From an uncultured Pseudodesulfovibrio sp. (GTDB taxonomy: Bacteria; Desulfobacterota; Desulfovibrionia; Desulfovibrionales; Desulfovibrionaceae): 64,000 nucleotides of DNA. A program made the translations under genes and the position numbers. Shown one piece after another: positions 1 through 64,000 of the stretch. The stretch lies in the NCBI RefSeq assembly GCF_963664965.1, contig NZ_OY761823.1:1002001-1066000 (forward strand). Direction: 5' to 3'. Each line of letters starts with the position of its first letter. The first letter of the stretch is position 1. The notes under the pieces are model-generated. The model saw nothing but the letters and a program-made list of their open reading frames with translations, searched no databases and was not told the DNA's origin.

Positions 1-1307
1 AAAATGCGTCGGAATTTTTCTTCGCTTTGACGAAGAGATTCTTCCGCTTGTTTTTGTATGCTGATGTCCCGAATGACATTGACGATGCCCAGCGATGCCC
101 CTTCGTCATTTTTGATGAGGGATACCGCAAAGTCTGCTGGAAATATTTCGCCGTTGCTGCGGCGTAGTGGATATTCAAATCTGGCAATTTCGCCTTTGGC
201 GAAAGCCTCTCTAGTCATCTTGCTGAAGTCTTGATGTTTTTTCTTGCTTACGTGCAGGCGCACCGTGCCTTTTTGGATGAGGTCTTCTTCCGAGAGTCCA
301 AACATCTTTTGCGCTGCGGGGTTGGCCTGTAGCACGATCCTGTCCGGCGTCAGGATAAGCAGGGCTTCGCCGAGTGCGAGGAACATATTGCGGAGCAAAA
401 GTTCCTTTTCTACAAGATCTTGTTCGGTTTGCCGTTTCTCGGTAATGTCGTCGAGAATCATGGCAAACCCGGAATATTTGTCCGAGATGTCGGACATGGG
501 GGAAATTGCCACGCTGAAGTGTCTGGTGCCGGGGGAGTCGGGGATGGCGGCCTCGAACCGACAGGCGTGCGGGGGGGCATCAAGAGCGCATGTCCGGGTG
601 AGAGCATCCATCAACCATGGGGTGGTGTCTTTCAGATTGGTGACCTGTTTCGGGAGTTGCTGAACCTTGTCTGTGTAGTGGACCTGCCCCGGATGGTTGG
701 CAAGACCTGCAAGTTCAGCTGCCGCAAGATTCATGAGTTCTATGTTCAGGTCGGAGTCGAGCAGAAAAACGGGAGTCGGCAGGCTTTCCAGAAGAGTGAG
801 CAGTCGGTTCTTTTCATTGACCGTGAATCGGTTCTTTTCCTGAAGTTCCTTGATTTGCCTGTCACTGCCTACTTTGGCCCAGTCCACGCAGAGCGCGATT
901 TCCAGGCGATCGAAAAAGCGCCCAACGAATTGTTCGTATTCCTTCGTTTTTTTCGGTGAAGCATTGTTCCTCTGAAGAAGTTCAAGATACGACTGTCGAT
1001 AATATTTGAGCAGCCCGAGAAACATGCCGAGGCTGATACCGCGCTGCCGGTGCAGTTCTGCCTCCCGCACGGCAAAAGCCGAGATGGGGTCGTCTTCATA
1101 CGTATCATCCGGCGTGAATTCGATGTTGGTTGTCCCGAAAGAATCGATGGCGGTGGCAAGGGCTTCGGTCAGTCCGGCAATGGACATGCGCCACGCTTCA
1201 AGGAGGGTGCTCGTGTACCGGGTGTAGTCCTGCCGTTTCGCCAGCTCGAGAATGCGTTTCATGAGCCAGTCTTCGTGCGTCTGGTAGAGGGCTTTGAGCT
1301 GTTTCAT
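1..1307 (-). CDS. PAS-domain sensor protein, C-terminus cut by window edge
   Basis: This is the first 435 residues of a protein that continues past the left edge; the frame is open from the ATG at 1305-1307 to base 1. Residues about 1-160 are helical and charged, resembling the RsbR/RsbRD-type N-terminal sensor domain found in front of PAS domains. Two PAS domains follow (about 170-295 and 300-425). The second ends in the usual signature IRDISIQKQAEESLRQSEEK, which leads into a further, unseen region. The protein is probably a cytoplasmic sensor kinase or diguanylate cyclase, but the output domain is outside the window. No membrane segment is visible. The fold of the N-terminal domain is inferred. 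Confidence 0.85.
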   Translation of the reverse strand, partial: MKQLKALYQTHEDWLMKRILELAKRQDYTRYTSTLLEAWRMSIAGLTEALATAIDSFGTTNIEFTPDDTYEDDPISAFAVREAELHRQRGISLGMFLGLLKYYRQSYLELLQRNNASPKKTKEYEQFVGRFFDRLEIALCVDWAKVGSDRQIKELQEKNRFTVNEKNRLLTLLESLPTPVFLLDSDLNIELMNLAAAELAGLANHPGQVHYTDKVQQLPKQVTNLKDTTPWLMDALTRTCALDAPPHACRFEAAIPDSPGTRHFSVAISPMSDISDKYSGFAMILDDITEKRQTEQDLVEKELLLRNMFLALGEALLILTPDRIVLQANPAAQKMFGLSEEDLIQKGTVRLHVSKKKHQDFSKMTREAFAKGEIARFEYPLRRSNGEIFPADFAVSLIKNDEGASLGIVNVIRDISIQKQAEESLRQSEEKFRRI

Positions 1308-1403
1308 TGGTGGCCTTTCAAATTGACAGGTTTTACCTTTGAAATAAAACAATAAAACCGATCAGAGTGCAATTAGATTTTCTATCGGCTTGTTTCGCGT
1401 AGC

Positions 1404-2264
1404 TCAGTTTGAAGGTGTTTTCGGTTTGAGTGAACCGAGATAGATGGCGACAAGGGCAAGGCCTACCCCGGAAAGCTCCACGGCGGTAACGGGTTTGTCG
1501 AAAAACAGGATGTCCCATATATAGGACAGGGTGGGCTGCAAAAGCAGGATAAGGCCGATCAGGGATGTCCGGACCGTCTGGAGTCCGGTGGTTATGGCGT
1601 ACCATCCCCCGGCATGGCAGATCAGCGCCAAGGCCGCCAGCGCAGCGATGGATCGCGGATTGTCGACAATGAATGAATCACCGCCCGCAGCGGCGGAGAG
1701 GCCGAGGTATACGCTGGAAGCGAGTGCCACGGCACATGCCATGGCGAGCGGGTCTGCCGCGATTCTGGAAAGAGTGACTTTCAGGCTGAGGATATACAGT
1801 CCGTAGGCCAGTGCCGTCAGGAGGCCGAACACGATGCCGAGGCGGAATTCCGGTGTGAAGGAATCCCATGAGACGCCGACCATGAGGTACAGCCCGACAA
1901 GGGCTGTGGGGATGGCGACGAGGTAGTTGCGTGTGACTTTTTCCCGGAGAAAAATGATGGAGACGAGTGCCAGCACGATGACCTGAAAATTGCCGAGCAT
2001 GGTTGCCAGTCCGGGGCCGACGCGGTCGATGGAGCGGTGCCAGAAGTACAGGTCCGCGGAAAACAGTGCCGCCGAGAACACCGCCCATTTCCAGAGTTGT
2101 CCGGTCAGCCGGTTCAGTGCCCCTTTATGCCAGAGCAGGAGTGCCATGCCGATGCCGCCGCCGAAGACCCGGTAAAAACCGGCGATGTCGGCCGGAACCC
2201 CGGCCAGCTTGACCATGACCGAGGAGAAGCTGATGAGAATCGCGCCGATGAGCAGGAAGGTCAC
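1404..2264 (-). CDS. EamA/DMT-family transporter
   Basis: A 286-residue, very hydrophobic protein with about ten membrane segments arranged as two EamA repeats, the usual size and layout of drug/metabolite transporters. It sits in the inner membrane; the substrate (amino acid, metabolite or drug) cannot be told from sequence. The start is a GTG at 2262-2264 that overlaps the TGA stop of sfsA by four bases (GTGA), so the two genes are almost certainly translationally coupled. The C-terminal repeat contains the family-typical LLLQPTLSYIWDILFFDKPV stretch. Confident for the family; the function is general. Confidence 0.9.
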   Translation of the reverse strand: MTFLLIGAILISFSSVMVKLAGVPADIAGFYRVFGGGIGMALLLWHKGALNRLTGQLWKWAVFSAALFSADLYFWHRSIDRVGPGLATMLGNFQVIVLALVSIIFLREKVTRNYLVAIPTALVGLYLMVGVSWDSFTPEFRLGIVFGLLTALAYGLYILSLKVTLSRIAADPLAMACAVALASSVYLGLSAAAGGDSFIVDNPRSIAALAALALICHAGGWYAITTGLQTVRTSLIGLILLLQPTLSYIWDILFFDKPVTAVELSGVGLALVAIYLGSLKPKTPSN

Positions 2265-2989
2265 GGGCGCACCACTTTGAGGCGTTTGCCGAGCCGGATG
2301 CCTTCTGTGTCGACATGGGCGACGTACGGCCAGACTTCGACACCCCGGTCAATGGCTTCGTAAAAGAGTTCCGCATATGCCGGGTCCACAACATCCGCCG
2401 GTCCGAAACACTTGCCGTCCGGTCGTTGGATGAGAAAGAACAGGGCCACCCGTGCCCCGGTCTCGGCAAGCGCCATGAGTTCCCGCAGGTGCTTCTGTCC
2501 CCGTTCGGTGACGGCGTCCGGGAAGCAGGCAACGTCATCCTCGACCATGGTGACGTTCTTGCACTCCACCCACAATTCCCCGCGCGGTCCGGTCAACAGG
2601 GCGTCCAGCCGGCTTTGACCGACCTTGGCTTCTTTCCTGAATTCAGTGTAATCTTTCAATTCGGGGATGCTCCCGGTCTGCCATGCCCGGTACAGCATCC
2701 GGTTGGGAGTCAGGGTGTTCACGCCCACGGAAATGCCATCAAGCTCCAAGGCTTCCAGCGTATATTTGAGTTTGCGTTTCGGGTTGGCAGCCGGGGAAAG
2801 CAGGGCGGTGCTTCCCGGCCTGAGCAGGCCGAGCATGGAGCCGGTGTTGTTGGTGTGGGCAAGCAATTCCTGTCCCAAGTCCGGGCCGTCCGAAGCGGTC
2901 GCCTCGACCGTGAACCGTTTGTAACGTGCGATGAACCGGGCTTTGCGGCATGGGTTCGGAAATGGGAGAAAACATGCGGGTTTGGTCAT
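2261..2989 (-). CDS. sfsA: Sugar fermentation stimulation protein A
   Basis: An SfsA-family protein, 242 residues from the ATG at 2987-2989. Recognisable features are ARYKRF near the N-terminus, HTNNTGSMLGL, the VNT-NR motif (VNTLTPNRML) and the nuclease-like stretch GQSRLDALL...WVECKNVTMVE. The fold is related to restriction endonucleases; in E. coli SfsA was linked to maltose metabolism, but its biochemical role is unclear. The frame is open further up to ATGs at 3019 and 3058. I chose 2989 because it matches the length of SfsA N-termini and has AAGGA about 8 bases upstream. It is the first gene of a pair with the EamA transporter. Confidence 0.92.
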   Translation of the reverse strand: MTKPACFLPFPNPCRKARFIARYKRFTVEATASDGPDLGQELLAHTNNTGSMLGLLRPGSTALLSPAANPKRKLKYTLEALELDGISVGVNTLTPNRMLYRAWQTGSIPELKDYTEFRKEAKVGQSRLDALLTGPRGELWVECKNVTMVEDDVACFPDAVTERGQKHLRELMALAETGARVALFFLIQRPDGKCFGPADVVDPAYAELFYEAIDRGVEVWPYVAHVDTEGIRLGKRLKVVRP

Positions 2990-3126
2990 CCCGGAATCCT
3001 TTTTGCCGAAGCGGCTCATTTTTTTATGCTCTCGGGCCAAGGAATGATATAATGACATTGCCTGAAAGTATCAAATAGACTAGAAGTATAGAAGCGGCGA
3101 TACATTACACCGAAAAAAGAAGAGTC

Positions 3127-4389
3127 ATGCCAAAGCTGAATATTGACGCATTGGAACCGGATATGGTTCTGGCCGAGGATTTGAAGACGGTCGAAGGGAG
3201 AATGCTTCTGCCTCGCGGTGCCATGCTGACGGAAGCCCATATCCGTACGTGTCGGGTGTGGGGTATTGCCGAGGTCAACATTCAGGGTGACGAAGACGAA
3301 AATGACGACTATCCGACGTCGCTGGATGAGCTTGACCCGGAAGTGCTTGAAGTCTGCAAGATCATGGCGGCCCAGCGGTACGTGCTGAATCCTTCCTCCC
3401 ATCCGGCCATCAAGGAGATGGCGAAGCTGTATGTGCTGCGCCAGTCCCGCGATCTCGATGCCGAGCAGGCCCGGTGGATGCTGACGGCCAGCCCGCATGA
3501 CGATACTGTCGATATCTTTCAGCCGCCGCCGACCGACGAGGCGGGCATGGACCCCATCAGCGTGGTCGAGCAGGAAATGGAACTGGCCTCGCTGCCCAAC
3601 ATATTTTTCCAGATATCCGAAAGCCTCAAGAATCCGCGCAGCTCCGCCGCCTATGTCGCCGAAGTCATCAGCAAGGACGTCGCCCTGTCCGCCAAGCTGC
3701 TCAAGATGGTCAACTCGCCGTTTTACGGGTTCTCAAGCAAGATCGATACGCTTTCCAGAGCCGTCACCATCGTCGGCACCAACCAGTTGACCAATCTGGC
3801 CCTCGGTGTTTCGGTCATTTCCGCATTCGACAATGTGCCGGAGGAGTTCTTCTCTCTCAAGGAATTCTGGCTCCATTCGGTGACCTGTGGCATCGTGGCC
3901 CGCTTGCTGGCCGGTCGCGCCGGTTTGCAGGGGGATGAGAAGTTTTTCGTGGCCGGGTTGCTGCACGATATCGGACGGCTCGTCATGCTTCGCAATCACC
4001 CCATAGCCTCCACCGAAGTGCTGCGGCAAGCCAAGGTCGGCCGCCGGGGACTTGTGGATATGGAACGGAGCGTCTGGGGGTGTTCCCACTCCGAAATCGG
4101 CGGGCGTCTGCTCAAGGCGTGGCGGCTTCCCGCATTTCTTGAAGTGCTCGTTCATTTTCATCACGACCCCATGGAAGCGTCCATGGTCAGTGAGGCCGCC
4201 GTGGTCCATGTGGCCGATTTCATCACCCACGGACTCGGCATCGGTTCCAGTGGCGCTTCTCTCGTTCCCGAACTGAACACGAACGCATGGCGGACGCTCG
4301 GGCTGGACACGAAAGATCTGTTCGACATCGCCCGTCAGGCCGAGCGGCAGGCCAACGACGTCATGGCCGCATTTTTCCCCGAAGGGTAA
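3127..4389 (+). CDS. HDOD domain signalling protein
   Basis: A 420-residue cytoplasmic protein. The N-terminal 55 residues (LEPDMVLAEDLKTVEGRMLL) resemble the leader domain often found before HD-GYP or HDOD modules. The HDOD domain covers about residues 145-345, with LLKMVNSPFYG and the HD-like LLHDIGRLVML motif. HDOD proteins are non-catalytic or weakly catalytic relatives of HD phosphohydrolases and usually act as signal-transduction scaffolds in motility or c-di-GMP networks. It is transcribed divergently from sfsA and followed by a strong hairpin. The specific partner is unknown. Confidence 0.9.
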   Translation: MPKLNIDALEPDMVLAEDLKTVEGRMLLPRGAMLTEAHIRTCRVWGIAEVNIQGDEDENDDYPTSLDELDPEVLEVCKIMAAQRYVLNPSSHPAIKEMAKLYVLRQSRDLDAEQARWMLTASPHDDTVDIFQPPPTDEAGMDPISVVEQEMELASLPNIFFQISESLKNPRSSAAYVAEVISKDVALSAKLLKMVNSPFYGFSSKIDTLSRAVTIVGTNQLTNLALGVSVISAFDNVPEEFFSLKEFWLHSVTCGIVARLLAGRAGLQGDEKFFVAGLLHDIGRLVMLRNHPIASTEVLRQAKVGRRGLVDMERSVWGCSHSEIGGRLLKAWRLPAFLEVLVHFHHDPMEASMVSEAAVVHVADFITHGLGIGSSGASLVPELNTNAWRTLGLDTKDLFDIARQAERQANDVMAAFFPEG

Positions 4390-4407
4390 ACGCAAACATT
4401 TTGATAT

Positions 4408-4447
4408 GAGCAAAGCCCCGGACCACAACGGTTCCGGGGCTTTGCTC
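4408..4447 (+). terminator. Strong hairpin after HDOD gene
   Basis: A perfect 15-bp inverted repeat (4408-4422 and 4433-4447, GC-rich core) begins 19 bases after the HDOD stop codon. There is no long T-run directly behind it, so efficiency is uncertain, but position and stability fit a terminator. Confidence 0.65.
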
Positions 4448-4920
4448 ATAGAGAGATTGTCGGCGTAGCCCGCCAAAGGCGCGAATGGGATTCCAAAAAC
4501 CACCCACCACATTTCAGAAAAGTGACTCCCTGCCTTGTTTTTCAATCATGGCAGGGAGTTACTTTTGGGGGATAGTCGGTGTTCTTCGAGGTCTTATAGT
4601 GATTTTGGAGTGGAAATCACACATTTTTTCACACATGACCGGTGGCCAATTTGTAATTATTTCAAGAATTTATAGCGACAATGTCAGTTGTTGTCAACTC
4701 AGGCAGACTATGGGTGGGCATTTTGCAGTTCCACTACCTCTCGAATGCCACCCTTGAGGGCGACCACCGCAACAAGCTAAACAAGCATCTAAAAAACTAG
4801 ACTTATTGTTGCCGAGTACTTTCGCAGGTCAATGTACAGGGCGTCATGAAAGCAGCTGCCGCATATCAGAAACGAAAGACACGCCAACACGAGTACACTG
4901 TGGGTCATAAGGGTGGCGTC
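4448..4920. other. Intergenic left edge of the AT-rich island
   Basis: I see no convincing gene here. A second inverted repeat (4520-4534 with 4550-4564, one G-U pair) is present. Sequence composition becomes AT-richer from here on. A 90-codon open frame at 4485-4757 has no family features or good ribosome-binding site and is not called. Confidence 0.5.
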
Positions 4921-5292
4921 TTAAGAAGTAAGCCATTTAATAGCTTCCTGTTCATCCTGAAAAACTTTGTAATTGTATGAACGATTTTGTAGCATCGTTT
5001 CGAACACCTTGTTGCAAGCGTAGTTCTCCGCAGTACAAATCCCAGCAATGCGAATACCCGCAGTTGCCGTTTTTGAGACAACTTCGTGTTCACACCATTC
5101 ATAGATTGTGCTGGCATCAGCCGCATCGTCCATTTTGTCTTCATCTAGCAAAATGCGAGGTATCTGCAGGGATGTAGCTTGATCGTACATGAAAGTGCCG
5201 TATGCAATAAGCTCCTCAATAGTCCTGAGCGTTCCGGTAGTGACAATGCGAAGGTAGCCGTCTTCCCGAAATATTTCATAATGTATTGCCAT
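4921..5292 (-). CDS. STAS/SpoIIAA-like small protein
   Basis: A 123-residue soluble protein starting at the ATG at 5290-5292, which has a G-rich ribosome-binding site; the frame is open upstream but would overlap the preceding gene. The beta-alpha pattern (HYEIF, YLRIVTTGTL, RILLDED, GIRIAGICT) and size resemble the STAS/SpoIIAA-like fold used for regulatory protein contacts, but this is a structural guess. It lies 16 bases behind the tandem substrate-binding protein gene, so it is probably in the same operon and may belong to the same signalling module. Real gene: fairly sure; function: unknown. Confidence 0.7.
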   Translation of the reverse strand: MAIHYEIFREDGYLRIVTTGTLRTIEELIAYGTFMYDQATSLQIPRILLDEDKMDDAADASTIYEWCEHEVVSKTATAGIRIAGICTAENYACNKVFETMLQNRSYNYKVFQDEQEAIKWLTS

Positions 5293-5308
5293 ACGTCCCC
5301 CCCTGTCT

Positions 5309-6781
5309 TCACATGCTGCGACTCTGCCAATCTTCAAGCCCATACTTTTCTAAAATTCTGGCTAACTCTCCAGACTCACGCAACTTGACTATTCCAGTAG
5401 AGAGCAGTTTTGCGTATTCTTTTGAAGTCTTTTTCTTGGGAGAAAACGCTATAAACACAGGTTCACCTAGGTCAGGCGTGCCAGCATAAAAAATTCTCTT
5501 GGATAGCTTATGTTCCTTTAGGTAACGAGAAAAGACGGATCGCTCTGCAATCATGAAATCAATTCGCCCTTGAGTAAGCTTTTCAATATTCATGCGAAAA
5601 GGGGTGGAGCTTCCAACTTCTTCAACATTAATGATCTTATTTGCAATAAGGTCATCTATTGCTTTGCCATAAGAATAGCTCCGAACAGTCCCGAACGTTT
5701 TATCTAATAGGGATTCGGTGTCGGAGTACTTCCAATCAGACTGGGTGGTGAAAAAGCCATGTTGACTAAAACCTAATTCCATCTCAGGAAAAATAAAGCT
5801 TTGGGCATCATTTCGCAGTGCTCCTACAGCTGCGTCAAATTTACCAGCTTTCACATCATGGACCGCCCTGCTCCATGGCATCGTCATGTAAACAACTTTG
5901 TAGCCATGCTGGGAAAATATTCTTTGTGCGATTTCAACAAGAAACCCTGGCAATCTAGAACCGGGAGCACAGTTGTATGGGCACCACTCATCTGCCACCA
6001 GTGTGATTGATTTTGTGGAATATGACTCAAAATTTGGATATTGGTGGCCCCATTTATCGTAGATAGCTTTTAGTGCCCCCGACCTATGCAGCTGGATAAT
6101 TCCTTTGTCGAACATTTCACGTGTGGCCTGACCTCTTTCTGTAGTGTTGAACAAAGGATGATATGAACGCTTCCCGACCTTCTGAATGTCAAAATCATTT
6201 CGATCGAAAGGTATCGTGTTTTTAGCAATTGATTCATTGATCAATGCGAGGTCGTCTACATAAAAGTCTGATCTATTCAGCACAATTATGGCTAATGCCT
6301 GTTGACCGGTTGAAACGTCCTTAACTGACACCGGTACACTAAAATTGTTTTGTGAATAGTATGTTGGTTGACTCAATATCTCTTTATCACGCAGGCTTTC
6401 TATTCCCCTCCAAGGCCCAATCCTGTCTTTATTGAAGAAGACATAGAAATCGTTTTCATACATGGGATATTGAGCCAACTCTAGAGGGGGGGCTGCTACA
6501 TCATCACAGACCATCATGTCCGCTTCATTTCTCGCAACAAGCTCTTCTGACCTGCCCGAGTTGGCGTAGATATGACGAACAGGTAGTCCATACAAAGCGA
6601 ACACCTTTTGGAGTACCTCGTGGTAGAGGCCTGAACCGTCCTCATTCGTAAAAGTTTCCCAAGATGGGCTCGTGGAGATGACTTCTTTTATCTCCACAGC
6701 ATTACTTGCTGAAGGTGAACAAAAGAGGAGGAAAAGAAATGCGCTTAAAAGAGCGCAAATATGGTCATGATTTTTTCCCAT
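5309..6781 (-). CDS. Tandem solute-binding (SBP family 3) periplasmic protein
   Basis: 490 residues. The first about 25 residues are a signal peptide (hydrophobic LLSAFLFLLFCSPSASNA). Two family-3 solute-binding domains follow, about 30-245 and 255-485; the second carries the typical start VADEWCPYNCAPGSRLPGF and a tail of the ARILEKYGL type, as in amino-acid binding proteins. No membrane anchor, kinase or permease is attached or adjacent, so it probably works as a free periplasmic sensor or receptor partner, perhaps with the kinase encoded at 7120-9552. It is co-transcribed with the small STAS-like gene downstream. Family confident; ligand unknown. Confidence 0.88.
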   Translation of the reverse strand: MGKNHDHICALLSAFLFLLFCSPSASNAVEIKEVISTSPSWETFTNEDGSGLYHEVLQKVFALYGLPVRHIYANSGRSEELVARNEADMMVCDDVAAPPLELAQYPMYENDFYVFFNKDRIGPWRGIESLRDKEILSQPTYYSQNNFSVPVSVKDVSTGQQALAIIVLNRSDFYVDDLALINESIAKNTIPFDRNDFDIQKVGKRSYHPLFNTTERGQATREMFDKGIIQLHRSGALKAIYDKWGHQYPNFESYSTKSITLVADEWCPYNCAPGSRLPGFLVEIAQRIFSQHGYKVVYMTMPWSRAVHDVKAGKFDAAVGALRNDAQSFIFPEMELGFSQHGFFTTQSDWKYSDTESLLDKTFGTVRSYSYGKAIDDLIANKIINVEEVGSSTPFRMNIEKLTQGRIDFMIAERSVFSRYLKEHKLSKRIFYAGTPDLGEPVFIAFSPKKKTSKEYAKLLSTGIVKLRESGELARILEKYGLEDWQSRSM

Positions 6782-7119
6782 TTCTACTAACCACCATGGC
6801 TATAAACGAAAGTTAATTATTTGAGATAAAGTCCAATGGAAAGACAGATGGTGTTCTTGGAGAGTTTTAAACAGATCATCCATGATTAAAATGGGTTGAG
6901 TCACTTACAGTTTTAGATAGTTTTAAACCTAAGAGCCTAACTGACACATATAGATAGACAGAAAATGGTCTACCTGGGCTGTCCAGAATTAGGCTGCTCC
7001 AAGTTGACACGTTTCCAACGCCACGAACTGTCCACCCTAAAAACACCGCTCATGGTCCAACAAAGTAGACCCGTTTCTTCCTACCAATAAAACAACAGTG
7101 TCGGCTGCTTATTTCTTTA
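6782..7119. other. Intergenic stretch, possible insertion-sequence remnant
   Basis: 338 bases without a gene. The part from about 6980 to 7080 contains several GTCCA-type short repeats and ends in CAAAGTAGACCC (7061-7072). The same 12 bases recur in inverted orientation at 18142-18153. The repeats resemble the subterminal repeats of some insertion sequences, but no transposase is left. Confidence 0.35.
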
Positions 7120-9552
7120 CTAAACGGGAATTGAAAATGTAAAGACACTCCCTTTGCCAGGTTCGCTTTGAGCAGTAATGTCTCCCCCATAATGTCTTAC
7201 TATTTCTTTGCAGATCGCCAGCCCAAGCCCGCTACCTTTGAGAGTATTCTTTAATGTGTCCCCAGTTTCCACTTGGTGAAATTTATCAAATACCAAGTCT
7301 ATTTCGTCCGCAGGGATTCCGCACCCCTCATCAGAGACTGAAAATAAAACGCTGTCGGAATCATTTTTATCCACCTTAACTGCGATTACACCTTCATCAG
7401 TATATTTTAGTGCATTGCTAAGTAGATTGAAAAGTACCTGATGGAGGCGGTCTTGATCGGCCACTATGGTTGGAAGTTCGTCTGAAAAAAGTACTTGCAA
7501 TTCAACTTTAGAATGCGCAGCAAGCTCCCCTTTTAAGGAGTCAACAGCTCCCTGAACACACTCTTCAATTTTGAGAGGCTGATCGTTCCAACTTTGACGC
7601 CCTGTTTCTATTCGGGATAAATCCAGCACATCATTAATTAGACGGGTTAACCGTTCTCCTTCTTGGTCAATGATATTCAAGTTTGAAAGGATGCGATCTT
7701 GAAGCTTACTGTTGATGGATTGGTCCGATATTTCTGTGCATACGGCTTTTTCGAAATCTTTTTTTATCAGTTTGGCAAATCCCCTAATTGAGGTCATAGG
7801 AGTACGAAGGTCGTGAGAGACTGTCGAAAGAAATGCCGACTTAAGTTTGTCAAGTTTTTGTAGTCGATTATTGGCTGATTGCAGTTGTTCAGCTTGTTTT
7901 TCAAGCTCAATCGTCCGCAAGTGGACCCGTTCTTCCAATTCGCTGTTTACACGTTCGAGTTTGCTTTCAAATTGTTTTCGTTCAGAGATGTCATCTAGTA
8001 CCCATACCACACCTTTCGTTAAGTCCGGTGGGAAGTTTGTGTCGACTGCTTTGCCTGAAATTAAACTCCAAAATGATGAACCGTCTTTTCGTTTAAGTTC
8101 ATACTCCACGTGCACATTTTTTCCCGTAGAAAGGGTATCGAAAAAACGAGATCCAAATTCAACAAAATTATCATCAGTGACATGAAAGACTCTTACACTT
8201 TGCCCCACAAGTTCATCAGGAGATAGGTAGCCAAACATGTCGGCGAGGCGTTGATTAGCTTGATAAACAGTTCTGCCGCCTCTCAGCATCAAAATACCTA
8301 CTTGGCTGTTGTCAAAAATGGACTGAAATTCATCTAAAGTTTCAGAAAGTTGTTTTTGAATAGAACGCCTTTGCATAATGTTTAAACCCATGACGACAAG
8401 CAATGTGCACAGAATAATAAATGCGATCAGAGCGGCTACTAGCTCAGTTTTATAGTTATCATAAAAACTGTGCGGCTGATTAAGCACAACACTTTCTGGG
8501 GGAAGGGCATTTAATGACAAGCCAGCATCCATAAGTGGTCCATAGTCGAACATGTATTCATTAGGGCTCTGGAAAAGGATGTTAACGTCATTCACGGGCT
8601 TGCCTGAAAGTATTTCAAGCGCCATGGCAGCCGCTTCTTGTCCTTGGCTGAAACCACTGACAACCTTGCCTCCGACTACAGATCCTCTCAAATAAAAATC
8701 CCAACAACTATAAATGGGCTTACCAGAAGTTTGAGATATGAGTTGGTTGCCGTCTACAGTTGTGTATGCTTTACCGTCTCGATCTCGAAAAAATGATAAA
8801 TTCAATATAATTGTATCATCAGGTAATGCTTTTAGCTCCCTGATGAGATCGGAGGTTGAAAGATCGTTTAAGTCGATTAGCTCTATCCCCGTTGGAAGTG
8901 ATGAGGAATCTAAAAACCTTTGTCGATTGATTTTACCTGTCGGAGTTGAGTCGGTTATGAGAGCTAGATGCTGTGAGTGGGGATGAAGGTCAAAAATCAA
9001 TTCAACTGTTTTTTCGATGTCATAATCTTCAACAACGCCAGTGATGCCTTTTTGTCCTCCTAATCGCTCCATCTTGAAGTTGTTAACACCGCAAAAAACG
9101 ATGGGCACACCAGGAAACAAAACGTCTCTGCGCTGCAGTAGAAAATTCAATGCGTTGTCATCGGAAGAAAGGATGATGTCTGGCTGGTCGTTGCCATATT
9201 TTAGCTTAAACAAATCGACAAGGGATGGACTGATCTTGTCTAAATTAATCCGTTTAGTGTCCATATAGTCGGTCAAAATTTCAAGCTTCACTTGGGATTG
9301 AGACAATAGCACAGACTCGATTCCGAGCATTACATTATCAGTCCATCGAAAGCCTTTGTGATAAGAATGAAGAATGAGAACAGTTTTTGAAGGAAGGTCG
9401 GTTGCCTTGGCTTGCGCAGTTGTAGCTTTAGCCGGATGAACCAAAAATATGAACAATAAAAACAGATTTAAGCAAAGAAGTAATGAGTGACACTTTGGCC
9501 AGCTATTATCTCCCAGCGGCGGGCAGAATGAGGATTCTCTTTTTTTGATCAT
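7120..9552 (-). CDS. Sensor histidine kinase with ABC_sub_bind periplasmic domain
   Basis: 810 residues. Signal/anchor segment at about 25-45. A large periplasmic domain (about 50-365) begins with VLILHSYHKGFRWTD and resembles the ABC transporter substrate-binding fold of the ABC_sub_bind family. Then come a membrane helix (about 372-395), a PAS domain (about 405-525), a coiled coil, HisKA with the phospho-acceptor in STVSHDLRTPM (His about 581) and HATPase with DEGCGIP and GSGLGLAICKEI. No receiver domain and no adjacent response regulator are seen, so it is an orphan kinase. Nearby genes encode other periplasmic binding proteins, suggesting a shared sensing role. The ligand is not predictable. 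Confidence 0.92.
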   Translation of the reverse strand: MIKKRESSFCPPLGDNSWPKCHSLLLCLNLFLLFIFLVHPAKATTAQAKATDLPSKTVLILHSYHKGFRWTDNVMLGIESVLLSQSQVKLEILTDYMDTKRINLDKISPSLVDLFKLKYGNDQPDIILSSDDNALNFLLQRRDVLFPGVPIVFCGVNNFKMERLGGQKGITGVVEDYDIEKTVELIFDLHPHSQHLALITDSTPTGKINRQRFLDSSSLPTGIELIDLNDLSTSDLIRELKALPDDTIILNLSFFRDRDGKAYTTVDGNQLISQTSGKPIYSCWDFYLRGSVVGGKVVSGFSQGQEAAAMALEILSGKPVNDVNILFQSPNEYMFDYGPLMDAGLSLNALPPESVVLNQPHSFYDNYKTELVAALIAFIILCTLLVVMGLNIMQRRSIQKQLSETLDEFQSIFDNSQVGILMLRGGRTVYQANQRLADMFGYLSPDELVGQSVRVFHVTDDNFVEFGSRFFDTLSTGKNVHVEYELKRKDGSSFWSLISGKAVDTNFPPDLTKGVVWVLDDISERKQFESKLERVNSELEERVHLRTIELEKQAEQLQSANNRLQKLDKLKSAFLSTVSHDLRTPMTSIRGFAKLIKKDFEKAVCTEISDQSINSKLQDRILSNLNIIDQEGERLTRLINDVLDLSRIETGRQSWNDQPLKIEECVQGAVDSLKGELAAHSKVELQVLFSDELPTIVADQDRLHQVLFNLLSNALKYTDEGVIAVKVDKNDSDSVLFSVSDEGCGIPADEIDLVFDKFHQVETGDTLKNTLKGSGLGLAICKEIVRHYGGDITAQSEPGKGSVFTFSIPV

Positions 9553-9654
9553 ATTTGATCATAGGGCGACTGTCTTTTTTTGACAACAGCATTATAGATC
9601 CTTTCAGAGGCCTCACCTTATCGTAGATCTACGGCAAATTTCGGCATTCCGTGG

Positions 9655-10638
9655 TCAATAAATAATTGCCAAATAAAAGAAATAATATGCTCCACCAACG
9701 ATCGCGATTGAGGCACCTCTCGACAACTGGTTATAAAATACCATTCGCGCTGCCAGCTTAGGGCCATATATACCCGCATAATAAGGGAATTGCCTACGCA
9801 TAGCTTTTATGGGTGTAGAAAGCAGATTGCCTAACATGAGGGCTCCAACGATGTGACTGGCAGACAATCCAGTATCAGCCATCAGGGCTCCGGCAGCCGC
9901 CAAGCCTGCAGTGAATTCAGCAGTCATGTGGAATATAACAATCGTAATGGATTCTGGCGGGAGAAAGTTGAAGAATGAAACGGAATTGGTCATCAATGAC
10001 TCCAGCCACTCGAAGACGCCAACCTGCTTGAGCGCAAAAAAGAAGGCATAGATTGGGCATGTTAAGTAGAGCATTTTGGGCAGTCTCTTTTTAAACCGCT
10101 TGAGTGCCTTCTGCGCGACACTTTTCAATTCGCGTCTATCGTCCATCTCATCCAATCTGCACGACAAACACCCCTCACCCTGTGCGGGCAGAAAGAACCT
10201 GCCAGAATACACGATTGCTCCAGTCCGCAAAAGAGCTGCAATTGCTGTCAGGCCTACATACATCGCTGCAGCAGAACCAATGAACGGTGCGGCGATAAAG
10301 AAAATGGACGGCAGGTGAAGTAGGTAAGTGGGCAGTGAGTTGAACAGGTTAGATATGATCAGCTCACGTTCAGATATTGTACCCTTCTCATAGGCCTCTG
10401 CCAGCATCGTGTTCGCAGTGATGCTTGAAAAAAAAGCGACAGAAAAACTTGCCGCTGACACATCCTTCAAATGCGCATTACGAGCTAGCGGGGCTGCTAG
10501 TTTGGCCGCGTATCGAGTCCAGTTGAGGGATTCTATGAATTCACCAATCAGGAGACCGATTGAAATGAAAAAGCAGAGGCGTATGAGGGGCCAGACCAGG
10601 CCGTCCCACAGCATAAGTAGGGTATCATCTGTCAGCAT
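9655..10638 (-). CDS. Nucleoside-recognition (Gate) domain membrane protein
   Basis: 327 residues with about eight to nine membrane segments. The repeated motif pattern (FSVAFFSSITANTMLAEAY; later ITIVIFHMTAEFTAGLAAAG) fits the nucleoside recognition/Gate domain family related to nucleoside transporters and spore maturation proteins. A central cytoplasmic loop has a Cys pair (GCLSCRL). Inner-membrane location; substrate unknown, and these proteins are often annotated only as permease-like. It is transcribed divergently from the DUF523-DUF1722 gene. Confidence 0.8.
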   Translation of the reverse strand: MLTDDTLLMLWDGLVWPLIRLCFFISIGLLIGEFIESLNWTRYAAKLAAPLARNAHLKDVSAASFSVAFFSSITANTMLAEAYEKGTISERELIISNLFNSLPTYLLHLPSIFFIAAPFIGSAAAMYVGLTAIAALLRTGAIVYSGRFFLPAQGEGCLSCRLDEMDDRRELKSVAQKALKRFKKRLPKMLYLTCPIYAFFFALKQVGVFEWLESLMTNSVSFFNFLPPESITIVIFHMTAEFTAGLAAAGALMADTGLSASHIVGALMLGNLLSTPIKAMRRQFPYYAGIYGPKLAARMVFYNQLSRGASIAIVGGAYYFFYLAIIY

Positions 10639-10799
10639 TCAAGGCCTCTTTTCCGAATAGCAAAGTGCAGATCCATTCTGAATGAAGAATGTGTTTCCTC
10701 AGTCCCTTGTTCACTGCTATTGTGCCAAAGTGTCTCCCGAACAATCAAAGTGCCTCTTGGTTTAAACATGAGAAAGAGTTCCTTCAGCAAGGAGTCCAA

Positions 10800-11765
10800 A
10801 TGACTGACAATGAATCACATAGCAAGATTAAGCTTGGTATTGCAAAATGTCTATTGGGTGAAAAGGTTCGATATGATGGTTCACAAAAACTGGATCGCTA
10901 TTTACGTGACACCTTAGGACAATATGTCGAGTGGGTTCCGGTTTGTCCTGAAGTAGAAACGGGAATGCCAATTCCGCGTGAAGCGGTCAGATTGGTTGGT
11001 GATGTCGATGCGCCTCGGCTGGTTGGCCGACAATCCGGGGAAGATTGGACGGAAAGGATGAAGGCGTGGGGTAGGCACCGACTTAAGCAGCTCAAAAAAG
11101 CGGGCTTATGCGGCTACGTGTTCAAGTATGGCTCTCCTTCCAATGGGATGGCTCGGGTCAAGGTCTATAATGAGAAAGGAATGCCGAGTCTCACCGGCCA
11201 GGGTGTGTGGGCTCACATGGTTATGGAGGCATTTCCAAATTTGCCATTTGAAGACGATGGCAGGTTGCACGACCCTCGACTTCGGGAGAACTTCATATCC
11301 AGAGTATTCACGCTCAAGCGATGGCGGGACACGATGGCAAACGGGCTATCAGCCGGAAAGTTAGTGGATTTCCACACGCGTCATAAATTGTTGATTATGG
11401 CGCACAGTGTCGAATCATACCGCTCGATGGGCAAGCTGGTGGCAACTGTGGGTGCAGCAAAAGATGCGGAGCTGTATGATGACTATTTCAAGGAGCTGTT
11501 CAAAGCTCTTTCATACAAGCATACCGTCAAAAAGAATGTGAACGTTCTCTCACATGCCATGGGGTATTTCAAAAAAGACCTTACAGCTTCTGAAAAATCG
11601 GAGCTGCTCGAATTGATAGAACAGTATCGTAGCGGACTTGTCCCTTTGATTGTTCTCATCACCATGGTAAATCATTATGTGCGAAAATATGACAAAGAAT
11701 ATCTTAGCAAGCAGTATTATTTAACCCCGTACCCGGCCGAGCTCATGCTGAGAAACCACGTTTAA
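10800..11765 (+). CDS. DUF523-DUF1722 fusion protein (TudS/YbgA-like)
   Basis: 321 residues from the ATG at 10800, which has AAGGAG just upstream; the frame is open up to 10689 but that would miss this site. The N-terminal half is DUF523 (IAKCLLGEKVRYDG, VPVCPEVETGMPIPRE), a family that includes the iron-sulfur thiouracil desulfidase TudS. The C-terminal half (about 195-315) is DUF1722, as in E. coli YbgA. The downstream gene is a photolyase, the same pairing as ybgA-phrB. The usual third cysteine in the SPSCG motif is Asn here (GSPSNGM, about residue 115), while Cys104 lies close by. Biochemical role unproven for this fusion. Confidence 0.9.
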   Translation: MTDNESHSKIKLGIAKCLLGEKVRYDGSQKLDRYLRDTLGQYVEWVPVCPEVETGMPIPREAVRLVGDVDAPRLVGRQSGEDWTERMKAWGRHRLKQLKKAGLCGYVFKYGSPSNGMARVKVYNEKGMPSLTGQGVWAHMVMEAFPNLPFEDDGRLHDPRLRENFISRVFTLKRWRDTMANGLSAGKLVDFHTRHKLLIMAHSVESYRSMGKLVATVGAAKDAELYDDYFKELFKALSYKHTVKKNVNVLSHAMGYFKKDLTASEKSELLELIEQYRSGLVPLIVLITMVNHYVRKYDKEYLSKQYYLTPYPAELMLRNHV

Positions 11766-11784
11766 TCAACACGACCGGAACCTT

Positions 11785-13119
11785 ATGCTTATTAATGAAA
11801 AAAGAGTCCATAAACTCAATGGCGGAGAGGCCTCCCCTGGCCCCATTATTTATTGGATGAGCCGAGAGCAGCGCGTTCATGACAACTGGGGCTTGCTCCA
11901 CGCAAGGAATCTAGCTGGAACAAGCAAGCCTGTGATCGTCGTCTTTTGTTTGGCAACTTCTTTTCTTGGGGCCACATTAAGGCATTATGATTTTATGCTC
12001 AAAGGACTCCAGGAGGTTGAACGGGAATTGGAGGCTTATGGCATCCCCATGGTGGTTTTGCCGGGTGATCCAGGAAGCGCTTTACCTAGATTTTGTTCTC
12101 AGGCCAAAGCAGGAATGGTCATAACGGATTTCGACCCATTGAGGATCAAGCAACACTGGCAACGTGACGTTGGATCAAAACTGAGCATTCCCCTGATTGA
12201 GGTCGATGGGCATAATGTGATTCCAGCCAGGGTCGTCTCAACGAAACAGGAATACGCTGCCCGAACAATTCGCCCCAAACTACATAAAGTCAGTGAGGAG
12301 TTTCTGGAAGATTTTCCTCCGCTGCAACCCACTCAAGTTCAAACTCGCTCCTTTGATTCTGTGGATTGGGATGCTGTGTGGAAGGCCGTTAATCTTGACG
12401 AGAGTGTTGGCAAGGTGAGTCTTGTCCCTGGACCAGAAGCCGCCAAAGAGGCTTTGTCAGACTTTCTTAACAATCGGCTGTTCGGGTATGCCCACAAGAG
12501 GAACGACCCTAATGAGGAAGGGACATCACGTTTGTCAGCATATTTTCATTTCGGGCAGATTGCCCCACAAAGAGCTGCTTTGGCAGTGGCCTCATCCGGC
12601 AAAGGTGAAGACCAAAAAGTTTATCTCGAAGAATTGATCGTTCGCCGAGAGTTGTCGGACAATTTCTGTTTGCACAACCCACACTATGATTCATTGAATG
12701 GGACACCCCCTTGGGCACAGAAAACACTTGAAGAGCACCGTTCCGACCAACGCGACTTCCTATACACTTACGAGCAGTTCGAAAAGGCCGAAACGCATTC
12801 AGCCCTGTGGAATGCGGCACAAAATCAACTGCTCAAATCAGGCTTCATGCACGGTTATATGCGAATGTACTGGGCCAAAAAGATATTGGAATGGTCCCAA
12901 TCTCCAGAAGAAGCACATTCGATAGCCTTGAAGCTTAATGACCGTTTCCAGATGGATGGACGTGACCCGAATGGTTATGTCGGCGTTCTGTGGTCAATCG
13001 GAGGGCTTCATGATCGAGCATGGAAAACTAGGCCTGTTTATGGCTCAATTCGCTATATGAACGAGAGAGGGTGCAGGCGAAAGTTCGATGTGGATGATTA
13101 TTGTAACAGGTGGCTTTGA
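11785..13119 (+). CDS. phr: Class II CPD photolyase
   Basis: 444 residues, the normal length for class II deoxyribodipyrimidine photolyases, which use FAD and blue light to split cyclobutane pyrimidine dimers. Class-typical stretches are IYWMSREQRVHDNW at the start, VLPGDPGSAL in the antenna domain, LNDRFQMDGRDPNGYVG, WSIGGLHDRAW and the C-terminal RKFDVDDYCNRWL. It begins 19 bases behind the DUF523-DUF1722 gene and is most likely co-transcribed with it. A photolyase is notable in a presumed anaerobe and suggests exposure to light at times. Codon use is AT-richer than the flanking core genes. Confidence 0.95.
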   Translation: MLINEKRVHKLNGGEASPGPIIYWMSREQRVHDNWGLLHARNLAGTSKPVIVVFCLATSFLGATLRHYDFMLKGLQEVERELEAYGIPMVVLPGDPGSALPRFCSQAKAGMVITDFDPLRIKQHWQRDVGSKLSIPLIEVDGHNVIPARVVSTKQEYAARTIRPKLHKVSEEFLEDFPPLQPTQVQTRSFDSVDWDAVWKAVNLDESVGKVSLVPGPEAAKEALSDFLNNRLFGYAHKRNDPNEEGTSRLSAYFHFGQIAPQRAALAVASSGKGEDQKVYLEELIVRRELSDNFCLHNPHYDSLNGTPPWAQKTLEEHRSDQRDFLYTYEQFEKAETHSALWNAAQNQLLKSGFMHGYMRMYWAKKILEWSQSPEEAHSIALKLNDRFQMDGRDPNGYVGVLWSIGGLHDRAWKTRPVYGSIRYMNERGCRRKFDVDDYCNRWL

Positions 13120-13225
13120 TTAACCTAAATTGCCCACTAGCCATTTTCCCTGTTTTAATTCCCATAACCATCAGGGCATGGTATAGCTAATAGCATCTAG
13201 AACCTTTACCTTATGGAGATTCACT

Positions 13226-13588
13226 ATGCCTAATATGGATTATCCCGGACCGTGCCCGAGTTGTATGGGAATCGATGGTTGCCCCACTGAAGCGGGGAAG
13301 GAAGAGGCTGTGGCCCACTACTGCAAGGGCTTGGAAATGGAGTTGAATACGTGGAAGGCTCGCCTTTATGATGTTTTGGCATCAGACAATAGCGACGACC
13401 TGAATGATGAAATCATCCTCATCAAGTCCACTGTAAAGGAAATTGAAGCCATCGCTGAACAAATGCAGGGAACTTGTCCCACAAGCCTGAGCGATCAGGA
13501 AAAGGTCATTGGTGGTAAGCTCGAAGATCTGAGAGTTCATTACACCAAGGCTCTCGAAGTCATCGCCCCAGGCTGGTTTGGTGGCTAA
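13226..13588 (+). CDS. Small Cys-containing conserved hypothetical protein
   Basis: A 120-residue soluble protein with a good ribosome-binding site (GGAG before ATG). The N-terminus has a cysteine cluster (CPSCMGIDGCP, plus HYC) that could bind a metal; the remainder is mostly helical, with a possible coiled coil around residues 40-80, and ends in GWFGG. I do not recognise a family. It stands alone between the photolyase gene and the convergent universal stress protein gene. Confidence 0.7.
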   Translation: MPNMDYPGPCPSCMGIDGCPTEAGKEEAVAHYCKGLEMELNTWKARLYDVLASDNSDDLNDEIILIKSTVKEIEAIAEQMQGTCPTSLSDQEKVIGGKLEDLRVHYTKALEVIAPGWFGG

Positions 13589-13727
13589 GCTTGGTTGGAA
13601 CTTGGTCGCTGCCGCAGGTTGCGGCCTAGTTCGTGTTCAACAAACGCATCGTGTTTACATGGTGCTCTCGATTCTGGAGAGTTTTTAACATCGTAAGATT
13701 TTTTCTCCTAGAACAGATTAAAAGACC

Positions 13728-13754
13728 AGCACTGTGATTAATAACCACAGTGCT
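13728..13754 (-). terminator. Terminator of the usp gene
   Basis: A 9-bp inverted repeat (13728-13736 and 13746-13754) lies 26 bases beyond the stop of the minus-strand stress protein gene; on that strand it is followed closely by TTTT. Confidence 0.65.
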
Positions 13755-13779
13755 GATCCTCAATCTTGATTCTGACTTT

Positions 13780-14688
13780 TTATTTGACGGGGGATTCAAA
13801 GCCATCTGGTTTTATCGCCACAATAGAGTTTTCGAGGTTAGACATGATTTTCTCGGCTGTATTGCCGATGAGAAGACCTGGTATACCAGTCCTTGCAACG
13901 CTTCCCATGACAACAATATCCATCTTCTGTTCAGCAGCATATTGAGGTATGATTGCTGCTGGGTTGCCATGGAAGATTTTTACTTTAACAGCATCAGTCA
14001 GGCTTAACTCTTCAGATATTGTGGTAAGAGCTTTTTGTGTCTGACTTTGTTCAAATTCCAGGTACTCGACCTTCTCCTTTTCGGTGAACCTTGGGCTAGA
14101 CAAAACCGACTCCATATACCCAGACCAACATGTCACCACATGCAGATGCCCTCGCAAAATTTCGTTAAGTCTAAGGCTGTGTGCCAGAATTTTCCTATTC
14201 AGTTTTTGGTTTTCTTCAGAACTATCTGACGTGTTAATTGCAGCCAATATTCGAATGGCCCCTTTCCATAAATTCCCACGATGTATCCAAACAGGGCAAG
14301 GACACTTGCGCATCAAATGCATTGCAGTACTATCGGGTGGCCCTTCAAGATTTTGAGAAGCAGAAATGACCAAATCAAAGTTGCCTTTTTTAACGGTCTT
14401 AATTGTTTCAATAAAGTCTTTTCCCCAACGAATGTCTCTATCCACATTGCTGAGGTCAATTTTTAGCTTGTCTATTTCGGTGGAAACCATAGTTTCATAG
14501 CTTTTCAAAATGACCTTACGAAGATCTTTGTGGTGCGATGAAAAATATGAAGAAACAGAGGCAGAAGGCTCTTCGAATACATTCAAGATTGTCAATTTCG
14601 CATCTGCCCGTTCACAATAATCAACCGCTTGGGCGATGAGTTGACCGTCAACACTAGCTCCTAGATCCAATAGTATCTTTTTGAACAT
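13780..14688 (-). CDS. Tandem universal stress protein (UspE-like)
   Basis: 302 residues made of two Usp domains (about 1-145 and 150-295), as in UspE. The first starts MFKKILLDLGASVDG; the second ends in VVMGSVARTGIPGLLIGNTA followed by IVAIKPDG, which carries the glycine-rich ATP-binding pattern of Usp proteins. It is cytoplasmic and linked to stress survival. The start has a strong GGAAGGAG ribosome-binding site. It follows the PsiE-like gene in the same direction with a gap of 29 bases, so the two probably form an operon, divergent from the P-type ATPase. Confidence 0.93.
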   Translation of the reverse strand: MFKKILLDLGASVDGQLIAQAVDYCERADAKLTILNVFEEPSASVSSYFSSHHKDLRKVILKSYETMVSTEIDKLKIDLSNVDRDIRWGKDFIETIKTVKKGNFDLVISASQNLEGPPDSTAMHLMRKCPCPVWIHRGNLWKGAIRILAAINTSDSSEENQKLNRKILAHSLRLNEILRGHLHVVTCWSGYMESVLSSPRFTEKEKVEYLEFEQSQTQKALTTISEELSLTDAVKVKIFHGNPAAIIPQYAAEQKMDIVVMGSVARTGIPGLLIGNTAEKIMSNLENSIVAIKPDGFESPVK

Positions 14689-14717
14689 CCTTACTCCTTC
14701 CGTATCAGATTATCCGA

Positions 14718-15230
14718 TTAACTAAGGCCATCTTCAATGTTTTCATTGCACGGGCCAACAGGTTCATCTTCTATCTTATTTCTAGAGTCATGCTGCCCAA
14801 CCAGCCAATAGGAAATTCCAAGTGATATAATGATAGCTCCTAAGGCGTAGCCTATTCCATATTCACCCTCTTTAAAATCCAGAACAATAACTTTTCGAGC
14901 AGCTGCCATTAAAGCTGTCGAAATGACCAGCTTCAAGTGGATCATTCTATATTCTAAGTAAATGACAATGTTGGCGAAAATCTCTATTGCTATCAATACA
15001 GCCATAAATGCGCCAAATGTTGCCAATATGTCATTAATATTGAGTAAGAAAACTGGTGGGGCCATGATTCTTTGATATAAAACCCAAATGACATCCAAAA
15101 TCCCCCAAATAATGACTAGCGTCATCAAAACAGCTAGCGCCCTCACAGAGAGACGGATTAGATGCCACAGTTTTCTGATTAAAGGGTCATCGAGTGGCTT
15201 TTTGCATAATTCTTTATCGAAAAAAAACAT
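14718..15230 (-). CDS. PsiE-like membrane protein
   Basis: 170 residues from the ATG at 15228-15230, which has GAAGG five bases upstream; an alternative TTG start at 15266 lacks such a site. Four membrane segments are visible (about 25-50, 65-85, 90-110, 125-145). The sequence resembles the phosphate-starvation-inducible PsiE family (LIRLSVRALAVLMTLVIIWG, KLVISTALMAAARKVIVLDF). The function of PsiE is not established. It heads a likely operon with the tandem stress protein gene. Confidence 0.8.
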   Translation of the reverse strand: MFFFDKELCKKPLDDPLIRKLWHLIRLSVRALAVLMTLVIIWGILDVIWVLYQRIMAPPVFLLNINDILATFGAFMAVLIAIEIFANIVIYLEYRMIHLKLVISTALMAAARKVIVLDFKEGEYGIGYALGAIIISLGISYWLVGQHDSRNKIEDEPVGPCNENIEDGLS

Positions 15231-15390
15231 AACAACCTTCACGGCGAGTTTTAAAAATGATACCAATTATCAATATATCCCATTGACCACGACAATTGTC
15301 AAACAAGAAGCCGTATGAAACCATATCATTTTATAGATTCCTCACACGACCAAGAATTCTAATCTAGCTTGAAATGTAATCGGAGAAAAA

Positions 15391-18084
15391 ATGGAAACTT
15401 TACTCGATAAGCACTGGCATCACATTGACGGAGATGAAGTTGTTCAGCTCATTGGGACTAAAACCGAAAATGGACTTGATCAATTTGAAGCCGAACAGCG
15501 TCTCAAGCATTTCGGTAACAATTTGATTACCGGGAAAAGGTCCAAAACAAGTCTGGAACGCTTTCTTTTACAGTTCCACCAGCCGCTTGTTTACATCCTA
15601 ATTGCCGCCGGCCTTGTTACCGCTTACATGGGGGAATGGGTCGACTCGTTTGTCATACTAGCTGTTGTCTTAGTCAATGCCGTCGTTGGATATCTCCAGG
15701 AAGCCAAGGCGGTCAAAGCACTCGACTCGCTATCCTCCAGCATGAGCACAGAGGCAACAATTATTCGTGCTGGCAAAACTCTTAAAGTGTCAACATCGGA
15801 TCTTGTCCCCGGAGATATCGTCATACTTCGCTCTGGCGATAAAGTTCCTGCTGATTTGCGCATCCTGTCATTCAAAGAATTGCGCATTGATGAGTCGACT
15901 CTCACTGGCGAGTCGTTGCCTGTTGACAAAGGAGCGGATAGTCTGGCTCCTGATACGGTCCTAGCAGATCGAATAAATATGGCTTATGCAGGAACCCTGG
16001 TCAGCTTTGGGCAAGGCAAGGGTGTAGTGGTGGCAACCGGTAACAAGACAGAGATTGGTCGTATTTCCGGCCTGATCGACTCTGCCGATGAACTGGAAAC
16101 CCCACTAACGCGAAAGATCACTCGCTTTAGCCACATGCTGTTGATCGCAATTCTCGTGCTAGCTTCAGCTTCTTTCATTCTCGGCCTTCTGCGTGAGGAA
16201 CCCTTAGACGAGATCTTCATGGCAGCGGTGGCACTTGCTGTTGGATCCATCCCCGAAGGACTCCCGGCTGCGGTAACAATTATTCTTGCACTTGGTGTCT
16301 CAAGGATGGCTTCAAGAAAGGCTATTGTGAGAAAACTTCCTGCTGTCGAAACGCTTGGAGGGACAACCGTAATCTGTTCGGACAAAACCGGCACGCTCAC
16401 AGAAAATCAAATGACAGTCCAAGCTGTTTCAAGCGGCGGAATACATTACTCTGTCACAGGTGCTGGATATGGTTTTGAAGGCGAGGTCCGCAGCAAAGAA
16501 GACAGGAGTACTGACAACAAGGCGCTTAAAGAGAACTTTCGTGCGGGCCTTTTGTGTAATGATGCAAGCATCGTGAACAAGGGCGGGAGACCTGGCGTGG
16601 AAGGCGACCCCACGGAAGGGGCTCTCATTGTCTCTGCAAGAAAATTTGGACTGCATGCTGATCAGGAGCATGCATCCTTCGATCGGATTGATGAATTGCC
16701 ATTTGAATCTGAGTGGCAATACATGGCGACTCTGCACCAAAATGAAGGAGACAGGGTCGTGTACTTGAAAGGAGCGGTTGAAAAAGTTCTCCAATGCTGC
16801 ATGGATTCCATGCTTGCGTCTGGCGAGATCGTTCAGCTTGAGGTGGAGGCTATCACCCAAATCCAGCATGAAATGGCCTCTGGTGGGATGCGCGTACTCG
16901 CTTTTGCCAGGAAGGATTTGCCTGCCGATGGAGAGTTGGTGCGTTCTGACGCCTGCATGGGGATGACCTTTGTGGGGCTCCAAGGCATGATTGATCCTCC
17001 TAGGGAAGAGGCAAAGACGGCCATTGCCGCCTGTCAAGACGCAGGGGTTAAAGTAAAAATGATAACCGGGGATCATGCTCTTACAGCGGAAGCCATAGGG
17101 TTGAGGTTAGGATTGCGTGGAGGCGACTGTTCCATCGGCGAGGATTGCCCAGTAATGACCGGCAGCGAAATCGCTGAACTCAGTGATTCTAAACTCATCG
17201 AAAAAGTCCCAGATATCCCTGTCTTTGCTCGAGTTTCACCTGAACAGAAGCTTCGGTTGGTGATGGCTCTTCAGAAAAATGGAGAAGTCTGTGCAATGAC
17301 TGGAGATGGGGTTAACGATGCCCCGGCTCTCAAGCAAGCAGACATTGGTGTAGCCATGGGTATTACGGGTACTGAGGTTGCTAAAGAAGCCGCTGACATG
17401 GTTCTGACAGACGACAACTTTGCGACTATTAAAGCCGCTGTAGAGGAAGGTAGAGGTGTCTTCGCAAACTTGGTTAAATTCATTGCTTGGACATTGCCCA
17501 CAAACGCTGGAGAAGGACTTGTTATCCTAGCAGCAATTCTCTTTGGCGTAACATTACCCATTTTGCCCGTCCAAATCCTCTGGATTAATATGACAACTGC
17601 CGCCTGTTTAGGAATGATGTTGGCCTTTGAGCCTAAAGAGCCGGGTATCATGGACCGTCCTCCCCGCAATCCAGAACGTCCTATATTGGATAAAGTGATT
17701 CTCCGAAGGGTTGGTATCGTCAGTGTCCTCTTGCTCGTTTTCGCCTTTGGCCTATTCAAATGGGAACTAGCCAACGGGGCAACTCTAGAAAAGGCTCGGA
17801 CGATGGCAGTAAATGCGTTTGTTATTATCGAAGCTTTTTATCTGTTCAATGCGAGGTCGTTTAGTCGCTCTCCTTTTGAACTCGGATTTACTACCAATAC
17901 GTGGGTAATAGGTGGGTTTCTGACCATGATAGTCTTGCAGGCTTTGTTCACCTACATGCCGGTTTTGAACAACCTATTCGCAAGCGCACCAATTGACTTG
18001 TTGGATTGGTTAAAAATCTTCGTCTGCGGGCTTATAGTTTATGCCGTTGTCGAATATGACAAGAAAAGAACATCTTTAATCTAA
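15391..18084 (+). CDS. P2-type cation-transporting ATPase
   Basis: 897 residues, ten predicted membrane segments. Signatures of P-type ATPases in order: actuator LTGES (about 171), phosphorylation site DKTGTLT (about 331), KGA nucleotide-binding loop (about 460) and TGDGVNDAP (about 636). M4 has the PEGLP motif and M5 has NAGEGL, matching the two glutamates of calcium pumps, but M6 reads LWINMTTAACLG, where the aspartate of calcium pumps is replaced by alanine. The transported ion is therefore uncertain (calcium, sodium, proton or other). GGAGAAAAA precedes the ATG. It is divergent from psiE-usp. Confidence 0.92.
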   Translation: METLLDKHWHHIDGDEVVQLIGTKTENGLDQFEAEQRLKHFGNNLITGKRSKTSLERFLLQFHQPLVYILIAAGLVTAYMGEWVDSFVILAVVLVNAVVGYLQEAKAVKALDSLSSSMSTEATIIRAGKTLKVSTSDLVPGDIVILRSGDKVPADLRILSFKELRIDESTLTGESLPVDKGADSLAPDTVLADRINMAYAGTLVSFGQGKGVVVATGNKTEIGRISGLIDSADELETPLTRKITRFSHMLLIAILVLASASFILGLLREEPLDEIFMAAVALAVGSIPEGLPAAVTIILALGVSRMASRKAIVRKLPAVETLGGTTVICSDKTGTLTENQMTVQAVSSGGIHYSVTGAGYGFEGEVRSKEDRSTDNKALKENFRAGLLCNDASIVNKGGRPGVEGDPTEGALIVSARKFGLHADQEHASFDRIDELPFESEWQYMATLHQNEGDRVVYLKGAVEKVLQCCMDSMLASGEIVQLEVEAITQIQHEMASGGMRVLAFARKDLPADGELVRSDACMGMTFVGLQGMIDPPREEAKTAIAACQDAGVKVKMITGDHALTAEAIGLRLGLRGGDCSIGEDCPVMTGSEIAELSDSKLIEKVPDIPVFARVSPEQKLRLVMALQKNGEVCAMTGDGVNDAPALKQADIGVAMGITGTEVAKEAADMVLTDDNFATIKAAVEEGRGVFANLVKFIAWTLPTNAGEGLVILAAILFGVTLPILPVQILWINMTTAACLGMMLAFEPKEPGIMDRPPRNPERPILDKVILRRVGIVSVLLLVFAFGLFKWELANGATLEKARTMAVNAFVIIEAFYLFNARSFSRSPFELGFTTNTWVIGGFLTMIVLQALFTYMPVLNNLFASAPIDLLDWLKIFVCGLIVYAVVEYDKKRTSLI

Positions 18085-18823
18085 GCCCTATCCCATCACT
18101 CTTTGAAAGATGTGGGAAGTAATTTCACCTTTTAGAGTAGTGGGTCTACTTTGCACTGAGCGGCGTATTTGAGGTAGATAGCTTTACTGGTCACGCCGCT
18201 TGGCGGGGCCAACGGCGAAGCTTTCGCCCGAAGAGTTTCGCCTTGCCTTCGTGACTGCTTGCGCCACGCTCCCAGCGGTGAGAAGACGAAGAGCAGTTTT
18301 TTGATGCAGCCTCTTGCGCGTAGCTTTGGTGGCGTCATATAGTCGAAGCATAAGCAGACAGCTTCAGACATCAGAAAGGAGGTAAAACGCAATCAGGCGC
18401 GTTCATAAGTTTTGACGACAGTCTAAACTGATGAACGCATATATTGGCACCAACGTGCCGTAACACCTAACACTTCTTCGCCGTTCATTTCCAGACGGCA
18501 CACTTTCACATCCAAACGCCAGCTGAAACACAGCACCCGCCATCGGACAAACGGTAGATACCTATAAGTCTATCGTTGCCCCAATTCCCCCATGGTCACC
18601 AATCTTTGCGCAGGACGAACGAGCCTGTGCTGGTGACACCCCTTATTAAATGGATTCTTTGAATTTCTCATTCAAGTGGGAAACGGACATTGATTTGTTC
18701 CGCTATCGGTTGTTGTGTTGCGCACCTTCGCGCAATAGGCAGGTCATTTCCCCGATAACGGGAAAGGTCCGATCTGCTTTGTCCCGGGGCGCTGCCCCGA
18801 ACTATTCTTGAAGGAGAAATTCC
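18085..18823. other. Non-coding stretch with several hairpins before recombinase
   Basis: 739 bases without a convincing gene. Inverted repeats include GTCACCA (18595-18601) with TGGTGAC (18631-18637), enclosing a shorter stem; a nested structure at about 18702-18762 (CCGCTATCGG with CCGATAACGG, inside it TTGCGC with GCGCAA); and CGGGGC-GCT-GCCCCG at about 18785-18799, just before the AAGGAG of the recombinase gene. It could be a structured leader or an element end. An 86-codon frame at 18132-18392 (minus) is not supported. Confidence 0.45.
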
Positions 18824-19780
18824 ATGGCAAAATCCATCAGCTTGGTACTAGGCGCGAACAGGGCAACCCTGTCCGGTCCGCGTTCGAAACAACACAGAAT
18901 CCGGCAAAACGCCAAGGCCTTTGCAAGCCGACTTCGCGAAGCCGGATTTGGGGTCCGAAAATGGACGAACATTTCCAACAAGCATTTTGCGGCGGTGGCC
19001 GACAGAATGAAAGAACAAGGCGTGGGTGACGGACGCATAGCTGAAGTGTTTTCGGCAGCCCGACACCTATGCGAAGCCTACGGCAACAGCCGCGTCAGTC
19101 CGACCAATGATGTGTTCGGCGTACAACGCGGGACTATTGCCAACCCGAACAGCAAGGCGGTTGCCCCTGAATTTGTCTTGGGGGCAATTGCCAAACTGGA
19201 AGATGAGGAATATGAGCACGGTCCTCGTTGTGCCGCTCAAATCCGTCTACAGTACGAACTTGGGTTGCGCCGGGAAGAAGCAGCCAAGCTCGACCTGACC
19301 AATGATTGGGACCGTGACGGTCGTACCCTACACATCCAATATGGTCCGAAGGGTGGACGACCGCGGACGCTGTCCAATCTGTCTGATCGGCAGCAAGATG
19401 CTCTGCAGAGCGCACTGCCCTATGTCAGTCGATCTGACAGGCCAGGGATTCATAACCTAATGCCTGAAGGCATGGGCGATAAGTGGCAAGAAAAGCTGTC
19501 CTACGCGGCAAGACTCTGCGGCTTCACCAAGCGCGAAAGCGGGTGGACCCTGCACAGCAATCGGCACGAGCGGTTTCACCATATGTATGTCGAGCACACA
19601 GGATTCCAGCCGCCCAATCAGCACGAATCCGTAGAAGCCTTCCATCAGGCTGCCCAAGACGCAGTCGGGGAAGGATGGCCCCGACTAGATGCTGAAGCCC
19701 GTGATGAAATCGAAGTGACGGCTGGACATTCCGCCGGAAGGCGCGATGTGTCCGATGCCTATCTTGGCAGTTCCTATTAG
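18824..19780 (+). CDS. Tyrosine recombinase / integrase-domain protein
   Basis: 318 residues with AAGGAG before the ATG. The N-terminal SAM-like core-binding region (about 1-100) and catalytic region (about 110-315) fit the integrase family seen on genomic islands and integrative elements. Catalytic positions are visible: arginine in YELGLRREEAAKL, HSNRHERF as the H-x-x-R box, HSAGRRD as the second histidine and DAYL for the tyrosine. It probably cuts and joins island DNA at an attachment site. A terminator and two abutting inverted repeats follow. The second, unrelated recombinase lies 450 bases downstream. Confidence 0.88.
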   Translation: MAKSISLVLGANRATLSGPRSKQHRIRQNAKAFASRLREAGFGVRKWTNISNKHFAAVADRMKEQGVGDGRIAEVFSAARHLCEAYGNSRVSPTNDVFGVQRGTIANPNSKAVAPEFVLGAIAKLEDEEYEHGPRCAAQIRLQYELGLRREEAAKLDLTNDWDRDGRTLHIQYGPKGGRPRTLSNLSDRQQDALQSALPYVSRSDRPGIHNLMPEGMGDKWQEKLSYAARLCGFTKRESGWTLHSNRHERFHHMYVEHTGFQPPNQHESVEAFHQAAQDAVGEGWPRLDAEARDEIEVTAGHSAGRRDVSDAYLGSSY

Positions 19781-19783
19781 ATG

Positions 19784-19812
19784 AAGCCCCGCCATTTCGT
19801 GCGGGGTTTTCT
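19784..19812 (+). terminator. Terminator after first recombinase gene
   Basis: A GC-rich stem (19784-19792 with 19801-19809, one G-U pair, 8-base loop) ends in a T-rich tail, right behind the stop codon at 19778-19780. Confidence 0.8.
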
Positions 19813-19822
19813 TGTGTGCGTA

Positions 19823-19865
19823 GGTTGGAGAGCGAGATTGACTACGCCAATCTCGCTCTCCAACC
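19823..19865. repeat. Perfect 18-bp inverted repeat (first of two)
   Basis: Arms 19823-19840 and 19848-19865 pair perfectly around a 7-base loop. There is no T-run. It directly abuts the second inverted repeat and lies between two recombinase genes. Confidence 0.9.
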
Positions 19866-19909
19866 ATCATCCCCATTTGTCGACCGGTAGGCCGACATAT
19901 GGGGATGAT
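19866..19909. repeat. 11-bp inverted repeat with inner stem (second of two)
   Basis: Outer arms 19866-19876 and 19899-19909 pair perfectly. An inner GTCG/CGAC stem (19879-19882 with 19893-19896) continues the hairpin after a small internal loop. It starts on the base after the first inverted repeat. Confidence 0.88.
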
Positions 19910-20073
19910 TTTGCTTTAGAGAATGGATCGTTTTGAGGGCATTCAATTTTTTTTGGGAAATTTGGCCCGTGCCCGTCAGATCGGTTTGACTTTTCAAATA
20001 CCGATAGTGTCAAAGTGAAGGGTTGGCCGAGTTTTTGGGCGTGATTGCCCCCTGGAAATGACAACCCGGAAGA

Positions 20074-20412
20074 ATGATGACCTTTGACACCAATCTGAAG
20101 ACCCGCGTATTATCGGCCAAGGACGTTGCTGCGTTCTTGGGTAAAAGCGTGGACTGGGTCTATGACCATGCCGAAGAAATCGGCGGCGTCAAACGTGGTG
20201 GGTCGTGGTTCTTCCCGAATGAGGAAGATATTTATGACCGTCTATTTCAAAGCCGGAAAAGGGTACCGGTTCGATTTCATGGCAAAGGGCAAACGTCACA
20301 CCAAGGCGTGGTTCAAAACGAAACGGGCTGCAAAAGCAGCCGAAGCCGAAAAAAGAAAGGAAGTAAAAAGACAGCTGGCAATGGCAGCCCAGGGCGACAT
20401 GGACTTGCTTGA
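20074..20412 (+). CDS. Excisionase-like helix-turn-helix protein
   Basis: A 112-codon frame whose first about 60 residues form a MerR/excisionase-type DNA-binding domain (VLSAKDVAAFLGKSVDWVYD, then GGSWFFPNEEDIYDRLF). From about 20234 on, its frame overlaps the integrase gene out of frame and the sequence becomes basic and low in complexity, so only the N-terminal part looks conserved. GGAAGA precedes two ATGs at 20074 and 20077. Such small proteins usually direct recombination or regulate the neighbouring integrase; translation of the two is probably coupled. The C-terminal half may be incidental. Confidence 0.7.
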   Translation: MMTFDTNLKTRVLSAKDVAAFLGKSVDWVYDHAEEIGGVKRGGSWFFPNEEDIYDRLFQSRKRVPVRFHGKGQTSHQGVVQNETGCKSSRSRKKKGSKKTAGNGSPGRHGLA

Positions 20413-21313
20413 TATGTTGAACCTGCGGCTTGATTACCTTCTTGAGCGAGCATACTCGGATTCGCATTATAAGAAGAGCAAGTATGCTGCTCAACGTCTG
20501 CTGGACTACTTGGGCAACGTGCCGTGCAGCACGATCACCCGCCTGATGGCAGATGATTTCCTGATGGGCCGGGTAAAGGCAAACGGCCCGGTGGCAGGTA
20601 ACAATGACCTCAAAGTGATTCGAGCAGCATTTTCGTGGGCCATGAAACGAGGCCAGCGATTTATCCAAGAAAATCCGTTTGCGGGTTTGGAGTCGTTCCC
20701 GAGTGACAAGCCCAAGGAAAAGAAGCTGACTCCAACCAGCGCCGAACTTGATCGCATCATCGAAGCAGCCAAGCCTGAAAATCGGGCTTACCTGTGGGTG
20801 CTGCGTGAGACCTTGGCCCGAAGCATCGAAGTGCATCGCCTCAAGTGGAAGCGGGTGAACTTCAAGGACCGGTATGTCGAGCTCAAGACGTACAAGAATA
20901 AGAACCGGGAACCGGTTTTGCGCCAGGTTCCCATGACGGACAAGTTGTATGAAGTGTTGTCCGAATTGTACACCGAGCGTGACCCCGATAAGGAATGGGT
21001 GTTCTGGACAAGGGGCTACAACCCCAAGACCCGTAAGATGGAAGAAGGGCCGTACAAGAAAGGTCGATACAAGATGCTCAAGACGACCTGTGAAAATGCC
21101 AAGGTGGACTACTACAGTTTCCACCGCTTCAGAGCATCGGGTGCATCGGTCATGGACAACAACGGTGCCTTGCTTCCCGGCATCCAGCGGGTCCTTGGGC
21201 ACGCAGACCGTCGAAGCACGGAAATCTACCTTGAAAGGCTCCGTGACGTGGAACGCGATGCCATGGATGTCTATGAAAGGGAAAGCCGCAAGGATGATGG
21301 TAAAGTTGCATAG
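20234..21313 (+). CDS. Phage-type tyrosine integrase
   Basis: 359 residues from the ATG at 20234 (GAGGA upstream); a longer frame opens at 20126 but would run through the helix-turn-helix gene. The start MTVYFKAGKGYRFDF is the arm-binding beta strand of the integrase DNA-binding domain, then a SAM-like core-binding region and the catalytic domain. The catalytic residues are all visible: ARSIEVHRLKW (Arg), ELKTYKNKN (Lys), FHRFRASG (H-x-x-R), LGHADRRSTEIYL (His and Tyr). It probably integrates the island; the attachment site may lie just downstream, before 21500, where the AT-rich stretch ends. Confidence 0.93.
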   Translation: MTVYFKAGKGYRFDFMAKGKRHTKAWFKTKRAAKAAEAEKRKEVKRQLAMAAQGDMDLLDMLNLRLDYLLERAYSDSHYKKSKYAAQRLLDYLGNVPCSTITRLMADDFLMGRVKANGPVAGNNDLKVIRAAFSWAMKRGQRFIQENPFAGLESFPSDKPKEKKLTPTSAELDRIIEAAKPENRAYLWVLRETLARSIEVHRLKWKRVNFKDRYVELKTYKNKNREPVLRQVPMTDKLYEVLSELYTERDPDKEWVFWTRGYNPKTRKMEEGPYKKGRYKMLKTTCENAKVDYYSFHRFRASGASVMDNNGALLPGIQRVLGHADRRSTEIYLERLRDVERDAMDVYERESRKDDGKVA

Positions 21314-21347
21314 CAATTTAACACACGCGGTTTACACACAAACATCA

Positions 21348-21379
21348 AACGGGTTGCAGACGTCAGTCAGCAACCCGTT
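21348..21379 (+). terminator. Hairpin after integrase gene
   Basis: Inverted repeat 21348-21357 with 21370-21379 (10 bp), 34 bases behind the integrase stop, without a clear T-run. Confidence 0.5.
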
Positions 21380-21428
21380 GAAAACAGTAAAGAAGAGCCA
21401 ATAGTCACACATGAAAGTCGTGGCTATT

Positions 21429-21461
21429 CCAAAGGGTTACGACCCTTTGGCCGCCGGAGGC
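21429..21461. repeat. Hairpin plus GCCGCCGGAGGC dispersed motif
   Basis: A 9-bp stem with a TACG loop (21429-21437 with 21442-21450) runs into GCCGCCGGAGGC (21450-21461). The same motif follows a palindrome at 26937-26977 and lies, inverted, at 26438-26449. It sits at the right edge of the island and may also end the convergent yhhQ transcript. Confidence 0.6.
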
Positions 21462-21506
21462 GAAATCACCCGTCTTCGCCGCGAAGCGGCATCACCTTTT
21501 GTATTC

Positions 21507-22136
21507 TTACACGGCGGCAGGCCGGACCTTGCCCCGCAGTGTGGCGACGAGCGCGTACACGACCGGTGTGTCGAGGGCCGCGATGGCGAGTTTTACCAGC
21601 CACTGGCCGAAAATGATTTCACCCACGGGCAGGACGCCGTAAAAGGCCACGGTGACGAAAATGGTGGAGTCGATGAGTTGCGACAGCATGGTGGACAGGT
21701 TGTTTCTGAGCCACAGGGCGCGTCCGTTCGTGCGGTCCTTGAGCAGGTGGAACAGCCAGATGTCGTGCTGCTGGCTGACGAAGTAGGCGAGCAGCGAGGC
21801 CGCCACGATACGCGGCGTGCTGCCGATGACTGAAGCGAAAGCTTCTTGGTTCTGCCAGAACGGCGCTCCGGGCCAGTACACGGAAAGGCCGGTCAGCAGG
21901 GTGACGGCTACCAGCGCCACGAAACCGCAGGTCACGGCTTCTCCGGCGACCTTTTTGCCCCATATCTCGCTGATGACGTCGGACACGACGAAAGTCAGGG
22001 AATAGGCCAGCACCCCGGCGGGCACGGCTAGTCCGAAGACCATGATGATTTTACTGGAAATGACGGCAGCGGAAATCAGCCCGCAGACGAACAGGCTGAG
22101 CAGCAAGGCATAAGCCTTGCGTTCGAAGGAATTCAT
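21507..22136 (-). CDS. yhhQ: Queuosine precursor transporter (YhhQ, VUT family)
   Basis: 209 residues from the ATG at 22134-22136 with GGGAGA upstream; the frame is open to 22325 but those codons look non-coding. Five to six membrane segments and the family stretch LTFVVSDVISEIWGKKVAGE place it in the VUT/YhhQ family, which imports queuosine precursors such as preQ0 or preQ1. It is divergent from queF, 159 bases away, which supports the role. Inner membrane. Confidence 0.93.
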   Translation of the reverse strand: MNSFERKAYALLLSLFVCGLISAAVISSKIIMVFGLAVPAGVLAYSLTFVVSDVISEIWGKKVAGEAVTCGFVALVAVTLLTGLSVYWPGAPFWQNQEAFASVIGSTPRIVAASLLAYFVSQQHDIWLFHLLKDRTNGRALWLRNNLSTMLSQLIDSTIFVTVAFYGVLPVGEIIFGQWLVKLAIAALDTPVVYALVATLRGKVRPAAV

Positions 22137-22295
22137 TGTTTTCTCCCTTGGATTGAACTGTCCAAAAGTATGGTACGAACCTGCCGCTTGGGGGAAAGAC
22201 TGTCCCCGGCGGCGCCTCTGTCTGAAAGGGGACTTGCCAGTCGCGGCGCGAAAAGTCAAAGTAGGGAGGGCCGCACTCGGCCGAAGGAGAAAAAC

Positions 22296-22793
22296 ATGTC
22301 GAAAAGTCAGGACAGGACCGGTCACCTGAAATCATTGGGCAAGGGCGGTCAGACCGAGTACCGGATGGATTCCCCGGGCACGGATATTCTTGAGGCGTTC
22401 CCCAACAATTATCCGGGGCGTCCGTATATCGTCAGCATTTCATTTCCGGAATACACGTCACTGTGCCCCATGACGGGCCAGCCGGATTTCGGCACCATCG
22501 TCATGGAATACATTCCCAACGAGAAGGTCGTCGAATCCAAGAGCTTCAAGCTCTACATGTTCGCCTACCGCAACCACAAATCGTTCATGGAAACGCTGAC
22601 CAATACCATGCTCGACGATTTCGTCGAGGTCCTCGATCCCCTGTGGTGCCGGGTGAAGGGCATCTTCGCTCCGCGCGGAGCCACGGACCTGCATGTGTTT
22701 GCAGAACATTTCAAAAAGGATTCCCCTCAGTACGAAGACGTCAGGGAAATCGTTTCGGAATGGAAACGCGAAGCACGCAAGCACGAAGCATAG
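22296..22793 (+). CDS. queF: NADPH-dependent 7-cyano-7-deazaguanine reductase
   Basis: 165 residues from the ATG at 22296 (GGAG upstream; a frame open to 22170 lacks a signal). QueF reduces preQ0 to preQ1 in queuosine synthesis. The catalytic cysteine is in YTSLCPMTGQPDFG, with the nearby aspartate, and the subfamily motif ESKSFKLYMFAYRNH is present. The length fits the short, single-domain type. A small hairpin (22269-22273 with 22278-22282) sits just before the ribosome-binding site and may affect translation. It pairs functionally with the divergent transporter gene. Confidence 0.97.
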   Translation: MSKSQDRTGHLKSLGKGGQTEYRMDSPGTDILEAFPNNYPGRPYIVSISFPEYTSLCPMTGQPDFGTIVMEYIPNEKVVESKSFKLYMFAYRNHKSFMETLTNTMLDDFVEVLDPLWCRVKGIFAPRGATDLHVFAEHFKKDSPQYEDVREIVSEWKREARKHEA

Positions 22794-22820
22794 CGTATCA
22801 TCAGGCAGAGAATTGAAAAG

Positions 22821-22847
22821 GCTCCGGGCAGTGCCCGGAGCTTTTTG
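22821..22847 (+). terminator. Terminator between queF and VOC gene
   Basis: A 9-bp perfect GC-rich stem (22821-22829 with 22833-22841, 3-base loop) followed by TTTTT. It also lies right behind the stop of the convergent VOC gene. Confidence 0.85.
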
Positions 22848-22851
22848 TTTT

Positions 22852-23454
22852 TTACTTCCAGCCGTGTCCTTTTTTCTTGAGCATGGCGAGAATCCGGCTT
22901 CCCTCACCCTCATAGCTTTCCCGCTCGTTGTCCGGGGTGGGGTGCGTTACCTTCGGCCAGACTCCGGCCTGCTGGGCAGGTCCCTTTCGTGCTTCGCGAC
23001 AGGGATCGGTGTCGGCCATGACCGGTGTCTTGCGGACATCCACACCGGGAACGGGCGCGCTGAATTCAATGGCGATGTTGTTGGGATCGAACGTGTAAAT
23101 GGACCGGATGAATCCGTGGTCCACGACTTCTGAACACCAGATGTCGGCGGCACCGAGCCGGTCCCGCAGTTCCCAGAGGTCGTCTTCATCCGCCACCTCA
23201 AACGAGACATGGTCAAAGGCGAATGGTCCCGCGACCGGGACGCCGTGGTCCTTTTGCTCAAGCGGTTCGGTTTCCGGCCATTCGAAAAACGCGATCATGT
23301 CGTGATCGGAAATCTCGAAAAAGTAGTGGCGGTATCCGGGATGACCGAGGCCGGTCACCAGCCGCATGCCGAGGAGGTCCCGCCAGAACCGGATGGTCGC
23401 GTCCATGTCCCCTGTGGCCATGGCGAGGTGATTGATGCCGGTGTATTTGACCAT
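22852..23454 (-). CDS. VOC-family (glyoxalase/dioxygenase-like) protein
   Basis: 200 residues. Two beta-alpha-beta-beta-beta modules of the vicinal oxygen chelate superfamily: GINHLAMATGDMDATIRFWR at the start and FDHVSFEV later, with NIAIEFS supplying the usual metal-binding glutamate; His8 or so and the FDH histidine are the other likely ligands. The last 60 residues are a polar extension with no family signature. The reaction (glyoxalase, dioxygenase, isomerase) is not determinable. GGGAG precedes the ATG. The stop lies next to the shared terminator with queF. Confidence 0.88.
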   Translation of the reverse strand: MVKYTGINHLAMATGDMDATIRFWRDLLGMRLVTGLGHPGYRHYFFEISDHDMIAFFEWPETEPLEQKDHGVPVAGPFAFDHVSFEVADEDDLWELRDRLGAADIWCSEVVDHGFIRSIYTFDPNNIAIEFSAPVPGVDVRKTPVMADTDPCREARKGPAQQAGVWPKVTHPTPDNERESYEGEGSRILAMLKKKGHGWK

Positions 23455-23478
23455 GGCTGTCTCCCGCCAAAAGTTTAG

Positions 23479-23967
23479 CTATTCCCGAGAATCCGCAGCT
23501 TCCAGCTCTCGTTCCACCTGTCGTCTCTTGCGGCGGAACTCGGCTTCCTTGAAACGGCGCTCTGCCGTGGGGGTCTCCAGTCGCAACGGCGGAACCGGAG
23601 TCGGCCTGCTGTCTTCGTCGAGGGCCACGTATGTCAGGTAGGCGGAGTTGGTGTGCCGCACTTCGCCGGTACGCAGGTTTTCGGCTTCCACGCGCACACC
23701 GATTTCCATGCTGGAACGGCCCACGTAGTTGAGGCTCGCCTTGAAGGTCAGCAGTTCGCCCATGTAGGCGGGTTCCTTGAATGCCATACGGTCGATGGAC
23801 ACGGTGACCACGTTGCCGCGCGAATGTTTTTTCGCAACCACGCCGCCCGCGGTGTCGATGTGCTTGAGTATGACGCCGCCGTGCAGGTTGCCTGCCGGGT
23901 TGGCGTCCTGCGGCAGGACGAGGTGCGTCATTATTATTTCCGAATCATGGGCGGATTTCGGTTCCAT
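23479..23967 (-). CDS. Hot-dog acyl-CoA thioesterase (YciA-like)
   Basis: 162 residues from the ATG at 23965-23967 with AAGGGG upstream. Family motifs are LPQDANPAGNLHGGVILKHID (the N...G...G loop with the catalytic Asp nearby) and VTVSIDRMAFKEPAYMGEL. The YciA-type enzymes hydrolyse various acyl-CoA esters in the cytoplasm as hexamers. The C-terminal 35 residues are charged and helical, beyond the hot-dog fold. The start lies one base away from the stop of the preceding 80-residue gene, so the two are co-translated. Confidence 0.92.
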   Translation of the reverse strand: MEPKSAHDSEIIMTHLVLPQDANPAGNLHGGVILKHIDTAGGVVAKKHSRGNVVTVSIDRMAFKEPAYMGELLTFKASLNYVGRSSMEIGVRVEAENLRTGEVRHTNSAYLTYVALDEDSRPTPVPPLRLETPTAERRFKEAEFRRKRRQVERELEAADSRE

Positions 23968-23968
23968 G

Positions 23969-24211
23969 TCATTCCCCTTTATGTTTTCCAAACTGGACGC
24001 GGGCTTCCCACACCAGTTTGCCTATCTTGCGGCCGAGGTCGGCCTGCCGTGCCTTCATCAAGGCTTCGGCGGCTTCCTGATTGCCCTGCTGCTTGAGCAG
24101 GGTGGCGGACTCCAGATCGCGCAGATGCTTTTCGCATTCGCGGATCAATCCGGAAAGATCCAGTGTCTCCAGTTCCTTCGGCACTCTGACCGAACGTACT
24201 TTCCTGCTCAT
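23969..24211 (-). CDS. Small helical hypothetical protein
   Basis: 80 residues, charged, largely helical (ESATLLKQQGNQEAAEALMK suggests a short coiled coil), with a strong GGGGGAG ribosome-binding site. I do not recognise a family. It directly precedes the thioesterase gene in the same transcript. Length and tight spacing make it credible as a gene. Confidence 0.65.
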   Translation of the reverse strand: MSRKVRSVRVPKELETLDLSGLIRECEKHLRDLESATLLKQQGNQEAAEALMKARQADLGRKIGKLVWEARVQFGKHKGE

Positions 24212-24343
24212 GTGGCAACTCCCCCGGTTTTCACTTTGTCATACCATAAAGTTGGCAGAACGTGATGCACGCTGTCAAGGCAGGTATTGCGGCAACCCGT
24301 TTTTTGAGGCATGTTTGCGCGAATCTGAAAAAGGAGTTTGACT

Positions 24344-24787
24344 GTGAAAAAGCTGGTCCTGACTGTTTGTGCCGTACTGCTGATCGCGCTCCCCGCGTTC
24401 GGGGATTGCGACGGTTCCGCGAAATCCATGGTAGCCAAAGGGCTCGCGCATATTGCGGAAGTCGGCCCGGAACAGGCTGCCTCCGACTTCATGACTCCGG
24501 GCGGAGCGTTCATCGAAGGCGATACGTATCTTCTTTTCTACAAGTACGACGGAACCTGCCTCGCTCTCGGGGCCAGACCGGAAATCGCAGGTAAAAACCG
24601 TTGGGATGTTCATGACCCGGACGGCGTGTATCAGATTCGTGAAATGGTGAAAAATGCCAAAGCAGGCGGCGGTTGGGTGAAATACAAATACGCCAACCCG
24701 AAAACAGGCAAGGTCCAGTTCAAGAAGACATGGGTGCAGCCCGTGCCGGATATGGACGCCTTTGTGGGCTGTGGTGTGTATTACTAA
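24344..24787 (+). CDS. Secreted single-Cache domain protein
   Basis: 147 residues from a GTG at 24344 with AAGGAG seven bases upstream. A signal peptide (KKLVLTVCAVLLIALPAFG) is followed by a single Cache-type sensory fold: DGVYQIREMVKNAKAGGGWV, YKYANPKTGKVQFKKTWVQP and a final FVGCGVYY, as in stand-alone sCache_2 proteins. Periplasmic; may bind a small carboxylate and act with a receptor elsewhere. It lies 15 bases before a small membrane protein gene in the same direction. Confidence 0.87.
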   Translation: MKKLVLTVCAVLLIALPAFGDCDGSAKSMVAKGLAHIAEVGPEQAASDFMTPGGAFIEGDTYLLFYKYDGTCLALGARPEIAGKNRWDVHDPDGVYQIREMVKNAKAGGGWVKYKYANPKTGKVQFKKTWVQPVPDMDAFVGCGVYY

Positions 24788-24802
24788 CCCGGCAAAGAGA
24801 CC

Positions 24803-25120
24803 GTGACCCTGTTCCGTTGCTTCGCCTCGTTCGTGTCCCTTGCGGGGCTGTGCATGCTCGTCTTTGTCCTGCATGACGGGATGAACGGTGTGCTTGCCGG
24901 ACATTTCTTCCCTGAAATAGATCATGCCCCGCCCCATCATTGGGGCGGGTTGCTTCTTGCCCTGCCCGTGCCGTTGCACGTCATATTCATCGGCCTGATC
25001 ATCCAGAAGCGATGGCTTTCTCCGCCGTGGGCGCGGTTTGCATGGTTCGGCATTACCGTGTCCGGCGTCTGGCTCGGAATCTCCCTGTTCGTGAAACTGT
25101 TTTTCCTGCCAACAGCCTAG
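24803..25120 (+). CDS. Small membrane protein
   Basis: 105 residues with a GTG start, three hydrophobic segments (about 8-30, 47-68, 80-102) and a His-rich loop (DHAPPHHW). I do not recognise a family. It follows the Cache protein gene closely and is likely co-transcribed. Its stop codon overlaps by four bases the stop of the convergent GTPase gene. Confidence 0.65.
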   Translation: MTLFRCFASFVSLAGLCMLVFVLHDGMNGVLAGHFFPEIDHAPPHHWGGLLLALPVPLHVIFIGLIIQKRWLSPPWARFAWFGITVSGVWLGISLFVKLFFLPTA

Positions 25121-26430
25121 CCGAACTGTTCCCGCAACACCGTCTCAAGTGTCGGGCTTGAATTGTCCCTGTACCGATAGTGGACGCGCACCAGTGGTTT
25201 TTCGACCTTGAGCAGCCCGGTTATGTCTATCGGAGTCGCGGAGATGACGACGTCGCAGTCCGTGGCGTTGATTGTCGCCTCCAGATCCCGCACCTGTTGT
25301 TTACTGTAGCCCATGGCCGGAAGCAGCGGACCGATATCCGGGTACGTCTCGAAGGTCTGTTTCAGCGTCCCTTTCAGGTACGGTCTCGGGTCCACCATGT
25401 CTGCCGCACCGAATCGTTGTGCCGCGATCATGCCTGCGCCGTATTTCATTTCGCCGTGCGTCAGCGTGGGACCGTCTTCAATTACCAGAACCCGTTTGCC
25501 GCGTATGGCGTCCGGTTCGTCCACGGTCACCTCCGAATTCGCTTCGATGATCAGTGCGCCGGGATTGTTCCTTTCGATATTATGCTTCACGGTCGCTACG
25601 TCTTCAGGCGATGCGCTGTCCACTTTGTTGATGATCGCCACGTCGCACATACGCATGTTGGTTTCGCCGGGATGGTATGTCAGCTCATGCCCTGCCCGGT
25701 GAGGATCAAATACCACGATATTTAGGTCCGGTTTGTAGAACGGCGTGTCATTGTTGCCGCCGTCCCACACGATCACGTCAGCTTCCTTTTCAGCCGCCTT
25801 CAGCACCTTTCCGTAATCCACTCCAGCGAAAACGACCGATCCCATGGCGATCACGGGTTCGTATTCCTCGCGTTCCTCGATGGTGCAGTGATGCTTTTCG
25901 AAATCTTCATACTTCTCGTATCGCTGCACCACCTGTTTCATCAAATCACCGTACGGCATGGGATGCCGGATCGTCACGACCCGCAAGCCCATGTCCTTCA
26001 GCACCCGCACGGCCTCGCGGCTGGTCTGCGATTTGCCGCAGCCCGTCCTGACAGCACAGACCGACACGATAGGTTTCTCCGCCTCGATCATGGTATACGG
26101 CGCGCCCGCGATCATGAAGTCCGCACCCGCCGCCGTCACTATCGACGCCTTGTGCATCACCTCTTCATGCCGGATGTCCGAATACGAGAACATCACCAGA
26201 TCAACGCCGTTCTCCAGTATCTCCTCCCGCAGCCGTTCATCCGAATGAATCGGAATGCCTTCAGGATACAGCCTCCCGGCCAGTTCAGCCGGATAACACC
26301 GCCCCTCAATGTCCGGTATCTGCGTGGCCGTGAAACACACCACCTCATACCGCTCATTGTCCCGGAAATAGACGTTGAAATTATGAAAATCACGCCCTGC
26401 CGCGCCCATGATAATAACTTTTTCGGTCAT
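25117..26430 (-). CDS. Cyclic 2,3-diphosphoglycerate synthetase-like GTPase
   Basis: 437 residues. The start MTEKVIIMGAAGRDFHNFN and the P-loop VCAVRTGCGKSQTSREAVR match the family related to archaeal cyclic 2,3-diphosphoglycerate synthetase, with later INKVDSASPED typical of the nucleotide-binding core. In archaea the product is a thermoprotectant; in bacteria the substrate of this family is not established, so I name it only by similarity. GGAGG lies before the ATG, inside a copy of the GCCTCCGGCGGC dispersed motif. The gene stands alone and ends tail-to-tail with the small membrane protein gene. Confidence 0.88.
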   Translation of the reverse strand: MTEKVIIMGAAGRDFHNFNVYFRDNERYEVVCFTATQIPDIEGRCYPAELAGRLYPEGIPIHSDERLREEILENGVDLVMFSYSDIRHEEVMHKASIVTAAGADFMIAGAPYTMIEAEKPIVSVCAVRTGCGKSQTSREAVRVLKDMGLRVVTIRHPMPYGDLMKQVVQRYEKYEDFEKHHCTIEEREEYEPVIAMGSVVFAGVDYGKVLKAAEKEADVIVWDGGNNDTPFYKPDLNIVVFDPHRAGHELTYHPGETNMRMCDVAIINKVDSASPEDVATVKHNIERNNPGALIIEANSEVTVDEPDAIRGKRVLVIEDGPTLTHGEMKYGAGMIAAQRFGAADMVDPRPYLKGTLKQTFETYPDIGPLLPAMGYSKQQVRDLEATINATDCDVVISATPIDITGLLKVEKPLVRVHYRYRDNSSPTLETVLREQFG

Positions 26431-26504
26431 GTGGGATGCCTCCGGCGGCCAGAGGAAGGGGGAAGGGAGACCCCCCCCTTGATTCGCCCCGTCCTAGGGG
26501 CTCA

Positions 26505-26558
26505 CCCCTTCGGGGCGATGGGAAACCCATCGTCCAAATCCGCTGTCCTGCGGATTTG
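26505..26558. repeat. Three consecutive hairpins
   Basis: CCCC-TTC-GGGG (26505-26515), CGATGGG-AAA-CCCATCG (26516-26532) and CAAATCCGC-loop-GCGGATTTG (26535-26558) follow one another with at most two bases between them. Confidence 0.8.
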
Positions 26559-26791
26559 TGAAAGCGGGTGTTTTTTCTCTCTGGACTCCATCCCCCATCC
26601 CTCTCCCCGTAACTTTTTGTATGCGCTAGGCGCGCGTGCGGAGGAGTGAGATAAGGGATTGCCTTGTGTCTTATAGGTTACGTTCATGGTTAACCGATGA
26701 ATAAGAGGACAAGCAAGATATATCAGATTTCGAAACGCCGCTTGGTCGTTTTTTCGAGCTAATTCCGTAAAGCCCACGCGGCGTGTGTACT

Positions 26792-26859
26792 GTTCGGAGG
26801 GAATCGCGCCGGACAGCTTGACCGCGTGCCGAAGATGTCCGGTGCGATTCCCACCGAAC
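26792..26859. repeat. 24-base inverted repeat, 22 of 24 paired
   Basis: Arms 26792-26815 and 26836-26859 pair with two mismatches around a 20-base loop; flanking GTGTGT/ACACAC sequences could lengthen the structure. Confidence 0.85.
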
Positions 26860-26936
26860 GCCGAACTCCCGGTCCCACACACCGCCCCTCCAAACCAACG
26901 CACCCGCCGAAGGCGCGCCAAAAAGCTTCGGAGATT

Positions 26937-26977
26937 CTTAAGAACCCTTCACGAAGGGTTCTTAAGCCGCCGGAGGC
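26937..26977 (-). terminator. 14-bp palindrome behind rocD, with dispersed motif
   Basis: Arms 26937-26950 and 26953-26966 pair perfectly around a 2-base loop, 21 bases beyond the rocD stop, flanked by GCCGCCGGAGGC (26966-26977). Position fits a rocD terminator; no T-run is present. Confidence 0.6.
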
Positions 26978-26987
26978 ATTCTTTCTC

Positions 26988-28187
26988 TTACTCTCCCAAA
27001 ATGGGCGCAATCCGCTCAAGCGCCCAGTCGATGTCGTCCTTGGTGATGACGAGCGGCGGTGCGAACCGGATGATGGTCTCGTGCGTTTCCTTGCAGAGCA
27101 ATCCGGCTTCCTTGAGCTTTTCACAATACTGGCGTGCGCCGCCGGTGTTTTTGTGGAACTCGACACCGATGAGCAGTCCGCGTCCGCGTACTTCCTTGAT
27201 TTTCGGGTTGTCGATTTCCCTCAGTCCTTCCATGAAATACGCGCCCATTTCTGCGGCATTCTGGATGAGGTTATCTTCGGTCAGGACTTTGAGGGCGGTG
27301 CGGGCCACGGCGCAGGCGAGCGGGTTGCCGCCGAAGGTGGAGCCGTGTTCACCCGGCTTGAGCACGCCGAGGACTTCGGTGTTGGAGAGGACCGCGGAGA
27401 CGGGGTAGAAACCGCCGGACAGCGCCTTGCCGATGAGCGTGAGGTCGGCTTCGACGTTTTCGTGTTCTTCGGCGAGCAGCTTGCCAGTGCGTCCGAGACC
27501 GGTCTGGATTTCGTCGAATATGAGGACGATGCCTTTTTCGTCGCAGATGCGGCGGACGTCCTTGAGGTAGCCGTCGGGCGGGATGATGACACCTGCTTCA
27601 CCCTGGATCGGCTCGACGAGAAAGGCCACGGTGTTGTCAGTGATGGCGGCTTCGAGCGCATCGGCGTCACCGAATTCGACGACTTTGAATCCGGGCGTGA
27701 ACGGGCCGAAGCCGGTGGTGGATGTCGGATCGGTGGAAAAGGAGATGATGGTGATGGTGCGGCCGTGAAAATTGTTGCGGCAGACAATGATTTCCGCCTT
27801 GTCCTCGGGGACTCCCTTGATCTGGTAGCCCCACTTTCTGACGGCCTTGATGGCGGTCTCGACGGCTTCGGCCCCGGAGTTCATGGGCAGGACCTTGTGG
27901 GAATTGGTGAGGTCGCAGAGTTCTTTGTAGAGCGGGCCGAGCTGATCGTTGCGGAAGGCGCGGGAGGTGAGGGTGAGTTTTTTGGCCTGTTCGACCATGG
28001 CGTTCATGATGCGCGGGTTGCAGTGCCCCTGATTGACGGCTGAATAGGCGGACAGGCAGTCCATGTATTTTTTGCCGTCAACGTCCCAGACCCAGATGCC
28101 GTCACCGCGTTCAATGACGACATCGAGGGGTTTGTAGTTGTGTGCTCCGAATTCATCTTCAAGCAGGATGTACTCATTGGAACTCAT
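26988..28187 (-). CDS. rocD: Ornithine aminotransferase
   Basis: 399 residues, the normal length of class III PLP aminotransferases of the RocD type, which convert ornithine and 2-oxoglutarate to glutamate semialdehyde and glutamate. Diagnostic stretches are [42 protein letters not shown] and the PLP lysine in LIGKALSGG. Acetylornithine aminotransferase is the nearest alternative, but the YSAVNQGH motif favours RocD. The ATG overlaps the stop of the regulator gene upstream by four bases, so both are one operon, probably controlled by that regulator. Confidence 0.92.
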
Positions 28188-28909
28188 GTTTTCTCTCCTT
28201 TTGCCGCTGGCATGTGGGCGTGGAATTTACGTACATGATCGAGTGCGAGCCGTTCGGCTTCACCGGCATCGCCCTTGGCGACGGCGTCGACGATGACTCG
28301 CAGGTCTTCCAGATTTTCCTTGGGCGTGTCTTCGCCCTCAAGCGTGTAGTCCGGGCTGAGGCTGAAAATGTTTTCATGCACCATCTTGAGCACGGCGATG
28401 AGCAATGGGTTGCCCGTGAGTTCGGCAATGGCGACATGCACGGCGGTGTCGCCTTCGATGACGCCGTCCGGGTTGTCGTCGGCAAAGGCTTTCTCTGCGA
28501 TGGCGAGGGCGTCGAGGAGCGGTTGCGCGCCATGCTGGGCTGCGTGTTGCGCTGCGAGGGATGCGGCTTCCGGCTCGATGATTTCACGAAACTGCTGGAC
28601 GTGGTCGATGGAGATGGACCGCGCCTGCACGAACAGTTCGAGCTGCTGGGACAGTTTGGTCGCGTCCGCTTCCTGAACAAAGGCTCCGCCCGAGGCTCCG
28701 GCCCTGATGACGATGAGTCCCTTTTCTTCGAGCACGCGAAGCGCTTCGCGCAGGGTGCCCCGGCCGACCCCGAACATTTCCTTGAGTTCCAGTTCGGGCG
28801 GAAGTTGGTCTCCGGGACACAGGTCGCCGGTAAGGATGGCGGCCTCGATTTCGTGGACCACGTGTTGAAAACGACGATTATGCTTGAGCTTGCTTACTTT
28901 GAATGCCAT
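28184..28909 (-). CDS. GntR-family regulator, FCD (FadR) subfamily
   Basis: 241 residues. Winged helix-turn-helix at about 12-80 ([20 protein letters not shown] followed by [14 protein letters not shown]) and an all-helical FCD ligand-binding domain at about 90-225 with metal-binding histidine candidates ([19 protein letters not shown]). Such regulators bind TNGTNNNACNA palindromes; exactly one lies 30 bases upstream of the start. Co-transcription with rocD suggests that it responds to ornithine, arginine or a related metabolite; this is inference. The ribosome-binding site is weak. Confidence 0.93.
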
Positions 28910-29304
28910 ATATTTCTCGAAGTTCCGTCAAATTGTCTAATTGTACTACAATTCGGCCAGTATGCGCTGTGATGATGGGGAAGTCAAGGATTGACGCGGG
29001 TTCAGAGGCTACTTGCGGGGGAGTGTGCACGGTTCCGTATGCAAGATGGGACGAGCGGCTGGCTGTAAGGAGGCGGTGATGCAAAGAGATGGAAAGCGGG
29101 GGTGATGAACTGATGATAATCATGCCGGAGGCGTTGTGCTGTCTGTGAAAACGGTATGTGCGATCACGGTGTGATGATCGGCGGAAATCGAATGTTGCGT
29201 CAGAAAGAGGCTGACATCTGATAACAGATTAAAATTTATAAACGAATGTTTCTTTTTTTTGGGGTAATGGAGAATCAGAATGAGAAACTATTCGGATATT
29301 TCAT
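28910..29304. other. Divergent promoter region between gntR-rocD and hybrid kinase
   Basis: 395 bases without a gene. Apart from the palindromic operator at 28939-28953 I see no further clear element; the last 80 bases are AT-rich and may hold the kinase promoter. Confidence 0.5.
28939..28953. promoter_or_regulatory. Candidate operator of the FCD regulator
   Basis: AATTGTACTACAATT is a perfect palindrome of 7-base arms around one base and contains TTGTACTACAA, an exact match to the FadR-subfamily consensus TNGTNNNACNA. It lies 30 bases upstream of the regulator start codon, a typical autoregulatory place. Confidence 0.75.
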
Positions 29305-32300
29305 ATGACATCTGATACCCGCAAGACAAAAGCCGAACTTCTCAAGGAAATCGGGCGGCTGCGAAAAATGGTCGAAAGCGACACAAACCGTCGTTTTTTC
29401 GAATCCGCTCCGCTGCCGTATCAGTCGCTTGATGCCGAAGGATGCGTCCTTGATGTCAACAAGGCGTGGTTGGAGCTTTTGGGTTACCGCCGGGAACAGA
29501 TTCTCGGGCGATGGTTTGGAGAGTTCCTGACACCGGAATCGCAAGAGATATTTCGGCAAAGATTCTGTGTTTTCCTTGCCGAAGGCGAGGTGAATCATGC
29601 CGATTTTACCGCACTTCGGCAGGATGGAGTGCAGGTCCATGTCAGCGCAGAAGGCCGTATTGTTTATGATGCTGACGGCAACTTTCGGCAGACCCAGTGC
29701 ATTTTATACGACATCTCGGAACAGCGCCGTGTCGTGGAGGTGCTGGCCTCAAGCGAGCAGCGTTTTCGGGGGCTGTTCGAATCCAGTCTCGACGGCATCG
29801 TGTATACGAATGATTTCGGTTCGATCCTGAATGCCAACCGCGCGTTTTGTTCCATGATAGGATTCTCGGTAGATGAACTGCTGGGCAGGCATATTCGTGA
29901 CATCACTCCGGATGAGTATCATGAAGTAGAGTGGAATATCGTTCGGATGGAAGTCGGCGACAAGGGGTATTCCCGTGAATACGGGAAGGAGTTCTTTCAT
30001 GCAAAAGGACACCGGATTCCTGTAACCGTGCGTGTCTGGCTCAACCGGGACGAACGCGGCAATACAGCCGGAATGTGGTGCATGGCCCGTGATCTGAGTA
30101 GGGAGAAGACCGCCGAGCTGCTCGCTGCCAAGTCAAACGCGCGGTATCAGTTGTTGGCCGAAAATACGGAAGACGTCATCTGGTCTCTGGATAACGATTT
30201 CAGGTATACGTATATCAGCCCATCCGTTACCAGACTGCGGGGATATCGTCCGGAAGAATTGGTCGGGACCAGTATATGTGATTCCATCATGAAGGAGTCT
30301 CAGGGGATTCTGGCAACGTCAAATGTCGTGGCGTTTGAGGCGGACGCCCAGACCAACCCGGAAAAGGCGTTACGTATCGAGTTGGAGCTTCTATGCAAGG
30401 ACGGTGGGACTGTCTGGGTGGAGTCGCTGGTCAAGATGATGTTTGACGACGCAGGGAATCGGAGCGGCTTCGTCGGTTCGACCCGTGATATTACCGATCG
30501 CAAACGGACCGAAGAGGAGTTGGCCAATAGCGAACGAAACTACCGCAATATTTTTGAGCACTCGGTGGAAGGTTTGTACCAGTCTACTCCCGACGGGCGT
30601 TTTGTCAGCGTCAATCCGACTCTGGCCCTTTTGCTGGACTATGAGTCCCCACAGGCGGTCATTGACTCGATTCATGAGATTGCCACAGAGTTCTATTATT
30701 CTCAGGGTGATCGGAAAGCGATGGTCACGGCCCTTGAGCGGGATGACGAGGTCCGTGATTTCGAGGTTCGCATCAGGCGTCGGGACGGGAGTATCATCTG
30801 GGTCACGGAGAACGCTCGCCTTATTCGTGATGAGGACGGCGTCCCTGTCATGTACGAAGGCAGTATCGTCGACATCTCCAAGCGCAAACGGACCGAGGCC
30901 GCGCTGTTGCGAAGCGAAAAGCTGCTCAATGAAGTGCAGCGGCTCAGCCTGACCGGCGGATGGGAAAGCAATATTGCGACCGGAGAGGTCTACTGGACCG
31001 AGTCCCAGTACCGTATTTTCGGATTGACTCCGGGAGAGCCTATCCGTGGGCATCTGAATTTCATGGAAAAAAATGTCATTCAAGATGATCATCGCGAGTT
31101 TCTCCGGGCTTGGAACCGGGCACTTGAGTCCCGGCAGCGAGGTCAGATCGAGTTCCGCGCCCATCGTGCAGACGGAAGTTTGGGAGTGTATCAGTCTGTC
31201 ATCATCCCGGATGTCGACAAAAGCGGCGAGGTTGTCCGCATTTACGGTTCCACTCGCGACGTGACACTTGAGAAAGAGGCCGAGCAGGAACTGGTTTCCT
31301 CTCATGAACGCCTGCTGAACATTCTGGACGGTATGGATGCGGATATTTACGTCTCAAGCCTTGATGGGCACGATATCCTGTTTATCAACAAGTATATGCG
31401 AGAGAATTTCGGCACGCCTGCGCCCGGGGTCAAATGTCATGAAATCTTTCGTGGCGAGAAGAACCGATGCTCGCATTGCCCCAAGCCGGAGTTGATCGAC
31501 AGCGAGGGCAACCCCATGCCCACCATTATCCGTGAGCGTCCCAATCCGTTGACCGGGAAATGGTATCTCAACCATGACCGCGCGATTCGGTGGCTGGAGG
31601 GGAAGCTTGTTCACATGCATATGGCCGCCGACATTACCGAGCTCAAGGAACTGGAGCAGGAGTTGGTTTCTGCCATGGCCCGTGCCGAGGCCGCCAGTCT
31701 CGCCAAGAACGAATTCCTTGCCAACATGAGTCATGAGATCCGTACTCCGCTGAACGGTTTGCTCGGCATGATGCAGTTGCTGCAACTTTCCAGCCTTGTG
31801 GAAGAGCAGCGCGAGTATGTGGATATCGCCTTGGATTCCGGGCGAAACTTGCTTCAGATTCTCAATGATATTCTCGATCTTTCCAAGGTCGAATCCGGCA
31901 AGCTTGAACTGGAAGAGGAAGAGATTGAACTCGGAGAAGTGCTGGACTCGGTGGTATCCGTTTTCCGGCATTCGGCTGAATCACGCGGATTGCGGATGAC
32001 ATGGTCTGTTGACGAAAAGCTGCCAGTGTACTTCCTTTCGGACAAGGGGCGGCTCCGGCAGATTCTTTTCAATCTGATAGGCAATGCGGCCAAATTCACG
32101 GAATCAGGCAGCGTTACTGTGGAAGCAGGCATTTTGTCGACGCCGATGAAAGATGGACGAATGCGTGTCTTTTTTTCCGTGACCGATACCGGGATCGGTA
32201 TCCCGGAAGAGAAGATCGACCGTATTTTCGATCCGTTCACTCAGGTGGACGGGTCTTCGACTCGCAAATATCAGGGCACCGGTCTCGGGCTTGGTATTGT

Positions 32301-32823
32301 TCAACGCCTTGTGGGGCTTATGGACGGTTCCATCACCGTTTCAAGCGAGAGTGGGAAAGGGACGACAATCGGTTTCACCATAGCGGCTTCGCAGCCTTCG
32401 TTGGCAGCAGAGATGGCGGTGCGTGCTCCTGAAACCGATACCGTGGTACCGCTCAATATCCTTGTCGCCGAAGACGAACGCGTCAATCAGGCGGTCATAA
32501 AAAGGTTGCTCGGAAAGATCGGGCATACTGTCGTCTGCGTTGACAACGGGGCAAAGGCTCTGGATATGCTCGGGAAGGCGAAGTTCGATTGCGTGCTCAT
32601 GGATATTCAGATGCCGGAACTTGACGGGATGGAAGCCACCCGTGCCATCCGCGAATCGCTCGGGCTTGATGTACCGGTCATCGCCCTGACCGCTCACGCC
32701 ATGAAGGGAGACCGCAAGCGGTTCCTTGAGGCTGGAATGGATGGGTACATCGCCAAGCCCTTTGACATGATCGAGCTTGTTTCGGAATTGCACCGAGTGG
32801 TGGGCAGCCCCCGCGAGGTCTGA
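29305..32823 (+). CDS. Multi-PAS hybrid histidine kinase
   Basis: 1172 residues, no clear membrane segment, so probably cytoplasmic. About six PAS domains lie between residues 15 and 780, most ending in a DITDRKRTEEEL-type connector; the sixth holds a cysteine motif (RCSHCPKPEL) that recurs in PAS domains of anaerobes and may bind a metal or sense redox state. Then HisKA (NMSHEIRTPLNG, His about 810), HATPase (DTGIGIPEEKIDRIFDPF) and a C-terminal receiver (LVAEDERVNQ, phospho-acceptor Asp about 1100 in VLMDIQMPE, lysine in YIAKPFD). The receiver output is unknown. The start has only a weak ribosome-binding site. Confidence 0.95.
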   Translation: MTSDTRKTKAELLKEIGRLRKMVESDTNRRFFESAPLPYQSLDAEGCVLDVNKAWLELLGYRREQILGRWFGEFLTPESQEIFRQRFCVFLAEGEVNHADFTALRQDGVQVHVSAEGRIVYDADGNFRQTQCILYDISEQRRVVEVLASSEQRFRGLFESSLDGIVYTNDFGSILNANRAFCSMIGFSVDELLGRHIRDITPDEYHEVEWNIVRMEVGDKGYSREYGKEFFHAKGHRIPVTVRVWLNRDERGNTAGMWCMARDLSREKTAELLAAKSNARYQLLAENTEDVIWSLDNDFRYTYISPSVTRLRGYRPEELVGTSICDSIMKESQGILATSNVVAFEADAQTNPEKALRIELELLCKDGGTVWVESLVKMMFDDAGNRSGFVGSTRDITDRKRTEEELANSERNYRNIFEHSVEGLYQSTPDGRFVSVNPTLALLLDYESPQAVIDSIHEIATEFYYSQGDRKAMVTALERDDEVRDFEVRIRRRDGSIIWVTENARLIRDEDGVPVMYEGSIVDISKRKRTEAALLRSEKLLNEVQRLSLTGGWESNIATGEVYWTESQYRIFGLTPGEPIRGHLNFMEKNVIQDDHREFLRAWNRALESRQRGQIEFRAHRADGSLGVYQSVIIPDVDKSGEVVRIYGSTRDVTLEKEAEQELVSSHERLLNILDGMDADIYVSSLDGHDILFINKYMRENFGTPAPGVKCHEIFRGEKNRCSHCPKPELIDSEGNPMPTIIRERPNPLTGKWYLNHDRAIRWLEGKLVHMHMAADITELKELEQELVSAMARAEAASLAKNEFLANMSHEIRTPLNGLLGMMQLLQLSSLVEEQREYVDIALDSGRNLLQILNDILDLSKVESGKLELEEEEIELGEVLDSVVSVFRHSAESRGLRMTWSVDEKLPVYFLSDKGRLRQILFNLIGNAAKFTESGSVTVEAGILSTPMKDGRMRVFFSVTDTGIGIPEEKIDRIFDPFTQVDGSSTRKYQGTGLGLGIVQRLVGLMDGSITVSSESGKGTTIGFTIAASQPSLAAEMAVRAPETDTVVPLNILVAEDERVNQAVIKRLLGKIGHTVVCVDNGAKALDMLGKAKFDCVLMDIQMPELDGMEATRAIRESLGLDVPVIALTAHAMKGDRKRFLEAGMDGYIAKPFDMIELVSELHRVVGSPREV

Positions 32824-32838
32824 GTCCGGTAACTATTT

Positions 32839-33888
32839 CTAAATAATGGAGATGGGCAGGTCGTTATCTGCCAAAGCCCGTGCCGTGCCCACATGCGCTG
32901 CGAGATCGCCTGCGGCTTCAAGCATGCTCACGGCTTTATCGAGTTTTTCCGGCGGTACGGCCAGTATCAGGCCGCCTGACGTCTGCGCGTCGAACATGAG
33001 GTCCGAGCGGATGGGGTCGAGGCCCGCTGCGAGGTTCGTCTTGGACTTGTAGTGATTGCGGTTGCAGATGGAACCGGCGGGTAGCATGCCCATGCCTGCG
33101 AGGTCCAGCGCGCCGTCGATGAGCGGCACGGCGTTCATGCGTAGTTCGATATGCACCCGGCTTGCCTCGGCCAGTTCGATAAGGTGGCCGCCCAGCCCGA
33201 ATCCCGTGATATCGGTTGCACCGGTCAGGCCGAGTGTTTCAATGACTTCCCCGCCCGCTTTGTTGAGTCGTCCGCAGATCTGGAAAAGTGTTTCTTCCAT
33301 TTCTTCCGAACCGGGCATTTCGCCCTTGACCGCCGTGGCAAGCACGCCCGTGCCGATGGGTTTGGTGAGCAGCAGTTCGTCACCCGGTTTCACTCCACGG
33401 TTGGATGCGAAACAGTTGGGATTCACGGTCCCGGAAACAGCCAGTCCGTACTTGAGTTCATCGTCTTCCACACTGTGGCCGCCGGACGGCACGGCTCCGG
33501 CCTCTTCCACGGTGTCCTTGCCGCCGCGAAGCACTTCGGTCAGGACATATCCGGGCAGGGCTTTCATGGGAAAACAGACAATGTTCATCGTCGACCACGG
33601 GCGACCACCCATGGCGTAGACGTCGGACAGGGCGTTTGCTGCTGCGATGCGCCCGAATTTGTACGGGTCGTTGACGGTAGGAGTAAAGAAATCAACGGTT
33701 TGGACGAGAGCTGCCCCTGCGGGAAAAGACAATATGACAGAGTCCTCGTTGTCGCCCGGTCCTCCGGCCAACACGCGGTCATCATCTCGGACCTTCACGC
33801 CCGACAGCGCCTGCTCCAGGTCCCCCGGAGCGATCTTGGCGGCTCAACCAGCCGCTTTGACTGTGCTCACGAGTTTCAGCTTCGTCAT
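32839..33888 (-). CDS. selD: Selenide, water dikinase, a selenoprotein
   Basis: SelD makes selenophosphate, the selenium donor for selenocysteine and selenouridine. The true start is the ATG at 33886-33888, with AAGGAG before it; codon 15 is an in-frame TGA (33844-33846) read as selenocysteine in the active-site motif KAAG-U-AAKIAPGDLEQAL. The product has 349 residues, the normal SelD length; without recoding only 319 residues from a GTG at 33798 would be predicted and the active site lost. Other signatures are VQTVDFFTP, GGHSVEDDELKYGLAV and DITGFGLGGHL. A stem-loop stands in the right place for recoding. Confidence 0.96.
33813..33831 (-). promoter_or_regulatory. Bacterial SECIS element of selD
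   Basis: On the minus strand, 12 bases behind the UGA, an 8-bp stem (one G-U pair) closes a GGA loop. Distance and size fit a bacterial SECIS, which recruits SelB to recode UGA as selenocysteine. Confidence 0.8.
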
Positions 33889-33962
33889 GTGATCTCCTTA
33901 TAGGGGGTGGTTTAGCAGAGTTGGGGGGGAAAGACAAAAGGCAAAAGGCAGGGAAATGAAAA

Positions 33963-34260
33963 CAAAAGGCGGAAATCCAGTCGCTTTCGCTCCTTCCATG
34001 CCCTCCCGGCGGGGTTCTTTCTTGGCTGGGCCGCCCCAAGAAAGAACCAAAGAAGCTCGGCTTTCCTAACTTACCCGCCGGACTCTCACCGGCCTGAGAA
34101 TCTGATCCAAACAAGCTGCTCCCGAATCAAGTCGCCGAAGCGGCTCCGTGATTCGAAAGAGCCGCAGCCGTTGTTTGGTCAGCTTCTAGGACCGGTGAGG
34201 TCTGATTGGCTCATTGGGATTATTGGATGAGATATTGGCGAGAAGGCAAGTGCGGCAATG
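33963..34260 (+). repeat. Structured repeat, copy A
   Basis: It starts with GGCGGAAATCCAGTCGCT and ends near GGCAAGTGCGGCAATG. Stem 1 pairs 34013-34025 with 34036-34048 (13 bp, GGTTCTTTCTTGG). Stem 2 pairs 34107-34114 with 34171-34178 (CCAAACAA with TTGTTTGG) and continues inward with GCTGC/GCAGC. Confidence 0.85.
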
Positions 34261-34325
34261 AAAATCCATCTTTTTTTTAAAGACAGAGAAAGGCAAAAGC
34301 AGAAAGGCAGAAAGACAAAGGCATG

Positions 34326-34660
34326 AAAGGCAGAAATCCAGTCGCTCGCGCTCCCTCCATGTCCTACGCGGACGGCGGTTCTTTCTTGGATTTGAACCGC
34401 CCCAAGAAAGAACCAAAGAAACGCGGCTTTATCTTGATTTACCCGCCAAGTCCTCACCGCCAAGAATCTGATCTGATCGGGGCGGCTCCATACCATGAAA
34501 AGCGCAGTCACTGCCATTCCGCTCGGTACGGGACTATGTTGATTCATACATATCCCGTTACCAAAGCCGCCTTCCCCGGTCAGTCAGCTTCTAAGGCTTG
34601 TGAGGTTTAATTGGCTCATTTGGCGAATGGTAAGGCGAGAAGAGGGCAAGTGCGGTAATC
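34326..34660 (+). repeat. Structured repeat, copy B
   Basis: Same orientation as copy A and starting with the same GCAGAAATCCAGTCGCT block. Stem 1 pairs 34377-34389 with 34402-34414 (13 bp, identical arm). Stem 2 has a different sequence, 34481-34487 with 34565-34571 (GGCGGCT/AGCCGCC). It ends at GGCAAGTGCGGTAATC. Confidence 0.85.
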
Positions 34661-34683
34661 AAATTTTGTCATTTGATTTCAGT

Positions 34684-34975
34684 GCTTGCCTTTCACTTTC
34701 TTCCACACAAAGACCGACACTAGCCCTTAGCTTCGGAGCTTAGAAGCTGACAAAACGGAAGCCGCGGCTCTTCGAATCCGGAGCCGTCCCCGGCGACTGG
34801 ATTCGGGAGCGGCCCGTTTTGATCAGATTCTTGGTTCCGAAGATACAAGGCGGTAAAATCGAGCAAAAGTCGAGCTTTTTTGGTACTTTTTGGGGCGGCC
34901 CAGCCAAAAAGTACCGCCGTCCGCGCAGGACACGGAGGGAGCGTCAGCGACTGGATTTCTGCCTTTTGCTTTTTG
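34684..34975 (-). repeat. Structured repeat, copy C, inverted
   Basis: Inverted relative to A and B. Stem 1 pairs 34882-34893 with 34904-34915 using a changed arm (GGTACTTTTTGG with CCAAAAAGTACC). Stem 2 pairs 34751-34758 with 34814-34821 (CAAAACGG/CCGTTTTG). Arms differ from copies A and B, yet pairing is kept on both sides. Confidence 0.85.
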
Positions 34976-34990
34976 GCCTTTCATTTCACG

Positions 34991-35024
34991 AAAAAGGGCC
35001 ACCCGTCTTCGAGTGGCCCTTCCT
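34991..35024 (-). terminator. Terminator of the cytochrome operon
   Basis: A stem of 9 bp plus further pairs (34994-35002 with 35013-35021), 32 bases beyond the stop; on the minus strand it is followed by TTTTT. It may act in both directions. Confidence 0.85.
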
Positions 35025-35056
35025 TATTTTTCTGTTATCCCTTCAACAAGAAACCA

Positions 35057-37567
35057 TTAATCCAACCCCATTCCCGGATGATGCGCGGCATCTTCCATCC
35101 CATCCACATGACAGACCGTGCAGGTCCCACCTGCACCGAGTGCCTGCGCCTCGCCCATATACTGCATGGGCAGTGCGTTGTCGCGCTCCGTGGCCGGATA
35201 CACAGCATGGGGGCTACCGTGGCAGGCGGCGCAGTTGACCGCGTCCATTTCGTCGCGGCGCGCTGAGTACAGGCCTGCGGCGTCCTCGGTCCATGTGTTG
35301 AACGCGTTGTCCGAATCCGGGGCCTCGAAACCGATATGACAGGTCAGGCAGTCAGGCTCGTTTTCCCACGGCGTGCGCGGGTTGATGGCGTCCCGGTTGC
35401 CCATGGTGCGCGGCACGATGAGCGAGATCAGCCGGTCTGCGGACTGCTTGCCCTGTTCCTGCTCGGCCTTGAGCAGGGATATGGCGTGGTCTTCAATGGC
35501 CCCGTGGCAGTTGGTGCATTCGAGTCCGGCCTCGTTGTGTTGCCCGCGCAGGGTGTCCTTCGGGTGACACATGAGACAGGAGTTCTCGGCATTACGATCC
35601 GCCATGTACACGGCATGGACACCGTGGAGGGCGGCGGAGAGATTGAGACCGTCCGTGCCGGTGACGCCCTGCGCCGGATCGTCGTGGCATTCCACGCAAA
35701 GTACGATGCCGTTTTCGGCGCGGCTTGCAAGGTCGGTCCGGTTCATGCGGTCATGCACGGCGAGGATGTTGTCCGCCGTTGGCGTGCTGATGCCGGAACC
35801 TGCGGCTTCCCATGGCCCGCCGTGGCAGTTGCGGCAACCCATCTGGTCGCTCACGGGTAGGGTGGTTTTGGTCTCTGCCAGTGTGTCGCCGTCCATGTTT
35901 TTCGCGGTAACGGTCACCATGGGCAGCGGGTTGAATTCGCCGTTTTGGTACGGGGTGACGGCAAGCCAGCCTTCAAAGCGGTTGGAGTCGTCCTTGAGCT
36001 TGAGAACGCCGGTCATGTCCACGCCGTCGAAACCCGGCTCCACGGCGTAGGTGATTTCCACGTCTTCGGTGACGATTTCGGGCGCGTTGTCGCGCAGGAT
36101 GAGTTGTGCCCGGATGGCGTTGCCCGGAGGCAGCAGGGTCCACTTGTCGGTTTGTGCGTAGAACCGCATGCCCTGATCGGCCCATGCCGTGAGGACGTAT
36201 TCTGCGGAATCCGCGTCGAACGGAGCCGGTTCCACGGCCTCGGGATCGGGAATCGCGGCGGTTTCAACCGGTGCTTTGCCGTTGAGTCCCTGGGCAATGT
36301 AGGTGGCCAATGCCATGCGCTCTTCGGATGTGCCGACAAAGGGCGGCATGTAGGTGTTGAGCTTGCCCATGCCGGTCAGGAACGCGTCCATGCCGTTGGT
36401 GTCATACATGGCGGTGCGCTTGTGAATGTCATTCATGGGACCGCTTATGGAATGGCAGGAAGCGCATTCGAGCTGGAACAGGAATTCGCCCGCCTGCATG
36501 CGGTTGTCGTCCGTGATGCCTTCCTTGAGGGCCGGGGGTGCCCATTTCGCACTGGCGATGGCACCCTTCTGGTTGATGACCGGGACGTGCGACCTGATGA
36601 TGGAGTTGGAATAAGTGTGGTTCCAGATGAGGTACGGCTTGCGTCCTGCCTCACGTATGAATTCAAAGGAACCGAACAGCCCCTGTCCCGCGATCAGCAC
36701 GACGAGCGCGAGCTGGAAGCTCATGAGTTTCGGCATCCGGAATGCGAGAACCAGCCCGCCGATGAGTGTCAGCGCGCCGAAAATCCAGAACCACTGCATG
36801 AATTCGGCGACGCGCTGGGACTTGAGCATGATGAGGTCGTATTGTGCGGGAGGCAGGGCGGTCACGTACCACCAGCCGGTCGCCATGGTGGCGAGCACGC
36901 CTGCGATGGTCCATGCCGAACAGGACCGGACCACGGAAAGCCGGGTCTCGTCGTCCGGGATGCGTGTTGCCGTGACAAATCCGAACAGTCCGGCACAGGC
37001 CGCGGAGAAGAAGGTGCGGAAAACGAGCGACGGCCAGAAGGACGGATTGAAGAAACCGTCCCAGAAGTCCTTGGTCGTGATCCAGTCACCGGGCGTGAGC
37101 ATGAAGCCGATGATGCCGTTGATGAGGAACAGGGAGAACCATCCGAAGATAAAGTAGAGCCAGCCCACTATTACGTGATCGCTGCGGTCCATGGTGTTCC
37201 ACGTATAATAATAGATGATGAGCGCCACGATTTCGCCGAGGAAGCAGACCCATTCCGCGGCCCATCCGAACACGAACTGATGGATGAGCGTGATGGTCGC
37301 CTGTGGCGCGAGCAGTGCGATGGAGAACCAGATGGCCACACCCGAGACTGCGCCGAAAGCCATGGTCAGCAGCAGGAAGAAGCGGGTGTGTTTTTTGGCG
37401 TATTCAAGCAGGTGGATGTTGTTGGTGCGATATGCCGCCTGTTCGGTCAGCACGAGGAACAGGCCGCCGCCTACGGCGAAATGGGCCACGTAGACATGAA
37501 CCGTCGCGATCAGTGCGATCCAGAAACCGCCGCCGAGGGTGGTGAGTTGCCAGATGGGATATTCCAT
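35057..37567 (-). CDS. Membrane quinol-type subunit fused to octahaem cytochrome c
   Basis: 836 residues. Residues 1-345 form about eight membrane helices starting MEYPIWQLTTLGGGFWIALI, with HVYVAHFAVGGG; they resemble the cytochrome ubiquinol oxidase subunit I-like proteins of deltaproteobacteria. The periplasmic remainder (about 365-836) has eight CxxCH haem-c sites: CASCH, CRNCH, CVECH, CLMCH, CTNCH, CLTCH, CAACH, CTVCH. It probably passes electrons between the menaquinone pool and periplasmic carriers. It lies three bases behind its membrane partner gene. The direction of electron flow and final partner are unknown. Confidence 0.88.
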   Translation of the reverse strand: MEYPIWQLTTLGGGFWIALIATVHVYVAHFAVGGGLFLVLTEQAAYRTNNIHLLEYAKKHTRFFLLLTMAFGAVSGVAIWFSIALLAPQATITLIHQFVFGWAAEWVCFLGEIVALIIYYYTWNTMDRSDHVIVGWLYFIFGWFSLFLINGIIGFMLTPGDWITTKDFWDGFFNPSFWPSLVFRTFFSAACAGLFGFVTATRIPDDETRLSVVRSCSAWTIAGVLATMATGWWYVTALPPAQYDLIMLKSQRVAEFMQWFWIFGALTLIGGLVLAFRMPKLMSFQLALVVLIAGQGLFGSFEFIREAGRKPYLIWNHTYSNSIIRSHVPVINQKGAIASAKWAPPALKEGITDDNRMQAGEFLFQLECASCHSISGPMNDIHKRTAMYDTNGMDAFLTGMGKLNTYMPPFVGTSEERMALATYIAQGLNGKAPVETAAIPDPEAVEPAPFDADSAEYVLTAWADQGMRFYAQTDKWTLLPPGNAIRAQLILRDNAPEIVTEDVEITYAVEPGFDGVDMTGVLKLKDDSNRFEGWLAVTPYQNGEFNPLPMVTVTAKNMDGDTLAETKTTLPVSDQMGCRNCHGGPWEAAGSGISTPTADNILAVHDRMNRTDLASRAENGIVLCVECHDDPAQGVTGTDGLNLSAALHGVHAVYMADRNAENSCLMCHPKDTLRGQHNEAGLECTNCHGAIEDHAISLLKAEQEQGKQSADRLISLIVPRTMGNRDAINPRTPWENEPDCLTCHIGFEAPDSDNAFNTWTEDAAGLYSARRDEMDAVNCAACHGSPHAVYPATERDNALPMQYMGEAQALGAGGTCTVCHVDGMEDAAHHPGMGLD

Positions 37568-37570
37568 GAG

Positions 37571-38617
37571 CTAGGCCCTCCCCTGACGGGACTTGAAGTA
37601 GAGCTTGAGCATGTAGCCGGTCAGTGCGAGTCCGACCACGAGAAAGCCGAGGAACAGGTACAGGGACGAATACTGGTGCGTGACCGGAGTGTCTTCGATG
37701 CGAAACCACGGAGCAAGAAAGAAGGTGCGTACCCAGTGCCGGGTGCAGCTCATGAAGAATACTGTGAGCACGGCCCATGTGGCAGCGCGTTTCGGCTGCT
37801 TCTGAAAACCTGCGGCAAGGAGCATGGCCGAGGCGAGGAGCGATGTCACCAGCGTCAGGGTGGCCGGGAGGTTGCCTCCCATGAACCCGAGCATGATGTC
37901 GCGGGGCAGGGCGATGAGGAACCACATTCCCACCGCGAGATTGACCAGTGTGGCGCGGGTGAGCCACGCCATGCCGGAATCGACATATTCATCGATCTTG
38001 CGCCATTGGCCGAGCAGGGCGACGAACAGGCCGCCGAGGGCGATGGAACCGAGCATGAAGTGCAGGAAGCGCGGGAAGAGCGTGGGGTCGCCCCAATTGA
38101 GGAACGCCGCACCGTTGTTTTCGAAGTATTGTGTCCATGCTGCGGGAAGCAGCATGAGCGTAGTGTTGTTGGTCAGCATGAAGCCGACATAGAGCAGACC
38201 TGCGAGTGAAAGCACGAACAGGGTGTTGCGCCTGCCCGGAGACATGGCGTCGTATTTGAATTTGTATGCGTAAAATCCGTAATAGGAGAAGAGCAGGGCC
38301 GCGATGACGCCGAGCCACCAGCCGCCCATGAGTACGGAACTGACGTAGTCGAAGTGCCCGTAGTTGACCTGAAGGAACAGGAGCGGAGCCACGCCCATGT
38401 TGATGGTCAGTGCGAGCAGCGGCGGGAGCTTTTGCCCAACGTCGTGCATGAGCCCGTCGTTTCCGCGTACGGTCCGGACAAGGCCTATGGCAGCCGAGCC
38501 GAGCAGCGCATTCATGAACAGGATGTGTGCAGTGAAGGTGAGGATGAGCAACACGTCGAACCATGCCCATGGAACAGGGATGGGTTCGGCCATCGGGATC
38601 AGGGATGCTGGAATCAT
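37571..38617 (-). CDS. Membrane partner subunit of the octahaem complex
   Basis: 348 residues from the ATG at 38615-38617 with AAGGAGG upstream; the frame is open far upstream (to 39844) but there it runs antisense to a chemoreceptor gene. About eight membrane helices; an early HILFMNALLG and later histidines (RFLHFMLGS, RHWVR, THQYSS) could bind haem b. I do not know a named family, but the tight coupling to the octahaem gene (gap of three bases) argues for one complex, made in this order. Confidence 0.83.
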   Translation of the reverse strand: MIPASLIPMAEPIPVPWAWFDVLLILTFTAHILFMNALLGSAAIGLVRTVRGNDGLMHDVGQKLPPLLALTINMGVAPLLFLQVNYGHFDYVSSVLMGGWWLGVIAALLFSYYGFYAYKFKYDAMSPGRRNTLFVLSLAGLLYVGFMLTNNTTLMLLPAAWTQYFENNGAAFLNWGDPTLFPRFLHFMLGSIALGGLFVALLGQWRKIDEYVDSGMAWLTRATLVNLAVGMWFLIALPRDIMLGFMGGNLPATLTLVTSLLASAMLLAAGFQKQPKRAATWAVLTVFFMSCTRHWVRTFFLAPWFRIEDTPVTHQYSSLYLFLGFLVVGLALTGYMLKLYFKSRQGRA

Positions 38618-38800
38618 GCGGCCTCCTTGGAGCTTTAACCTACCTTTAATATGTTTTTTTTGGTTCATGCACAAGTCCGGCCGCATATGCGTATGAAGCT
38701 GCACCTGGAAAAATTTTTTTTGTTTGTAACGAAATCGTAACACGTTTATTCTCCCTATTACCCGTTGAGGGGAATAATTTACTGCTTTACTGGGGGAATA

Positions 38801-41086
38801 ATGAAAATCGGACAAAAAATGACGGTGCTGGGGTCTCTGCTGATCGGACTTACGACCGTCTGTATTCTCGGCATCCTCGTCTGGCAGAGCGGTGTCGTCG
38901 AAGAACGGCTGGCGGTATATTTTGAAAAACAGGCGCGGCACGAGGTTGAATTGGCTGTCGTGGATGCGGGTAATCTGCTGAAAACGCAGCATGCGACACT
39001 TTCCAAGCAGCTTGAAAACGACATGCATGTCCTGCTCGATCTGGTAAAGCGGGACGGCGGCATCCGCGTGATGGATGAGACGATAGACTGGAATGCAGTC
39101 AATCAGGTCTCCAAGGAAGGCAGCGTGGTTGCGCTGCCCAAGCTCAAGGTCGGATACGACTGGCTCGGTCAGAACGCCAATCCCAATGTGCCGACGCCGC
39201 TTGTCGATTCTCTCATGAATCTGACGGGTACCACCTGCACGGTTTTTCAGACCATGAATCCGCAGGGCGATTTGCTTCGCGTGGCGACCAATATCCTGAA
39301 GAACAACGGCAAGCGTGCCGTGGGAACGTATATCCCGAGCAGCAGCCCGGTGGCCAAGACCGTCAAGTCGGGCCAGACCTTTCGCGGAACCGCATATGTG
39401 GTCAATGCGTGGTATCTGACGCAGTATCGTCCCTTCAAGGACGATCAGGGCAATGTGCTCGGCTGTCTCTATGTCGGTTTGTTGCAGGAGGGCGTGGAGC
39501 AGCTTCGGGACGGCCTCAAGTCCGTCAAGCTCGGCTCCACCGGTTCTCTGACCGTGCTGGGCGGTTCCGGCAAATCTGCCGGAATCATCAAGATGCACAA
39601 GTCTGCGGACCGTGAGGGAGAAAACATTTTCGACGTGAAGGACGCTGAAGGCAACTCGGTCTACAGCGAAATTGTCAAGGCCGCCAAAGAGGCGGACGGC
39701 AAGCCGGTCACGCGTGTGGCGCTGCTCGACGAATCCGGTTCGGGGCGTCCGCAGGAAACCATCCTGACCGCTGTGTATTTCAAGCCGTGGGATTGGGTTA
39801 TTCTTGGTACTGGGTATTTGGATGAATTCATGGCCGGAAAACACGCGGCAGACGAAGCGCTTGCCTCATCCCGCAATTGGACGGTCGGTATTGGTGTTGG
39901 CATGCTGGTCCTCGGTGTGATGCTGATCCTTCTTTTCGCCCGCCAGATCAGTGGGCATATCGGCAAGGTCGTGGATGTGCTCGCCTCCATCAATAAGGGT
40001 GAACTCGATGTCGAGCCTCTCAAGGTTCCGGCAGGCGGTCCCCGTGATGAACTGGACGTCCTCGGGCAGGCCCTCAACTCGACGGTTGAGACACTTCGTC
40101 ACAACATCGAGGAGATTACCGAAAAGACCGAGGAAGCCCATGAAAAGGCCGAGGCCGCGGAAAAGGCCATGGCCGAAGCGGACGTGGCCCGCGCCGAGGC
40201 GGAGAGCGCCCGCCGTGAAGGCATTGTTCAGGCCGCCCGGCATATTCAGAGTGTTGTGGACCGGGTGTCTGCCGCTTCCAGCCAGATCGAGACCCAGTCG
40301 GAAATAATCGGCAAGGGCACGTCCGTCCAGCGTGACCGCGTGCAGGAAACTGCCACGGCCATGGAAGAGATGAACGCCACGGTTCTGGAAGTCGCCCGCA
40401 ACGCGAGTGAAGCTTCTTCCATGGGTATGGAAGCCAAGGAGCTGGCCGTGGAAGGTGCCGGGATTGTCAGCAAGTCCGTGGAGGCCATGAACACCACGTT
40501 CGGTGCCGCGAAAGAATTGAAAGACGGCATGAACAAGCTCGAAGAGCAGGCCGACGACATCGGCAAGGTCATGGAAGTCATCACGGACATTGCCGACCAG
40601 ACCAACCTGCTCGCCTTGAACGCGGCCATTGAGGCGGCGCGTGCGGGTGAAGCCGGCCGCGGATTCGCGGTCGTGGCTGACGAAGTCAGGAAGCTGGCGG
40701 AAAAGACCATGCAGGCGACGACCGAGGTCGGTAATTCGATTACCGCGGTTCAGGACGTTGCCCAGCAGAATATCACCAGCATGGACAAGGCACTTTCCGA
40801 CCTCGGTGTGGCTGTTGAGATGTCCAGCAAGTCGGGAACGGTGCTCAAGGAAATCGTCGAAGGCGCGGAATTGTCTGCTGAACAGATTCAGGGAATCGCC
40901 ACGGCGGCGGAACAGCAGTCCGCCACCTCTGAAGAGATCAACCGGGCCATCGAGGAGATCAACTCCGTGTCCACCGAGACCTCGCAGGGCGTCGCTGAAT
41001 CCGCGGATGCCCTGCGCGAGATGGCTGCCCAGATGGCGGAACTGCAAAAGGTCATCGATAGCCTCATGCAGGACGCGGAAGCCTGA
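38801..41086 (+). CDS. Methyl-accepting chemotaxis protein, Cache type
   Basis: 761 residues from the ATG at 38801 (GGGGG upstream; the frame opens at 38765). First membrane helix about 10-32, a periplasmic sensing domain of the Cache_3-Cache_2 kind (about 35-345, with [20 protein letters not shown] and [20 protein letters not shown]), second helix about 365-388, HAMP, a long Ala/Glu-rich coiled coil (about 445-485) and the signalling domain with the tip [20 protein letters not shown]. There is no C-terminal pentapeptide. The ligand is unknown. The gene is divergent from the cytochrome operon. Confidence 0.95.
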
Positions 41087-41112
41087 TCGGCCACACACTG
41101 ACGTTATAAATC

Positions 41113-41149
41113 AAGGCCCGTGTCACAGTGAATGTGGCGCGGGTCTTGT
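41113..41149 (+). terminator. Terminator after chemoreceptor gene
   Basis: A 15-bp stem with three G-U pairs and a GTGAA loop, 26 bases behind the stop, followed by a short T-rich stretch. Confidence 0.6.
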
Positions 41150-41209
41150 CATTTGTATTAAAGTGCGTAGAAACTGCCTATCAGCGACGGCAAAGCCAAG
41201 GAGGAAACC

Positions 41210-41980
41210 ATGGGAACCATACTGCTTTTCGACGCGGGCAATACCAATACCAAGATTTGTCTGGCCGACGACACGGGGCTTGGCGAAAGTTATACCCTGC
41301 CCACCCGTCCGGCCAATACCAACGATGACTGGGGGCTGAAGATAGAGGCCATTCTCCAGCGTGAAGGCATTGTGCCCAGCGAAGTGGAAGCCTGCGTCAT
41401 TTCATCCGTGGTACCGCCGCTCGATCCGCTCATCACGCGCATGGCCCGCCGTTTTCTCGATTGCGAGGCCGTGTTTGCGGGGCGCGATCTGAAAATCGAC
41501 CTTGATAATGAGTATGCCCGTCCCGAACAGGTGGGCGCGGATATCCTTGTCGGCTGTCTGTCCGCCCGACTGACGTATGATGCGGAAAACATCATCGTCA
41601 TTGATTTCGGTACGGCCACGACGCTTGCCTGTGTGCAGGGCACGGCCTTCAAGGGCGGCCTGATCTGTCCCGGCGTCCTGTCATCCGTCTCGGCTCTGGC
41701 TGGGGGTACTGCAAAACTCCCCAAGGTCGACTTGACGATAGAATCCGAGACCCTCTCGTGGGGAAAAAGCACGGAAGAGTGCCTCAATCAGGGGCTTGTC
41801 TTCGGTTTCGCGTCCATGATAGACGGCCTTGTCAACAAACTGGCGGCCCAGATGGACGACCCGTTCGTCGTGGCCACCGGCGGCCTTGCCCGAACCATCG
41901 GCCAGGTGTCGGACTCGGTAAACGAACTCCGCCCCGACCTCGTCATGGAAGGGCTGTGGATGGCGTATTACAACGATTGA
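41210..41980 (+). CDS. coaX: Type III pantothenate kinase
   Basis: 256 residues, normal for CoaX, which phosphorylates pantothenate in the first step of coenzyme A synthesis. The ASKHA-fold motifs are all there: FDAGNTNTKICLAD (phosphate 1), QVGADILVGCLSARLTYDA, IVIDFGTATTL (phosphate 2) and FKGGLICPGV. AAGGAGG lies before the ATG. A classical terminator follows, so it is probably a single-gene transcript. Confidence 0.97.
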   Translation: MGTILLFDAGNTNTKICLADDTGLGESYTLPTRPANTNDDWGLKIEAILQREGIVPSEVEACVISSVVPPLDPLITRMARRFLDCEAVFAGRDLKIDLDNEYARPEQVGADILVGCLSARLTYDAENIIVIDFGTATTLACVQGTAFKGGLICPGVLSSVSALAGGTAKLPKVDLTIESETLSWGKSTEECLNQGLVFGFASMIDGLVNKLAAQMDDPFVVATGGLARTIGQVSDSVNELRPDLVMEGLWMAYYND

Positions 41981-41990
41981 TAATAGAAAA

Positions 41991-42026
41991 ACATCCCCCG
42001 GAGTAAGCTCCGGAGGATGTTTTTTT
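41991..42026 (+). terminator. Rho-independent terminator after coaX
   Basis: A 12-bp stem with one mismatch (41991-42003 with 42008-42020), TAAG loop and a run of seven T. It may also serve the convergent chemoreceptor gene. Confidence 0.9.
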
Positions 42027-42052
42027 GATCAAGGACCTGAGGTTGTTTCCAA

Positions 42053-43999
42053 TCAGACTGTATCCAGTGCCAACTCAAGCCCCGGCACATCACGCGAGTC
42101 CTCAGACGATAGGGCCTGCGGCGCAGGCTGCACCACTCTGACTTGATTCTGCGAATCTTCCTTCCATCTTCCGTTACCATTCCCGTTACCGTCTACGTTG
42201 AAAAACGCTATGGTCTGCTCAAGTTGGCAGCTTTGGCCGGTCAACTCCTCACTGGTCGAAGCCATTTGCTCCGCAGCCGCCGCATTTTGTTGAACCACCG
42301 TATCCAATTGCGTGACAGCTCGGCCGATTTGCTCTGCCCCGGTGTTCTGCTCGTTGCTGGCAGCCGAGATTTCACGCACCAGATCAGCCGTTTTCTTGAT
42401 GTTGGGAACCAACTCTTCAAGCAATTGTCCGGCTTTCTCCGCCACGCTGACGGTTGAGTCGGAGAGTTCACTGATTTCGCCCGCAGCGACGCCGGAACGT
42501 TCAGCCAGCTTGCGAACTTCAGCGGCAACCACTGCGAAGCCCTTGCCATGGTTGCCGGCACGGGCAGCCTCGATCGCCGCATTCAACGCCAGCAGATTGG
42601 TCTGTCTGGCGATCTCTTCAATGATGGATATTTTCTCCGCAATATGCTTCATGGCTGACACGGTTTCGCTGACCGCCGTTCCGCTTTCATCGGCTTCGGA
42701 AGCGGATTTGCTTGCGATCTCTTCTGTCGCCACGGCGTTCTGTGTATTCTGCTGGATATTGGAACTCATCTGCTGGATGGAGGCGGATACCTCCTGGATA
42801 GAGGCGGCCTGCTCCGTGGTCCCCTGAGACAGTGCCTGTGCCGAACTCGACAGTTGCTCGCTGCCGGAAGCGACATTGGTTGAGCCGTCGCGTACGCAGC
42901 CCACAACAGAAATCAACTGTCCTGCCATGGTTCGCATATGGCCATACACCCCGGCTGCATTCTGGTCGAAATCAAGGGTCAGGTTACCTTCGGAAATTGT
43001 CTTGGCTATATCCGCGAGGTCTGCGGGGTCCTTGCCAAGCTGCTTCATGATGGAGCGAATGATGAACAGGGTGGTCAGCACGGCTACCAGCAATGCTATG
43101 GTCGACAGGGAAACAAGGCTCGTCATCGCCTGGGCGTTGACCGCTTGCAGAGCTGGTCCCAACTGGTCCTGATCCGCCATCACCGAAAGCTTCACCTCTT
43201 CGACGTCCTTGGCAATGGCCGGTCCGATCACGTCGAGCTTGCCGGTGATGATTTCGTTGCGTGAGAATATGATGCCGGTCAGTTTGTCGAATGCTTCGGT
43301 ATACGTCTTGGCCAGCCCGACGGACTCTTGCAGTAGTTTCCGGCGTTCAGGATTCTGGAGTGAGGCGTCGAGAATCTTCATTTCCTCCACGAGCGCTTCG
43401 GTTTCCTTGTGCACACGATCAATGGAGGCCTGAGAGTTGTCATCGAGAAACTTGATGACGTACAAGCGGGCCAGCAACAGATTACGCAATGCCAGACCGC
43501 TCCGGAAAGCCGCCTCCATGTCATTGTCGCGTTGCGCCGAGGTCAGTATGCTCGTGAGATTTTTTTCCATTTGCGGTCCCTGAACATTGAGAACGTTGTT
43601 CACGAGGATGTCACGCTCGGTCCGCAGCTGTTTGATCTGATTGAAATATTTTCCGTAGTCCGAGACCTTTTCTCCCGCACTGTCCACCAAACGGGCGCGT
43701 TCGGGTTTCTGGATTTCATCCTGTGCGGTTTTCATGAATCCGCGCATTTTCCCGAAATACTCGTCATACTGTTGAATGTCCTTGTCGCTGCCTGTGATGA
43801 TGAAGTCCTTCACGTTCATCCGAACCATGAGCATGTTGGCCTGTAACCGTCCGCTCAGGTTGGTGTCGCGGGCCATTCCGCGATAACTCGTGAACCCTTC
43901 GCTTGAGCTGTTCAATGCCCAAAATGAAACGCCCGCCAATACCAGCAGAAGCGCCAATAGGCCGCCAAACCCCAGCGACAGCTTGGTTGAGAGCTTCAT
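42053..43999 (-). CDS. Methyl-accepting chemotaxis protein, HBM type
   Basis: 648 residues from the ATG at 43997-43999 with GGAGAGGGG upstream; the frame opens at 44056. Helix 1 about 8-30, an all-helical periplasmic domain of the helical bimodular (HBM) type (about 35-280, [19 protein letters not shown]), helix 2 about 285-308, HAMP, and the signalling domain with [23 protein letters not shown] domains in other bacteria sense organic acids. The C-terminus (LELALDTV) lacks a receptor-tethering pentapeptide. It is divergent from eno. Confidence 0.95.
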
Positions 44000-45669
<1,670 letters not shown>

Positions 45670-46033
45670 GCATAGAGGCCTTTGGCCGTTGCTGAGTTCT
45701 TGAGGATTAAACGAAAGGGCGAATATGCGGGTTGCATGTTCGCCCTTTTTTTTCTACGTAGCAGCACAACGAGCGGGAAACCGCTTTGATTCCGGTTGGT
45801 ATTTCTTTCATCAAGACAAGAGGCGTCGAGCGATTTTTTTATAGATCGCAATTAGTTAACTTTTTCTGAACGTGAAGCGCCGTAAACGAATTTTTGAGAT
45901 CGCAGCATCTCGTGGCGGCGTTTTCGTCTGAATGTTCAGGAAATTTTCAAGCTTTTTCTTTAAAGAGGGGGCTTGAACCGCCAGCGGCAGGTTTCGCGCA
46001 GCGACTGCCGGAGGCGAACGGAGGCATTCGTAT
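45670..46033. other. Intergenic region eno-folD
   Basis: 364 bases: the eno terminator (next entry), then an AT-rich stretch that may hold the folD promoter and a GCCGGAGGCG piece of the dispersed motif near 46007. No gene seen. Confidence 0.5.
45714..45753 (+). terminator. Rho-independent terminator after eno
   Basis: A 15-bp stem (45714-45728 with 45734-45748, one T-G pair) ending in a run of eight T. Confidence 0.92.
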
Positions 46034-46891
46034 ATGATTCTTCTCGATGGCAAGGAAACGGCCGCGACCATTCGCGGCGAGATCAAGGAAGAGGTTGTCG
46101 GACTGGAGGCCAAGTACGGCCGCAAACCCGGTCTGGCTGTCGTGCTGGTGGGTGAGGACCCGGCCAGTCAGGTATATGTTCGCAACAAGGAGCGCGCATG
46201 CGAGGACTGCGGTATCGCATCCATTCCGCATCGTCTGGAAAACGCCACGCAGCATGAGCTTGAGGGGCTGATTCAGGAGCTGAACCGAGACGTGAACGTG
46301 GACGGCATTCTGGTGCAGCTTCCGCTTCCCGAAGGACTGGACAGCCAGAAGATTCTGGACCTGATCGACCCGGACAAGGACGTGGACGGTTTCCATCCCG
46401 TAAACGTGGGCAAGATGAGCCTCGGACTGCCGGGATTCAAGCCGTGTACTCCGGCTGGCGTCATCAACCTGCTCAAGCGGTACGACCTTGACCCTGCCTG
46501 CAAGAAGGCAGTGGTCATCGGACGTTCGAATATCGTGGGCAAGCCGCTTGCCATGATGCTGTCCCAGTCCGGCCCGTGCGCCAACGCCACGGTCACGCTG
46601 TGCCATTCCCGCACGCAGGACCTCAAGGCCGAGTGTCTGGAAGCGGATTTCGTGTTCGCTGCCATCGGTGTGCCGAACTTCGTAACCGCTGACATGGTCA
46701 AGGAAGGTGCCGTTGTTGTGGACGTGGGTATCAACCGAACGGACGAAGGGCTGGCTGGCGATTGTGATTTCGAGGCGCTCAAGGACAAGGTCCATGCCAT
46801 TACCCCGGTTCCGGGCGGCGTCGGTCCCATGACCATCGCGCAGTTGATGGTGAACACGCTTGAGGCTTTCAAATTGCATGTCGGTGCCTGA
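46034..46891 (+). CDS. folD: Methylenetetrahydrofolate dehydrogenase/cyclohydrolase
   Basis: 285 residues, the normal bifunctional FolD size. It oxidises 5,10-methylene-THF and hydrolyses methenyl-THF to 10-formyl-THF, feeding purine synthesis and one-carbon metabolism. Motifs: [18 protein letters not shown] with the catalytic Lys, [30 protein letters not shown] (NADP site) and [21 protein letters not shown] lies nine bases before the ATG. It is followed by a terminator. Confidence 0.97.
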
Positions 46892-46912
46892 TAGAGGCTG
46901 ACATACTACCGA

Positions 46913-46958
46913 ACGATAAAGGCGGTGCTCCGAACGGGGTGCCGCCTTTATCGTTTTG
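46913..46958 (+). terminator. Terminator after folD
   Basis: A 13-bp perfect stem (46913-46925 with 46942-46954) followed by TTTT. Confidence 0.85.
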
Positions 46959-47077
46959 AAATGCTGAAATTTGAGAATAAGCATGGTTTTTAAAATTATA
47001 ATGGATGCTTTTATATTAAACAGTTAGCTTGTCTTTCATACTCGCACAGTTCATAACGTTTTTTCAGGGAGAGAATA

Positions 47078-49138
47078 ATGACGTTCAAGGATTTGTCGCT
47101 CAAGTACAAGATAGGTGGAAGCATCTGTCTCGCTGTAACGATCATTCTGGTCGTGTACACGTTTGTCATCGTATCCAAGACACGGGAAATCTCGGTATAC
47201 GATGCAAAGCAGATCGCCATTGAAATGGCCAACCGTTATGGCAACGAAGTCAAAGGCAGCATGGAAAAGGCACTTGATGCCAGCTTGTCCACCGGTGCCG
47301 CTTTCGAAGCCATGATCAAGAACCGGGAAATCATCGACCGCAAGATCGTTGATGAGATCCAGCAGGCGGTCGTGCTTTCCGATGAAACATTTTATGGCAT
47401 CCAGTCCTGTTTCGAACCCAACGCCCTTGACGGCAGGGACGCGGAGTTCCATGCCACTGGCGATCCCATGTGGGAGCACATGGGCGGTGCCTATGGTAAC
47501 TACTGGTGGCGCGGAACAGGCGGTATGGAAGTCGTGAACCTCACCAAATACGATTATCCGAATACCCGTGAGTGGTACAAGGCTCCTCGCGACAAGAATG
47601 GCCCGAATCTGACCGAGCCGTATTACACCGAGGTTGCCAAGACCAACATGGCGACAATCGCTGTGCCTGTCAGGGAAAACGGCAAGTTCATCGGTATCGT
47701 TGGTATCGACTTCACGCTTGATGCATTCCAGGACATGGTCAAGGATATCAAGCCGATGGGAACCGGGCGTGCCTTTATTGTCTCGAACAAGGGCGTGCTC
47801 GTCGCTCATCCCGATTCAAATCTCATGAACAAGCCGGTTGCCGACGTGCTGTCTCCTGAGCTTTCCGGCGATATCACGAATGCCATTGAGAGAGGCGAGT
47901 CCTTTGTCGGGTTCATGGAGTCTCCCCGGACTGGTCTGACTGACCTTATCGTGTTTGAGCCGATCAAGATCCGCGGCACGGATACGCCGTGGTCCATCGG
48001 CATAGCCATTCCCTCGGCAACCATCTATGAGGTTGCTGATGAGTTCCTGTATCTCAGTGTCCTGCTGACCGTTCTCGCATTGGCGATTGTCATCGCGGTT
48101 GTTGTCCTCGTTGCCAGAGCCATCACCGGGCCGATGGTCAAGAGTGTGGAATTTGCCAAGGAGATCGCATCCGGCAATCTTTCGGCACAACTTGATATTC
48201 ATCAGAAGGATGAGGTCGGCGTCATGGCCTCGACCCTTGCGGAAATGGGAGCCAAGCTCAGGCAGGTTGTCGGTGATGTCCGCAACGTCACTGACAGCGT
48301 GGCCTCCGGAGCGACCCAGATCGCCTCGACTTCCCAGACGCTTTCACAGGGAAGCACTGAACAGGCCGCATCCATTGAGGAAGTGTCCTCAAGCATGGAA
48401 GAGATGGCCTCGAATATCAGCCAGAATGCGGAAAACGCGACTCAGACGCAGAGTCTGGCAAGCGGCGCCGCAGGTCAGGCCGAGGACGGTGGTTCCGCCG
48501 TTTCCGAAGCCGTGGCAGCCATGCGGGAGATCGCCGACAAGATCGGTATTATCGAGGAGATAGCCCGTCAGACCAACCTGCTCGCGCTCAATGCCGCCAT
48601 TGAGGCCGCTCGTGCCGGTGAACACGGCAAGGGATTTGCGGTTGTCGCCGCGGAAGTCCGCAAGTTGGCGGAACGTTCCGGTGTGGCCGCAGGCGAGATC
48701 AGCCAGTTGGCAGCCAGCAGCGTGGATGTGGCCGACCGCGCGGGCGAACTGCTCGGCAAGCTCGTTCCGGACATTCAGCGTACTGCCGATCTGGTGGAAG
48801 AAATCTCGTCTGCCAGTAACGAACAGAACGCCGGTGCCTCACAGATCAACAGCGCCATTCAGCAGCTCGACAGCGTCGTGCAGCAGAACGCTTCAGTCTC
48901 CGAGGAGATGTCGTCAACATCCGAAGAACTCTCCGGTCAGGCCGTGCAGCTTCAGGAGACTGTTTCCTTCTTCAATCTCGGCGACAGCGGTGGCGGTGGA
49001 TACCGCCAGACTGTGACTCAGGTCAGGAAGCCGGTGCAGGCATTGAATGCGGCTGCTCCTCAGACTGCGCCCAAGCCTGCTGCGGGTTCCGGTGTGGCCC
49101 TGAACATGGACGAAGACGGCGACTTCGAACGCTTCTAG
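47078..49138 (+). CDS. Methyl-accepting chemotaxis protein, dCache type, with CheR-tether tail
   Basis: 686 residues; GGGAGAG before the ATG. Helix 1 about 12-32, a double Cache domain (about 35-315: [63 protein letters not shown]), helix 2 about 322-345, HAMP, signalling domain ([20 protein letters not shown]). After the methylation helices a Pro/Ala-rich linker ends in DFERF, which fits the x-[HFYW]-x-x-[HFYW] pentapeptide that tethers CheR methyltransferase. dCache receptors often bind amino acids, but no ligand can be named. Confidence 0.95.
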
Positions 49139-49187
49139 AAAACAGGGGCGGTCCGATCTGGTCCGCTTCCTTTACAGTGCATAGCTG

Positions 49188-49226
49188 GAAGGGCGACTCC
49201 CAATGGGGGTTGCCCTTCTTTTTTTG
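49188..49226 (+). terminator. Rho-independent terminator after chemoreceptor gene
   Basis: A 14-bp stem with two G-U pairs and an AAT loop (49188-49201 with 49205-49218), then a T-run. Confidence 0.92.
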
Positions 49227-49344
49227 TTTTCCCCGGGAAAAACGGCTGACACCGTTTGCCATTCACGCATGATTTCGTGTAGCGTTGGCCGGTCTGACAG
49301 AACTGAATGATTCCGCCGGGTCAGGTGGAGACGGGAGAATTACC

Positions 49345-50208
49345 ATGAGCAAAGTTTTCGTGGCCGGAGCAACCGGCAATATTGGCACCGCGCTGTTGGA
49401 ACAGCTGCGTGATACAGACGCCGAAGTCGTGGCGGGTGTGCATGATCCCGACAAGATGAAGCCGTTTGCGGATTCCGGCGTCGAGGCTCGGCTTTTCGAT
49501 TACAAGGACCCGGATTCCATCAGCCGCGCCATGCAGGGGTGTGACCGGATGTTCTTTGCCCTACCTTTCACGGAAAAGATGGGCCACTACGGCCATCTTG
49601 TGGTGGAAGCGGCCAAGGCGTCGGGGATCGAATACATCGTCCGGTCTTCGGGATATGCTGCCTCGTCCGATGCCCACTGGCGTCTCGGACGCGAGCACGG
49701 CATGGTGGATCAGTTTGTCGAGGATTCCGGTATTCCGTTTACCGTGCTCCGGCCCAATACGTTCATGCAGTATTTTTCCTCCTCTCTGGCGGAAATGGTC
49801 AAGACCGGCGTGATAGCTCTTCCCGAAGAGGACGCGTGCGTCAGCTATATCGATGTCCGCGACATCGCTGCCTGTGCCGCAAGGCTGCTGCTCGACAATG
49901 AGGGGCATGTGGAGAATTTCTACGCCCTGACCGGCCCGGAAGGGCTGGGACTGGCTGAGGTGGCCGATACCATTACCGAAGCCGCCGGACGCGAGGTGAA
50001 GTACCTGCCTGTCCCGGAGGAGGAGTTCGTGGCCACCTTGCAGGATATGGGTATGGAACAGTGGAATATCAACATGCTTGTCAGCCTGTCCCGCGTGGTC
50101 AAGCTGGGCATGGCGGGCAACGTGACGCATGCCGTTTCGTATCTGACCGATACTCCGGCCCGTACCTTTGCCGATTTTGCGAAGGAGTACTCGGCTGTCT
50201 GGAAATAG
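49345..50208 (+). CDS. NmrA-like NAD(P)-binding protein
   Basis: 287 residues from the ATG at 49345 (GGAGA upstream; a longer frame opens at 49285). An atypical short-chain dehydrogenase of the NmrA/NAD(P)H-binding kind: VFVAGATGNIGTALLEQL is the Rossmann glycine motif, VLRPNTFMQYFSS and YIDVRDIAACAARLLLD are typical later blocks. Such proteins reduce quinones or act as redox-sensing regulators; the substrate is not known. It lies nine bases before the HD-GYP gene and is probably co-transcribed. Confidence 0.9.
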   Translation: MSKVFVAGATGNIGTALLEQLRDTDAEVVAGVHDPDKMKPFADSGVEARLFDYKDPDSISRAMQGCDRMFFALPFTEKMGHYGHLVVEAAKASGIEYIVRSSGYAASSDAHWRLGREHGMVDQFVEDSGIPFTVLRPNTFMQYFSSSLAEMVKTGVIALPEEDACVSYIDVRDIAACAARLLLDNEGHVENFYALTGPEGLGLAEVADTITEAAGREVKYLPVPEEEFVATLQDMGMEQWNINMLVSLSRVVKLGMAGNVTHAVSYLTDTPARTFADFAKEYSAVWK

Positions 50209-50217
50209 AGGTGAGGC

Positions 50218-50991
50218 ATGATGCAATCCGAAGGACGGGACAGGCTGCTGCGCGTCATCAAGGAGATCGCGGCAGGTAATTATTCCAACGAGATCATTGA
50301 GCTTACCGGCCCCGGCTATGACCCCGAAGTTCGGGAGCTTGCCGAGGCCGTGGGCATGATGATGGTCAAGATCGAGGCCAGGGAATTCCATCTGGAACAG
50401 CTCAACGAGCAGATCAGGAATGACACCCTGAACACCGTGACGGCGGTTGCCCATGCCCTTGGGGCGCGGGATACCTATACCGAAGGCCATGGCGAACGTG
50501 TCAGCATATATGCCGAGCGGCTGGCCCAAAGGATCGGGCTTGACGAGCATGAGGTGGAACGCATCCGTATTGCCGGAATGCTGCATGACATTGGAAAGAT
50601 CGGGTTCAGTGATCTCATTTTTTCCAACGAAGACACCGACATCAGCAAGGACATGCTGCTCGAGATTCGCAGCCATCCGCAGTGGGGGTATGACATTCTC
50701 AGGAACCTCACGTTTCTCGGACCGGCGCTGGAATATGTCTATGCCCATCATGAACGGCTGGACGGCAACGGGTATCCGCGAGGATTGTGCGAGGACCAGA
50801 TTCCGCTGGGCGCGCGCATCCTTGCCGTAGCCGACTGTTTCGACGCCATGACCACGGACCGCTCATATCAGAAAGGCAAGACGCCGCAGGAGGCCTTTGC
50901 CATTCTCGGAAAGATTGCCGGGAGTGCGCTGGACCCGGATATTGTGGATGCCTTCTTTGACGAGATCGAAGACAACGGCATGGCAGAATAG
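50218..50991 (+). CDS. HD-GYP c-di-GMP phosphodiesterase
   Basis: 257 residues. A short N-terminal helical region (about 1-65, LIKIEAREFHLEQLNEQIRN-like coiled coil, part of a HAMP-like linker) and an HD-GYP domain (about 70-245). The catalytic set is intact: GHGERVSIYAERLAQ, GMLHDIGKIGF (HD), HHERLDGNGYPRGL (GYP), ILAVADCFDAMTTDRSY. It should degrade c-di-GMP in the cytoplasm. No receiver or membrane domain is attached, so it may be controlled by a partner protein. Two adjacent ATGs (50218, 50221) are possible. Confidence 0.93.
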   Translation: MMQSEGRDRLLRVIKEIAAGNYSNEIIELTGPGYDPEVRELAEAVGMMMVKIEAREFHLEQLNEQIRNDTLNTVTAVAHALGARDTYTEGHGERVSIYAERLAQRIGLDEHEVERIRIAGMLHDIGKIGFSDLIFSNEDTDISKDMLLEIRSHPQWGYDILRNLTFLGPALEYVYAHHERLDGNGYPRGLCEDQIPLGARILAVADCFDAMTTDRSYQKGKTPQEAFAILGKIAGSALDPDIVDAFFDEIEDNGMAE

Positions 50992-51066
50992 CCGAACGGC
51001 AAGATCGTTCAAGACGCATGACGGGCATGTCCGCTAGCCTTCCTTGAAATCAACGGAGGCTTTCTC

Positions 51067-51453
51067 ATGAAAAATATCTTTACGGCTTTGAACACGGGTG
51101 TTGTGGCCAAGCATGATGCCGACATCCCGGCTTGTGACAGGGAATGGAATTCCCATCCGGTTTTTGAAGGTGTGGCGCTCAAGCATCTGGTGGTCGGTGC
51201 GGATACCGATGGCCGGTTCAGCGCCCACCTCGTCCGGCTTGAACCCGGTGCCGGGATCGGCGATCACGTACATGAATCGAACTGGGAGCTGCATGAAATC
51301 GCTTCCGGTTCCGGGCACTGCGTTCTTGACGGCAAGCGGATAGCCTATGAAGCGGGTGTCGCCGCTGTCATGCCGGAAGGCATGAACCATAGCGTGCAGG
51401 CAGGGGATGACGGATTGAACATTCTTGCAAAGTTTGTCCCTGCGCTTCTCTAG
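51067..51453 (+). CDS. Cupin-domain protein
   Basis: 128 residues, a single cupin barrel: GAGIGDHVHESNWELHEIAS is the metal-binding motif 1 (His, His, Glu) and PEGMNHSVQAGDD the motif 2 histidine. GGAGG lies before the ATG. Its function (metal-dependent binding or enzyme) is open. The AraC regulator gene begins nine bases further on, so the pair is one transcript and the cupin may be its target or helper. Confidence 0.9.
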   Translation: MKNIFTALNTGVVAKHDADIPACDREWNSHPVFEGVALKHLVVGADTDGRFSAHLVRLEPGAGIGDHVHESNWELHEIASGSGHCVLDGKRIAYEAGVAAVMPEGMNHSVQAGDDGLNILAKFVPALL

Positions 51454-51461
51454 TGGATGGC

Positions 51462-52283
51462 ATGAGCAACAATCAGACATTGTTCTTTTCCCGCATGGCG
51501 GGCCTCGAAGGGGTGACGCTCGTACGCTGTACGGGCAGCCCTCCTGTCGCGGCGCGCCATGCCCATCAGTCGCTCTGTATCGGAGTGGTCCTGTCCGGCG
51601 AACGGATTCTGTCCGTGGATGGCGGGGAGATCGTGGCCCGATCCGGTGATGTCATTGTCTTTCTTCCGGGGCAGGCCCATGTCTGCACTGATTCCGGGGA
51701 ATGCACCTATCTGATGTTCAGCATCCCGACGGCGTGGTTGGACGAAATCGGTCTTGCCGCGGAGAGCATGGTTGCCCGGTACGCCTGTCTGAGCAATCCG
51801 GACTTGTACGGGAAAATCGTGAATCTGGCAGAATTGGCAGACCTGAAATCTCCGGCCGTGGAGATGGAAGGAAGCCTCGTTGAGATTCTGGAGATGTTGG
51901 TTGCTCTTGACGGATTTGGAATATGCACGAATCGGGAGCAGGCGCTTTCCAGTCAGATCAGGACTGTGCGCCGGTATATCGAGAACCACGCCGACGAGGA
52001 AATTCGTTTGAAAACATTGGCCTGTCTGGCGGATATCAGCCCCTGGCGGCTGAACCGGCTTTTCTCCTCGCAGGTGGGCATGCCGCCGCATGAGTTCCAG
52101 AACATGGTGCGTGTCAACCGGGTCAAGGCCATGGTTTCAGATGGTGCCGAGCTGGCCGAAGCAGCTGTCGCCGCGGGGTATTCGGATCAAAGCCACATGA
52201 CCCGTTGTTTCAGGAAGGTAGTCGGTATGACGCCGGGAAAATATGCCGAAGGCATGCGGTCCTCGGAATCGCGAAAAATGTAA
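51462..52283 (+). CDS. AraC-family transcriptional regulator
   Basis: 273 residues from the ATG at 51462. The N-terminal part (about 1-150) is a cupin-like ligand domain (ARHAHQSLCIGVVLSGER, FLPGQAHVC), and the C-terminal part (about 170-270) holds the two helix-turn-helix motifs with IRLKTLACLADISPWRLNRL and AAGYSDQSHMTRCFRKVVGM. It probably regulates itself and the preceding cupin gene; the effector is unknown. An alternative GTG start lies three codons upstream. Confidence 0.94.
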   Translation: MSNNQTLFFSRMAGLEGVTLVRCTGSPPVAARHAHQSLCIGVVLSGERILSVDGGEIVARSGDVIVFLPGQAHVCTDSGECTYLMFSIPTAWLDEIGLAAESMVARYACLSNPDLYGKIVNLAELADLKSPAVEMEGSLVEILEMLVALDGFGICTNREQALSSQIRTVRRYIENHADEEIRLKTLACLADISPWRLNRLFSSQVGMPPHEFQNMVRVNRVKAMVSDGAELAEAAVAAGYSDQSHMTRCFRKVVGMTPGKYAEGMRSSESRKM

Positions 52284-52406
52284 AATCCGGTAAGCGGATT
52301 CACGGGCGTTCCGTCTATTCCTTTTTAGGTATTTCTCTTTTTGTCGGGGTCTGTTATGGATTGCGGGACTGGTGTTTTCAATCAGTCGTGAAACCATTCG
52401 AGTCCC

Positions 52407-54719
52407 ATGCAAAGACGCTTCGCCTATATTCTTCCTCTGGTTGTCGGACTGGCCTTGGCTGCAACGATTGCAGCCGGATTGTATGCCGATCAGGAACGGT
52501 ATCATCAGAAATCACGGCTTGGGGTTTTTTATAAACTGTCCACCATGCAGGGCGGTTTCGAGAATTCTCTCAACAACCGTCTGCATCTGGCAACCGCGCT
52601 CAAAACGTATGTCATGCTTGACCCGGAGATCGACCGGGCGACGTTTGCGTCTCTTGCCCGGGGGCTGGTCAGCGGCATGACCGGAATCCGGTTTATCGAA
52701 CTGGCAAGGAACAACATCATCAGCCATGTGTATCCGGACCGGGACGGGACCCGTCTGCCGGGGCGCGGGCTGGCTGTGGATTTTCCTTCCAATATCGGCG
52801 AATTGGCCGCTCGGGCCATGGCGACAAGGCGTCGCCAGATTGCGGCTCCATCCCCTGCCTTTGAAGGCGGTGAGACCATTGTCTCGGTCACTCCGATTTA
52901 CACGCAGGCCGATTCTTCGGGCGACAGGGGGTACTGGGGGCTTGTGATCATGCTGATCGATGCCCGGACATTGTACCGTGAGGCCGGGTTCGTGAACGGT
53001 TCTCCCGGGCTGGATGTCGCTTTGCGGATTCCCTCCTCCGATGTCCTTGGCGGGCAGACGCTTTACGGCAAGTCCAAGGTGTTTGAGCAGGACCCTGTCA
53101 TAATGAATGTTCCGATCCCGGACGGCTACTGGCAGCTTGCCGCCGTTCCTGCCGGTGGGTGGCAGGCTTCGCCCACCCGTCCCTATATCGTTTTCGGCGG
53201 CTCCATCGCCACGCTGGCTGTTACCGGACTGCTTGCCGCTGCCATTTTCCTGCTTTTGGGGCGTCTCAGGGAGCGTGAAAAATATCAATATCTTGTCCAG
53301 AATGCCAAGAGTATCATTTTGCGTATCGACATGGCCGGAAATATCACCTTCTGCAATGAACATGCTGAAGAATTCTATGGCTACGAACCGGGTGAGCTTA
53401 TCGGCAAGCCGCTTATCGGCACCTTGATTCCCGAGAAGAATCTCGAAGGCGAGTCCATGAAGCGGTATATTCACCGGCTGCTGAAAAATCCTTCGGCACA
53501 TCCGTTCAACGAGACCATGAACGTCTGCAAGAACGGTGAAGTGGTCTGGGTGGCATGGGCCCATGAATCCGTGAACGCCAAGGACGGCAGCATGGTTGAA
53601 CTGCTGAGCGTGGGCACGGACATCACTGATCGCAAGCTGATGGAGGAGGCCTTGCGGCAGAGCGAACGCCAATATCGTCTACTTGCCGAGAACGTGACCG
53701 ACGTCATCTGGGGACTGGATGCGGATTTGCGGTATACGTTTGTCAGCCCTTCGGATGAGACGCTGCGCGGATTCAAGCGGTATGACGTGCTTGGCCGTCC
53801 CATTGAGGATTTTCTCACGCCTGCGTCCTGTCGGCGGCTGACGAGCGAGGTCGAAGCCATGAAGGGACGGGTTGCCGACAGTCGAAGGCCGGTGTCCATG
53901 ACGCTGGATCTTGAATTCGTGAGTGCGGACGGGGCGTCCGTCTGGCTGGAGAACCGGGTCGGCCTGCTGCTCAACGATGACGGCGAAATTATTGGCGTCC
54001 AAGGAGTCGGGCGTGACATCACCGACCGGAAACTGGCCGAGGCCCTTCGTGAGGACGTGGAGCGAATGGCGCAGCACGATCTGAAAACACCCCTTGGTGC
54101 CGTGGTGGGGCTGCCCGGTGAGATTCGGCGGCTGGGCAAGCTCAGTCAGGCTCAGGAAAACATGCTCCTCACCATCGAAGATGCCGGTGAAGCCATGCTT
54201 CAGCTCATCAACCGTTCGCTTGATCTCTATAAAATGGAACGCGGCACGTACGTCCTTCGCAAGAAAAGTGTGGATGTCCTCGGGCTTCTTGAGTCCATCA
54301 AGGCGGAACTGCTTCCGATCATTCGGGAAAAGGGAATCAGCGTGGGCATTGAAGCGCGGGGCGTTGACCGTCGCTTCGTGTTCTGGGTCACCGTTGAAGA
54401 AGACCTTTTTCGTTCAATGCTTTCCAATCTGATATTGAATGCGCTTCAGGCCTCGCCCGAGGGCGGTTCGATATCGATTACTCTCGACGGTACGGACGAA
54501 AATGCCATTTCCATCTGCAACAAAGGCGAAGTGCCGTCGGAAATCAGGGAAATGTTTTTCGACAAGTATGTCAGTTCGAAATCTTCCGCCGGTTCCGGTC
54601 TCGGCACCTATTCGGCCCGGTTGATTGCCCGAACTCACGGCGGAGACGTCGTGGTGGACACGGATACGCCGGGGGAAACCTGCGTGAGCGTCATCCTGCC
54701 GCCGGAAACGGATGCCTAA
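52407..54719 (+). CDS. CHASE-PAS-PAS sensor histidine kinase
   Basis: 770 residues. Helix 1 about 5-27, a periplasmic CHASE-type domain (about 40-250; GMTGIRFIELARNN, GGETIVSVTPIYTQ), helix 2 about 265-288, two PAS domains (about 295-415 and 420-545), then a kinase core with the phospho-acceptor in MAQHDLKTPLGAVVG (His about 557) and an ATPase domain whose N-box is LSNLILNALQASPEGG and G-box SAGSGLGTYSARLIA. No receiver and no adjacent regulator: an orphan kinase. Ligand unknown. Confidence 0.93.
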   Translation: MQRRFAYILPLVVGLALAATIAAGLYADQERYHQKSRLGVFYKLSTMQGGFENSLNNRLHLATALKTYVMLDPEIDRATFASLARGLVSGMTGIRFIELARNNIISHVYPDRDGTRLPGRGLAVDFPSNIGELAARAMATRRRQIAAPSPAFEGGETIVSVTPIYTQADSSGDRGYWGLVIMLIDARTLYREAGFVNGSPGLDVALRIPSSDVLGGQTLYGKSKVFEQDPVIMNVPIPDGYWQLAAVPAGGWQASPTRPYIVFGGSIATLAVTGLLAAAIFLLLGRLREREKYQYLVQNAKSIILRIDMAGNITFCNEHAEEFYGYEPGELIGKPLIGTLIPEKNLEGESMKRYIHRLLKNPSAHPFNETMNVCKNGEVVWVAWAHESVNAKDGSMVELLSVGTDITDRKLMEEALRQSERQYRLLAENVTDVIWGLDADLRYTFVSPSDETLRGFKRYDVLGRPIEDFLTPASCRRLTSEVEAMKGRVADSRRPVSMTLDLEFVSADGASVWLENRVGLLLNDDGEIIGVQGVGRDITDRKLAEALREDVERMAQHDLKTPLGAVVGLPGEIRRLGKLSQAQENMLLTIEDAGEAMLQLINRSLDLYKMERGTYVLRKKSVDVLGLLESIKAELLPIIREKGISVGIEARGVDRRFVFWVTVEEDLFRSMLSNLILNALQASPEGGSISITLDGTDENAISICNKGEVPSEIREMFFDKYVSSKSSAGSGLGTYSARLIARTHGGDVVVDTDTPGETCVSVILPPETDA

Positions 54720-54757
54720 GCCGGAAAATCGGTATTATTGGGGGGCGCTGAAGGTGC

Positions 54758-55576
54758 CTACAGATTGAAGAAGGCGCGGGCGTTGTCTCCCGCCATCTGC
54801 CAGATGTCCGCTGCGGAGCGTCCTTTTATTTCGGCGATGCGACGGGCGGTGAAGGCCACGAGGGCCGGGTGATTGCGTTTGCCGCGCCACGGCTCCGGCG
54901 CAAGATAGGGGCAGTCGGTCTCGATCATGAACCTATCAAGAGGCACACGGGCGACTGCGGCCTGAAGGTCATCTGTCTTGCGGAACGTGACCGGGCCGGG
55001 AAACGAGATGTGCCAGCCGTTGTCGATGATTTCCTGCGCCAGTTCCATGCCTGCTCCGAAACAATGCCAGAGAAGGGGATAATCCCTGAATCCCTGTTCC
55101 ACGAGGGTGGCGACGGCGTCGTCGTTGGCGTCGCGTGAGTGGATGATGATCGGAAGGGAGAGTTCGCGGGCAAGCTCAAGCTGTCTGATGAACGCGTTTT
55201 TCTGGACATCGTGCGGCACGCGGTCCCAGTAGTAGTCCAGACCGATTTCACCTACTCCCTTGAGGCGCGGTTCGGCCTTGAAATGGGCCCGCATGCGGTC
55301 AAGCGCGTCGTCGGTCAGGGTGTCCGCATTGTTGGGATGCACGCCGAGCAGGAAGGATATCTCCGGGTGGCTGTCGAACATGCCCCGGTTCTTTTCAAAG
55401 GCGTCAGGCCCGAGAAAGACGTTGATGATGTGACTGATGCCGGAGGCCTTGGCCCGGGCAATGATTTCTTCCCGGTCGTCGTCAAAGTCGTCAAGGTCGA
55501 GATGGGCGTGGGAATCGACTCCAGCCAGAGGCAGTTCAAGCGATTCCGGCTCCGGGCGCGGTTTCTTTTTTCCCAT
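54758..55576 (-). CDS. TatD-family metal-dependent deoxyribonuclease
   Basis: 272 residues from the ATG at 55574-55576; a longer frame opens at 55747 but would run into the preceding gene. TatD motifs: GVDSHAHLDLDDFDDD (metal-binding HxH), GEIGLDYYWD, PIIIHSRDAN, LWHCFGAG and MIETDCPYLAPEPWRGKRN. These enzymes remove nucleotides from DNA ends and aid repair. A basic stretch (MGKKKPRPEPE) precedes the domain. It lies ten bases behind the glycosyltransferase gene, but the two functions have no obvious link. Confidence 0.93.
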   Translation of the reverse strand: MGKKKPRPEPESLELPLAGVDSHAHLDLDDFDDDREEIIARAKASGISHIINVFLGPDAFEKNRGMFDSHPEISFLLGVHPNNADTLTDDALDRMRAHFKAEPRLKGVGEIGLDYYWDRVPHDVQKNAFIRQLELARELSLPIIIHSRDANDDAVATLVEQGFRDYPLLWHCFGAGMELAQEIIDNGWHISFPGPVTFRKTDDLQAAVARVPLDRFMIETDCPYLAPEPWRGKRNHPALVAFTARRIAEIKGRSAADIWQMAGDNARAFFNL

Positions 55577-55586
55577 GTTCAGCGGC

Positions 55587-56573
55587 TCACAATGCGTCCC
55601 ACACGGCAAGGACCGATTTCCTCTGCTCTTCCGTGGAATATGCGTCTGCCGTGTCTTGCCCGGACTGGAGGATGGCGTCAAGAGCCATGTCTCCTTCCGT
55701 GAGCAGGGTGACGGCTTCTTCCAGACAGAGTGCGGCGTCGAGAACATCTCCGTCCGCGCACCAGAACCCGTTGCCTCCCCATGATACGGGGCGAAGCGGC
55801 CACCACGGGGTGAAGCGCGGGATGTCCTGTGCCTGACGCATGTAGTCCCAGCCGCCGAGTCCGGTGAATCCTACGGGCAGGCAGCCGCAGGCCATGGCTT
55901 CGAGCGGCGGCAGCGGGCAGCCTTCGGGGAAGCCGGTCATCAGGAAGATATGCGAGGAGCGCAGGGCCTTTGCCACGCCGAAGGCGTCCAGCCCGTCAAT
56001 GGGACGCCATCGGATGACATCCGTCCCGACTCTGTGTTCGAAAATCGATTTGATCTGTGCTGCCGCAGCCTTGTTCTTGCGCGGCATGTAGGCCACGGTG
56101 ATGGTGCCGGATTTTTTGTTCTCCGGCGCATGAAATATGGAGCGGTCGATGCCGGGGCGGATGACGGGCGCATCAAGGTGCGTGGCCTCCTTGATGAAGT
56201 GGGCCACCGGGTCGGACACGGCGAGAAATTCCACAGGGAGCTGGTTCCAGTTCACGCCCTCCGGGAGAGCGGAAAAAAGGTAGGCCCAGTTCTGCACATA
56301 GCTGAAGCAGCAGGCCTTGGCTTCCAGCCCCGGCGAAAGCGCGTTGGGCCAGCCTTCGGGAACGAGCCAGATGTCGCCGCTTGATATCGAAATGGCATTC
56401 CAGTCCACCACGGGAGCAGAGTCGGCAAGTCCCTCGGGACGCCAGCCGGATTTGTCACGCATGACGAGACAGGCTTCGTGTCCGCCTTGATGCAGGATGT
56501 CGGCCATTTGCCTCAGGACTGTGACGCCGCCTGTGGGCTTCTGGACTGGCGGCAGGAAAATGCATGTTTTCAT
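55587..56573 (-). CDS. Glycosyltransferase family 4-like protein
   Basis: 328 residues from the ATG at 56571-56573. The start MKTCIFLPPVQKPTGGVTVL is the N-terminal Rossmann domain with the GGV loop, and the C-terminal domain has FLMTGFPEGCPLPPLEAMAC, the E-x7-E motif of GT-B enzymes of family 4. Substrates cannot be predicted. No other cell-envelope genes are near. The ribosome-binding site is weak; the frame opens at 56609. Confidence 0.83.
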   Translation of the reverse strand: MKTCIFLPPVQKPTGGVTVLRQMADILHQGGHEACLVMRDKSGWRPEGLADSAPVVDWNAISISSGDIWLVPEGWPNALSPGLEAKACCFSYVQNWAYLFSALPEGVNWNQLPVEFLAVSDPVAHFIKEATHLDAPVIRPGIDRSIFHAPENKKSGTITVAYMPRKNKAAAAQIKSIFEHRVGTDVIRWRPIDGLDAFGVAKALRSSHIFLMTGFPEGCPLPPLEAMACGCLPVGFTGLGGWDYMRQAQDIPRFTPWWPLRPVSWGGNGFWCADGDVLDAALCLEEAVTLLTEGDMALDAILQSGQDTADAYSTEEQRKSVLAVWDAL

Positions 56574-56648
56574 ACCCAAGTAGAAACCACACTCACAGGT
56601 ATTTTGCAAGGGGGGGATATAATTATAACGCTTGGTTGGAGGTGGGAA

Positions 56649-57374
56649 TTACTCGCCTTTTCCGAGTGCCGCATGGTCAGCGAACCAGAGGGTCTTCCGT
56701 GCCGAGACGCGTGCGGCTGGATATCGTTCAACGGCTGTCGGGTCACTTCTGATTTCCGACACGATTCGGCGTTTGCTGTCCCCGATGACCATGAACAGGA
56801 CCGTGCGTGCGTTGTTCAGAATCGGCAGCGAGAAGGTCACGCGGTCCATTTGCGGGTTGGCTGGCGGATTGATGACCGCCGCTGTCATGGTGGTTGCCGA
56901 CAATGCTTCGGTTCCCGGAAAAAGGGATGCCGTATGCCCGTCGGTTCCGAGTCCAAGCAGCACGAAATCGAAACGCGGCATGCCTTGGTCGCCGAAGGTC
57001 TCGGTCAGGTCGCGCTCCAGTTCTTCGGCTGCCCTCTGTGCACCCAGTTCTCCCTTGATGCGTAGGATGTTTTTTTCGGGAATGGTGATTCGTGAAAGCA
57101 GCGTGTCATTGGCAAGGCGGTAGTTGCTGTGTTCGCTGTCAGGTGGAACGGCCCGCTCGTCGCTCCAGAATATCAGGGTCCGGTCCCATGGGATATCGCG
57201 GGAACATGCCGGTTGCGCCAGCTCTTCAAAGAGGTGTTTCGGTGTGGAACCGCCGGAAAGGGCTACCGTGAAAAGGCCTCGTTCTTCGACAGCCTTGCGG
57301 GCGGTCTTGATGAACAGTTCTGCTGTGGCCTGACTCAGGGCTTGCGCGTTTGAAAAGGCGTGAAAATCCCTCAT
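56649..57374 (-). CDS. pgl: 6-phosphogluconolactonase
   Basis: 241 residues of the DevB/Pgl type. It hydrolyses 6-phosphogluconolactone in the oxidative pentose phosphate pathway. Motifs: FTVALSGGSTPKHLFEEL, WSDERAVPPDSEHSNYRLAN and FDFVLLGLGTDGHTASLFPG. GGGAGGGAG before the ATG is a strong ribosome-binding site. Glucose-6-phosphate dehydrogenase is not in the window; pgi lies 3 kb away on the other strand. Confidence 0.95.
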   Translation of the reverse strand: MRDFHAFSNAQALSQATAELFIKTARKAVEERGLFTVALSGGSTPKHLFEELAQPACSRDIPWDRTLIFWSDERAVPPDSEHSNYRLANDTLLSRITIPEKNILRIKGELGAQRAAEELERDLTETFGDQGMPRFDFVLLGLGTDGHTASLFPGTEALSATTMTAAVINPPANPQMDRVTFSLPILNNARTVLFMVIGDSKRRIVSEIRSDPTAVERYPAARVSARKTLWFADHAALGKGE

Positions 57375-57483
57375 GACTCCCTCCCGGTGCCTGTTTGTCC
57401 GTGGAGATTCGCACCGGACGGAGAGATGGTCAAGGGTGTCCAGCTCTCCTGATTGAGGCGGCTGCCGAACGGCCTGCCGTTTT

Positions 57484-58098
57484 CTATTTTTCGTCGCAGA
57501 AGTAAAGTCCGGCCCATCCGTGCAGGAACGTCCTGACCGGTTGGGGCAGCAGGCCGATTCGTTCGAGGTACGATTCGGCTCCGTTGTTTTCCATGTACTC
57601 CTTGAAATGCGCGTAGTGCTCGCGGCCCGCCATGCGTTCTATCAGGGATATGCCCACTCCGGTCCACGGGGATTGCCCTGAAGGCGGTTTCCGGTAATCG
57701 GCGATCAGCAGCACGCCGTCCGGTTTCATGACCCGCCATGCCTCGGCGAGAATTTCATAGCCGCTTTGCCGGGATTTTTCATGCAGGGCGAAACTCAGCA
57801 GGACAGCGTCGAATTCGTTGTCCGAAAAAATCAGTGACGTGGCATCGCCGTCGAGAAAGGTGACGGCAGGATGTTTGGTCCTTCCCTCGTGCAGCATGGC
57901 CGGGGAGAGGTCCACGCCGACGACCCGAGCCCCCCTGTCCGCCGCCATTCCGGCCAGCATCCCCGTGCCGCAGCACAGGTCAAGCACCGTGCGGCTGCCC
58001 TGCGCGGTCATGATTTTCAGCATGGCCTCATGGATCGGGCGCAGAAAAGGGCCGACCAGCGTGTCGTACAGGAATGCGAATCGGGAATAGTCGTCCAT
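57484..58098 (-). CDS. Class I SAM-dependent methyltransferase
   Basis: 204 residues. The SAM-binding motifs are VLDLCCGTGMLAGMAADRGA (motif I) and the later DAVLLSFALHE and MKPDGVLLIADYRKP. The layout is that of small methyltransferases of the UbiE/type 11 group. The substrate is unknown. It lies 12 bases behind the solute-binding protein gene in the same direction, probably in one transcript. Confidence 0.9.
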   Translation of the reverse strand: MDDYSRFAFLYDTLVGPFLRPIHEAMLKIMTAQGSRTVLDLCCGTGMLAGMAADRGARVVGVDLSPAMLHEGRTKHPAVTFLDGDATSLIFSDNEFDAVLLSFALHEKSRQSGYEILAEAWRVMKPDGVLLIADYRKPPSGQSPWTGVGISLIERMAGREHYAHFKEYMENNGAESYLERIGLLPQPVRTFLHGWAGLYFCDEK

Positions 58099-58110
58099 GG
58101 CTGCCCCGGA

Positions 58111-58881
58111 TCAGAAGGTGTCCAGAATACGTTTTGCCTCAACCGCATCAAGTCCGTTCTTTTCCAGAATCTCTTTCAGTTTTCCTGATTCCGCCAGTTG
58201 TTTCATGCGTTGCTCATATATGGCCCGCAAGCGGCGGCCATGCTCGTTTTTTGCGAATGCGGGCCGCACTTCATAGCTTTTTATCGGAGATATGGTGAAG
58301 TGATGGGCGTAGCTGTGTGATTCCCGCATGGCTTCGACGAGCAGCTTGTCGGAATCGAGGGCGTAGTCCGCCTGTCCTTTTTCGAGCATCAGAAAGGCCG
58401 AGCTGAGTGAGTATACCTGCCGCAGGGTATATTTCACCGGCAGCAGGGATGCGAGATTGAAGCCGTAACGATAGGCGACGTATTTCCCGGAAAGGGACCG
58501 GACTCCCTTCCATGGAGTTTCTTTCAGGTGCGCGGCCGAGAGGTCGTAAAACAACATGGTGACACGTCCCTGCATCAGTTTTTTGCCGCTGCCCACGATG
58601 TCGAGAGTGCAGTCGATGGTTTCGGCGGCAAGCGATTTGATGGCCTGACGGTAGGACATGTTCTCATGGCGGAGCATGATGCCAGCCGGTTCGAAAACGG
58701 TCTTGAGAATCTCGTTTATGATGCCGCGTTCATGTGACTGCACCGCAGGGGCCATGTACGGCATGCCGAAGACGCAGGTCGGTTTTTCCTTCCACGGGTC
58801 GGTCGCGGCGGATGATGAACCGCACAGGCAGAAGAGGAACAGGGCGGCAATCAGCCCGGATATGCATGCAGGAATTTTCAC
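58111..58881 (-). CDS. Orphan periplasmic solute-binding protein (SBP family 3)
   Basis: 256 residues from the GTG at 58879-58881, which gives an ideal signal peptide (KIPACISGLIAALFLFCLCG then SSSAA). An ATG at 58929 would add 16 residues before it; neither has a strong ribosome-binding site. The mature part is a family-3 binding domain (PTCVFGMPYMAPAVQSHERG, ending EILEKNGLDAVEAKRILDTF), like the second domain of the 5309-6781 protein. No permease or ATPase is adjacent, so it may serve as a sensor partner instead of a transporter part. Confidence 0.87.
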   Translation of the reverse strand: MKIPACISGLIAALFLFCLCGSSSAATDPWKEKPTCVFGMPYMAPAVQSHERGIINEILKTVFEPAGIMLRHENMSYRQAIKSLAAETIDCTLDIVGSGKKLMQGRVTMLFYDLSAAHLKETPWKGVRSLSGKYVAYRYGFNLASLLPVKYTLRQVYSLSSAFLMLEKGQADYALDSDKLLVEAMRESHSYAHHFTISPIKSYEVRPAFAKNEHGRRLRAIYEQRMKQLAESGKLKEILEKNGLDAVEAKRILDTF

Positions 58882-59052
58882 CCGTTCACTATCTGACAAT
58901 TTGCCCGGAATTTCAAGGTGCGGTCCCATTTTTCTGTAGTTACAATACTTTGACACCAATTCCGCGTCGTTGTAGTGAACAATAGGCGGTGACGGGGCAG
59001 TCGAACGGATGGACGGAATGAATATCCTGCAAGAGAAAGGACGTGACATCTC

Positions 59053-60378
59053 ATGAAGACGAAGGAAGCATATCGATGTGCCGAGTGCGGCGCACAGTCG
59101 CCCCGATGGCAGGGGCAGTGTGCGGCCTGCAAGGCATGGAACACGCTTGAGCCGATTACGGTCACGAAAAAGGCCTCCGCTCCCGTGGGTGCGGCGGCAG
59201 CCACGGACAAACCGTGCCTGCTTGAGGATCTGGCTTCGGAAAACCTTCAGGCCCGCACGTCCGGCATGGATTCGCTGGATGACCTCCTCGGCAGCGGGCT
59301 GGTTCCCGGTGCGGCCATTCTGCTCGGGGGAGAACCCGGAATCGGCAAGTCCACACTGCTGTTGCAGCTTGCCGGAGGACAGGCCCGCCTTGGTCATACC
59401 GCTGTATATCTTTCCGGCGAGGAGTCCCTGCCGCAGTTGAAATCCCGTGCCGACCGCCTCGGTCTGCTCGGTCCCGGCCTGCTCGCCATCTCCACCAACA
59501 AGGTCGAAGACGCCCTGTCCATCCTCGATGGGCCTGATGCGCCGGAATTGCTGATCGTGGATTCCGTGCAGACGTTGGCCTCGCCCCTTGCCGACGGCAT
59601 TCCCGGCTCAGTGAGTCAGGTGCGTGCCGTGTCCGCCGAACTGGTGGAAAAGACCAAGAAGACCGGCACCACCCTGATTCTCGTGGGGCATGTCACCAAG
59701 GACGGGCAGATCGCCGGTCCCAAGCTGCTTGAGCACATGGTGGATACGGTCCTGTACCTTGAAGGTGACCGCAAACATTTTTCCCGCATCCTGCGCGTGC
59801 TCAAGAACCGTTTCGGCCCCAGTGACGAGCTGGTGGTTTTCACCATGAAGGAGCAGGGGCTTGAGGTGGTGGAAGACCCGGCCACCTTTTTCCTCGGCAC
59901 GCGCGATCCCGGCCTGTCGGGAACAGCCATGGCCATGGCCGTGGACGGACAGCGGCCTTTTGCCGTCGAGGTTCAGGCGCTGGTCAGCAAATCCTTTCTG
60001 TCCATTCCGCGCCGCACGGCACTCGGCTTCGACACCAACCGGCTGAACCTGCTGCTGGCCGTGCTTGAGAAACGGCTGCGCCTCAACCTCGGCGGATACG
60101 ATATTTACGCGAAGATCAGCGGCGGACTTGCCTCAAGGGATCCCGGACTGGATTTGGCAGTCATTTCTGCCATCCTGTCGTCGTTCTACGATCAGCCGCT
60201 TCCGGAATCTTCGGTTTTCTGGGGCGAGATAGACCTCAATGGGCAGGTGCGTCCCGTGGCGGCGCATGATGTCCGGTTGAAACAGGCAAAGCGGCTGGGG
60301 CATGAACCGGTGTGTCATTCCGGCACCTGTGCCACCCTGTCCGATTTGCAGCGTGTGCTGTTCGGAAAGGAGCAGTAG
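59053..60378 (+). CDS. radA: DNA repair protein RadA
   Basis: 441 residues. An N-terminal four-cysteine zinc finger (YRCAECGAQSPRWQGQCAAC), a RecA-like ATPase with Walker A GGEPGIGKSTLLLQL (Lys about 99), the RadA-specific LKNRFGPSDE motif (about 250) and a C-terminal Lon-like domain (FAVEVQALV, GGLASRDPGLDLAVISAI). RadA helps process recombination intermediates by branch migration. AAGGA lies 14 bases before the ATG, further than usual. Confidence 0.97.
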   Translation: MKTKEAYRCAECGAQSPRWQGQCAACKAWNTLEPITVTKKASAPVGAAAATDKPCLLEDLASENLQARTSGMDSLDDLLGSGLVPGAAILLGGEPGIGKSTLLLQLAGGQARLGHTAVYLSGEESLPQLKSRADRLGLLGPGLLAISTNKVEDALSILDGPDAPELLIVDSVQTLASPLADGIPGSVSQVRAVSAELVEKTKKTGTTLILVGHVTKDGQIAGPKLLEHMVDTVLYLEGDRKHFSRILRVLKNRFGPSDELVVFTMKEQGLEVVEDPATFFLGTRDPGLSGTAMAMAVDGQRPFAVEVQALVSKSFLSIPRRTALGFDTNRLNLLLAVLEKRLRLNLGGYDIYAKISGGLASRDPGLDLAVISAILSSFYDQPLPESSVFWGEIDLNGQVRPVAAHDVRLKQAKRLGHEPVCHSGTCATLSDLQRVLFGKEQ

Positions 60379-60527
60379 ACGGGAGTCCTGTTTTTTGGGC
60401 TTTCATTTTGAGAAAATCATGATACGCTTGTTCCTCTTGTACCGTATGGTACAGGCAGGGATGGACCTGATTCCCAATGGGGCAACACGGTATCAACGGA
60501 CGGATATTTCGGTAATTGGAGGACGTC

Positions 60528-61868
60528 ATGGCAGATATTCTCGACTGGACCGGCGCGGATTTGGAAAAACTGGACATGAACAGCTTTGAGGCCCGGGCCG
60601 ATGAAATGGCCGAGCGGCTTCGTGCTGAAACTTCGGCAGGCCGTCTGCCGTTTCTGACCATGCCATATGCCGCCGCTCTCAAGGAAGAGCTGGCGGAGCT
60701 TGCTGATTTTCTCGGTACCTTTGACCACATGCTGCTGCTCGGCATCGGCGGGTCCGCCCTTGGTGCGCGAGCCTTGCAGCAGGCGTTCTATCCGCAGCAG
60801 GACCAGCCCGGGCATACCGGACCGAGTCTCTGGATAGCGGACAATGTGGATGCCTATGCCCTTGAGGCGTATCTCGCCAAGCTCGAACCCGCAAAGACCG
60901 TGGTTGTCACCGTGTCCAAATCCGGCGGCACCATTGAAACCGTGGGGCAGTATTTCATTCTCAAGGAATGGATGCAGAAACATCTTGGCGACGCATGGTT
61001 CGAGCACATGCTGCTCGTGACCGATCAGGAAAAGGGCTTCCTGCGTGGCGAGGCGGACGAGTACAATATCCCGACGCTTCCGGTGCCGGACAATCTCGGC
61101 GGACGTTATTCCGTGCTGTCCGCGGTCGGCTTGGTTCCGGCCCTGTTCCTCGGCATGGACATAGAAGCGCTCATGGCCGGGGCACAGGAAGTGGCGGCCC
61201 CGCTTGCCGATCCGGAACTGACCGGGAAGAAGCTGATGCGGCACAGTTCGTTTCAACTGGCGGCATGGGGTGCGGCGCTCCTCGACAAGGGGTTTGATGA
61301 GATGATCTTTTTCGCCTACATTCCCCTGTGGGCCAGTTTCGGTGACTGGTTCGCCCAGCTCTGGGCCGAGTCTCTGGGCAAGGAAGGCAAGGGGAGCCAG
61401 CCGGTTCCCGCCATCGGCGTCACGGACCAGCATTCCGTGAACCAGATGTTCATGGACGGCATTCGCAACAAGGCGTGTCTGTTCCTGACCTGTCCTTCGC
61501 TGCCCGCAGGGCCGAAGTTCCCGTCCGACCTGCCGGACCAGTTCGGATATGTTCGCGGAAAGGATTTCGGAGAACTGCTTCAGGCCGAGGGCCTCGGAAC
61601 CCGCATGGCGCTGTCGAAAAACGGTGTCCCGCTGGTGGAACTTCGCATGGGCGAAGACGGACCGAAACAGGCAGGAAAGCTGATCGCGCTTCTTGGTGCG
61701 GCCACGATCCTGACCGGTTGGCTTATGGGCATCAATCCCCTGGATCAGCCCGCTGTCGAGCTTGGCAAACGGCTTGCCAAGGCACGCATGGATGCGGACG
61801 GCCTGACCGAGGAAAAGGCGGACCTCAATGCCTTCCTCACGGCTGACAGGGATATACGGGAGTTCTAA
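60528..61868 (+). CDS. pgi: Glucose-6-phosphate isomerase
   Basis: 446 residues from the ATG at 60528 with GGAGG five bases upstream; a frame opens four codons earlier. The short form of PGI. Motifs: LLGIGGSALGARAL, VVTVSKSGGTIETVGQYF (sugar-phosphate binding), PDNLGGRYSVLSAVG and GVTDQHSVNQMFMDG. It interconverts glucose-6-phosphate and fructose-6-phosphate. The kinase gene starts right behind it. Confidence 0.96.
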   Translation: MADILDWTGADLEKLDMNSFEARADEMAERLRAETSAGRLPFLTMPYAAALKEELAELADFLGTFDHMLLLGIGGSALGARALQQAFYPQQDQPGHTGPSLWIADNVDAYALEAYLAKLEPAKTVVVTVSKSGGTIETVGQYFILKEWMQKHLGDAWFEHMLLVTDQEKGFLRGEADEYNIPTLPVPDNLGGRYSVLSAVGLVPALFLGMDIEALMAGAQEVAAPLADPELTGKKLMRHSSFQLAAWGAALLDKGFDEMIFFAYIPLWASFGDWFAQLWAESLGKEGKGSQPVPAIGVTDQHSVNQMFMDGIRNKACLFLTCPSLPAGPKFPSDLPDQFGYVRGKDFGELLQAEGLGTRMALSKNGVPLVELRMGEDGPKQAGKLIALLGAATILTGWLMGINPLDQPAVELGKRLAKARMDADGLTEEKADLNAFLTADRDIREF

Positions 61869-61869
61869 C

Positions 61870-63297
61870 CCTTTGGTACAAAGTAATGATGGCGGCGGCA
61901 GGCCGCTTCAGTTCGTCAGAGTCATCTCATGGAGTCTGTTCGCGATCATTCTCGGCTTCAGCCTGCTGTTGTCGGTATTCATTTCGAAATACGCCGAACA
62001 GACGCTGTTTGAAAAACAGAAGGAATTCGGACTGCTGCTGGCGGAGAACGTCAGCCATCAGGTCTTCACTCGTTTCGTCATGCCCACGGCCATGCAGTAT
62101 GGCGGTATCAGCCTGCGTCAGGAGGTCCAGTACAAGGCGCTTGACGAGGTCGTTCGTTCCACGGTTCACAGTTTTCATGTCACTGGCCTGCGTATTTACG
62201 ATGCCGCCGGTGTCATCACCTATTCCCTGAACAAGGACGAAATCGGTTCCAAGGGAAATGTCCTGTATAAGGTGACCAAGACATGGGAATCGGCCGAGTT
62301 CTCCTCCGAGATTCTGGCAAAGGTGTCCAAGATGGCGTCACTGTTCCGGGTGAGCCTTAAACCGGGCAGCCTGATGCTGCGCGCCTATTATCCTCTTCGT
62401 GCCGAACGCAGCCTGACCGACGTTTCCATGAACCCGATCATGGGGGTCCTCGAATTCGAGCAGGACATCACTTCCGATTTCATGTCCATGCTGAATTTTG
62501 AACGGCTTGTCATCGCCTTCTCTTTGCTGACGTCGGTCGTTCTGTTCTTTCTCGTACTGGCCATTCTGCACCGGGCCGAGCGGGTCAGCAACAAACAGTT
62601 GCAGGAGAAGCAGCAGCTTATTTTCGAATTGCAGCAGCAGGAAAAGCTTGCGGGAATGGGGCGCATGGTCGCGGGGGTGGCGCACGAAATCCGCAATCCT
62701 CTCGGTATCATCTGCTCCAGTTCCGAACTCATACTGAAGAAGGCGCAAAAGGAAGGGAGTCCGCATGCCCGTATCCTCGAAGCCCTGTATGAAGAGGCCA
62801 AGCGTCTGAGCCGCACTGTCGCGGAATTTCTTGATTATGCCAGACCGAAGAAGCCGGCCATGATGGATGTGGACGTGGGCAGGCTGCTGGATCAGGTTGC
62901 CGTGTTCATGGAGCCGGAATGTGAAAAGCTCGGCGTGGTCGTGGACCGCGAGTATTCCGGTGAATTGCAGGCCAAAGGCGACAAGGACCTTCTGTACCGT
63001 GCCTTTTACAATCTCGTTGCCAACGGGTTGCAGGCCATGAACGGAGGCGGCCAGATATTCATCCGGGCCGCACAGGAGGAAGGACGGTTGCATGTGACCA
63101 TTCAGGATACCGGCCCCGGCTTCAATCCCGAGCATCTGGAAAAGGTGCGGGACCCGTTTTTCACGACAAAGGACGAAGGCACCGGTCTCGGCCTCGCGTT
63201 GGTCTCGACCATCTTCGAGAGCCATGGCGCGCAGATGCATCTGAGCAATGCCGAAGACGGCGGCGCACGGGTGGACATAATCTTCCCCGGCCAGTAA
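61870..63297 (+). CDS. Membrane sensor histidine kinase (NtrB/AtoS-like core)
   Basis: 475 residues from a TTG at 61870 (GGGAG upstream), directly behind pgi; an ATG at 61828 would overlap pgi by 41 bases. Helix 1 about 15-38, a periplasmic domain of about 170 residues with no family that I can name, helix 2 about 205-230, a Gln-rich coiled coil (QLQEKQQLIFELQQQEKLAG), the dimerisation domain with GVAHEIRNPLG (His about 272) and the ATPase (NLVANGLQAM, DTGPGFNPE, GTGLGLALV). No regulator is seen in the window. Confidence 0.9.
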   Translation, partial: PLVQSNDGGGRPLQFVRVISWSLFAIILGFSLLLSVFISKYAEQTLFEKQKEFGLLLAENVSHQVFTRFVMPTAMQYGGISLRQEVQYKALDEVVRSTVHSFHVTGLRIYDAAGVITYSLNKDEIGSKGNVLYKVTKTWESAEFSSEILAKVSKMASLFRVSLKPGSLMLRAYYPLRAERSLTDVSMNPIMGVLEFEQDITSDFMSMLNFERLVIAFSLLTSVVLFFLVLAILHRAERVSNKQLQEKQQLIFELQQQEKLAGMGRMVAGVAHEIRNPLGIICSSSELILKKAQKEGSPHARILEALYEEAKRLSRTVAEFLDYARPKKPAMMDVDVGRLLDQVAVFMEPECEKLGVVVDREYSGELQAKGDKDLLYRAFYNLVANGLQAMNGGGQIFIRAAQEEGRLHVTIQDTGPGFNPEHLEKVRDPFFTTKDEGTGLGLALVSTIFESHGAQMHLSNAEDGGARVDIIFPGQ

Positions 63298-63318
63298 GAG
63301 CGGAGCACGGAGCATACA

Positions 63319-64000
63319 ATGTCGAAAGAGTGGATACGTACCAAGCATCCGGAGTTTGTCCGGGACCTTTTCAAATTCTTCTGTCAGAGCTGCGAACAGC
63401 TTGAAAATCAGTTCGCGTCCTTTGACCGGGACGGATCGGTCGAGTTCGAACTGCTCAAGGACCTTGTCGGAAACGAAATGGACAAGGGACTTCTGTGGCG
63501 CATGAAGGATACGGCTCATCATGTCTTTCGCAATGACCCGCATTCACAGCTCGGAGGGCAGTTCCTCGATTGGGCGCTGGGCTACATCTTCCATGAAACC
63601 ATCAAGCTCAAGGAAGACGCCTACCAGAAACAGAACTACGCGCCGTGGTTCCACAAGCTCTCGGACGGCGAGCTGCATGACTCGGAAAAAGACATTTCCG
63701 ACCAGTTTTTTCAAGTCCTTAACCAGACTGAAGAGTCCATGCGCCGTGAAATAGACCGTATCCGTTTCATCATCGCCAAGTGCCGCCAACTGCTCCCGGC
63801 CTATTTGCACCGCTACAGTGACAATGTGTTGCTGGCACGCTATATTTTCTCGCAAAATGAGCTGGTTAGGGATGTCTTTGCCGATGATTACGGAGGGCTG
63901 ATTCTCGCCATTTACGGGGTGGAGCCGGAGCGTATGTACATTCTTGCCAGCCAGAGCCTGCGTCTTGGCGGCTGGATGGAGGAGGCCGCACAGGCCGTGG
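63319..64000 (+). CDS. Conserved hypothetical protein, C-terminus cut by window edge
   Basis: 227 codons are visible from the ATG at 63319, which has GGAG seven bases upstream; the frame is open to the right edge. The sequence is soluble, helical and rich in aromatic residues (FVRDLFKFFCQSCEQLENQF; FLDWALGYIFHETIKLKEDA). I do not recognise a family. It starts 21 bases behind the histidine kinase gene and is probably co-transcribed with it, so it may act in the same pathway. Confidence 0.82.
   Translation, partial: MSKEWIRTKHPEFVRDLFKFFCQSCEQLENQFASFDRDGSVEFELLKDLVGNEMDKGLLWRMKDTAHHVFRNDPHSQLGGQFLDWALGYIFHETIKLKEDAYQKQNYAPWFHKLSDGELHDSEKDISDQFFQVLNQTEESMRREIDRIRFIIAKCRQLLPAYLHRYSDNVLLARYIFSQNELVRDVFADDYGGLILAIYGVEPERMYILASQSLRLGGWMEEAAQAV

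Follow-up and report, generated by a model that had tools for sequence, protein, structure and literature searches.

The selD gene in the window, by which we mean the whole 64,000-nucleotide stretch of DNA analysed here from an uncultured Pseudodesulfovibrio sp., almost certainly encodes a selenoprotein: the UGA at codon 15 would be decoded as selenocysteine (Sec) via SelB and a downstream hairpin, in a self-feeding arrangement. An earlier note on this DNA had claimed that SelD is itself a selenoprotein, and the machinery genes of the genome, the alignment of residue 15 with a Cys position and the fit of the hairpin to a bacterial SECIS model all support such a reading at the level of sequence. 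The features concerned are the following, in window positions:

32839 to 33888, minus strand: selD, selenophosphate synthetase (selenide, water dikinase), 349 residues plus stop codon, with a putative Sec at codon 15
33894 to 33899, minus strand: Shine-Dalgarno-like AAGGAG, 5 nt before the start codon
33844 to 33846, minus strand: UGA codon 15, putative Sec, at the catalytic Cys position
33813 to 33831, minus strand: predicted bacterial SECIS hairpin, with an 8-bp stem, a GGA loop and 20 nt from UGA to loop
32839 to 33798, minus strand: 319-aa ORF from GTG codon 31, a stop-respecting call thought not to be the real gene

On the minus strand (33888-32839), which the earlier note had left unnamed, the frame runs from an ATG at 33888-33886 to a TAA at 32841-32839. 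Translated with TGA as U, it gives a product of 349 residues that scores 326.9 bits against the SelD equivalog model TIGR00476 (cut-off 125), contains AIRS and AIRS_C domains and matches the solved SelD structures 2yye/2zod, 3u0o and 2zau. What the earlier note had read from the letters, namely an ATG with an AAGGAG site and a TGA as codon 15 followed in frame by the rest of SelD, is present as described, with a 5-nt gap between site and start and the frame open to the TAA. By a simple pattern, a Shine-Dalgarno-like site also lies ahead of the in-frame start in 29 of the 35 loci of the genus. Around the gene, a promoter scan returned no promoter-like site and a terminator scan one terminator-like site, a number that shuffled sequences give as well.

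If the UGA were a true stop, the 14-codon piece before it would be a remnant or encode a leader peptide, with SelD made from the GTG of codon 31 and lacking the active-site loop. The corresponding 319-aa frame is open, and its listing as an ORF from the GTG at 33798, 30 codons shorter, bears out the prediction that a stop-respecting caller would truncate the protein to 319 residues. However, codon 31 is start-like in only 11 of the 35 genus loci, truncation would remove both the position that matches the catalytic Cys and the neighbouring Lys, and the protein sequence surrounding the TGA (G-U-A-A/S/C-K-I/L), like that downstream of it, is conserved throughout the order. Given the conservation around the TGA and the rarity of a start at codon 31, we rejected a truncated SelD as highly improbable. 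For annotation the correction matters, as a stop-respecting call would drop the active site of SelD.

The full-length product has the Cys/Sec and Lys of the N-terminal glycine-rich loop by which SelD is recognised, here as U15 and K18. Residue 15 aligns with the GC-motif Cys of 2yye and 3u0o, and Lys18 with their Lys, which presumably is catalytic too. The first of these structures is the SelD of Aquifex aeolicus (PMC7595633) and the second the solved Cys form from E. coli, whose Cys17 is described as binding selenide, the Cys17Ser variant being inactive (PMC3956282). The E. coli enzyme thus belongs to the same family and its Cys/Sec and Lys positions align with those of the window, but it carries Cys where a Sec is predicted here. 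As had been proposed, the TGA occupies the place of the catalytic residue: once aligned with SelD proteins, position 15 falls on the Cys of solved SelD, in E. coli the catalytic one. An in-frame UGA at a redox Cys position is what a selenoprotein gene is expected to show, and the Cys homologues use TGC or TGT at this point.

How far the TGA is shared was read from 118 genomes (the window's own and those of its genus, family and order), among which a SelD match was found in 109 and loci from 108 were taken into the comparison. Within the genus SelD was found in 35 of 36 genomes, and codon 15 is TGA in 35/35 loci, each from another genome. The family and order outside the genus gave 73 loci; L130, L201 and L205 are without the N-terminal part and were left uncounted, and the 70 readable loci comprise 69 with TGA and one with TGC. 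This brings the order as a whole to TGA in 104 of 105 readable SelD loci. A further set of 72 named loci outside the genus, whose organisms partly overlap the family and order set (among L056-L127, at least L056 repeats an order-level genome, L150), contains 69 TGA, 2 TGT and 1 TGC. L125, L184 and L190 were included under a looser motif rule, and L048-L055 were left out of the counts because their N-terminal translations are the same as those of other genus loci. The eight best named relatives, seven Pseudodesulfovibrio and one Desulfovibrionaceae bacterium, show 72-82% identity over the best segment, which makes Pseudodesulfovibrio the most likely genus of the window.

These counts bear on the idea that a Cys codon has been turned into TGA, whether by an error in sequencing or by recent nonsense mutation. 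Cys-form SelD does exist, with TGC or TGT in 4 of the 185 SelD loci read (some of them duplicates), and the earlier note had itself named a sequencing error as the finding that would undo its claim. Since TGA is present in all 35 genus loci, each from another genome, an error of this kind fails as an explanation; together with the 69/70 loci of the family and order, likewise each from another genome, this rules out error and recent mutation alike, leaving them a negligible probability. G069 has a weak match only (25 bits) and no SelD above the cut-off, and no SelD was found in G031, of the same genus, or in G044, despite SelA, SelB, tRNA-Sec and formate dehydrogenases with TGA in both. A draft-assembly gap is the likely cause in G031 and G044; alternatively, SelD may be absent or replaced there.

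The machinery for decoding UGA as Sec is in place in the window's genome (G000; 3.87 Mb, 2 contigs, 100% complete). It has one SelA (536.1 bits, at about 3.06 Mb), one SelB above the cut-off (392 bits against 242.25, at about 3.05 Mb) and one tRNA-Sec above the gathering score (80.7 bits, at about 1.33 Mb), which ARAGORN reads as tRNA-SeC with anticodon tca; selD lies apart from all three, at 1.03 Mb. The search for selA, selB and selC that the earlier note had recommended therefore finds the full set expected alongside a selenoprotein gene, and their absence can be dropped as an objection. One SelD scores above the TIGR00476 cut-off in this genome, with 1 internal TGA, and no second one does; two weaker matches, at 41.8 and 32.8 bits and so below the cut-off of 125, probably come from other proteins of the fold family. 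An in-frame TGA also occurs once in each of three formate dehydrogenase alpha genes, where the loop of the best simple hairpin downstream begins with GG at a distance of 23 nt. As selenouridine synthase has no match in G000, SelD seems to serve Sec alone. Outside the window, at G000:C1:1693483-1696504, a formate dehydrogenase alpha match is split near its N-terminus; the two parts share 5 bases and thus lie in different frames, which may reflect a frameshift or two genes.

The hairpin behind the UGA, GCUCCGGG-GGA-CCUGGAGC, starts 12 nt past the UGA and has its loop 20 nt from it; it folds with a stem of 8 bp, a loop of 3 nt and an MFE of -14.1 kcal/mol. The bacterial SECIS model as set out in PMC13188914 has a loop of 3-9 nt, a stem of 4-16 bp, a spacing of 16-37 nt, a G in the first two loop positions and an MFE <= -7.5 kcal/mol, and the hairpin agrees with all of these constraints. 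The proposal of a SECIS-like 8-bp stem with a GGA loop, 12 bases after the UGA, is thereby borne out by folding and by the published model. Scanning the window against Rfam with gathering thresholds gave no match, which is neutral as to the hairpin.

Compared with dinucleotide shuffles, the hairpin of the window's selD shows no excess stability at 49 nt (z 0.14) or 57 nt (z 0.26); the values are z -1.36 at 31 nt (17/200 shuffles as stable) and z -1.74 at 67 nt (7/200). Because the hairpin sits in coding sequence, a second, stricter control was used in which synonymous codons were shuffled according to the gene's own usage with the protein held fixed, and here the hairpin does exceed chance. 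Equally good folds arose in 46 of 1000 shuffles over 8 codons, 4 over 9, 3 over 10 and 20 over 13. By the same control, the TGA genes of the genus have a mean z of -2.85 (31/35 at p<=0.05, missed by 4) and those of the family and order a mean z of -3.11 (64/69, missed by 5); the named genes outside the genus average -1.90, with only 35/69 at p<=0.05. At eight control offsets in the same genes, mean z ranged from -0.47 to 0.85 over the three sets and from -0.42 to 0.85 over the genus and the family and order sets, and p<=0.05 was reached by 0-3/35 genes in the genus, 2-7/69 in the family and order and 1-7/69 among the named genes outside the genus.

Pairing is kept as well. Stem cells that pair number 254/272 in 34 distinct genus rows and 496/544 in 68 family and order rows, against at most 147 and 300 when one arm is moved by 1 to 3. 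The innermost pair is altered on both sides, from G-C to A-U, in 1/34 genus and 7/68 other rows, and unpaired in 2/34 and 3/68; the outermost pair is kept in only 18/34 and 42/68. Wherever the commonest residue is kept, a single codon is used for it at codons 20 (GCT, 29/29), 24 (CTG, 35/35) and 25 (GAG, 35/35), and mean synonymous identity is 0.83 over codons 20-26 versus 0.57 for the remaining codons scored in the range 6 to 74. TGA and hairpin are thus both kept across the order, and with a SECIS that is almost letter-for-letter constant in the genus, beside the near-universal TGA of the order (104/105 loci), the gene offers a clean comparative case.

Hairpin and TGA are not strictly tied, as the sole Cys form in the family and order set keeps its hairpin. 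This SelD (L128, G042:C1:1158190-1159194) has TGC at the Sec position and, at a spacing of 20 nt, a hairpin of 10 bp that is more stable than all 1000 synonymous shuffles. In its genome, G042 (completeness 95%), SelA was not found, and neither SelB nor formate dehydrogenase alpha scored above the cut-off; no selenouridine synthase was found, and the best match to the tRNA-Sec model (47.9 bits) is identified by ARAGORN as a tRNA-Ser, anticodon tga. This lineage, whose genome yielded no Sec machinery, has a Cys codon and has kept the hairpin. A Sec-to-Cys change that left a fossil SECIS would look like this, and such a pattern was described in 2006 (PMC1794560). The more distant named Cys loci L111, L121 and L124 fail the shuffle test (p 0.064, 0.43 and 0.108).

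One more way of reading the codon has to be weighed, in which much of the protein has an ordinary residue at the UGA, be it Cys, Trp or Ser, and Sec is incidental. Near-cognate readthrough of UGA occurs in bacteria. E. coli SelD, moreover, is reported as functional with Cys (PMC3956282). On the other side stand the full Sec machinery in the genome, a SECIS conserved more strongly than the encoded protein requires, and the order's one Cys form, which sits in G042, where the search for that machinery came up empty. We rejected readthrough that bypasses Sec as very unlikely in view of the machinery and the SECIS conservation.

Decoding as Sec, the reading we prefer, suggests the following course of events. 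The ribosome would start at 33888 and meet the UGA at codon 15, where SelB carrying Sec-tRNA-Sec, held by the hairpin just downstream, would have it decoded as Sec. Sec15, with Lys18 nearby, would replace the selenide-handling Cys, and the finished SelD would convert selenide and ATP to selenophosphate. As SelA would use selenophosphate to charge tRNA-Sec, SelD would contribute to making both itself and the formate dehydrogenases. What the sequences show is the gene, its TGA, the hairpin with its conservation, the machinery genes and no second SelD above the cut-off; that the UGA is recoded, that Sec15 is catalytic here and that the feedback operates, we infer. With its active-site stop codon read as Sec, SelD would need its own product in order to be made.

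Food for thought is how such a biosynthetic loop restarts, a simple and testable question that the self-dependence of SelD raises. On a far-reaching view, the SelD found in nearly every genome of the order that was read is a selenoprotein that has to make itself, and a cell left without SelD after selenium starvation could not start again on its own. Readthrough of the UGA by another amino acid could then give a weak seed SelD. That the loop has no independent entry, and that its restart needs either such a readthrough seed enzyme or long-lived inherited SelD, is a speculative and rather unlikely extension; if true, the lineage-wide dependence on inherited protein or readthrough would amount to a switch with memory of a novel type.

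Desulfovibrio and Pseudodesulfovibrio are closely related. For Desulfovibrio vulgaris and D. desulfuricans, Table 3 of a 2006 study includes SelD in its list of selenoproteins; the study also names FdhA and SelD as the most widespread bacterial selenoproteins (PMC1794560). The earlier note's statement that Sec-containing SelD is established in other bacteria accordingly stands, and for Desulfovibrio it has been in print since 2006. In these two species the same enzyme uses Sec alongside FdhA selenoproteins, and as they are presented in that study we find no difference from the window's gene except genus (PMC1794560). The selD of the window is therefore real but ordinary, of a kind already known in related sulfate-reducing bacteria. 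A prokaryotic survey, in its account of Sec-SelD, likewise places the Sec always at one position, the same as here, and recovered bacterial SECIS from the coding regions (PMC4561486). Sec forms make up 19% of the SelD genes that it detected in its reference set, whereas TGA is found in 104/105 loci of this order. Of the papers on Pseudodesulfovibrio and selenocysteine in the library searched, none is about selenium by title, and absence from print is not claimed.

Some observations regard the neighbourhood of selD. At 35057-37567, on the minus strand, lies a protein that matches cytochrome bd subunit I together with multihaem cytochrome c domains; the 757- and 410-aa ORFs next to it, within 35057-41098 on the same strand, have no Pfam or NCBIfam match at E<=0.001. 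The stretch 33930-34980, reaching about 1 kb upstream of selD, contains two direct copies of a sequence that have diverged (spacing about 360-405) as well as an inverted one; the arms reach 61 nt and are 73-92% complementary, and the whole may be a non-coding repeat element. On the other side, at 29305-32823 on the plus strand and convergent to selD, is a hybrid histidine kinase in which several PAS domains accompany a receiver domain. Within the stretch compared around selD, a similar kinase is found on the opposite strand in 27 of the 35 genus loci, the window's included, so the pair seems to be kept.
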